Positions 1 to 32,973 of a stretch of 32,973 bases of DNA are shown piece after piece. Made by a program: the position numbers and the translations under genes. Origin of the DNA: Hyperthermus sp. (lineage in GTDB: Archaea; Thermoproteota; Thermoprotei_A; Sulfolobales; Pyrodictiaceae). The stretch lies in NCBI GenBank assembly GCA_003978665.1, contig QNYQ01000014.1, positions 1 to 32,973 of the forward strand, written 5' to 3'. Numbering within the stretch: the first letter of the stretch is position 1; every line of letters starts with the position of its first letter. The notes beneath the pieces were generated by a model. The model saw nothing but the letters and a program-made list of their open reading frames with translations, was not told the origin of the DNA and did not search any database.

Positions 1-1
1 A

Positions 2-130
2 GCAGAACTAATACTAGCCTCAACCGAGAGAGCCCTACTCCTACTAGACTCCGAGTCACTGGCCAGAGCCATACTCACCGAGAGAGACCTCCTAGCAGCA
101 TACCTCGGGGAGCGTAGAAGAGAATGCTAA
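2..130 (+). CDS. C-terminal end of a CBS-domain-like protein (partial)
   Basis: The window opens inside a gene. Frame 2 is open from base 2 and ends at TAA 128-130, giving about 42 residues. The tail 'LLLLDSESLARAILTERDLL' resembles the last strand and helix of a CBS domain, where a pattern like 'xVVDxxGxxxGIxTERDLL' is usual. That points to an adenosyl-nucleotide-sensing CBS protein, but only one half-motif is visible, so the family is a suggestion. Its stop overlaps the start of the next small ORF (ATGCTAA), which implies translational coupling. The ORF track missed it because the start lies outside the window. Confidence 0.5.
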   Translation, partial: AELILASTERALLLLDSESLARAILTERDLLAAYLGERRREC

Positions 131-246
131 AGGCCCCCGGAACATGGATCCCGTACATGCTACTAGCAGCAAGCATAGGCTATCTCGCAATAACCAAGCT
201 ACTTTGCAGACTGAAAGGGAAGAGGACCCAGAGGAGAGAGAAGTAG
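124..246 (+). CDS. 40-aa putative single-span membrane protein
   Basis: A short ORF runs from ATG 124 to TAG 244-246 (40 residues) and is absent from the ORF track. Its ATG overlaps the upstream stop in the arrangement ATGCTAA, typical of coupled genes in archaeal operons. The peptide has a hydrophobic stretch, 'WIPYMLLAASIGYLAITKLL', followed by a strongly basic tail (CRLKGKRTQRREK). This is the layout of one membrane helix with a cytoplasmic positive end. I recognise no family. The coding case rests on the overlap, the hydrophobic-then-basic pattern and a purine-rich stretch upstream of the ATG. The overlapping 144..863 frame reads low-complexity charged sequence here and is unlikely to be real over this part. 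Confidence 0.45.
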   Translation: MLKAPGTWIPYMLLAASIGYLAITKLLCRLKGKRTQRREK

Positions 247-407
247 ACAGTGCACCCACGGCAACCGCTCGCGGCCAGGACCGCTCAGCCCAAAGTCCTA
301 GGGGAAGGGAAAAAGTAACGCGATACTCCTCGCGGCTATGCCCAAGAATATCGGGTGCTCTCCCTGCCTGGAGGGCTCTCCCGGGTCTTCTGGCCGCTTC
401 CGGGGTG

Positions 408-863
408 ATGGCTGCCTTGGCTTCTAGGCGTTTGCTGTCTCGGCGCTTGCTGGGCCTGCTTGCCCGGGTTCCGTGGCGCTCGCTTGGCGTTCGCTGGGTG
501 CTGGTTTTTGGGGGTCTGGCTCGCCGTGGCGTGGGAGGCGATGTAGATCTTCTCGTGATGCCGGGGCCTCGTATCATTGAGGGGATGGGTCCATTGTGGA
601 GGATCGAGCTGGCGGGTTTAGTGGCTGAGGAGCTGGAGTTGGATTGGGGCTTGGTTGACGTGGTGGATGCACGTGATGCGCCCTGCCCGGTCGTGTTTGA
701 CGCGTGGAGGCATGGGGTGATGGTTTACGAGGAGGAGCCTGGAATGGCGAGGGATTGGCTTCTGGTAAGAGTCTCCATCTGCAGTGACTATGAGTTAGCC
801 GTTAAGCGTCTAGGAGTTGAACAGGCGGCTTTAGGTGCTGCTAGAAGGAGGTGGCCCCGGTAG
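408..863 (+). CDS. mntA: MntA-like minimal nucleotidyltransferase antitoxin (type VII TA)
   Basis: Protein of about 151 residues of the minimal nucleotidyltransferase (MNT) fold. It carries 'FGGLARRGVGGDVDLLV', which matches the GS-x(8-10)-DxD nucleotide and metal-binding signature, and a third acidic position in 'WGLVDVVD'. MntA-type proteins transfer AMP to a tyrosine of the partner HepT toxin and so silence it. The track ORF starts at 144, but residues 1-88 look like non-coding sequence and precede the expected fold, so I start at ATG 408 (GTG 405 is equivalent). The HepT partner follows directly. The spacing from GG to DxD is slightly shorter than in typical MNTs, but all key residues are present. 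Function is inferred from motifs and pairing. Confidence 0.75.
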   Translation: MAALASRRLLSRRLLGLLARVPWRSLGVRWVLVFGGLARRGVGGDVDLLVMPGPRIIEGMGPLWRIELAGLVAEELELDWGLVDVVDARDAPCPVVFDAWRHGVMVYEEEPGMARDWLLVRVSICSDYELAVKRLGVEQAALGAARRRWPR

Positions 864-1279
864 CCTTGGGTGTACTGTCCAGGCTTGCTAACACTACCGT
901 AGAGATGGCTGCTAGGCTTGATGTGCTTGCCGAGAGGGGGTTGAAGACCTGGGTGGAGGAGTTTGCCGTGCTTCATGCTCTTCAGGTTCAAGCTCAAGCC
1001 CTCCTCGACCTAGTGGTGCGTATTGCGGCCGAGCTGGGCTATCGGCCCACCAGCCCCAGGGAGGCTGCCCGCCTCCTGCTGGCCGAGGGGCTTATCGACG
1101 ATGACGAGTATGCTCTCTTAAGGCGTGTGGCCGGGTTCCGTAACGTGGTGGTTCACGAGTACATGGTTGTTGACATGGGGGTTGTCCGCAGCATACTCGG
1201 CTCCCGCGAGTACCGTAGGGTGGCTAGGCTTGCCGTAGAGCTCTTGGAGAGAGCGGAGGGGAGGGGCGTTGACTGTTAA
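851..1279 (+). CDS. hepT: HepT-like HEPN toxin (RNase)
   Basis: All-helical protein of about 142 residues with 'FRNVVVHEY' at residues 96-104. This is an exact RX4HXY motif, the catalytic site of HEPN/HepT ribonucleases; its tyrosine (Y104) is the residue that MntA partners adenylylate. The gene overlaps or abuts mntA: GTG 851 lies inside the mntA end and TTG 866 starts 2 nt after its stop. A Shine-Dalgarno-like AAGGAGG at 845-851 is too close to GTG 851 and better placed for TTG 866, so the protein may begin five residues later. The pair would form one transcription unit. It belongs to the DUF86/HepT class, and the toxin assignment follows from the motif plus the neighbour. Confidence 0.8.
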   Translation: MAPVALGVLSRLANTTVEMAARLDVLAERGLKTWVEEFAVLHALQVQAQALLDLVVRIAAELGYRPTSPREAARLLLAEGLIDDDEYALLRRVAGFRNVVVHEYMVVDMGVVRSILGSREYRRVARLAVELLERAEGRGVDC

Positions 1280-1321
1280 GCGTTCGCCTCCTTGGAGCGG
1301 GTCTGGGCGGGGCCCGTCGCT

Positions 1322-2263
1322 CTATGATATTATCCTGGCAATGTACAGTTTTGATTTCACGTAGTCGTAGAACATTTCTATGCCTACTAGCTTTGGCAGC
1401 TTGGTTACAATGTCCCTCTCGCTTACAATGCCTACAGGCTTGTTCTCAGAGTCTACTACGGCTAGGCCGCTTATCCCCCTCTTCCTCATAAGCCTTAGAG
1501 CCTGAGCTATGTCTGCTTCGGGGAGTATTCTTGCAGGATTACCCACCGCCACTTCCTCGACAGCGGTATTCATGACCTTCCTATCCTCTCTCTTCTCGAG
1601 CAGCGACAGGGTATGCTCGGTTGCCAGGTAGCCTAAGAGGTCTCTTGCAGTAGCCATTGCCTCGAGCGTGCCCTGCTCCGACACTATTGGCGCATGCCTG
1701 TAGCGGTGCGTGTCCATGAGCTCCAGCAGCGATATTATAGGGTCTTTTGAGGCAACAGTCCTAGCAGGCTTCGTCATGACTTCGTGGACGGCTGCGTGGA
1801 TGCTCGTAAGGGCCATTATACCCGCTATATGCTTCTCGGATATTATGCCGAGCACCTTCTCGTCCTTATCCACAACAACCACTGCGCCTATATTCAGCCT
1901 GGACATTATGTATATTACATCCTCCACGCCGAACTCTCCAATAACCACGTGGGGAGGATTACGCCACATGATATCCTCTACTCTAACCCGGCCCAGGAAG
2001 CCGTGGATCGAGCCCTCCTCGTAGCCCCTCCTCACAGCCCCCAGGATGCGTCTAATCGATAGTATACCGGTAAGCCTCCCCTTACCGTCCACGACCACGC
2101 CATGCCTTACGCCACGCTGGTCAAGAGCTATCATAGCCTCCAGCAAGCTCTGGCCGGGATCGAGAACAACGGGGGGAGGGTAATGGCCTATAAGCACAAG
2201 CCTAGCCTGCAATCCAGGGCCCGGGGGAGAGAGGGGGGCCTTATAGCGGTATAATAGCACCAC
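1322..2263 (-). CDS. Protein with four CBS domains
   Basis: 313-residue protein made almost entirely of four CBS repeats, at roughly residues 22-80, 95-150, 160-215 and 235-290. Repeat cores include 'GVVVDGKGRLTGILSIRRIL', 'AVVVVDKDEKVLGIISEKHI' and 'GLAVVDSENKPVGIVSERDI'. Paired CBS domains (Bateman modules) bind AMP, ATP, SAM or similar ligands. With no catalytic or membrane domain, this one is probably a stand-alone ligand sensor. It starts with GTG three bases after the aIF2-beta stop and must be co-transcribed with it. The regulatory target is unknown, and the coupling to a translation factor is the only clue. Confidence 0.85.
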   Translation of the reverse strand: MVLLYRYKAPLSPPGPGLQARLVLIGHYPPPVVLDPGQSLLEAMIALDQRGVRHGVVVDGKGRLTGILSIRRILGAVRRGYEEGSIHGFLGRVRVEDIMWRNPPHVVIGEFGVEDVIYIMSRLNIGAVVVVDKDEKVLGIISEKHIAGIMALTSIHAAVHEVMTKPARTVASKDPIISLLELMDTHRYRHAPIVSEQGTLEAMATARDLLGYLATEHTLSLLEKREDRKVMNTAVEEVAVGNPARILPEADIAQALRLMRKRGISGLAVVDSENKPVGIVSERDIVTKLPKLVGIEMFYDYVKSKLYIARIIS

Positions 2264-2266
2264 GGT

Positions 2267-2707
2267 TTAGAGCGGGGGCACGGGCTGCTCGGCTCCGCAT
2301 GCCTCGCAGACGAGCACCCAGGTCCTACCCCTCCTCTCCAGCCTGGTGTCGGGAGCACCGCATGTGGGGCAGATGACGTATGTTTTAACGAACCTCTGGG
2401 TTAGATTGTTGAGTGTTGCCGTTGAAACCCTCGTGTTTATGGTGAGTATGCCGCTCTCCTCGTCGTAGTTCCCGCTCGTACCCAGCTCCCGCAGCAAGTA
2501 CCTCATGACTATCCTCGGGTCCCTCCTCATAACGTCTGAGACCTGCTTGAAGTTCCTGACAAGGGTCTTACCCCCAACCCTTTCCACGAAAAGCCTTGGC
2601 AGCTCGAAGCGCGAGGCCTTGGCCCCCCGGCTGGGTAGCTTCGAGTAGAGGCGGTCAAGCAAGCTCTCGTAGGCGTATATTATGCTGGCCCTACCTGCCT
2701 CCCTCAC
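2267..2707 (-). CDS. eif2b: Translation initiation factor aIF2 subunit beta
   Basis: 146-residue homologue of archaeal IF2-beta, the small subunit of the heterotrimer that brings initiator Met-tRNA to the ribosome with GTP. The N-terminal helix, the central alpha-beta domain ('KQVSDVMRRDPRIVMRYLL', 'ELGTSGNYDEE') and the C-terminal zinc ribbon with two CxxC pairs ('CPTCGAP' and 'CEACGAEQ') are in the family order and length. It starts with GTG 2707. A TATA-like 'AATAATATAG' (minus strand, about 2734-2743) lies at the distance expected for a leaderless or nearly leaderless transcript. It is first gene of a two-gene unit with the CBS protein. Confidence 0.95.
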   Translation of the reverse strand: MREAGRASIIYAYESLLDRLYSKLPSRGAKASRFELPRLFVERVGGKTLVRNFKQVSDVMRRDPRIVMRYLLRELGTSGNYDEESGILTINTRVSTATLNNLTQRFVKTYVICPTCGAPDTRLERRGRTWVLVCEACGAEQPVPPL

Positions 2708-2733
2708 GGCGCACTCCCTCCGGCAGCTAACAC

Positions 2734-2743
2734 TATATTATTC
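2734..2743 (-). promoter_or_regulatory. TATA box for the aIF2-beta operon
   Basis: On the minus strand the sequence reads AATAATATAG, about 27-36 nt upstream of GTG 2707. This fits an archaeal TBP site with transcription starting almost at the start codon. It was identified by eye only. Confidence 0.45.
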
Positions 2744-2824
2744 CAGGCCAAGGACACAGTATTATGGGATAAATTCTTTCGCTACGCCATGGAATGGTTA
2801 CGGGCGATGCCAATGAGTAATGGA

Positions 2825-3130
2825 ATGGTGTACATGAACATCCACGATGTTAGGGGAGAGAGAATAGTGGCAATATGCGACGAGGAACTATACGGCGCGA
2901 AACTAGTTGACACAAGGCTCGGCATAGTGTTCCACGTGTCAGAGCCCTTCTACGGGGGACAGAAAGTGCCCCTGGACTACGCCCTCAGCATAGCACGTGA
3001 AGCAACCATAATAAACCTGGTGGGAAAGAGGAGCGTTGAAGCAGCTATACGTGAGGGGCTTGTACACCCTGACGCTGTACTAGATATTGCTGGGATACCT
3101 CATGCACAGGTCGTGAAAACCCCCTATTAG
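2825..3130 (+). CDS. DUF424 family protein
   Basis: About 101 residues of the archaeal DUF424 family (COG2412), recognised from 'IVAICDEELYGAKLVD', 'EPFYGGQKV', 'EATIINLVGKRSVEAAI' and the end 'GIPHAQVV'. It is a small protein conserved across archaea, suspected to act in translation or RNA metabolism, without an established reaction. The track start is ATG 2789. A plausible TATA (GGGATAAATTC, about 2765-2775) would put the transcript start near 2795, so I prefer ATG 2825, which gives the family-typical 'MVYMNIH' beginning. It is divergent from aIF2-beta. Its 3' end overlaps the minus-strand ORF at 3045 by 86 nt; because the last residues of DUF424 are conserved, this overlap is real on this side. 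Confidence 0.8.
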   Translation: MVYMNIHDVRGERIVAICDEELYGAKLVDTRLGIVFHVSEPFYGGQKVPLDYALSIAREATIINLVGKRSVEAAIREGLVHPDAVLDIAGIPHAQVVKTPY

Positions 3131-3389
3131 ATCCCCCATAGAGTATGTTCAAGGGATGGGTATTGAACCACTCCCGGTAAAGCATAGTCCTTAACGCCTC
3201 TTCCACGAAAAGGGCTGCATCATGGCCGAGGCCGAGAACATGCTCAATATACTCGTGGATAAAGCTCTCGTCAACATACCATTCAGCCTCCTCCTCAAGC
3301 ATAAGCCACCTTATATTAATAACTATAGTGTCTCCATCAAACCATGCAGCACCATCATCATCCTTCAAGCTCACCGTCACATTAACCAT
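3045..3389 (-). CDS. Small protein with an HExxxH motif (putative metal-binding, zincin-like)
   Basis: About 114 residues from ATG 3389. The middle reads 'FIHEYIEHVLGLGHDAALF', a His-Glu-x3-His helix with another His five residues on, followed by an acidic residue pair. This resembles metal-dependent hydrolase helices, although the spacing is HExxxH rather than the classic HExxH. A TATA-like ATTATAATG (minus, about 3475-3485) predicts a transcript start near 3454. GTG 3434 is therefore an alternative start that adds 15 residues ('VYKPPCLLAVHGVAA'). The last 28 or so codons lie on the opposite strand of the DUF424 end. I do not recognise a named family, and a protease role is only a possibility. 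Confidence 0.55.
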   Translation of the reverse strand: MVNVTVSLKDDDGAAWFDGDTIVINIRWLMLEEEAEWYVDESFIHEYIEHVLGLGHDAALFVEEALRTMLYREWFNTHPLNILYGGSNRGFSRPVHEVSQQYLVQRQGVQAPHV

Positions 3390-3594
3390 AGCGGCCACGC
3401 CATGAACAGCCAATAGGCAGGGGGGTTTATACACGTATTTAGCATCTATTACAGAGCCCTGTAATGCACATACTACATTATAATGGCGTTGCCGCAGACC
3501 CCCGGTACCAGGGGCGGGATACGAGGAAGGCATAGACATAGAAGAGGGTTGGCTGAGCTGCTGAGGCAGTCTTCCCTTCCGGCTCTGGAGGGCT

Positions 3595-5640
3595 TCATAG
3601 GCTTTTCAAGTGTATGGCGAAGAACTCGTCCATGTAGGCTTCATAGTTCTCTGGGACATATATTGTAGAGTCCTCGCCCTCTATGATAGAGGGGCCTTTT
3701 ATTGTTGCCCCGGGCTTGAGCATTTCCATTCTGTAGACGCTTGCTGTGGTCCAGTTTCCTCTAGTATAGATTCTTCTCTCTCGGAGCGGTAACGGCTTGT
3801 GTGGCCGCGGTTCCTGCCTGGGCAGCTTGGGTTTGAGCGTGAGCCCGTAGGCTGTAAGCCTAACGTTGACCACTTGCACCCTGGCTTCGGGTAGGCTGAA
3901 GCCGTAGCGTGATGCATGGGTTTTGTGGAAGTCCTCTATGGCCTTTTTCACGCTACCCTTGTAGGGTATGTTGAGCTCGCTGGATTGGCCCTTGTACCTC
4001 ATGTCGAGGCTCTCGGCGATAACTATGTTTGCGTCTTCTATTCCTTCGGCTCTAAGCGCCGCTATTGCCTTCTCCCTCAGCTGCTCCAGCACTTGTTCTA
4101 TATCAGTGTCGTCGACCTCCTCCGCATCCTTGACTATAGCCTTGTACATGTCGTGCCTAAAGTCTGCGAGAACGAGGCCTAGCGCCGAGAATACTCCGGG
4201 GAAAGGAGGCACTATAACCTCTCTCAACCCTAGCTCAGCCGCAAGCTCTGCAGCGTGCAGGGGGCCTGCCCCACCGTAGGCGAATAGGGTGAAGTCTCTT
4301 GGATCATAGCCTCTCTCAACGGTAACGAGGCGTAGCGCCCTAGACATCAACGTGTTGGCGAGGGTGATTATTGCCTCAGCTGTTTCAGCCACACCAAGGC
4401 CGAGCCTCCCAGCCAGTTTGCCGACGGCATCCCGTGCCAGTTGGGGATACAACTCTACCCTTCCGCCAGCAAGCCTTGAGGGTAGCCTGCCGAGCACAAG
4501 GTGGGCGTCGGTGACTGTGGGTTCTACGCCCCCTCTACCATAGCATGCCGGGCCCGGGACTGAACCCGCGCTCTTAGGGCCTAGGCGTAGTGCTCCTCCA
4601 GCGTCAATCCACGCTATTGTTCCTCCTCCAGCGCTCACCTCCACCAGGTCCACGTGGGGGTAGCGTATCGGATACCCCGTTCCCCTCAGCAGCCTCCCCA
4701 TGTGGATTCTTCCGCCAACCTCGTACTCGGGTACGACCAGTGGTTCACCGTTGATCACTGCTGAAGCCTTAGCCGTTGTACCCCCCATGTCGAAGCCGAG
4801 AGCATGCTCTATGCCGAGAAGCTTCGAGAAAAACGCTACAGCAACGCTTCCAGCAGCCGGTCCACTCTCCACAAAGGCTGCCGGAGTATCAATGGCTCTC
4901 TTAACGCTCGACAAGCCGCCACTACTCATCATCACGAGAAGGCTCCCGCGAAACCCCCTACTCTTAAGCTCCTCCCAGAGGATCTCCAGGTAGCGTGAAA
5001 GCATAGGCTTCAAAACAGCATTGACAACAGTCGTACTAGCCCTCTCATACTCCCTCGGCTGAGGGTCAACCTCGTGGCTAGCCACCACGATAGCCTCGGG
5101 GCACTCCTCGAGTATAGCCTGCTTAGCCCTAAGCTCGTGTACAGGGTTCACGTAACTATGAAGAAACACTATCGCAAACACGTCAACCCGGCCACACCAA
5201 TCCCGAGCCAGCTCCCGCACCCTGCCAACATCGAGAGCCTCAACCTCCTCGCCACCAGCCGCGATCCTCCCCCTCACACCAACCCTCATAGACCTTGGCA
5301 CAAGCGGAGGCAAACGGCTAAAGAACAGGTTATAGAGCTCTGGCCTATTCTGCCTCCCTATCTCAAGAACATCCCTAAACCCCTTATTAGTAACCAGCAG
5401 CACCTTAGGCCTCTCAAGGCCAACCTGGCCCAGAAAAAGATTTGTCCCAAGCGTAGTAGCATGCACCAAGACATCAACCGTGCCCAAATCCCAGCCCAAC
5501 TCCTCCAAAGCACCAATAACACTCCTCCACGGCTCCCTCGGAGAAGAAAGATACTTTACAGCAACCACAACCCCCCTCTCCTCGTCAAACGCCACCAGGT
5601 CAGTAAATGTGCCGCCAACATCAACGCCAACCCTCCTCAC
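3595..5640 (-). CDS. hyuA: HyuA-type hydantoinase/oxoprolinase family subunit
   Basis: 681-residue ASKHA-type ATPase of the hydantoinase A / acetone carboxylase-beta / oxoprolinase family, full family length. The phosphate loop is 'GVDVGGTFTDLV' at residues 5-16. Other landmarks are 'HATTLGTNLFLG', 'ESGPAAGSV', a second nucleotide motif 'GFDMGGTTAK', 'AGGGTIAWID' and 'PGPACYGRGG'. These enzymes use ATP to open cyclic amides such as hydantoins or 5-oxoproline, or carboxylate ketones, usually together with a HyuB subunit. No hyuB lies beside it here: downstream is the HExxxH ORF and upstream a tRNA gene. The substrate cannot be read from sequence. An amino-acid catabolic role would suit a peptide-fermenting archaeon. 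Confidence 0.9.
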   Translation of the reverse strand: MRRVGVDVGGTFTDLVAFDEERGVVVAVKYLSSPREPWRSVIGALEELGWDLGTVDVLVHATTLGTNLFLGQVGLERPKVLLVTNKGFRDVLEIGRQNRPELYNLFFSRLPPLVPRSMRVGVRGRIAAGGEEVEALDVGRVRELARDWCGRVDVFAIVFLHSYVNPVHELRAKQAILEECPEAIVVASHEVDPQPREYERASTTVVNAVLKPMLSRYLEILWEELKSRGFRGSLLVMMSSGGLSSVKRAIDTPAAFVESGPAAGSVAVAFFSKLLGIEHALGFDMGGTTAKASAVINGEPLVVPEYEVGGRIHMGRLLRGTGYPIRYPHVDLVEVSAGGGTIAWIDAGGALRLGPKSAGSVPGPACYGRGGVEPTVTDAHLVLGRLPSRLAGGRVELYPQLARDAVGKLAGRLGLGVAETAEAIITLANTLMSRALRLVTVERGYDPRDFTLFAYGGAGPLHAAELAAELGLREVIVPPFPGVFSALGLVLADFRHDMYKAIVKDAEEVDDTDIEQVLEQLREKAIAALRAEGIEDANIVIAESLDMRYKGQSSELNIPYKGSVKKAIEDFHKTHASRYGFSLPEARVQVVNVRLTAYGLTLKPKLPRQEPRPHKPLPLRERRIYTRGNWTTASVYRMEMLKPGATIKGPSIIEGEDSTIYVPENYEAYMDEFFAIHLKSL

Positions 5641-5780
5641 AATCCCCCCTCACAACACCCTCCACGGCACTAGTCGAGGATAGAACAAAGGTGCCAAAGA
5701 TGCCCGGCAAGGGGAGGAACGCTGGCAGCAAGGAGGAGATGGAGGGGCGGCGGGTTCACCTCCCCAGCCAAGGGGTGTTG

Positions 5781-5857
5781 TGGCGGGCCGGCCGGGATTT
5801 GAACCCGGGACCTACGGGTTAAAAGCCCGCCGCTCTACCAGGCTGAGCTACCGGCCC
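5781..5857 (-). tRNA. tRNA-Lys (anticodon UUU), CCA encoded
   Basis: The minus strand folds as a complete tRNA. The acceptor pairs GGGCCGG with CCGGCCC; the D arm is GCTC-AGCCTGGTA-GAGC; the anticodon stem is GCGGG with loop CTTTTAA (anticodon TTT); the T arm is CCGGG-TTCAAAT-CCCGG. Discriminator G is followed by an encoded CCA (plus-strand TGG at 5781-5783). No intron is visible in the anticodon loop. It sits alone between hyuA and the NfeD-type gene. Confidence 0.97.
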
Positions 5858-5980
5858 TCTCATCCCCGGGGGGCTTGCGTGCTGGAAAGAGCTGGCTGCT
5901 CTCCAGGCCCGCTTCTGGAGCCTCCCGGTTCCTCCTAGGAGCCTATAGGTTTTCCGCGCCGGGCCTGCGGGCCGGCGGGT

Positions 5981-5990
5981 GTTATAAGTT
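5981..5990 (+). promoter_or_regulatory. TATA box for the NfeD-type gene
   Basis: GTTATAAGTT lies 37-46 nt upstream of GTG 6027. The predicted transcript start is near 6010, leaving a short leader containing GGAGAG. Confidence 0.45.
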
Positions 5991-6026
5991 GTTTACAAGC
6001 TGTGGTCGGAGAGCTGTAGTGGACAT

Positions 6027-7451
6027 GTGGGGAGAGGTGTTATTGGGGAAGGGGCGTGTTCTGGGAGGGTTTGGGTTCGGCGCTTGCTGTATGCTGGCTC
6101 TGCTCGTTCTAGCCTAGTAGGGGTGGCTGTGGGTGTAGCGGGCTTCTTATCGGTGTTGGCTCTCGTGTTCTTTCTCGCATCCCTACCGGTTCCTGCCGTG
6201 GGACGGGAGGAGGCGGAGGGTTCTCTCATAGTTGTGGGCAGGGTTAGTGGGGTTGTATCGGGTGCTGTGCTGGATTATGTTAGGCAGCTTGTGGACTATG
6301 CTGAGAGCGTGAATGCATCACTCCTGGTCATTGAGGTGGATACTCCTGGGGGCTCTCTGGAGGCCACTCTTAGCATAGTAGGTGTGCTTCATTCTGCGAG
6401 GGTTCCCGTGGCTAGTCTTGTGGTTGGAAGATGGGCTATGAGTGCTGGAACAATCATAGTGGAGTGTAGTGATTATGCTGCGATGCAGCCTCTAACGCTG
6501 ATTGGCGCCGTGCAGCCTGTTGAGCTTACAACGAGCGGCGGCTACAAGCCTGTCAACGAATCGAAAGTACTCAACCCGGTCTACAAGGAGATTGAAGTAT
6601 GTATGAGGATGTCTGGACGGAACTATACGGTAGCCCGCCTCTTCGTCTACCAGAACCTGGTTCTCTCGGCGAGCGAGGCCTATAGGATGAGGGTTGTCGA
6701 CGGGATCGCCTCGGGCCCACTGGAGCTGGCGAGCATGCTCAATAATAGTTTCGTGCCGAGACTAAACAAAACCCTAATACTCACGCCGCCCCTAAGAGTC
6801 AAGTACTACACCGTGCCCCCAGGCCTCGTTCTCGCACAACTGCTCTCCGACCCCCTTGTAAGCTCGATGATAGCTAGCATGGCCATGCTGGTTATAATCC
6901 TGGGGCTCGCAACGGGACACCCACTTGTAGCCGTGCTCGGCATAGGCTTGTTTGCAATAAGCCTCTTCGGCCTAGGCCTAAGCGCCAGCCTGGTGGCTAC
7001 AGCACTCCTGCTAATAGGACTGCTCCTGCTAGCTATAGAGCTCGCCATAATACCCGGCTTTGGAGTGACGGGTGTAACGGGGCTACTATTAATGATGATA
7101 GGGTTGACGGTAGTGTTCACGGGAAAACCCATCTATATAACGGGAGAGGTCATGAGAAGGGCTCTACACATGCTCATAGCAGCCATACTACCCCCCACAG
7201 CACTATTCATGATAATAGTATACAAAGCCGTGAAGGTATGGAAGAAAAAACCCATCTACCACCCAGTACCCAAGGAGGCCCAGGGAAGAGCGATGGAGAG
7301 AATAGAGCCTGGCAAGGAAGGCTTCATAATAGTTGAGGGAGAGTATTGGAGAGCAAGAAATATCGGAGAAAGAACCATAGAGGAGGGAGAGAAGGTGAGG
7401 GTAAAAGGTAAGGAAGGCCCCCTCCTCCTCGTAGAGCCAATCGAACAATAG
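6027..7451 (+). CDS. nfeD: NfeD-family membrane-bound serine protease (ClpP class)
   Basis: 474-residue long-form NfeD protein in family order: signal/anchor helix (about 30-52), a ClpP-like protease domain (about 66-235), several membrane helices (about 275-400) and a C-terminal OB-fold (about 425-474, 'EYWRARNIGERTIEEGEKVRV'). The nucleophile region is 'WAMSAGTII' and the oxyanion region 'DTPGGSLEAT'. Long NfeD proteases usually cleave stomatin-type membrane proteins, but no stomatin gene is adjacent. The catalytic lysine is not obvious at its usual spacing before 'SGRN'; the nearest candidate is in 'VYKEIEV'. GTG 6027 follows a TATA (GTTATAAGTT, 5981-5990) by a suitable distance. TTG 6084, after GGGAGGG, is an alternative start. 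Confidence 0.88.
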   Translation: MGRGVIGEGACSGRVWVRRLLYAGSARSSLVGVAVGVAGFLSVLALVFFLASLPVPAVGREEAEGSLIVVGRVSGVVSGAVLDYVRQLVDYAESVNASLLVIEVDTPGGSLEATLSIVGVLHSARVPVASLVVGRWAMSAGTIIVECSDYAAMQPLTLIGAVQPVELTTSGGYKPVNESKVLNPVYKEIEVCMRMSGRNYTVARLFVYQNLVLSASEAYRMRVVDGIASGPLELASMLNNSFVPRLNKTLILTPPLRVKYYTVPPGLVLAQLLSDPLVSSMIASMAMLVIILGLATGHPLVAVLGIGLFAISLFGLGLSASLVATALLLIGLLLLAIELAIIPGFGVTGVTGLLLMMIGLTVVFTGKPIYITGEVMRRALHMLIAAILPPTALFMIIVYKAVKVWKKKPIYHPVPKEAQGRAMERIEPGKEGFIIVEGEYWRARNIGERTIEEGEKVRVKGKEGPLLLVEPIEQ

Positions 7452-7505
7452 TGGAGGAACCCCCCATAGCAGCTGAACACTGTAATACCGGAGTTACGTG
7501 GTACG

Positions 7506-7568
7506 ATGCAAGATTAGACACGCAGATACGGCGCAACCTATATGGTACGGATCCACACCCTCTTGCAT
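7506..7568. repeat. 8-bp inverted repeat in the intergenic region before the HTH-CBS gene
   Basis: ATGCAAGA (7506-7513) and TCTTGCAT (7561-7568) are exact reverse complements separated by 47 nt. The 199-nt gap between nfeD and the HTH-CBS gene has no other structure I can name apart from the downstream promoter. It could be half-sites of an operator or chance. Confidence 0.25.
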
Positions 7569-7607
7569 GAAGAAGAGAATTCTAAGACAAGAAGCCTGAT
7601 CAAATTA

Positions 7608-7645
7608 TTCTATAAAATGTTTGTCATATAGCTAATAGGAGGGGG
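7608..7645 (+). promoter_or_regulatory. Promoter and ribosome-binding site of the HTH-CBS regulator
   Basis: A clear TATA element, TTCTATAAAATG (about 7608-7619), is followed about 25 nt later by the strong Shine-Dalgarno AGGAGGGGGAGG and then TTG 7651. The AT-rich block contrasts with the GC-rich surroundings. The leader must be very short, since the predicted transcript start falls at the Shine-Dalgarno itself. Confidence 0.6.
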
Positions 7646-7650
7646 AGGGA

Positions 7651-8535
7651 TTGCACTACAAGTTGACTCTCTCCCAACGCGAGGTACTCGAGACCCTAAT
7701 AAAGCTTTACGAGCAGCGGAAGAGGCTGATAAAGAGCAAGGAGATAGCTGACGTGATAAATAGGGATGAGGGGACGGTGAGGAATATTATACTCAGCTTG
7801 AAGGGCCTGGGGCTGATAGAGTCTAAGACGGGGCCAAGCGGAGGCTACATGCCGACGCTCAAGGCCTATGAGATCGTGAGGGGTACGGTAACCCAGATAC
7901 CGGTGCGCTTGAAGAAGGCGGGGAAGGAGCTAGATGTTACTATAACCGGCGTGGAGATACTCGACATACTAAACCCTGAGGGGGGAAGGGCTATACTTAG
8001 GGTTCATGGTGATGTGCGTAGAAGCCTAAGGCCTGGAGATAGGGTTGAGATTGGGCCTACACCTCTGGTTGGCGTGAGGGTTGAGGGTGAAGTAATGCAT
8101 GTAGACACTATAAGCGGCCAGGTGAGCATAAAGATCACGCGCATGGCTAGCATACCGAGGACTCAGGTGGGGGAGATAGCTACAAGTAACCCGTTTACAG
8201 CAAACCCCGATAAGCCTCTGAAAGAGCTTGCGAAGGAGCTTGTTGCACGCCGCATAAGAGGGGTTCCAGTGGTTGATGCTTCAGGAAAGCTCCTGGGGGT
8301 CATAACGCTAACCGATATAAGTAAGGCTTTTGCGGAGGGGAGGCTTGACGCTACAGTCAAGGAGTACATGTCTTCTCCCCCGATCACTATAAGGGAGATA
8401 GATGATATAAGTAAGGCTATAGAGCTGATGAACAAGCATAATATCGGTAGACTACCCGTAGTCGATACTTCCGGCATGCTGGTCGGCATAGTAACCAGGA
8501 CGGACATATTACGCTTCATAGCAGGAATGCGGTAA
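7651..8535 (+). CDS. HTH-CBS transcriptional regulator
   Basis: 294-residue protein with three parts. Residues 1-75 form a winged helix-turn-helix ('LIKSKEIADVINRDEGTVRNI', 'SKTGPSGGYMPT'). Residues about 80-165 are a beta-rich segment ('ILRVHGDVRRSLRPGDRVEIGP'). Residues about 172-292 hold two CBS repeats ('GVPVVDASGKLLGVITLTDI', 'RLPVVDTSGMLVGIVTRTDI'). The arrangement is that of archaeal regulators that bind DNA through the HTH and sense an adenosyl nucleotide through the CBS pair. The start is TTG, chosen by the strong Shine-Dalgarno 5-15 nt upstream. It is a single-gene unit; the regulon is unknown. Confidence 0.88.
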   Translation: MHYKLTLSQREVLETLIKLYEQRKRLIKSKEIADVINRDEGTVRNIILSLKGLGLIESKTGPSGGYMPTLKAYEIVRGTVTQIPVRLKKAGKELDVTITGVEILDILNPEGGRAILRVHGDVRRSLRPGDRVEIGPTPLVGVRVEGEVMHVDTISGQVSIKITRMASIPRTQVGEIATSNPFTANPDKPLKELAKELVARRIRGVPVVDASGKLLGVITLTDISKAFAEGRLDATVKEYMSSPPITIREIDDISKAIELMNKHNIGRLPVVDTSGMLVGIVTRTDILRFIAGMR

Positions 8536-8687
8536 AGCCCGCTGAGGCCGCGCCCAAGGATGGCGAGCCGGGTGCTCCTCCCTCGACCAGCGTTTTCTCC
8601 TTCCTCCAACCCCCTACTCTTTCCTGCCACTAGGGGCTTCGGGGAGGGGGCGGGGTAGCGTGGCGTAAATGTGGGGAGGCGAGGTAC

Positions 8688-8721
8688 CTATAAGTATTAC
8701 TGGATGTGCCTTATAAGATAC
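8688..8721 (+). promoter_or_regulatory. Paired TATA elements forming an inverted repeat before the Fur-family gene
   Basis: CTATAAG (8688-8694) and CTTATAAG (8710-8717) both resemble archaeal TATA boxes. TATAAG (8689-8694) and CTTATA (8710-8715) are exact reverse complements with a 15-nt spacer, so the promoter could also serve as an operator for a dimer. From the second box the transcript would start near 8740, almost at TTG 8742 (leaderless). Confidence 0.45.
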
Positions 8722-8741
8722 ACCTTGGGTGAGTAGCTGTC

Positions 8742-9179
8742 TTGGCTGGGGGGTATCGCGTGGAGAAGAGTGTGGGAGAGAAGCTTGCTAGGCTTGTGAG
8801 CGAGCTGCGTAAGAGGGGCTACCGTGTCACGGCGCAGCGGCTGGCTATAGCGAAGATAGTGTTTGAGAGCATTAAGAGTCATCCGAGCTTCATGGAGATA
8901 GTGCAGGCTGTGAGGGATGCTATGCCGAGCATTAGTCCCAGTACCGTGTATAATAACCTCCAGCTGCTCGAGCAGATGGGGTTCATAAGGAGTTTTGACG
9001 TGGCGGGAGAGACTAGGTATGATGACGCGTTCCCTCATGTAAACCTGGTGTGCCTCGACACTGGCGAGATAGTGGACTTGGAGGGGGTAGAGTGTGTTAA
9101 CGATGTGGTGGTTAAGGCTGGGTTGAGTCCTAGAAACATTCAGAATATTGTCGTGTATGGCTATTGTAGCAGGCCCTAG
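8742..9179 (+). CDS. Fur-family metal-responsive regulator
   Basis: 145-residue Fur/PerR/Zur family protein. A winged helix occupies about residues 15-85 ('RVTAQRLAIAKIVFESIKSH', 'SPSTVYNNLQLLEQMGFI'), and the dimer/metal domain follows ('ETRYDDAFPHVNLVC'). His in 'SHPSFMEI', Asp-His in 'DDAFPHVN' and the histidine-poor end match the regulatory metal site of PerR-like members. The two CxxC pairs of the structural zinc site are absent; the end is 'GYCSRP'. The TTG start sits where a leaderless transcript from the near TATA would begin; GTG 8760 is an alternative. Family members control metal uptake or peroxide defence. The target metal is not decidable from sequence. Confidence 0.88.
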   Translation: MAGGYRVEKSVGEKLARLVSELRKRGYRVTAQRLAIAKIVFESIKSHPSFMEIVQAVRDAMPSISPSTVYNNLQLLEQMGFIRSFDVAGETRYDDAFPHVNLVCLDTGEIVDLEGVECVNDVVVKAGLSPRNIQNIVVYGYCSRP

Positions 9180-9271
9180 CCACGATGCCGGTGTCTTGAA
9201 GGGGGCTGGGGCAATCATCTTTATTAGACGCCTCCATGCCGCTTCCGCGTTCAGCCTGGGGGTAGTGTAGA

Positions 9272-9595
9272 GTGCCTAGGCCCATGTATAGGAGTAGGTC
9301 GCTGCGCCGAGTATATGTGAGGCTGCCCGGCGGCAGGACGGTAGTGCATTATGAGAGGAGGAGGCCTAAGCAGGCTAGGTGTGCTGTGTGCGGGAGGCCT
9401 CTTAACGGTGTTCCGAGGCTGAGGCCCTCGGCGTTGAGGAAGCTTCCATTGACGAAGAAGAGGCCCGAGAGGATGTATGGTGGAGTGTTGTGCGCCGTTT
9501 GCCTAGAGAAATTGTTGAAGAAGTCTATTCGGCTCCATGTTGTCAGGGCTTTAGAGGCTTCGGGAAGCGAAGGGGGGAGTGCTGGCGGGGAGTGA
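9272..9595 (+). CDS. rpl34e: 50S ribosomal protein L34e
   Basis: 107-residue L34e, identified by the basic N-terminus '[22 protein letters not shown]' and a zinc ribbon with CxxC pairs 'CAVCGRPL' and 'CAVCLEKL'. It is part of the archaeal/eukaryal large ribosomal subunit. The GTG start follows GGGGGT at a suitable spacing, and TATA-like TTTATTAG lies near 9219-9226. The last 15 residues ('[12 protein letters not shown]') are a low-complexity tail. It leads the L34e-cmk-L14e run found in many archaea. Confidence 0.95.
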
Positions 9596-9706
9596 CTTAG
9601 GATTTCCCGCTTCTAGGATCCCGCTTCCCTTTCTCCCTCATTCTGCGATGAGGGAGTGATAGCCTGGATGTTGTTTGGCGTGGAGTGTGCCAGTAGGAGT
9701 AGGGGC

Positions 9707-10273
9707 CCGGTGGTTGCTGTCAGCGGCCCTCCGGGTAGCGGTAAGACTACGTTTGCTAGGAGGCTTGCCGGCGAGCTAGGCTTGCAGTATCATTCTGCTG
9801 GCAGTATTTTTCGCGAGCTTGCGCGGGAGAGGGGGATGAGTGTTGAGGATTTGAACAGGGCTGCCGCACTCGACCCAAGCATAGACCTCGAAATAGACCA
9901 GCGCACAGTCAAGGTTGCGTGTAAAGGGAACGTGGTGATCGAGGGGCATCTCGTGGCATGGGTTGTGAGTAGTATAGCCGACGTCAAAATCTATGTGACA
10001 GCGCCCCTTGAGGTTAGAGTCGAGCGAATAGCTAGGAGAGAGGGTAGGAGCATCGATGAAGTATTAAGGGAGACGCTGGTTAGAGAGTACACGCAGAGAG
10101 CAAGATTCCTCCAATACTATGGCATAGACGTCTCAAGCCTACACGTGTTCGACCTCGTCGTAAACACTGAGAACGTCGGCTTACACGAAGCCTACAAAGT
10201 CATCATGACGTACACCTGCAGTGTACTGCAGGCGAAAGGCTATAGTCCCAGAGCCTGCACAAATAAGGCTTAA
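9707..10273 (+). CDS. cmk: Cytidylate kinase (archaeal type)
   Basis: Phosphorylates CMP/dCMP with ATP. The Walker A loop 'SGPPGSGKTTFARRLA' is followed by 'HSAGSIFRELARERGMSVED', 'IDLEIDQRT' and 'NVVIEGHLVAWV', the substrate-binding elements of archaeal Cmk. From GTG 9707 (GGAG about 10 nt upstream) the protein is 188 residues with the P-loop near residue 6, as in the family. The track start, GTG 9656, would add 17 residues ('MIAWMLFGVECASRSRG') not expected in the family; ATG 9668 is a third option. It lies between L34e and L14e, a conserved archaeal neighbourhood. Confidence 0.93.
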   Translation, partial: PVVAVSGPPGSGKTTFARRLAGELGLQYHSAGSIFRELARERGMSVEDLNRAAALDPSIDLEIDQRTVKVACKGNVVIEGHLVAWVVSSIADVKIYVTAPLEVRVERIARREGRSIDEVLRETLVREYTQRARFLQYYGIDVSSLHVFDLVVNTENVGLHEAYKVIMTYTCSVLQAKGYSPRACTNKA

Positions 10274-10325
10274 AACCATCACACGCCTCCGGGAAACCTT
10301 GCTCACTAATGGAGAGTGATGGGGA

Positions 10326-10616
10326 GTGCCCGCGATAGAAGTGGGAAGGCTCTGCGTTAAAACCCGTGGGCGAGAGGCGGGGAGGAAGTGCGTAATAGTA
10401 GAGATAATAGATGACAATTTCGTTCTCGTGACAGGGCCTAAGACCATTACGGGCGTGAAGAGGAGGAGAGCAAACATAAACCACATAGAGGTGCTTCCCA
10501 AGAAGATAGATATTGAGCCCGGAGCCAGCGACGATGAAGTAGCAGAGGCATTGAAAAAGGCGAACCTCATAGACTTTATGAAGGAGGCTGTGAAGCCCCA
10601 GCTCACTCCGGTATAG
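10326..10616 (+). CDS. rpl14e: 50S ribosomal protein L14e
   Basis: 96-residue archaeal L14e with the family KOW-like beginning ('[20 protein letters not shown]'), '[23 protein letters not shown]' and a C-terminal helix. It is a large-subunit ribosomal protein. The GTG start sits after GGAGAGTGATGGG. In many archaea cbf5 (tRNA/rRNA pseudouridine synthase) follows; here a MobA-like gene follows after 159 nt. A T-run (GGGGCTTTTTGCG, about 10655-10667) after the stop may end the transcript. Confidence 0.95.
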
Positions 10617-10716
10617 TCAAGGCGGCTGGAGGGGCGGGAAAAGGTTCTGGCGGGGCTTTTTGCGTTAGCTGCTAGATGGATCATCCAGAACGTCTTGTTG
10701 ACGCGTGCTTCCCATG

Positions 10717-10725
10717 CATATATAG
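10717..10725 (+). promoter_or_regulatory. TATA box for the MobA-like gene
   Basis: CATATATAG is a strong AT element in a GC-rich gap, roughly 50-80 nt before the candidate TTG/GTG starts (10776-10797). It indicates that this gene is transcribed separately from L14e. Confidence 0.5.
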
Positions 10726-10775
10726 TTCTTAATGGGACTGCTTGCACCCCGGCTATTTTCCTGCAGCAATAGCCT

Positions 10776-11594
10776 TTGATAGTGAGTGGGGCGTTGTTGT
10801 TGAGGGTTGGCATCGTACTTGCTGGAGGGGCTGGTAGGAGGTTTGGCAGAGATAAGGTTGTAGCGCTTGTTGATGGAGAGGTTTCAGTGAGCCGTGTCGC
10901 ACGCGTGCTAAGGGCTGCAGGAGCAGGTCGTGTGTATGTCAGTGTGCGCGACGAGTACAAGTGTAAGATTTATACAAGCCTGAGCGGTGCTGACGGCTGC
11001 GTCTATGACCCCTCATGGCTTCGCTGTGGGGGGCCTGCAGCAGCTCTGGCTGGGTTAGGGGGGCTGGAAGGGGCCAGGCTCTTCTTTCTCGCCCCAGCCG
11101 ACATGCCATGGCTTAGGCCCAGCGTGTACCTATGGCTTGAAGCATTCATGGGGTTGACTGGTGCTGAGGCAGCTGTCATGGTGCACGAGGAGGGTAGTGT
11201 GGAAACCCTGGTAGCTGCTATGCGAGGGTCTCTTGTAGGAAGGCTGCCCAGTATTCTGGGGGAGTTATGCAGGTTAAGGGGGAAGATTAGGGTTAGCGAT
11301 GCTTACCGGTCTGCACGGAGACTGGTGGTTGTAGGTTCTGGGCTGCTTTCTGAGAGCGGGAGCACATTCACACACATTAACACGGTTGAATCCCTTAAGA
11401 CAAGATGCTCTGAGAGGAGGTTGGGTCCGAAGCTGGTGACCGTTGTTGAGCCTCTACTGGAGATCCAGGATTCCAAGAAGGGGCTCTGCTCGCTCCTTGA
11501 GAGGGAGGAGAAGCTTTACAGTAGGCTGGGACTGGATCTTTTCCGGAGCCAGGTAGCAGGGGATAGGAGAGTCCTCTGCAAGCACTTTTCGTAG
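10776..11594 (+). CDS. MobA-like NTP transferase with a C-terminal extension
   Basis: 272-residue protein whose first 200 residues match molybdenum-cofactor guanylyltransferase (MobA) and related NTP transferases. Nucleotide loop 'LAGGAGRRFGRDKVVALVDG', metal-binding 'APADMPWLRP', and a family-like end 'FTHINTVESL'. MobA joins GMP to molybdopterin for Mo/W enzymes, an attractive role in a hyperthermophile with tungsten enzymes. About 65 further residues ('EPLLEIQDSKKGLCSLLERE', 'YSRLGLDLF') form an unassigned helical tail. Start codons TTG 10776, GTG 10782 and the TTG run at 10791-10797 are all possible; the last group would put the loop near the N-terminus as usual. Substrate is inferred. 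Confidence 0.75.
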   Translation: MIVSGALLLRVGIVLAGGAGRRFGRDKVVALVDGEVSVSRVARVLRAAGAGRVYVSVRDEYKCKIYTSLSGADGCVYDPSWLRCGGPAAALAGLGGLEGARLFFLAPADMPWLRPSVYLWLEAFMGLTGAEAAVMVHEEGSVETLVAAMRGSLVGRLPSILGELCRLRGKIRVSDAYRSARRLVVVGSGLLSESGSTFTHINTVESLKTRCSERRLGPKLVTVVEPLLEIQDSKKGLCSLLEREEKLYSRLGLDLFRSQVAGDRRVLCKHFS

Positions 11595-11771
11595 GCAATG
11601 TGCACGCATCCTGCTGGAGGGGACGGGTCTCGTGGAGGGGCTGTGAGCGGGGCTGTACTCGCTGAGTCTCCGGCGTAGGGATGATGAGGTCTTTAAGTGG
11701 CGAGCCCGCGAGGGTTTTGCGCCAATACTTTGCCCCCCTCCCCTACTATGCTGGGCTAGGGGTGGTCTATT

Positions 11772-12242
11772 ATGGATTTGATAGTTGTGCTTCATGATGT
11801 CTCCAGCGCGCAAAGACTTATTGACATGGCCAGGCTGGTTTACGGCATGGGATTCAAGTATTTCATAGCCTCTAAGGTCTACGGCGCAGCAGCCTCCAGC
11901 GGTGTCCCCGAGGCAAGTAGGCTCGCCCTTAGACTTGGCCGCTTTTTCTCTGTACTCCCCTCTGTACGCGAAGCCGTCGAGATCTTTGAGCCGAGCATGA
12001 CGCTCATAGTTAGCTACGAGCATGGCGAGCCCCTGAGCTTAGAGGAGGTGGGCGAGCTCATTGAGCGCGAGAGGAAAGTCCTCCTTGTCCTGGGGGGGAT
12101 AGAGCCCGGCCCGGGGAAGGATGTTGTGGGGCTCGGTAAGCCAATATACATACGTGGCGTCGAGTCCCGTATCGGGGCCGTGGCAGAAGCTGCCCTAATA
12201 CTCTACGAAGCCTCTAGGCGCCTCTCAGCTTCAACGCGATAA
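11772..12242 (+). CDS. COG4080-like SPOUT-family RNA methyltransferase-like protein
   Basis: 156-residue archaeal protein recognised by the start 'MDLIVVLHDVSSAQRLIDMA' and the general SPOUT-like alpha/beta pattern with a glycine-rich loop 'LVLGGIEPGPGKDVVGLG' near the end. The family has been labelled RecB-like nuclease in older annotations and SPOUT RNA methyltransferase-like later. The trefoil-knot-type C-terminal loop supports the latter. The target RNA is unknown. TATA-like CTTTAAG at about 11692-11698 precedes it. Its last 29 nt overlap the convergent DNA methyltransferase gene. Confidence 0.7.
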   Translation: MDLIVVLHDVSSAQRLIDMARLVYGMGFKYFIASKVYGAAASSGVPEASRLALRLGRFFSVLPSVREAVEIFEPSMTLIVSYEHGEPLSLEEVGELIERERKVLLVLGGIEPGPGKDVVGLGKPIYIRGVESRIGAVAEAALILYEASRRLSASTR

Positions 12243-13170
12243 ACCTGGCTATTGCCTCGGCCAAGGGCACGGGCACAGCCTCACCCACTTGGTTATACTG
12301 CTGGTCCTTCCCGCCAAGAAACACGTGGTGGTCGGGGAAACCCATAAGCCTTGCCTGCTCCCTCACAGTTAGAAACCTGTCTTCGAAGGGATGGATGAAC
12401 CTGCTGCTCCCAAGAACCGTTGGAGCGTGCCTCTTAGGGTCAAGCCTTATGAGGTTAGGCAGCCTCCTACCCTCAGCTCCCTCGTAGAGTATGAGGGCTT
12501 GACCCCAACGTAGCCTCGCTATGCGCCTAAGCTTCCTTGGGCTTATTGACGGGGGATCATGGTTTAGCGCTGAGCCGCTTCCGGGTGGGGGGAGGCCTGC
12601 CAGGGCCTCTTGTACGCTTATTCTACGGGGCGACTTGATGGGGGCTATTTTCATGTTTGACACGAAGACCCTGAGCCTATGGCTTGGAGTCGAGTAGTCC
12701 TCGGCCAGCAGTTTGTTAAAGAATATTCTCGGGTAGCCGGCCTCCTCGAAAACCCTCCTTAGCTCATCCTTCACGTCAAGAATACCTGCTACATTCTCCA
12801 TTACGAACACGCGGGGCTTTAGCTCCCCCACTATTCTAGCGAAGTGGAGGACCAGCTGTCCTGCAGGATCCTCGTAGAGTCTCTCAACAGGCCTCCTCCG
12901 TCTACGCGGGTTTGCGCCAGTGAATGGCTCGCATGGAGGGCTCCCTATAACTATCTCTGGCCTACCCACAAGCTCTTCAATGAGCTCGCCGCTAACCTCT
13001 CTAACATCCATGGCCAGTACCACGGCTTCAGGAAAATTGGCCTTAAAGCTCCTTGCAGCAGCTGGATCGTTATCAACGCCTAAAAGGATTCTGAAACCAG
13101 CACGCCTAAAACCCTCAGCGAAGCCCCCCGCGCCCGAGAAGAGGTCAACCACCCCCCTCTCTACTAGCAC
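12214..13170 (-). CDS. DNA (cytosine-5) methyltransferase, orphan
   Basis: 318-residue C5-cytosine methyltransferase with the motifs in order: I '[13 protein letters not shown]' (residues 9-21), IV '[13 protein letters not shown]' with catalytic Cys about 80, VI 'FVMENVAGI', VIII 'HRLRVFVS', IX 'APTVLGS' and X '[12 protein letters not shown]'. It transfers a methyl group from SAM to cytosine C5 in a sequence-specific site. The region between VIII and IX, holding the target-recognition domain, is only about 75 residues. No restriction endonuclease gene is near. The start overlaps the tfe end by 26 nt (GTG 13170; GTG 13152 also possible), so it is translated from the hflX-trm56-tfe operon. It converges on the SPOUT-like gene with a 29-nt overlap. 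Confidence 0.9.
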
Positions 13171-13684
13171 GCCTATCCGCCTCTAGGAGCCTGACATATT
13201 GCCTTAGGATTTCAATCCTGAGGTCGCGTTCACTGTCCGGCACAAGCATTTCTCCGCAACGGGGGCATGTAAACTCGTATTCAAGAGCCTCCTCAAACGT
13301 GTAGCGGGTCTTGTCTAGCGGGCATATGTAGTATTGCGTCTCCTCCTCTCTCTCCAAGAGGTATTTGAGCCTCTCCAGCGCAGCCCTCTTTCTAGCCTCA
13401 ATAACTGCCGGGAGGCCTTCATAGTTTACCTTCCAGTAGAATATCAGTCTTCCCTTGTCAGGGTGGCGTAGCCTACGGTAGGTTACAAGTCCTTTCTCAG
13501 CAAGCATGTTCAATGCCCTCCTAACAACGCTCCCCCTAAGCTCCGTCTTCTCCATGATATCGTATTCTGAGAGTTCTTCGCCTTCCTGGTAGAGTACCTC
13601 GAATACTCTCCTTGCGTCGGGCCCCATCATCTTCTCCACGAACACATATAATTTGTCTACATTATTGCTTCTCTCCTGCTCCAA
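13145..13684 (-). CDS. tfe: Transcription factor E, alpha subunit (TFE)
   Basis: 179-residue archaeal TFE, the TFIIE-alpha homologue that helps RNA polymerase open promoters. An extended winged helix occupies about residues 10-95 ('[20 protein letters not shown]', '[14 protein letters not shown]'), then a short coiled region and a zinc-ribbon region. The ribbon reads '[20 protein letters not shown]' followed by 'CPRCGEML': the second pair is a normal CxxC, while the first is CPLDK with only one Cys, so zinc coordination may be altered. The start is TTG 13684. It is third in the hflX-trm56-tfe run and overlaps the methyltransferase downstream. Confidence 0.93.
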
Positions 13685-13707
13685 TGCTCAAACCCCAGGT
13701 TGAGTGT

Positions 13708-14238
13708 TTAGGTTCCTCTGAGGCTAACTATCTTTTTCCCGCGCTTAGAGGGGATTATACGTATCTTAGCGTTGGGAAACTCTTGTCTCAGCTCCCTACC
13801 CTCGAAGAGCCTGTCGAGGAATATGGCGAGCGCTGCTATCTCACTGTGGGGCTGGCTGCCTATGGCTACATTGTAGTCGGCGTGCTCATAGAAGAATGCT
13901 GGCACCTTCTCGGCCCCTACAACGATCAGCTTGGGCCTCTTACTCTCCCTGATGGAAGATATGACATCGTCTACGTGTAGCCCGTACATGGTTAAGTGAA
14001 TGACTTCTCCACCATGCCTTCTCCAGTCAATAACGAATCTTTCTCCGGGGACGCCGCATAATAGCTCCATTTCCCCGCCCCACCTATCTATGACTTTTCT
14101 TAGGGATTCAATGACCTTCTCGTCGCAGACGTCGGCCAGTACGAACCCGTTAGCTCCAAAGGCTCTTGCAACGAGTCCGACATGGGTGGTTACTCTTTTA
14201 TCCCTGCCCGGCCTATGGCCCAGCCTCAACACATACAC
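13708..14238 (-). CDS. trm56: tRNA (cytidine(56)-2'-O)-methyltransferase
   Basis: SPOUT methyltransferase that 2'-O-methylates C56 in the T loop of archaeal tRNAs. Recognised from '[20 protein letters not shown]', 'ARAFGANGF', '[11 protein letters not shown]' and the SAM/knot region '[20 protein letters not shown]' with '[20 protein letters not shown]'. The track start (14283) would overlap hflX by 58 nt and add '[15 protein letters not shown]'. GTG 14238 gives the family-typical 'VYVLRLGHR' start within the last codons of hflX, so the genes still overlap by 13 nt. Operon position between hflX and tfe suggests constitutive expression. Confidence 0.9.
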
Positions 14239-15350
14239 TTTCCCGTAGCTTTTAGCGAGGCAACAATCACCCGCTTCAGCCACTCGATACCATCCCCCGC
14301 CTTGGCCGAGATAGGTACCACAGCCTTAAGCCACGGGTATGCTCCGCTTGTCACGTCCTCCAGTAAACCTACTATCCTATCCACGTTGCGCTCCGGGACT
14401 AGGTCGATCTTGTTGGCAGCTATGATCATGGGTCTACCTACTGCACCAATACGGCTAAGGGTTCTTAGGGCCTCAGCTACCTTATCCACTATAACCTCCT
14501 GCCTCTCAGACGCGTCGACCACGAACAATAACATGTTGGCGTGCACCGCCTCCTCAAGAGTCGAATGGAATGCCTCAACGATCTCTGGGGGAATCCTACT
14601 GATAAACCCTACAGTATCCACGAAAGCAATCTTCAACCCGTTAAGAGTAACGGCCCTCACCTTAGGCGACACGGTAGTGAAGTATTCGGGGCCGACTGGC
14701 TTCGAGAGGCCTGTTAACCGGTTGAATAGACTGGTCTTGCCAGCACTAGCATATCCTACTATTGCTACGTGGGGAATACCGGTGCTCTTCCTCTTAGCTC
14801 TCTCTAAGGCCCTGCGCGCGGCAAGTCTTTTCAACTCCCTCCTTATCCTCGCAATCCTAGAGACCATATGCCTATAGTAGCTGTCAATAGCATAGCCTCC
14901 TGGGCCCAGGAAGCCCGGGAGCTCACCCATCTTAGCCAGCCTAATAGCCTCCCTAACCAAGGGGAGTCTGTGACGGAGCCTAGCCAGCTCTATCTGATAC
15001 AACGCCTCCCTGCTTCCAGCATGTAAGGCGAAAATCTCTAAGATGAGTAACGTGCGGTCAATGACATCTACCCTGGCCGCCTCCACAAGCCTAAAATAAT
15101 CCCTGGGCTTTATGTCATCAAACACCACAATCCTAGCATTATCGTTGCCCCTAAGCCTCGAAGCCCTCTCAGCAACCTCCCTTAGCTTCGCCTCACTCAA
15201 CAGCCTACCATGTGAAACCCTACGGTAATAGATAATGTCTTCGACAACATAGCCCGCACTACCAAGCAGGGAGAGGGCCTCGCGAACCTCCCAGCCAAGA
15301 AGCCCACGCGGTAAAAGAAGCAGAGCAGGCCGCCAAGCATCCACCAACAC
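14226..15350 (-). CDS. hflX: HflX-type GTPase
   Basis: 374-residue ribosome-associated GTPase of the HflX family. The N-terminal HflX domain occupies about residues 1-170, with a helical region just before the G domain ('[20 protein letters not shown]'). G1 is '[15 protein letters not shown]', G3 'DTVGFI', G4 'NKID' and G5 'ISAKAG'. Family members split stalled ribosomes or bind the large subunit under stress. The start is GTG 15350 just after a purine-rich GGGGGAAGC. A TATA CTATATAG on the minus strand (15432-15439) predicts a leader of about 60 nt that contains a hairpin. First gene of the hflX-trm56-tfe-methyltransferase operon. Confidence 0.93.
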
Positions 15351-15379
15351 AAGCTTCCCCCAGGGGGTCGCCAGGGGCG

Positions 15380-15398
15380 CTGGGAATCAGCTTCCCAG
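15380..15398 (-). repeat. 7-bp hairpin in the predicted hflX leader
   Basis: CTGGGAA-TCAGC-TTCCCAG is a perfect stem with a 5-nt loop. It lies between the hflX TATA box and the GTG start, so it would be in the 5' leader RNA if transcription starts near 15410. The role is unknown. Confidence 0.4.
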
Positions 15399-15431
15399 GC
15401 TACGCCACCCTTATGGACACTACACACAACC

Positions 15432-15439
15432 CTATATAG
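15432..15439 (-). promoter_or_regulatory. TATA box for the hflX operon
   Basis: CTATATAG reads identically on both strands. On the minus strand it predicts a start near 15410 for hflX. No rightward gene is nearby, so the leftward operon is the likely user. Confidence 0.55.
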
Positions 15440-15550
15440 TGCTCGTTATAGTGCAAGAGAGAGTTTACAGAGACGCTGTGGCTGCTTGTGGGGGGCGTAT
15501 GGCTGCTGGAGCGAGCAATAAGTGTCGATCGCTGTACTAGAGCTCGATGC

Positions 15551-17086
15551 TTACCCTAGACTCCCCCTCATCTTGCCGGCAATCGCTATGGCTTTCTCGG
15601 CCTCCCCCTTCACGCCCATCCTTACCGCTTCTAGTGCCTTGAGTAGGGCGGAAACATACTCGGGGTGAGGCTCCCTGACTTTTCTCGCATAGGATTTGGC
15701 TACTTCAACATCCTCTCTAATCAATTCTATGGTCTTTTCATCCCTAATATACTCACGCATAATCGTTGGCGCATAGAACTGTAGCTCAAATTCAATATCC
15801 ACGGGCAGGAGGGGGAGGAGCTTCCTAACCAGCAGCTCAACGCTTTCCTCGCCAAGGATCCTTGATGCCTCCCTAAGCCCCCGCCCCGTTCCTATGAGGG
15901 CTGGAGGCACACCCATGGTGTAGAGAGAGGCGGCGAACGTTATTGCTCTCGGTATGTGCAGCGTCCTAGGAGGCTTTACTTTTATCAGCTCGGGGTCGTG
16001 CGTAAACACTATGCTTGACTCCAGGCTGCGTGGATATTCGCCTGCGGAAAGCCTTGCCCGGTGGCGGGGCACGAAACGTGACACGTCCACTAAAGTGTTA
16101 ATTACCCGGAGAATAACCCTTAAGTATTCTCGCGTGAATATTCTCGATGCAGCGGTTATTAGCTTAAGCTCGTCCAGCCCTATTCTTGGAGGCTTAGAGT
16201 GCAGTCCGTCTATAAGCCCGCTTACAACCCTCTCGACAGCGCCGGGCCCTTGATCGTAGCGTAGCCCCGACTGAATAGTTACCGTGGAGTAGCCGCTGTA
16301 CTGTTCCCGGAACAGCTCAACAGAGTGGGGGGCTAGGTGGCCGCGGAAGGGTAGGGCCCCAACACCTATTATCGGGTACACTCTCGTGTTCTCCTTCTCA
16401 GCCCACGCATAAAGCCTTGAGATACCGTAGACCAGGGCCAAGCTAGAGGTTAAGTGGCCGTAGGCCAGGGCTGTATCGGACTTCCCTAGCAGCACCCGGT
16501 AACTGCTATAGTGTAGCCCCATATGGTTTAGTAGGGCGTTCCGCGCCCCTTCAAGTATCTTCTCCACGTGCAGTAGGGACTCATAGTCTTCGACGAGGGG
16601 GATGACCTCTATCCTCCCAGTCTTTATGCCTAGTTCCTCCTCGGCAAGCCTCTGCAGCTTGACAATACGCCTCTGCAGCAAGTAGACCTCGTAGCCCGTT
16701 GAGGACATAGGGTTTATAATGTAGCGTACGGCCTCCTGCCCCGCCTTCACGATAGCCTTCTTGTTGGCTACGATAACGCCCCAGAGCACCATCATCTGTC
16801 TCTCAGGCTCTTCCAGTCTCTCCGAGGGAATGCGCGGCGTTATGAGAAAGTCTTCTCCTGGAGTGAGCCCATGTTTTAGCGCCTCCTCAACAATCCATGA
16901 TACTTGATGGTAAGGGGTGAGCTTGCCCTCATAGTCGACCATTTTCTCGTCTAAGCCCAAGCCGCCACGGCTTGGAGGAAGGAGGTCGCGTAGCGCCTCC
17001 TCTATCTCATCCTGTGCTGTAAACCCTCTGCTAGCAGAGTCCGGGTGCTGAGTAGCCATCGCCAGAGGCACTGGATAGCCTAGCAC
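15551..17086 (-). CDS. ppcA: Phosphoenolpyruvate carboxylase, archaeal type
   Basis: 511-residue archaeal-type PEP carboxylase, much shorter than the bacterial enzyme. Diagnostic parts include 'MATQHPDSASRGFTAQDEIE' near the start, 'YEGKLTPYHQ', 'TPRIPSERLEEPERQ', 'GVGALPFRGHLAPH' and 'GTGRGLREA'. It fixes bicarbonate onto PEP to give oxaloacetate, the precursor of aspartate, so it feeds the aspartate-family genes on its right. GTG 17086 comes after GGAAGGA; the internal ATG 17059 would begin exactly at 'MATQHPDS'. TATA CTTATATG on the minus strand (17126-17133) fits a short leader. Single-gene unit, divergent from thrB. Confidence 0.95.
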   Translation of the reverse strand: MLGYPVPLAMATQHPDSASRGFTAQDEIEEALRDLLPPSRGGLGLDEKMVDYEGKLTPYHQVSWIVEEALKHGLTPGEDFLITPRIPSERLEEPERQMMVLWGVIVANKKAIVKAGQEAVRYIINPMSSTGYEVYLLQRRIVKLQRLAEEELGIKTGRIEVIPLVEDYESLLHVEKILEGARNALLNHMGLHYSSYRVLLGKSDTALAYGHLTSSLALVYGISRLYAWAEKENTRVYPIIGVGALPFRGHLAPHSVELFREQYSGYSTVTIQSGLRYDQGPGAVERVVSGLIDGLHSKPPRIGLDELKLITAASRIFTREYLRVILRVINTLVDVSRFVPRHRARLSAGEYPRSLESSIVFTHDPELIKVKPPRTLHIPRAITFAASLYTMGVPPALIGTGRGLREASRILGEESVELLVRKLLPLLPVDIEFELQFYAPTIMREYIRDEKTIELIREDVEVAKSYARKVREPHPEYVSALLKALEAVRMGVKGEAEKAIAIAGKMRGSLG

Positions 17087-17125
17087 TCCTTCCTTCCCCT
17101 ACACGCGTCCCAGGAGGGAATGTGA

Positions 17126-17133
17126 CATATAAG
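17126..17133 (-). promoter_or_regulatory. TATA box for PEP carboxylase
   Basis: Minus-strand CTTATATG lies 40-47 nt upstream of GTG 17086, in the 154-nt divergent gap shared with thrB. Confidence 0.5.
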
Positions 17134-17189
17134 TGCTGAGCCACCTACGCTGCTAGACTGGTTAAGTAGCCGGCTTGGTGCCGGAGTGC

Positions 17190-17199
17190 GATATTTTAT
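17190..17199 (+). promoter_or_regulatory. TATA-like element for thrB
   Basis: GATATTTTAT precedes TTG 17241 by about 42-51 nt. A Shine-Dalgarno GGAGGG (17229-17234) lies 6 nt before the start, which supports the TTG choice. Confidence 0.45.
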
Positions 17200-17240
17200 C
17201 CTGATCTCCCGGCCTAGGCACGGGGCTTGGAGGGTCTGCT

Positions 17241-18182
17241 TTGGCCTCACGTATCCGGGTTAGAGCTTACTCGAGCAGCGCTAACCTCGGCCCCGGCTTT
17301 GACGCTATAGCTGTAGCTCACACTGCATTTTATGATGAAGTAGAGCTCACTGTTGAGTCCGGCTCCGGGAACGTGATAGTTGAAAGCGTCTACGGCCCCT
17401 ACGCCTCCGATGCCGGGGGAGCTGAGACCGCCAGGCAGGCTGTACTTGAGGCACTACATCTCCTAGGCTACACCCTAGACGACCACGATATCGTGCTCCG
17501 AGTCTACAAGGGTATTCCCCCGGGCCGTGGCCTAGGCAGCAGCGGGGCCTCGGCCGCAGCGGCTGTTAAGGCTCTCGCCGAGGCGCTTGAACTACAAGCC
17601 GATGAGACAATACTCCTAGAGGCTGCTGGCCGGGGCGAGGCTGCCGCGGCGGGGGCGCCGCACTACGATAATGCTGCTGCAAGCTTGCTGGGAGGCTTCA
17701 CCGTGGTAGCAAGGGATCTTGAGGGGAGGGTTTACGCGAGATCGTTGAGCCTGGAGGCCCACTTTGTAATATACGTGCCCAGAACCAGGCATACGGCGGG
17801 AAAGACGCGGCTCATGAGGCAGATACTGCCTAAGACGGTGAGTCTTGAGGCAGCGTCAAGAAACTGGTCGAGACTGGCACTACTGGTGGCAGCACTAGCC
17901 TTAGGTGACAGAGAGCTCGTGGGTGTGATGATGGGGCAGGACGAGATTGTTGAAGCAGCGAGACGCAAGTACATACCATGCTTCAGCGAAGCAAAGCGTA
18001 CAGCGCTGGATGCAGGCGCGCTCGGGGTAGCCATAAGCGGTGCCGGCCCCTCCCTTATAGCCCTGGTAGACAGCGAGAAAAACGGCGTTAACGTGGCCAA
18101 GTCGCTAATGGAGGACTGCACTTGCTGCGAGCCCGACTTAGTGAAAGTAGCGAAAACAGCTCCGGGCGCAGAAAGGGTATAG
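17241..18182 (+). CDS. thrB: Homoserine kinase
   Basis: 313-residue GHMP kinase of the ThrB type. The substrate region is 'YSSSANLGPGFDAIAVAHTA', the ATP loop 'GIPPGRGLGSSGASAAAAV' and the C-terminal motif 'GVAISGAGPSLIAL'. It phosphorylates homoserine at the oxygen, giving O-phosphohomoserine for threonine synthase. The start is TTG 17241, set by GGAGGG upstream. It is followed 34 nt later by a cystathionine gamma-synthase-like gene. hom, lysC and asd lie 5 kb to the right; threonine synthase is not in this window. Confidence 0.95.
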   Translation: MASRIRVRAYSSSANLGPGFDAIAVAHTAFYDEVELTVESGSGNVIVESVYGPYASDAGGAETARQAVLEALHLLGYTLDDHDIVLRVYKGIPPGRGLGSSGASAAAAVKALAEALELQADETILLEAAGRGEAAAAGAPHYDNAAASLLGGFTVVARDLEGRVYARSLSLEAHFVIYVPRTRHTAGKTRLMRQILPKTVSLEAASRNWSRLALLVAALALGDRELVGVMMGQDEIVEAARRKYIPCFSEAKRTALDAGALGVAISGAGPSLIALVDSEKNGVNVAKSLMEDCTCCEPDLVKVAKTAPGAERV

Positions 18183-18216
18183 TAGGCCTCATGCTCGTTG
18201 GAAAGGTGCGGGAAGC

Positions 18217-19389
18217 TTGTATAATCCAACAAAGGTTATTGCAGCGTTAAGGATGGGGAGGGAAGAGGGCGAGGACATAGTATCTCCCATACATGTATCA
18301 GTAATCTACCGGTTCACCAAAAGACTAGACAAGCCCAGCGCCGAGGTGAAGTACGGCAGGGAGAACAACCCCTCGGTAATACTCCTTGAAAGGGCACTAT
18401 CCATAGCAGAGAACGCGAAATGGTGCCTCGCATTCAACACTGGAATGGCAGCAATAAACTCCTTGATCATGGGGGTAGTTGAGCCGGGCTCGAAAATACT
18501 GGCAAGCAAACTACTCTACGGCTCTACCAGAAGCCTTCTCGACGCCTACAGCTCACGCCTAAACCTGAAAGTAGCCTACCGCGGGCCTCCATGGGACGAA
18601 CTATTATCCTCCATCGACCAGGCCAGCGCAGTGATCGTGGAGACCATAGGCAACCCCACACTAAGAGTGCCACCGCTACGGGAAATAGCGAAGGAATGCA
18701 GAAACAGCGGCTGCACGCTCATAGTGGATAACACGTTCGCCTCACCATACCTCTACCAGCCCCTGAGGCTTGGAGAAGACGTGATAGTATTGGAGAGCAT
18801 AACGAAATACATTGGAGGCCACAACGATGTAATGGGGGGAGTCGTGTGTGGGTTGAAGGAGGAGGACTACGAGAGGCTATGGGATATTAGGAGGCTTCAT
18901 GGAACCATACTGCAGCCCCTGGACGCGTTTCTCGCTGCACGCGGACTAAAGACCCTTCACCTACGAATGAGACACATGACCGCCACAGCTGCAAGGCTCG
19001 CGGAGACGCTCCAGCAGAAGCAGGAGGAGGGGATAGTAGCCCGAGTATACTATCCCGGACTCAGAAGCCACCCAGATCATACTGTTGCCTCTGACATGCT
19101 GAAGCATGGTTATGGTGCCGTGGTAAGCTTCGATGTGGGGTCTGAGAGGAGAGTCCGCGAGATAATGTCTAGACTAAACGTTATAGTGCCCGCGCCTAGC
19201 CTGGGAGGAGTCGAGTCAGTAATATCCTATCCCTATGAGAGTAGCCACCGCAATCTACCCGAGGAAGAAAGGCTGCAACTGGGGATAACTGAGGGCCTGC
19301 TCAGGCTAAGCGTGGGCCTTGAGGACCCGGAGGACATCGTCAACGATATCTTGAACGCGCTGAATACGAAAACACGTTTAGAGCCTTAG
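18217..19389 (+). CDS. Cystathionine gamma-synthase/lyase-like PLP enzyme
   Basis: 390-residue Cys/Met-metabolism PLP enzyme. The PLP lysine is in 'ESITKYIGGHNDVMGGVV' and the cofactor Asp in 'LIVDNTFASPYLYQP'. Other family marks are 'FNTGMAAINSLIMG', 'YGSTR' and 'SLGGVESVISYP'. Members include cystathionine gamma-synthase, gamma- and beta-lyases, O-acetylhomoserine sulfhydrylase and methionine gamma-lyase; sequence reading alone does not separate them. Position directly behind thrB favours a role in making methionine precursors from homoserine derivatives. The start is TTG 18217 with GGTGCGGGA upstream. The N-terminus 'GEDIVSPIHVSVIYRF' resembles the family 'PIPPIYQTSTF' region. Confidence 0.85.
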   Translation: MYNPTKVIAALRMGREEGEDIVSPIHVSVIYRFTKRLDKPSAEVKYGRENNPSVILLERALSIAENAKWCLAFNTGMAAINSLIMGVVEPGSKILASKLLYGSTRSLLDAYSSRLNLKVAYRGPPWDELLSSIDQASAVIVETIGNPTLRVPPLREIAKECRNSGCTLIVDNTFASPYLYQPLRLGEDVIVLESITKYIGGHNDVMGGVVCGLKEEDYERLWDIRRLHGTILQPLDAFLAARGLKTLHLRMRHMTATAARLAETLQQKQEEGIVARVYYPGLRSHPDHTVASDMLKHGYGAVVSFDVGSERRVREIMSRLNVIVPAPSLGGVESVISYPYESSHRNLPEEERLQLGITEGLLRLSVGLEDPEDIVNDILNALNTKTRLEP

Positions 19390-19416
19390 CATCAGATCCT
19401 GCAAAGGTGAGGGTAC

Positions 19417-21510
19417 ATGAGCAGCCCCGAGGCGTTGAAGGATTTGAGAAGGCTTACTGCACTACTGGTCATCACATGGCTTCTGCACACATACCCTCTA
19501 ATAGCCGTGGGTGCGGGCAACACCTACAAGTGGATGCGCAACGTCTCTCTCCTGGTCCCGGCCGTGACCAGTACGGGTAACGGCTACAGCGGCGTGGTCT
19601 CAAACCTAACGGTGGCTGTGGCCTGGCCCGGTACTGGTACTGTTTATGTCTCAGCCGACCCGCTTGCCGAGCTGGATATCCAGGCAGCAGCGCGTATAGC
19701 AGCCTTGGTGGCCTCTCTAATCGCAGGCTATGACTACGAGAGCTTTGACTTCTTTGTACGCATTAAAGCAGACAGCCCCATAGTGGGAGGGCCCAGCGCG
19801 AGCGCTGCCATGGCTGTCGCTTTCCTCGCTGCCTTCAGAGGCAAGAATATTCCCCCGAACTTCTCGATGACGGGGATGGTAGAGCCCGATACCACCATAG
19901 GTCCTGTAGGCGGGGTACCGGAGAAGCTCCTAGCCGTGGCTAAAGCCGGCGTCAAAGAGTTCGTAGTCCCGTTAGGGCAGAGGCTGGCCTTGTCCCTCAA
20001 CACGGGGAGGAAGGTCGACGTAAAGGTTCTGGGGGCCAACCGGGGGGTTAAGGTTGTCGAAGCAAGCACCATCCTCGAAGCATACCGTGCGGCTACAGGG
20101 GACAAGGAGCTCCTAAAACACTTGCAAGCAAGCAGCGTCTCAGAGACTCCTTATCCAGCCTGGCTCCTCAACTCACTAAGAGACTCCATTTCAGTGTTTA
20201 AGAAAAGGGCTAAGGAAAACATAGAGTGCAGCCTATCGTACACGAGCAAGCTCCCACCAGACTATAGGAGGCAGGTGGAGGGTATTGTTGAGAAAGCCGA
20301 GGAGAGAATGAGCGAGGCCGGTGAAATGCTCGGGAAGGGGATGTACTATAGCGCGGCCTCAAGATACTTTTCCGCTGCAATAATGTCTTCTAGAGCATGC
20401 CTACTCGCCAAGACGCTTTCATCGAGCAGTCTCAGCGAGGTAACCGAGGAGATAAGGCGCATGATTAGAGAGGCTAACCACACAGTAGCCTTCTCCGAGA
20501 CATTGCTCCGAGCCAAGCTTAGGGAGGCTAGTGGGCTAACCGATGTTAAACTACAGCTTGCAATAGTGGCGCTGGGCAGGATCAAGGACGCGAAGAGGGC
20601 ACTACACGAAGCCTCCAGCATACTAGAGGCTCTAGAGTCGGGAAGAATCCCGCCGACACTAGATACGTTAGCCAGGCTAATAGATACAGTAGTCTACGCA
20701 TACTATAGGTCTCTTACAGCCGACCAATGGCTCAAACTCTTCAAAAGAGCGGATACGGGGTCACCAATACCCATCGAGAGACTCAAGAGAGGAGTATCAT
20801 CCTACGTGTACCTGGCATACTCCGAAGCCAGCTACGCAAGATCACTCGGACTGATAGATAGGGAGGCCGACACCAGCATAGAGGAGGCAAAGGATGTACT
20901 CGCAAAAACCAATACAATACTCGACTACATAACAGCACTCACAGACAGCATACAGGGATACGCAAGGTACGCCGCACTAATGAGGACAGCCTTCTCGGGG
21001 GAAGAGGGGCAGAAAGCGGTTGTAGCTGGACTAAAAACCCTGATAAACCTGGTAAAGCTGCATGGAATAACCCCGCTCCTCCCAATGATGTACAGCGAGT
21101 ACGGGTCAACAATAGACGATGTAAAGACGAGAATAGAGATATACACTCAGGCAGCAAGCTACGCCCTCCTCCTAGGCTTTCTAAGCAAAGCCAGCCAGAA
21201 GCCGCTGCTAGAGCCCACAGTGCATGGTAGGAGCGTGAAAGAGGGGGCAGCACCAGTAACCATTACCGTTAAGGAGGAGAGAACACTTACAACCACTGTT
21301 CCCGTAAAGATCACAGTCACAGAGACACACGTATCTACGAGAGAGGTGACAACTACTAGTCCCGTAACAGTAACCACAACAACAACCATGTGGGAGACGA
21401 GGGCCCCAGACCCCATAGTCTTAACCCTGGTTGTAGTGGTAGCCCTAATAGTGCTGGCTATAGCCGTGAAAGCTAGTGGGAGAGGAACGGCACCTCCTCA
21501 GGCTTTTTAA
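19417..21510 (+). CDS. Membrane-anchored Lon-type (S16) serine protease, COG1750-like
   Basis: 697-residue exported protease. Residues about 10-32 are a signal peptide or anchor. Residues about 55-215 are a Lon proteolytic domain with nucleophile Ser about 127 in 'GGPSASAAMAVAF' and Lys about 170 in 'GPVGGVPEKLLAVAKAGVKE', the Ser-Lys dyad of S16 proteases. A long helical region (about 230-590) follows, then a Thr-rich stalk ('TTTSPVTVTTTTTMW') and a C-terminal membrane helix ('IVLTLVVVVALIVLAIAV'). There is no AAA+ ATPase domain. Its topology places the protease outside the cell, tied to the membrane, so it would act without ATP. The ATG start has GGTGAGGG upstream. It lies 27 nt behind the PLP enzyme and may be co-transcribed. 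Confidence 0.88.
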   Translation: MSSPEALKDLRRLTALLVITWLLHTYPLIAVGAGNTYKWMRNVSLLVPAVTSTGNGYSGVVSNLTVAVAWPGTGTVYVSADPLAELDIQAAARIAALVASLIAGYDYESFDFFVRIKADSPIVGGPSASAAMAVAFLAAFRGKNIPPNFSMTGMVEPDTTIGPVGGVPEKLLAVAKAGVKEFVVPLGQRLALSLNTGRKVDVKVLGANRGVKVVEASTILEAYRAATGDKELLKHLQASSVSETPYPAWLLNSLRDSISVFKKRAKENIECSLSYTSKLPPDYRRQVEGIVEKAEERMSEAGEMLGKGMYYSAASRYFSAAIMSSRACLLAKTLSSSSLSEVTEEIRRMIREANHTVAFSETLLRAKLREASGLTDVKLQLAIVALGRIKDAKRALHEASSILEALESGRIPPTLDTLARLIDTVVYAYYRSLTADQWLKLFKRADTGSPIPIERLKRGVSSYVYLAYSEASYARSLGLIDREADTSIEEAKDVLAKTNTILDYITALTDSIQGYARYAALMRTAFSGEEGQKAVVAGLKTLINLVKLHGITPLLPMMYSEYGSTIDDVKTRIEIYTQAASYALLLGFLSKASQKPLLEPTVHGRSVKEGAAPVTITVKEERTLTTTVPVKITVTETHVSTREVTTTSPVTVTTTTTMWETRAPDPIVLTLVVVVALIVLAIAVKASGRGTAPPQAF

Positions 21511-22369
21511 CCTCAACAACAACCTCTACGAGCTCGCTCCCTACATCCACGTAGCTGGCAACAAGCTCCTCGACCTCCCTCATACCCTTGACCGGGGAGC
21601 CCCAAGAACCCTTCTTCGACGCGGCAGGATGGATGAAGCGTGGAATCCAGGCGATGAGCCTCACTCTTACACCACGCTTCCTAGACCCGTGCACTTCAAT
21701 CCATGAGATCGAGTAGCCGAATCTCTCTGCCAAAATCTCTGCAATACTCTTTAGAACACCGCCTCTCAGACCTGCCAGCGCCTCGCCTATGGGGTCGGCG
21801 TCAACCAGCCATGCAAGCTTGAGGGCTAGTTGTATCGTATACTCGGGGACCGGGTTATCGCTGCTTGAGCCCAGTATTGTATGCAGCAGGCTGGGGCTGC
21901 GTACGGCAGCTGAATAGGCTTCTAGCACCATTAGCTGGGGGAGTGTTTCAATACCGCATCCGTTAGCGTTGAGTATTCTTGAAAGCAGAGGTGGTAGAGG
22001 CTCCTTCCTCCTTCTTAGAATGACCGCTACCGCTAGGAGAACAGCCCTCCCACAACCCCTCAGTGACTGGGCTAGGAGGGGAGTGTCTTCCCATACCCTT
22101 TCCACGTTTTTTGCGAGAGCTGCGAGAGAGGGGGCATTATACTTGCCCACGGGGAACCAGACCACTTGCCTTGCGCTAAACTCCAGCATCCTCGGGTCAA
22201 TGCCACGATTGACTACATATTCTAGGGGGTGTGATAAGGCAACTACGGTGAAGCCTCTGAAGCAGCCGATTACTTCGGGAGAAGATGGTACAGGAGCCAC
22301 TGCCACCTCTAGGTCGTCCACCCACCTGTACTTGTCCTCGCACCTTCCAGCAGGGGCTACATGCTGCAT
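21473..22369 (-). CDS. Unrecognised 298-aa protein downstream of the RNA-ligase partner
   Basis: I do not recognise this protein. It is 298 residues, mixed alpha/beta, with no signal peptide, membrane helix or nucleotide loop. The N-terminal part alternates strands ('EVAVAPVPSSPEVIGCFRGF', 'VVALSHPLEYVV'); the middle is helical with 'AVLLAVAVILRRRKEPLP'; the end is basic then acidic and beta-rich ('HGSRKRGVRVRLIAWIPRF', 'SELVEVVVEVKKPEEV'). It starts 16 nt after the PIN protein on the same strand, so the two are probably one operon and may act together. Its 3' end overlaps the Lon-like gene by 38 nt. No ligase motif (KxxG) is visible, so it is not the RNA ligase itself. Confidence 0.7.
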   Translation of the reverse strand: MQHVAPAGRCEDKYRWVDDLEVAVAPVPSSPEVIGCFRGFTVVALSHPLEYVVNRGIDPRMLEFSARQVVWFPVGKYNAPSLAALAKNVERVWEDTPLLAQSLRGCGRAVLLAVAVILRRRKEPLPPLLSRILNANGCGIETLPQLMVLEAYSAAVRSPSLLHTILGSSSDNPVPEYTIQLALKLAWLVDADPIGEALAGLRGGVLKSIAEILAERFGYSISWIEVHGSRKRGVRVRLIAWIPRFIHPAASKKGSWGSPVKGMREVEELVASYVDVGSELVEVVVEVKKPEEVPFLSH

Positions 22370-22385
22370 TCCCTAAGCCTCCCCT

Positions 22386-23039
22386 CTACCCCCTACTATG
22401 TGCAAGCAGCTCCCGAAGCATTAGGATGAATCTTCGTGGAGAAGTAACTACCACCCCCAGTGTTTCCGCGAGCCTTTTAACTCCTTCATCATTAGTCACC
22501 AGTACTCCCTTCATCTCGTAGGCCAACAGTACAGCATCCACGTCCTCAACACTGTCAACAACGCCGTGCCTTGTGACCTCACGGTAACGCTCCCTCAACC
22601 CCCTTATCAAAGAGCCCAGCTTCTCCACCAGAGCCTCCCTGCCTTCTTCCGTCCTGGCTGAGGATAGTGCTAGCTCGAATGCTTTCCTCACATAGTCTTC
22701 CGCCACCTTCAAGCCCCTAGTTATCCTAGACCTATAAATGTCGACGATCTCTCGGAGTATTGTGGCTGGGACGTTTATACTATGCCTTATTGGGGGCTTC
22801 ACAGTAATCCATGTAGCGAGCTGCTCGAAGGCCTGGGGGGTGACGTTGTTGGCTAGAAGGAAGCGCCTGGCCTCCTCGTAGACGCTCGGCGGCATGTATA
22901 CTTCAAGATGATAGTTTATCCTAGCAGTGGATATCAGCTTGGCTAGAAGGAGTATAGCCTCATTGGAGCTCCCGGCTTCTAGGGCTTCTCTGAGTCTTGG
23001 ATCCCCAATGGCGCTTGTGTCTAGGACGTAAACCCTCAA
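22386..23039 (-). CDS. RNA ligase partner protein, PIN-domain family (UPF0278-like)
   Basis: The track ORF (367 aa) is too long: its first 150 residues are Ser/Thr/Pro-rich antisense of hom. From TTG 23039 the protein is 217 residues, the family length, beginning 'LRVYVLDTSAIGDPRL'. It is a PIN-like nuclease fold with acidic residues in 'LDTSAIGD', 'DSVEDVDAVLLAYEM' and 'LVTNDEGVKRLAE'. The family is called RNA ligase partner because its genes usually sit beside archaeal Rnl3-type RNA ligase. No ligase gene is in this window. It is divergent from hom, and their promoters share the AT block at about 23118-23128. Confidence 0.82.
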   Translation of the reverse strand: MRVYVLDTSAIGDPRLREALEAGSSNEAILLLAKLISTARINYHLEVYMPPSVYEEARRFLLANNVTPQAFEQLATWITVKPPIRHSINVPATILREIVDIYRSRITRGLKVAEDYVRKAFELALSSARTEEGREALVEKLGSLIRGLRERYREVTRHGVVDSVEDVDAVLLAYEMKGVLVTNDEGVKRLAETLGVVVTSPRRFILMLRELLAHSRG

Positions 23040-23117
23040 AACGTGTTGTAAAGCCTTACGCGTCTGCAAGGGGGTCCCTACTCCACAACTCACCCCGCTG
23101 CGGAAGGGGTAATCCAT

Positions 23118-23128
23118 AGTATTTAAGG
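23118..23128. promoter_or_regulatory. Shared AT-rich promoter element between hom and the RNA-ligase-partner gene
   Basis: AGTATTTAAGG can be read as TATTTAAG rightward and CTTAAATA leftward. Rightward it predicts a start near 23149 and a leaderless ATG at 23152 for hom. Leftward it predicts a leader of about 55-60 nt for the PIN gene. Confidence 0.45.
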
Positions 23129-23151
23129 CCTCTAGCAAGCCTGTGGGCGAC

Positions 23152-24204
23152 ATGGGAAGAGGGATTGTGGCCGTGGAGCCGGGTAAGCGGAGGATCAAGG
23201 TAGGGGTTGCTGGCTTCGGGAATGTTGGTAGAGCTTTTGTCGAGCTTCTAGTCGAGAGGAGGGAGCTGTTAGACAGTAGATATGGCATTGATGTTTCCGT
23301 CTCATTCGTCGCCGACAGTAAAGGTGTGCTGGCACGTAGAGAGGGGCTTCCATGGAGCCTCCTGGCCCTAAGCCTTAAGGTTCCAAGGGGAGGGGTTTCA
23401 GGGCTTGAGGGCGGCTCGCCGGGGATGAGTGTTGAGGAAGCCATTGCGGCCACTGATATCGACGTGTTGGTTGACGTGACACCGAGCAATTATTCAAGGC
23501 CAGACCCTCAGCTCAAATGGTATCGTCTCGTACTAGGCTCCGGGGGCGCTGTTGTTACAGCCGATAAGGCCCCGTTGGCGACGAGATGCGATAGCTTGCT
23601 TACAGCCTCCTGGAGGCCACGCCTATTCTACAAGGCCACTGTGATGGCTGGGACACCACTGATAGACATGTTGCGCTGGGGGTTTTCTGGAAGGATTGTG
23701 GAAAGGGTTACCGGCATACTTAATGGGACAACCAACTATGTCCTAGGGCTGGCGGAGGAGGGGCTGGGATTCGAGGAGGCTATTAGGGATGCGCAGCGTA
23801 GGGGCTATGCTGAGCCCGATCCCAGCAGTGACCTGGAGGGGCTGGACCTGGCCGCTAAGGCAGCCATAATATCCTGTACCCTCGGCAGCCCCACCACGCT
23901 ATGGAGCGTTGAGAGGAGATCGGTCGTTAATGAGGAGGCGTTTGAGAGGGCTAGAGAGGCTTTCTCCCGCGGCAGGAGAGTAAAGTATGTGGCTGTTGTA
24001 GAGGTTGGCAAGGGAAGCTTCGTGGACCTGGTAGAGGTGAGCAAGAACAGTGTCTTGTTTAATGTTTCGGGAGCAATGAACGCCGTGGTCATACGCTCCA
24101 GCGAGGCAGAGGAAGTAACCGTCATGGGGCCGGGAGCCGGCAGGAAGGCCACTGCTGCCGCATTGCTCTCCGACCTAGTGCTGGCAGCCAGGGAGGTGTC
24201 ATAG
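23152..24204 (+). CDS. hom: Homoserine dehydrogenase
   Basis: About 350 residues. It reduces aspartate semialdehyde to homoserine with NAD(P)H. The N-terminal Rossmann loop is 'VGVAGFGNVGRAFVELL', followed by 'DVLVDVTPSNY', 'VVTADKAPLA', 'ILNGTTNYVLGLAEE' and 'DPSSDLEGLDLAAKAAI', all standard for the enzyme. There is no ACT domain, so feedback control must act elsewhere. ATG 23152 is favoured over the track start GTG 23143 because the TATA at about 23120-23127 puts the transcript start close to it. It is followed 4 nt later by lysC, and the three genes hom-lysC-asd form one operon. Confidence 0.95.
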   Translation: MGRGIVAVEPGKRRIKVGVAGFGNVGRAFVELLVERRELLDSRYGIDVSVSFVADSKGVLARREGLPWSLLALSLKVPRGGVSGLEGGSPGMSVEEAIAATDIDVLVDVTPSNYSRPDPQLKWYRLVLGSGGAVVTADKAPLATRCDSLLTASWRPRLFYKATVMAGTPLIDMLRWGFSGRIVERVTGILNGTTNYVLGLAEEGLGFEEAIRDAQRRGYAEPDPSSDLEGLDLAAKAAIISCTLGSPTTLWSVERRSVVNEEAFERAREAFSRGRRVKYVAVVEVGKGSFVDLVEVSKNSVLFNVSGAMNAVVIRSSEAEEVTVMGPGAGRKATAAALLSDLVLAAREVS

Positions 24205-24208
24205 TACC

Positions 24209-25585
24209 ATGGGCGTGGTGGTTGCCAAGTTCGGCGGATCCCTGCTTCGCGACTCCTCCGGCTACTTAACCTTGGTTAGGGAGGTTGAGTCTCTGCTGGC
24301 TGCGGGAAACAGGGTGGTAGTTGTAGTATCGGCCATGAAAGGTGTGACTGACACCCTAATAGACATCGTCGAGAAGCCTGTTGGATGGGAGCCAGCCCTC
24401 AAGAACGTTATGGAACGCTATTACTCAGCCGCACGCGGAGCAGTGGTGAGTGAGAGAGAGATGACCAATCTCTTCGGCGAGCTCAGCAGGCTCTTCGATG
24501 AACTACTCAAACTCGTCTGGGCCGTCAAGGTGATAGGAGAGGTAACCCCCCACGCGAGGGCAGCCATAGTGTCTTTCGGCGAGAGGCTTTCTGCCGCACT
24601 AGCCGCAGCAGCATTGAGGAGCCAGGGTATAGAGTCTGTATGGCTTGGAGGCAGAGAGGCCGGCCTAATAGCTGAGGGTGACCCATGGGAAGCCACAATA
24701 GACTATGAGAACTCAAAGACCATGGTGCGCAACAAGCTCCTACCACTGCTTGAGAGAAACGTGGTCCCAGTCATAACAGGCTTCGTAGCGGGAACCTTCG
24801 AGGGGCGGACAATGCTGCTAGGCAGGGGAGGAAGCGACTACACGGCCACGCTTATTGCCAGGTTCATAGAAGCTGACGAGGTCGTATTATACACCGATGT
24901 ACCAGGCGTTATGACTGCCGACCCGCGCAGGGTGAGAGAGGCCAGGGTTATACCCAGGCTAAGCTTTGCTGAGGCAATGGAGTTGGCTCTTCTCGGCGCC
25001 AAAAGAATGCACCCTAAGACCTTTGAGCCCCTCATAGGCACAAAAACCACCGTTAAAATAACCATGCCCGGAGCCGAGTCATCAACAACAGTTGACGTGA
25101 AAGGCGGCCCTCCACCCCTCAAAGCCGTGGTGGTTTCGGAGGGGCTTGCCGTGGTAACCGTTGTAGGCGGAGGCCTCGTGGGAAGGATAGGTGTTGCCAG
25201 CAGGGTTGCAGGCGTTGCCGCCAGGTTGGGTGTGAACATACTGTCTATCATGCAGCCTATAACAGAGACCAGGATAAGCCTCGTAGTAAAGGAGTCGGAG
25301 TCTAAGAAGCTGGCCGAGGCACTCGGCAGTGAACTCCAACACGTAGTAAGTGGAGTCGAGAGGGAGGAGGTGTCGGCCGTCAGTATAGTAGGGGATGGAC
25401 TGAGGGAGAGCAGCATATCTGGGAGGATAGTCGAGAAGGCAGCCATACTCGGCGGCGTGAAGAGCATTCTATGGTCGCCTGGCAGCCCTATATTAGTGGT
25501 TTACGTCGACCCGGACGAAGCCTGGACCATAGCCGAAACCCTGCATGCAGAGGTGGTGTCACAATGGCCGATAAAATACCCGTAG
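24209..25585 (+). CDS. lysC: Aspartate kinase with two ACT domains
   Basis: 458-residue aspartokinase that makes aspartyl phosphate, the first step of the aspartate family. The N-terminus 'VVVAKFGGSLLRDSSGYLTL' is the kinase motif; 'LLGRGGSDYTATLIARF' and 'LYTDVPGVMTADPRRV' hold the catalytic and ATP-binding parts. Two ACT domains follow at about residues 310-385 ('GRIGVASRVAGVAARLGVNI') and 390-455, the usual site of threonine or lysine feedback. The start ATG 24209 is 4 nt after hom. The stop lies 22 nt inside asd, so translation is coupled. Confidence 0.95.
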   Translation: MGVVVAKFGGSLLRDSSGYLTLVREVESLLAAGNRVVVVVSAMKGVTDTLIDIVEKPVGWEPALKNVMERYYSAARGAVVSEREMTNLFGELSRLFDELLKLVWAVKVIGEVTPHARAAIVSFGERLSAALAAAALRSQGIESVWLGGREAGLIAEGDPWEATIDYENSKTMVRNKLLPLLERNVVPVITGFVAGTFEGRTMLLGRGGSDYTATLIARFIEADEVVLYTDVPGVMTADPRRVREARVIPRLSFAEAMELALLGAKRMHPKTFEPLIGTKTTVKITMPGAESSTTVDVKGGPPPLKAVVVSEGLAVVTVVGGGLVGRIGVASRVAGVAARLGVNILSIMQPITETRISLVVKESESKKLAEALGSELQHVVSGVEREEVSAVSIVGDGLRESSISGRIVEKAAILGGVKSILWSPGSPILVVYVDPDEAWTIAETLHAEVVSQWPIKYP

Positions 25586-26640
25586 GCGTCCTCGGAGCCA
25601 CAGGCCTCGTGGGACAAAGATTTGTAAGCATTCTGGCTGATCACCCATGGTTCAGCCTAGAAGTTGTCGCTGCAAGCGAAAAGAGGGTTGGAAAACGCTA
25701 CGGTGAGAGCGTTAAATGGTACATAGATGAGCCCTTACCACAACAAGCCATTGACATGGTTATGGCGAGGCCTAGGCCAGAGAGCTTCAAGCCCGTAGAC
25801 GTGGTGTTCGTGGCGCTCCCCAAGGAGGTTGCCGGACCCCTTGAGCTGGAGCTGGCTCGTATGGGTAAGATAGTAGTGTCAAACGCTAACGTGTTCAGAA
25901 TGGATCCCGACATCCCACTACTCAACCCGGAGGTAAACTGGGACCACATGAGCCTCGTCAAGCTACAGAGGGAGAGGAGGGGGTGGAGGGGGGCAATACT
26001 AAAGGTGCCCAACTGCACCACAGCAATTCTAACGTTAAGCCTCAAGCCCCTAATGGATAGCTACGGGATAAGAGAGGTATACATGACCAGCATGCAGGCA
26101 ATAAGCGGTGCAGGCTTCAACGGCGTCCCCGGCTACGCGATAACAGACAACATAATACCATTCATTAGCGGGGAGGAGGAGAAGGTTGTGAGAGAGTCGC
26201 GCAAGATACTAGGCAAGCTTTCGGGAGACGCGGTCAGCTTCGCCGACATGCGCGTAGTAGCCACTACAACACGCGCCCCGGTGCTCGACGGGCACTTAGA
26301 GTCTGTAGTAGTGAGGCTGGAGAAGATGCCAGGAGACATAGAAGAGGTGAGGAGCCTCCTAGACTCATGGAGGAGTAGGCCGCAGCACTTGAGGCTGCCT
26401 ACAGCGCCCGAGAAGCCCATTATTGTTAGGAGAGAAGAGGATAGGCCGCAGCCGAGGCTTGATAGGAAAAGCGGGAGAGGGATGAGTGTCGTTGTTGGCC
26501 GGCTCAGCCAGCCCTACCCCGATGAGCCAGTCATACGATACATAGTGCTCGGCCATAACACGTTACGGGGAGCTGCAGGCACGGGAGTACTGATAGCTGA
26601 GCTGTACTATAGAATGTTTGAGGAAGGAGCCGTGGGGTGA
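25564..26640 (+). CDS. asd: Aspartate-semialdehyde dehydrogenase
   Basis: 358 residues from ATG 25564. The enzyme converts aspartyl phosphate to aspartate semialdehyde with NADPH. N-terminal nucleotide loop 'VGVLGATGLVGQRFVSIL'; catalytic Cys about 151 in 'KVPNCTTAILTLSL'; substrate region 'MQAISGAGFNGVPGYAI'; His in 'DGHLESVVVRL'. This is the archaeal/fungal branch of the family. The track start 25471 lies deep inside lysC and adds 31 unrelated residues. ATG 25564 gives 'MADKIPVGVLGATG' and overlaps the lysC end by 22 nt. Last gene of hom-lysC-asd. Confidence 0.95.
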   Translation: MADKIPVGVLGATGLVGQRFVSILADHPWFSLEVVAASEKRVGKRYGESVKWYIDEPLPQQAIDMVMARPRPESFKPVDVVFVALPKEVAGPLELELARMGKIVVSNANVFRMDPDIPLLNPEVNWDHMSLVKLQRERRGWRGAILKVPNCTTAILTLSLKPLMDSYGIREVYMTSMQAISGAGFNGVPGYAITDNIIPFISGEEEKVVRESRKILGKLSGDAVSFADMRVVATTTRAPVLDGHLESVVVRLEKMPGDIEEVRSLLDSWRSRPQHLRLPTAPEKPIIVRREEDRPQPRLDRKSGRGMSVVVGRLSQPYPDEPVIRYIVLGHNTLRGAAGTGVLIAELYYRMFEEGAVG

Positions 26641-26675
26641 GAGGGGGAGGGCTTGTAGGAGAGCTGGTATAGTGT

Positions 26676-27929
26676 TCAGGGTCGTATGTGCTCCTTACCT
26701 ATAGTGTCCCTGGCCACTATATACCTCATAATGTTTTCCGCCCCCTCGGCCCCCACATTGTAGCTCATCACCCCGAGCCATCCACGATGAAGCTTTGACT
26801 CCTTCATGTACGATAGTGCCCCATGCCATTTCATTACCTCCTCGTACACCTTCAATGCTGTTCTTGGTGCTTTAAGCTTAGCCATCGCCGAGGGTATGTT
26901 AAGGTCTTTCGGCTTGAAGAGGGGATCCTTTTCTACGTATATCTTGTCGGCGAGCCTTGCAGCCTGAAGTACCAAGAGCCTTGATGACTCAAGCTCGGCC
27001 AGAAGCTCAGCATACGTGTAGGCTACTGACTGTCTTGAGGCTAGGGGTCTACCGAAAACGGTTCTCTCCTTTATCCATTCAAGCGCCTGGTCAAGCGCCC
27101 ATCGGGCACTGCCTATGTTTGCTGCTGCCACGAGGATGCGGGCTATGTTAAAGCCTTGGAGCAGTATCTTGAAGCTGTTCTCGCCTCCTAGTGTATGCTC
27201 TACTGGTTCTCTATGGTTGTTGAACCGGAGTATGCCCGTGCTTATACCGTGTCTGCCTATGGTTTCAAGCCTACTATACTCTATTCCCGGGGCCCTCTCC
27301 CTGCCGTGGCGGCCAATGGTCAATATTAAGACTAGGTCTCTTGGAGAGGGAGAGGAATTGCGTGCGCCTTTGCGCGCTACTAGCAGCCACCCGCCCCCCT
27401 TAGGCAGATGCTCCATGACCTCGATCACTCCGCTTATATAGGTTTTCTCCCCATTTATATCCCACATGCCGTCGCGCTCCTCTGCTACAGTTCTCACCGC
27501 TGCAACATCACTGCCGCCGTGAGACTCTGTTGAAGCAATACCTAGAAACGAGTCACCCCTAGCTATCTCATCCACTAACCACTCAAAGCCGCCCCTTCCA
27601 CCATAGAGGGATAGCAGCAGAGGCCACCCATTATTCAATAGGGTGTACACTGCTACAGCCACGCTGGGATCAGCATAGGCCACCTCCTCTACCGCGATAG
27701 CTGCCATGGTTACTGTGCCGCCAACACCACCCTTCTCCTCCTCGACGGGTATAGCAAATAGGCCCTGCGAGCCCATCCGCTTTATGAGGTCAACAGGTAT
27801 TGAGCCAGCCTCGTCTATTTTCTCCCATATAGGAGCTATGTGTCTCTCAGCGAACTCGCGTACACTGGACTTGAAGAGTCTCTCTTCATCACTCAACAAC
27901 GCATCATGGTATCTAAGGTGCATGGGCAC
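26676..27929 (-). CDS. Acyl-CoA dehydrogenase
   Basis: 417-residue FAD enzyme of the acyl-CoA dehydrogenase family. N-terminal helical domain ('SSVREFAERHIAPIWEKIDE'), middle beta domain ('GIASTESHGGSDVAAVRT', 'INGEKTYISG') and C-terminal helical domain ('ALDQALEWIKERTVFGRPLA', 'KWHGALSYMKESKLHRGW'). A Glu in 'GAEGAENIMRY' is where the usual 'YEGTxEI' catalytic base lies. Such enzymes oxidise or reduce acyl-CoA at the alpha-beta bond and pass electrons to ETF; no etf gene is adjacent. The chain-length preference cannot be read. It is a single gene, converging with asd across a 35-nt gap. Confidence 0.93.
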   Translation of the reverse strand: MPMHLRYHDALLSDEERLFKSSVREFAERHIAPIWEKIDEAGSIPVDLIKRMGSQGLFAIPVEEEKGGVGGTVTMAAIAVEEVAYADPSVAVAVYTLLNNGWPLLLSLYGGRGGFEWLVDEIARGDSFLGIASTESHGGSDVAAVRTVAEERDGMWDINGEKTYISGVIEVMEHLPKGGGWLLVARKGARNSSPSPRDLVLILTIGRHGRERAPGIEYSRLETIGRHGISTGILRFNNHREPVEHTLGGENSFKILLQGFNIARILVAAANIGSARWALDQALEWIKERTVFGRPLASRQSVAYTYAELLAELESSRLLVLQAARLADKIYVEKDPLFKPKDLNIPSAMAKLKAPRTALKVYEEVMKWHGALSYMKESKLHRGWLGVMSYNVGAEGAENIMRYIVARDTIGKEHIRP

Positions 27930-27988
27930 TGCACCAGGCAGGGGCCTAGGCAGTATTATTGGCTAAATACTAAATCCCCCAACACCTA

Positions 27989-28849
27989 TTAGCCAGCAGG
28001 CTCCAAGACAAGCTTCTCGCCAACTTTCACAGAGAGCGCCCTCGAAGCATCGCCCATGTTCACAGCGAGCTCGGGGAATCCGAGACTATTCACGTACAAG
28101 ACAAGCTCTCCCGGCTCAGCCCTGCTAAACACCTCCTCACACAGAGCCTTCATCCTTCTCCTCGGCGAGGAGACTGCGACTCTCCCCCCGCTCCCGCAGA
28201 GAGCCTTAAGACAGTCGGCTTCAAGCCCCAGCGCCACATTGCCGAACCTGTCAACATGAACCACCACTACAGCAGCTCTGCCTCCCTCACAGCCCTCTTT
28301 CAGCTCGACACGCACAAGCTCGGCCTCAGACAGCCGCGGCCCGAAGGCATCCGGGCGCACACCCATGGCAAGGAGGGCCGCGACTGGGGCAAACACGTCT
28401 CTGCCGTGAAAGCTCTTGGAGACTGGTTTGATGAATGCCTCGCTGCGCAGTATCCAGTATACCCCTCTGATGCCATCCTCCCTCGCCGCTGGCCATAGCA
28501 ACCCGTTATTGGGGCCGACGAAGAAGTACTTCTCCGTCACTATTATCACAGGTTTCCTCTCAGTGCCCACACCAGGATCCACGACCCCAAGGAACACGGT
28601 GCCGGGAGGGAACCATTTATAGCTAGTATAGAGCATGTAGGCTCCGTTGACCACACTGAAAGCCTCTATCTCGTGTGTGAGATCGATAACCCTAACCTTT
28701 CCCTGGGAGACCCTCTCTATCACCGCGTGCACCAGCGGCACATAAGGATCTTTTAGCCCGAAGTCGCTGAGGAAGACTATGAGCCCGATAGGCCTCACCA
28801 AGACCGGGCACCCGGGGGATAGAGGTTCTAGTCGGCCAGCAGGCGTCAC
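27989..28849 (-). CDS. SAM hydroxide adenosyltransferase (DUF62 family)
   Basis: 286-residue member of the DUF62 / SAM hydroxide adenosyltransferase family, relatives of fluorinase, which split S-adenosylmethionine with water into adenosine and methionine. Signatures are 'FLSDFGLKDPYVPLVHAVI', 'LGVVDPGVGTERKP', 'FVGPNNGLLWP' and 'KSFHGRDVFAPVAA'. The aspartate near the N-terminus ('SDFG') and the 'FHGRD' loop, characteristic of the hydrolytic branch, are present. GTG 28849 lies about 27 nt after the minus-strand TATA (CTTTTAAG, 28876-28883), fitting a leaderless transcript; GTG 28798 is the alternative closer to the family start. The biological purpose is uncertain, perhaps methyl-donor balance. 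Confidence 0.92.
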   Translation of the reverse strand: MTPAGRLEPLSPGCPVLVRPIGLIVFLSDFGLKDPYVPLVHAVIERVSQGKVRVIDLTHEIEAFSVVNGAYMLYTSYKWFPPGTVFLGVVDPGVGTERKPVIIVTEKYFFVGPNNGLLWPAAREDGIRGVYWILRSEAFIKPVSKSFHGRDVFAPVAALLAMGVRPDAFGPRLSEAELVRVELKEGCEGGRAAVVVVHVDRFGNVALGLEADCLKALCGSGGRVAVSSPRRRMKALCEEVFSRAEPGELVLYVNSLGFPELAVNMGDASRALSVKVGEKLVLEPAG

Positions 28850-28872
28850 CTGGCCGGGGAGCCTGGGCTCAT

Positions 28873-28885
28873 TAACTTAAAAGTC
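28873..28885. promoter_or_regulatory. Shared promoter element between the SAM hydrolase and nucleotidyltransferase genes
   Basis: TAACTTAAAAGTC contains CTTAAAAG rightward and CTTTTAAG leftward. Leftward it predicts a start near 28855 (GTG 28849). Rightward it predicts a start near 28905, so ATG 28925, not the track start 28898, should be used by the nucleotidyltransferase. Confidence 0.45.
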
Positions 28886-28924
28886 TCCCAGTACTATTTG
28901 CCCCTAGACATACTGGTGCCGGTA

Positions 28925-29650
28925 ATGGTTAAGGTTGTAATACTTGCTGGCGGCCTAGGTAAAAGGCTCAGACCCCTCACTGTTGATAGGCCTAAGCCCC
29001 TCGTAGAGGTGGCTGGCAGGCCTATAATAGAGTGGCAGATACTGCACTTTAGGAGCCTAGGCTACCACGACTTCGTAGTGCTGGCTGGGTATCGCTGGGA
29101 GAAGCTCGTTGAGCATCTTGGTAGCGGGCGTAAACTGGGCGTGAAGATAGCTTACGTTATCGAGGACGAGCCCCTCGGCACAGGCGGCGCCATACGTAAC
29201 GCTGCTCATCTCCTCCGAAGCGAAGACTACTTCTTCGTGTTGAACGGCGACATAATAACAAACCTCGACGCCAGAGTACTGGCCGAGAAACTGGCCTCCG
29301 ACAGCAATCTTGTAGCCGCCCTCTCCCTTGTACCCCTTAGAAGCCCATACGGGATAGTGGAGGTAGACAGTGAAGCAAGGATCACAAGGTTCGTGGAGAA
29401 GCCAACCTTAAACTACTGGATTAACGCAGGGATATATGCTATGAAGCCAAGTATACTCGACTGGCTCCCGGAGAAGGGAGACATAGAAAGGCAGGGCTTC
29501 CCGCAGCTGGCCGAGCAGCGCCTCCTCCTTGGGGTACGGTTCAGTAACGTGTACTGGAGGAGCATAGACACTGTGAAAGACCTGGAGGAGGCGAGCAAAC
29601 AGGTTATGGAAACCGAATGGTTTAGAAAGCTCTCCGAGAGCGTGGAGTGA
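28925..29650 (+). CDS. Sugar-phosphate nucleotidyltransferase
   Basis: About 241 residues. The nucleotide loop is 'VILAGGLGKRLRPLTVDRPK' at the N-terminus, then 'PLVEVAGRPIIEWQI', 'DEPLGTGGAIRNAAHLL', 'FFVLNGDIITNLD' with its metal Asp, and 'RFVEKPTLNYWINAGIYAM'. These are the marks of glucose-1-phosphate thymidylyl/uridylyl- and mannose-1-phosphate guanylyltransferases. There is no C-terminal hexapeptide-repeat domain, so it is the short form. It would make an NDP-sugar for surface glycans or glycosylation. Sugar and base are not decidable. Start chosen at ATG 28925 from the promoter position. A perfect hairpin follows the stop. Confidence 0.9.
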   Translation: MVKVVILAGGLGKRLRPLTVDRPKPLVEVAGRPIIEWQILHFRSLGYHDFVVLAGYRWEKLVEHLGSGRKLGVKIAYVIEDEPLGTGGAIRNAAHLLRSEDYFFVLNGDIITNLDARVLAEKLASDSNLVAALSLVPLRSPYGIVEVDSEARITRFVEKPTLNYWINAGIYAMKPSILDWLPEKGDIERQGFPQLAEQRLLLGVRFSNVYWRSIDTVKDLEEASKQVMETEWFRKLSESVE

Positions 29651-29665
29651 AGCCTCTCAGAGGCT
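29651..29665 (+). terminator. Hairpin right after the nucleotidyltransferase stop
   Basis: AGCCTCT-C-AGAGGCT is a perfect 7-bp inverted repeat beginning at the base after the TGA stop. No T-run follows. It could stabilise the 3' end or assist termination; archaeal terminators normally rely on T-runs, so the role is tentative. Confidence 0.35.
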
Positions 29666-29742
29666 ATTCTGGAATGATTGCCGTGTAAGGCTACAATAAT
29701 GGCATGCAGCCTAGGCTGGAGCCACATGTTTTTATTGAGTCC

Positions 29743-29768
29743 CCCTCCCTGGCCAGCTTTAGGGAGGG
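29743..29768 (+). repeat. 8-bp inverted repeat covering the thiolase ribosome-binding site
   Basis: CCCTCCCT (29743-29750) pairs exactly with AGGGAGGG (29761-29768) across 10 nt. The right arm is the only Shine-Dalgarno candidate for TTG 29779, with 10 nt spacing. If the left arm is transcribed, the hairpin would hide the ribosome-binding site. A TATA-like TTTTTATTG at 29729-29737 would start transcription near 29759, just past the left arm, so the hairpin may not be present in the RNA. Confidence 0.35.
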
Positions 29769-29778
29769 TGTCTCCTAA

Positions 29779-30957
29779 TTGTCGAGAAGGGTTGCTATAG
29801 TGGGTGTGGGCCACTCGAAGTATGGGTATAGGTATGATGTGAGTATCGCAGAGCTTGCCTGGGAGAGCATTAAGGATGCTTTAGACATGGCTGGTGTCGG
29901 GCAGGATGACATAGAGTTTGTCGTGTACGGCAATGTCGGCGTGTGGAGTAGCGAGCCCCTGCCAGCCGTGGTGATCAACGAGTATGCCGGCTTAACTCCT
30001 AAGGGCACAATGAGGGTTGAGGCTGCATGCGCTACTGGTAGTGCTGCGATAAAGCAGGGATATGACATGGTTGCGGGCGGGCAGGCCGACCTCGTGCTTG
30101 TTGTCGGCGTGGAGAAGATGAATGAGTCTCCTACACCTATAGTGGTGGAGCTTATAGGGCGTGCAGGCAACTACTTCTGGGAGTTCGAGAATTTTGGCCT
30201 CACCTTCCCCGGCTACTACGCGCTCTACGCTACAGCATATATGTCGAAGTATGGGGCAACCGAGGAGGACTTGTGCAGGGTAGCAGTGAAGAACCACCAC
30301 TATGCCAGCATGAACCCGAAAGCGCATTTCCCGCGTAGGATAACATTGGAGGAGTGCATGAAGAGCCGCTATATCGCGTGGCCCTTCAAGCTGCTTGACT
30401 GCAGCCCTATAAGTGATGGGTCAGCAGCCATCATACTGGCCTCCGAGCACGTTGCACGAAAAATAACCGACAGCCCTGTATGGATAGAATCGGTAGGAGT
30501 CGCAAGCGATACATCCAATATTAGCAGAAGACCAGACTTCCTAATCCGCCGCGCCGTAGTTGCCGCAGCCAGAGAGGCCTACAAGAAGGCCGGAATAGAC
30601 CCTGATAAACCAGTGAAGTATATTGACGTAGCCGAGGTACACGACGCATTCACTATAGCTGAAATACTCAGCTACGAGGAGCTCGGCTTCGCAAAACAGG
30701 GTGAGGGCTACCTGCTAGTTAGGGAGGAGCAAACATACATTGGAGGACTCATACCAGTCAACGTCAGCGGGGGATTAAAGGCCAAGGGCCACCCCCTGGG
30801 AGCTACAGGGGTTGGAATGGCTGCTGAACTAGTGAACCAGCTGCTGGGGAGAAGTGAGAGGGGGAGGCAGGTCGAGGTTAGACATGGGAGAGCACTAGCA
30901 AGTAATGTGGGCGGAACCGGCCACTACGCCTATGTATTCGTATACTCGCTCACATAG
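29779..30957 (+). CDS. Thiolase (acetyl-CoA acetyltransferase, archaeal type)
   Basis: 392-residue thiolase of the archaeal SCP-x-like class, which condenses two acetyl-CoA to acetoacetyl-CoA (or the reverse). The nucleophile Cys about 84 is in 'MRVEAACATGSAAIKQGYDM'. 'VAEVHDAFTIAEILSYE' and 'GGLKAKGHPLGATGVGM' supply the catalytic histidines, and a second Cys-bearing motif of classical thiolases is absent, as usual in this class. In many archaea it sits with HMG-CoA synthase and a DUF35 zinc protein for isoprenoid lipid synthesis; neither is beside it here. The TTG start follows GGGAGGG. It is the last ordinary chromosomal gene before the AT-rich region. Confidence 0.92.
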   Translation: MSRRVAIVGVGHSKYGYRYDVSIAELAWESIKDALDMAGVGQDDIEFVVYGNVGVWSSEPLPAVVINEYAGLTPKGTMRVEAACATGSAAIKQGYDMVAGGQADLVLVVGVEKMNESPTPIVVELIGRAGNYFWEFENFGLTFPGYYALYATAYMSKYGATEEDLCRVAVKNHHYASMNPKAHFPRRITLEECMKSRYIAWPFKLLDCSPISDGSAAIILASEHVARKITDSPVWIESVGVASDTSNISRRPDFLIRRAVVAAAREAYKKAGIDPDKPVKYIDVAEVHDAFTIAEILSYEELGFAKQGEGYLLVREEQTYIGGLIPVNVSGGLKAKGHPLGATGVGMAAELVNQLLGRSERGRQVEVRHGRALASNVGGTGHYAYVFVYSLT

Positions 30958-31141
30958 CTAGGTAGTACACCACAGTAAATTGAAGCCTCCTTGAGAGCTC
31001 ATACATAACAAGTTATCATTATTATTAAATATTATGTGAATCGAGTATTCCAAGACCATCCTAGACATATTGATGCAAACAGCCTAACACAATACGAATA
31101 CCATAAAAAGAGAGCCATGAAGCGCACGAAACAAGACTTGG

Positions 31142-31190
31142 TGGCGGGCCAGCCGCGAGTTTGAACCCGCGGGCCTCCGGCTCCGAAGGC
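31142..31190 (-). mobile_element. tRNA-Arg(UCG) 3' fragment: probable att site of an integrated element
   Basis: The minus strand from 31190 to 31142 matches the 3' part of a tRNA-Arg with anticodon TCG. It has anticodon loop CTTCGGA, 3' anticodon stem GCCGG, variable AGGCC, a TTCAAA T loop, acceptor strand CTGGCCC, discriminator G and an encoded CCA. The 5' half of the tRNA is missing: bases beyond the loop do not pair as the anticodon stem, and no D arm or 5' acceptor follows. The T arm is damaged and lacks the standard five pairs around a seven-base loop. A cut inside the anticodon loop with the 3' half kept is the typical leftover of archaeal tyrosine-integrase insertion into a tRNA gene. 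Confidence 0.7.
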
Positions 31191-31205
31191 TAGCATTCAT
31201 AAGGG

Positions 31206-31239
31206 AGTGTCCCGTAGATCGATGGTACTCTGGGACACT
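31206..31239. repeat. 8-bp inverted repeat beside the tRNA fragment
   Basis: AGTGTCCC (31206-31213) and GGGACACT (31232-31239) are exact reverse complements around 18 nt. It begins 16 nt from the tRNA fragment on its right side, at the predicted inner edge of the element. It could be an integrase arm-binding site, a hairpin or an insertion-sequence remnant. Confidence 0.5.
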
Positions 31240-31858
31240 TAAGTAGAGTTTTCATACCCATTATCTAGTATATGAGTCATTATCTTGTTATTTTAATCCT
31301 AATACATGACATATTAAGTCATAATAGAAAGGATAGCACTTTAAGAAGCTCAATAAGATACCCTTCAAAAACTCTAATCATGTACATGTTCGCGCTTAAA
31401 ACAATCTCTGCAATAATCTTAACATTCTGAAATGAGTGTATGCACCGTCAGAAGAGGGTATTTGACCTTTCCTTAGAATGCCTTGTCTCCCCTTTTATGC
31501 TATATAATGGATAAAGATACTCTCTACCAGTGCAACATTCTCGTTTATTAAGGTTCATCGCATAAGCCCTTTCCAGAGAGGCATTGCGGTAACCTACTAA
31601 TGATATTATTAACACTCCTTAACCTAATCCCCATTATAAACCAGCTCTAAACATAATTTATACATGCTGTAGAGGGGCTACCATAGACTTAGCGTAATGG
31701 GTGCCTATAGGCTTTAATGCAAAGTCTCAACAACCACTAACGGTTGCCTTCTTTTGGAGAAACTAATAGCTTAGATAGCTTGGAATGTTCCAGCCTTGAA
31801 AGCGAAAAATGAGATGGTGAATCAGTAAATCTCCTAACCATGTTACTCTTCAGTCTTT
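31240..31858. other. AT-rich gene-free stretch
   Basis: About 620 bases with no ORF above 60 codons. Composition is far more AT-rich than the preceding 31 kb, and stops are frequent in all frames. A 55-codon minus-strand frame (GTG 31615 to TGA 31448, with AAGGAG abutting the start) is the only open stretch I found, and its peptide resembles nothing I know. With the 30958-31141 gap, this makes a 900-base gene-poor zone around the tRNA fragment. Probably decayed element DNA; I see no integrase motif. Confidence 0.5.
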
Positions 31859-32353
31859 TTATCTTATCAGGTAGACTGTTATTTTGAGAGTTTTTGCTAT
31901 GTCTTCTTCTCTATTCTTAAAATCAATGTCGGCAGTTAATAGAGTGTGCACTCCTATGCCTTGCTCCTTCATAGCCTTGATGTAGGCTAGGTGGAGTAGA
32001 TCTAGAGTCTTGAGTCTCAGTTTTTCTGCCAGCTCTATGGAGTATGCTAGAGGCTTATAGAGCCGGCCAAGCATTGTCCTCGAAAACCCCTTTACATCGA
32101 CATATTTTAGATCGAACCTCTTTAGGACATATATGATCACCGCTATAAACGCTATGTGCTCACTTACACCTAGTCTACTCCTTATGCTGGCCATTACCCC
32201 GTGTTGTCTAGCAAGCACGCTGGCAAGCTCGGCTAGAACTAGCTCAGAGATCACCTTGCCATTGTGACGCTCTAAGGCCTCTCTAGCCCTCTCCCTTCTA
32301 GGATCTTCTGGGTCGAGTGCAGCTACTATTACGCTAGTATCGACGTAGATCAA
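31859..32353 (-). CDS. vapC: VapC-like PIN-domain toxin
   Basis: 164-residue PIN-domain ribonuclease. The first acidic residue is in 'MIYVDTSVIVAALDPED', a conserved Glu lies in 'SELVLAELASVLARQ', and Asp residues lie in 'LKTLDLLHLAYIKA' and 'LLTADIDFKNRE', together the metal site of VapC toxins. These cleave tRNA or rRNA when free of antitoxin. It starts with TTG 32353, 3 nt after the antitoxin stop. At 164 residues it is longer than the usual 125-140; the added segment around residues 65-100 is helical ('HIAFIAVIIYVLKRFDLKYV'). It lies inside the AT-rich region beyond the tRNA-Arg fragment, as expected for cargo of a mobile element. Confidence 0.88.
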   Translation of the reverse strand: MIYVDTSVIVAALDPEDPRRERAREALERHNGKVISELVLAELASVLARQHGVMASIRSRLGVSEHIAFIAVIIYVLKRFDLKYVDVKGFSRTMLGRLYKPLAYSIELAEKLRLKTLDLLHLAYIKAMKEQGIGVHTLLTADIDFKNREEDIAKTLKITVYLIR

Positions 32354-32356
32354 CGC

Positions 32357-32617
32357 CTAAAACCTCTCCCGCTCAGCTATCAATCGTCTTAGAGCCCTCC
32401 TGAGCTGTATCGGTATGTCCCCCTCCTTACTCTCTAGTTCGAAAAGCTTGTCCACGGACTCAGCAACCACCTTAATTCTCCTTACATGCCTAGCACCAAT
32501 CCTTATTAAATCCCTCAAAGCCTCACTCCTAGAACTATAGATACCTAGCCTCACGAGCTCCTCGATGAGCCTTAACGTGTCATCGTTAAGTCTAACGGGT
32601 ATAACCTTACTACCCAT
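32357..32617 (-). CDS. vapB: Ribbon-helix-helix antitoxin (VapB-like)
   Basis: 86 residues from ATG 32617. An N-terminal ribbon-helix-helix domain 'KVIPVRLNDDTLRLIEELVR' and 'YSSRSEALRDLIRIGARHV' would bind the operator; the charged C-terminal helices ('DKLFELESKEGDIPIQLRRA') would wrap the VapC toxin. The track start (32650) adds 'MYTYKYTRGVE', whose codons fall in the promoter palindrome. ATG 32617 has a good Shine-Dalgarno (GAGGGGTGGAG), so I use it. It shares one transcript with vapC and, as is known for RHH antitoxins, probably represses it through the palindrome at 32630-32655. Confidence 0.85.
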   Translation of the reverse strand: MGSKVIPVRLNDDTLRLIEELVRLGIYSSRSEALRDLIRIGARHVRRIKVVAESVDKLFELESKEGDIPIQLRRALRRLIAERERF

Positions 32618-32629
32618 CTCCACCCCTCT

Positions 32630-32655
32630 AGTATACTTATACGTATACATATACT
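32630..32655 (-). promoter_or_regulatory. Promoter-overlapping palindrome, probable VapB operator
   Basis: AGTATACT-TATACGTATA-CATATACT is a 26-bp palindrome in which 11 of 13 base pairs match, with a perfect 10-bp core TATACGTATA. It ends 13 nt upstream of ATG 32617. It includes the likely TATA region on the minus strand (TTAAGTATATG, about 32648-32658), so a bound dimer pair would block transcription. Confidence 0.65.
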
Positions 32656-32912
32656 TAAGTTTTCACCATCTATATTGCTTAGAAATAGTAAAGAAATAAT
32701 AAAATACAGCCGTGGCGGCTACTCCGCATTACAAGTAGCTTGTCTCTTAGCTACAGCTGGTAACAGCATCTAATATCTACTATACCATAGAATCTATAGT
32801 CAAATTGAAGACATTGAATATCGCCTTGATCCAGGTAATTAATACAGCAATAGTGCTAGACTTTAAGACATTTCATAGCTAAGTAACGATTAGAGGGGGA
32901 TATAAGAAAGCG
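32656..32912. other. Gene-free stretch with a GC-rich, hairpin-prone island
   Basis: About 257 bases without a gene. Most is AT-rich. At 32708-32770 a GC-rich island carries several short stems: AGCCG-TGG-CGGCT, ACAAG-TAG-CTTGT and TAGCT-TGTCTCT-AGCTA. It is preceded by AATAATAAAATAC, which can serve as a TATA box. A small structured RNA is possible, but I cannot assign a class. Nothing else is apparent. Confidence 0.3.
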
Positions 32913-32973
32913 GTGTTCATAGCGATAAAAGGTGATAAAATAGCATTGCCGGAACTACTATCCTTAATACCAG
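32913..32973 (+). CDS. Possible N-terminal fragment of a gene running off the window
   Basis: From GTG 32913 a frame stays open to the window end and reads 'VFIAIKGDKIALPELLSLIP' (20 residues). A Shine-Dalgarno-like AGAGGGGGA lies about 12 nt upstream, and an in-frame TAA precedes it (about 32881-32884). The TATAAG just upstream is rather close for a leader with this start. Too little is visible for a family. Confidence 0.3.
   Translation, partial: MFIAIKGDKIALPELLSLIP

What the first reader, a model, noticed from the sequence alone, without database searches (positions are those of the whole stretch)
31142..32973. Edge of an element integrated in tRNA-Arg(UCG)
The minus strand shows only the 3' half of a tRNA-Arg gene, broken at the anticodon loop (CTTCGGA) and keeping CCA. 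To its right the sequence turns AT-rich, is nearly gene-free and carries a VapBC pair. Archaeal SSV-type and related tyrosine integrases recombine at the anticodon loop and leave exactly such a 3' tRNA fragment at one end, with an intact tRNA at the other. Because the fragment points left, the element should lie to the right, up to an intact tRNA-Arg(UCG) outside this window. The damaged T arm suggests the insertion is old. This is the best candidate here for an undescribed genetic element.
Basis: partly seen in the sequence, partly recalled or inferred. Interest (0 to 1): 0.75.

Follow-up and report, generated by a model that had tools for sequence, protein, structure and literature searches.

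The report
tRNA-anchored toxin-antitoxin cassette arrays
The broken tRNA is the far end of a small mobile DNA cassette, one of a family that inserts into arginine-tRNA genes of heat-loving archaea, usually carries a single toxin-antitoxin gene pair and piles up head-to-tail like an integron array, and I found no published description of it.

Summary
A lone 3' half of tRNA-Arg, cut at the anticodon loop, lies on the minus strand at 31142-31188, and the AT-rich DNA to its right holds a VapBC pair. The window is one whole contig of a 61%-complete MAG, so the right side cannot be followed. Related genomes explain it. In several genomes, three of them closed, intact tRNA-Arg genes are followed by up to six displaced 3' halves, same strand, mostly 0.9-2.5 kb apart. 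At least 39 of 51 intervals collected carry toxin-antitoxin (TA) genes; most carry little else. The 85 bp before each displaced half is a conserved, typed end with an inverted repeat. A profile trained without the window hits it at 31271-31189 (E=2.4e-12), abutting the half. A model of this end (13 sequences, window included, no tRNA sequence) finds 107 copies in 50 of 229 genomes (33 genera); of 39 hits checked, 34 clearly adjoin a tRNA-Arg 3' half. Integrase-bearing elements have ends of similar design, so I infer integrase-less cassettes moved in trans by SSV-type integrases; that step is not shown. A split tRNA is rejected for a sister case: a closed genome with the same arrangement has all five tRNA-Arg genes intact.

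The parts
31142..31188 (-). Displaced 3' half of tRNA-Arg(UCG): anticodon loop CTTCGGA (31182-31188) to encoded CCA (31142-31144); T arm altered but still paired
   Evidence: sequence; alignment to tRNA-Arg 3' half; no 5' half, no tRNA called
31189..31271 (-). Conserved type-B right end of the integrated cassette, abutting the half
   Evidence: profile trained without the window, E=2.4e-12, 46.8 bits; later model R1, which includes the window, E=9.7e-17
31206..31239 (.). Inverted repeat agtgtccc / gggacact (31206-31213 and 31232-31239), 8-bp arms, 18-bp spacer, ending 17 nt from the half; candidate recombinase arm site (inferred)
   Evidence: same position in other types, mean score 6.84 against 5.17 +/- 0.17 shuffled
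31272..31858 (.). AT-rich stretch without credible genes, inside the inferred unit
31859..32353 (-). PIN-domain toxin (VapC-like), 164 aa; probable cassette cargo
   Evidence: PF01850 5.5e-14; relative about 65% identical in G052
32357..32650 (-). Ribbon-helix-helix antitoxin (VapB-like), 97 aa, directly upstream of the toxin
   Evidence: PF01402 3.3e-6
32651..32973 (.). Rest of the unit up to the contig end; the left end and intact tRNA-Arg(UCG) are expected beyond
   Evidence: inference; no further 3' half found between 31189 and 32973
29779..30957 (+). Thiolase, first chromosomal gene on the outer (left) side of the half
   Evidence: Pfam thiolase domains; relatives up to 85% identical but in other surroundings

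Best explanation
The window shows the far (right) end of a small integrative cassette in a tRNA-Arg gene, together with the 3' tRNA half that the insertion pushed aside. Shown: such units form tandem arrays downstream of intact tRNA-Arg genes; they are bounded by 3' halves that start at the anticodon loop; each displaced half is preceded by a conserved typed end with an inverted repeat; most units carry a TA pair and no trace of a recombinase. Inferred: the circular cassette carries a tRNA 3' half inside an attachment site; a tyrosine integrase supplied in trans (probably of the SSV type, Pfam PF16795, made by larger elements with ends of the same design) recombines it with the anticodon-loop region; the cassette's half restores the tRNA while the old half moves downstream. 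Repeated insertion at the same tRNA builds the array, and the TA pair makes each cassette hard to lose. In this genome the intact tRNA-Arg(UCG) should lie to the right, beyond the contig end.
For: Profile of the type-B end, trained without the window, hits 31271-31189 abutting the half, E=2.4e-12. Arrays of same-strand 3' halves downstream of intact tRNA-Arg, in closed genomes G044, G025 and G078 among others (spacing). 39 of 51 units carry TA genes (families). The end model without tRNA sequence finds 107 matches in 50 of 229 genomes; 34 of 39 hits checked are directly followed by a tRNA-Arg 3' half, against 24 of 780 random positions. ORFs next to 24 newly found ends are rich in TA families; ordinary tRNA flanks of G044 show none among the families listed. 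Type-C units share both ends. Integrase-bearing elements have ends of the same design. A congener, G004, has tRNA-Arg(UCG) followed by a type-B end and a decayed half.
Against: No SSV-type integrase in G000, G025 or G040. No circular or free form seen; viral-contig scans empty. The window's left end, intact tRNA and empty site were not seen. Its VapBC has a relative in an ordinary chromosomal setting in G052, so its place in the cassette rests on geometry. About a quarter of the units have no TA found by the homology search.
Confidence: 0.75

Rival explanations
1. The units are graveyards of larger integrated viruses or plasmids: everything except the addictive TA pair was deleted, so the short size is decay, not design.
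For: SSV-type integrative elements of 6-15 kb sit at the same tRNA genes; one 2.8-kb unit in L183 (type D) keeps an integrase fragment beside a TA pair; some halves and TA genes are decayed.
Against: Many units are a uniform 0.9-1.25 kb (17 of 41 spacings); type-C units keep both conserved ends around different cargo; no integrase trace in the other small units beyond the tRNA half itself; the same end types recur in 33 genera.
Confidence: 0.3
2. The window's VapBC is an ordinary chromosomal pair and only a decayed type-B remnant separates it from the half; the half is a true integration scar but the TA pair is not its cargo.
For: About 590 bp without genes between the end and VapBC; the nearest VapBC relative found lies in an ordinary chromosomal context in G052; the left end of the unit is not in the window.
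Against: Type-B ends elsewhere have TA pairs within 1.5 kb upstream; the stretch stays AT-rich to the contig end; no second half or tRNA lies between the end and VapBC.
Confidence: 0.2
3. A split tRNA gene: the 3' half is transcribed from its own promoter and trans-spliced to a separate 5' half.
For: Upstream sequence conserved, with TATA-like boxes, between the window and G018; 3' halves broken at the same place in several genomes; no intact tRNA-Arg(UCG) in this assembly.
Against: Closed genome G044 has intact genes for all five Arg anticodons and still has such halves; several halves in one array; conserved upstream sequence is shared by array units with TA genes; the missing tRNA is expected in a 61%-complete assembly.
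Confidence: 0.03

Closest known systems
SSV-type (PF16795) integrative elements of Thermoproteota in tRNA genes
   Same: Target tRNA 3' half from the anticodon loop; displaced 3' half at the far end; tandem insertion at one locus is known for archaeal elements (PMC8371274); ends of the same design in the integrase-bearing elements seen here
   Different: The small units have no integrase, are about 1-2 kb and carry mainly one TA pair; long same-type arrays; typed ends shared between units with different cargo
Integrons and CALINs, including archaeal integrons (PMC9668308)
   Same: Works like one: short cassettes in tandem separated by recombination sites, recombinase often absent from the array, TA genes among the cargo
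   Different: Recombination sites are double-stranded tRNA-gene halves with arm repeats, not attC hairpins; anchor is a tRNA gene, not attI; no IntI shown; IntI and attC were not searched for specifically
vapBC-rich variable regions of Sulfolobus islandicus (PMC3718332)
   Same: vapBC pairs reported in clusters of atypical genes, one of them inserted in a tRNA gene; tRNA genes as preferred integration targets
   Different: That paper describes nearly all vapBC loci as flanked by degenerate IS copies; the passages read mention no tRNA-half-bounded one-TA cassettes, typed ends or tandem arrays
Split tRNA genes of Archaea (PMC3218864, listed; details from own knowledge)
   Same: A lone 3' half of a tRNA gene broken near the anticodon
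   Different: An intact gene exists in the closed sister genome, the halves are serial, and they flank TA cargo

Membership tests
tRNA-Arg TA cassette family (type-B end), as defined here | 3' tRNA-Arg half starting at the anticodon loop, no 5' half | tested here: met
tRNA-Arg TA cassette family (type-B end), as defined here | Type-B end with inverted repeat abutting the half | tested here: met
   E=2.4e-12 with a profile that excluded the window; repeat
tRNA-Arg TA cassette family (type-B end), as defined here | TA pair within about 1.5 kb on the element side | tested here: met
   PIN + RHH at 31859-32650
tRNA-Arg TA cassette family (type-B end), as defined here | Intact tRNA-Arg or another half, with the left end, on the proximal side | not testable with these tools
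   contig ends at 32973; assembly 61% complete
SSV-type integrative element | PF16795 integrase in the element | tested here: inconclusive
   none in the window part of the unit or in the incomplete G000 assembly; the unit is cut off
SSV-type integrative element | att core = tRNA 3' half from the anticodon loop | tested here: met
Split (trans-spliced) tRNA | No intact gene for that anticodon in the genome | tested here: inconclusive
   not found in G000 but 39% of that genome is missing; not met in sister case G044
Split (trans-spliced) tRNA | Separate 5' half with complementary trailer | not tested
   no dedicated search for a 5' half was made
Integron / CALIN | attC sites and IntI | not tested
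   resemblance in layout only
Type II VapBC toxin-antitoxin | PIN toxin preceded by a small DNA-binding antitoxin in one operon | tested here: met
   PF01850 and PF01402, three bases between stop and start

The most novel reading that the evidence does not exclude
A tRNA-based cassette system of archaea, analogous to integrons: non-autonomous cassettes of about 1 kb with several exchangeable end types, each read by its own SSV-type integrase acting in trans, use tRNA 3' halves as recombination sites, stack at tRNA-Arg genes across an order and beyond, spread mainly toxin-antitoxin pairs, and in passing swap 3' halves, and with them possibly anticodons, between tRNA-Arg genes.
Probability: 0.4. 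Interest if true: 0.9.

Novelty: new variant of a known kind. Interest (0 to 1): 0.74.

Why it matters
It would explain part of how these archaea gather toxin-antitoxin pairs. It gives a record of successive insertions at essential genes and a simple testable platform (an att core plus arm repeat plus about 1 kb of cargo) that resembles an integron built on a tRNA gene. It also shows why tRNA fragments in these genomes should not be read as split tRNAs without checking for arrays.

Tried and rejected
Split tRNA: my first hypothesis after the initial pattern found only broken copies in relatives. That pattern required a one-nucleotide insertion and so missed intact genes; the intact gene in closed genome G044 refuted it there.

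Synteny of the thiolase to locate the empty site: neighbours are not conserved, so no empty site could be shown for the window.

Viral contigs: two end-type patterns and an integrase search found nothing.

A strict fragment pattern in named genomes gave only four loci, all from Thermoproteota MAGs.

Age gradient in arrays: a correlation exists only if the intact tRNA is counted (rho -0.50, n=38; displaced halves alone -0.23, p=0.22), so I do not claim it.

An insertion difference at tRNA-Arg(GCG) between G044 and G078 was seen, but no displaced half marks its border, so it is not used as proof of a new insertion.

The other two PIN genes of G000 (contigs C16 and C3) do not lie next to a type A-D end.

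Full report
What is in the window. On the minus strand at 31188-31142 lies the 3' half of a tRNA-Arg(UCG) gene, from the anticodon loop to an encoded CCA, with no 5' half. Neither ARAGORN nor Rfam calls a tRNA there. GC falls from about 0.55 to about 0.40 at this point. The right side holds only a PIN toxin and a ribbon-helix-helix antitoxin on the minus strand. No intact tRNA-Arg(UCG) was found elsewhere in that assembly.

False start. A 28-nt pattern from the half found two relatives in which the same piece is also a lone 3' half, one of them with similar upstream sequence. That suggested a split, trans-spliced tRNA. Closed genome G044 refuted this for its own copy: it has intact genes for all five arginine anticodons, including tRNA-Arg(UCG) only 3.1 kb upstream of the half. 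The first pattern had demanded a one-nucleotide insertion and so missed intact genes.

Arrays. Downstream of intact tRNA-Arg genes in several genomes there are further 3' halves on the same strand: three at tRNA-Arg(UCG) of G044, four at tRNA-Arg(CCG) of G044, five in G040, three in G025, four in G043, six in G034, three in G078 and two in G062. Contigs of G127 and G124 show six and seven halves without the intact gene in the stretch fetched. Spacings have a median of 1276 bp; 38 of 41 are at most 2500 bp. Of 51 units collected, window included, 39 carry toxin-antitoxin genes by homology to seeds, most of them verified with Pfam. The window's own VapBC is not among the 39, so this is a low estimate. 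Families seen: AF2212-like with PIN, UPF0175 with DUF3368, DUF433 with DUF5615, MazE with PIN, DUF2283 with DUF4258, PIN_2 and TumE. Some units also carry other or unknown genes, and some larger ones (in L183, L180, L184) show no TA pair. In G044 roughly nine of the 13 PIN rows listed lie in tRNA-linked arrays that make up about 1% of the genome, including one at tRNA-Val.

Typed ends. The 100 nt upstream of displaced halves fall into a few conserved types, each with a different inverted repeat ending mostly 17-21 nt from the half: A GTTTCCA/TGGAAAC, B GTCCCA/TGGGAC, C GTTGCAT/ATGCAAC, D GTTTCAG/CTGAAAC. Over 32 halves the best inverted repeat averages 6.84 against 5.17 +/- 0.17 in shuffles. 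A type-B profile from eight loci that did not include the window hits the window at 31271-31189 with E=2.4e-12, abutting the half. This is the strongest single result for the window. I chose the eight loci after seeing that the window's end resembled them, but the alignment itself did not contain it.

Wider test. A sequence model of the upstream 85 nt (13 sequences including the window, no tRNA sequence) was run over 229 genomes of the class: 107 matches in 50 genomes and 33 genera. Several matches are the training sequences themselves. In the 30 loci fetched, 39 profile hits were examined: 35 are followed by a sequence scoring at least 30 as a tRNA-Arg 3' half and 34 at least 40, against 30 and 24 of 780 random positions in the same loci. 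Of the remaining hits, one is cut off by the locus edge and the others are weak or lie opposite another hit. For 24 loci not used in training, 55 ORFs in the 1.5 kb upstream include six DUF3368, five UPF0175, five DUF433, five DUF5615 and single HicA, TumE, PemK and PIN proteins. Among 87 ORFs at 23 ordinary tRNAs of G044 only NUDIX matched twice, and no TA family is among the 25 families listed; families matched once are cut off in that list, so this control is not exhaustive.

Mechanism. Larger elements at tRNA genes carry an SSV-type integrase (PF16795) next to the intact tRNA: 9.6 kb in G043 at tRNA-Arg(CCG), 14.9 kb in G052 at tRNA-Arg(CCG), 6.3 kb in G052 at tRNA-Gly. Their ends show the same design, with the repeat motif near both ends. 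IntSSV1 exchanges strands at the borders of the tRNA anticodon loop (PMC8371274), where the halves begin. I therefore infer that cassettes are attP-bearing, integrase-less DNA moved in trans. Against this, two genomes with arrays, G040 and G025, have no PF16795 match, and no free form was seen. The alternative that units are remnants of larger elements is not excluded, but only one small unit keeps an integrase trace, and type-C units keep both ends.

Same genus. In G004, argS is followed by intact tRNA-Arg(UCG), about 690 bp with what reads like a UPF0175 antitoxin remnant (my reading of the DNA, not a profile match), a type-B end and a decayed half. In G002, argS and tRNA-Arg(UCG) are followed by a PF16795 integrase and a larger element. 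argS is my identification from the protein sequence. This makes the same target plausible for the window but does not prove it. Between congeners G044 and G078 the flank of tRNA-Arg(CCG) aligns up to the tRNA, and the array content beyond differs.

Limits for the window. The left end of its unit is not seen. Its VapBC has a relative about 65% identical in G052 in an ordinary chromosomal setting, so it is not certain that this pair is the cassette's cargo.

Novelty. Seven searches of the open-access library and look-ups in four papers gave no description of tRNA-half-bounded TA cassette arrays; most subscription papers are not held. Organism names were not available for the genomes used; the four named loci with similar halves are labelled Thermoproteota, Desulfurococcales, Acidilobaceae and Staphylothermus, so the host is a thermophilic archaeon of that group by inference.

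Noticed in passing
window 31142-31188; L122:13725; L123:131; L098:2518; L198:6042; L252:9941; L256:9623 and 10885: The odd T arm GGGTTCAAACTCGCG recurs in displaced halves of several genomes, so it is not simple independent decay; cause unknown.
   Followed up: partly
L122:11803; L187:6185; L183:9806: Displaced halves can carry another arginine anticodon than the intact tRNA at the same locus, as if elements move between tRNA-Arg genes and could swap anticodons.
   Followed up: no
L208:4008-5243 (G044): A perfect tRNA-Val(CAC) 3' half lies 1.2 kb downstream of the intact gene with a PIN gene between: the arrangement is not limited to tRNA-Arg.
   Followed up: partly
L183:236-9806 (G043): A 9.6-kb element at tRNA-Arg(CCG) with SSV-type integrase, a large N6 methylase protein and an AAA/DUF4143 ATPase.
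   Followed up: partly
L184:31-6591 (G018): A 6.5-kb unit between a tRNA-Arg(UCG) and a type-A end carries a GmrSD-like protein, a defence gene, instead of a TA pair.
   Followed up: no
L216:13754-14527 (G052): The closest relative found of the window's VapBC (about 65% identity) sits between a DUF58-like gene (my reading) and a dipeptidase-like gene, outside any array seen.
   Followed up: partly
window 5781-5857: An intact tRNA-Lys(UUU), minus strand, is the only tRNA gene called in the window.
   Followed up: no
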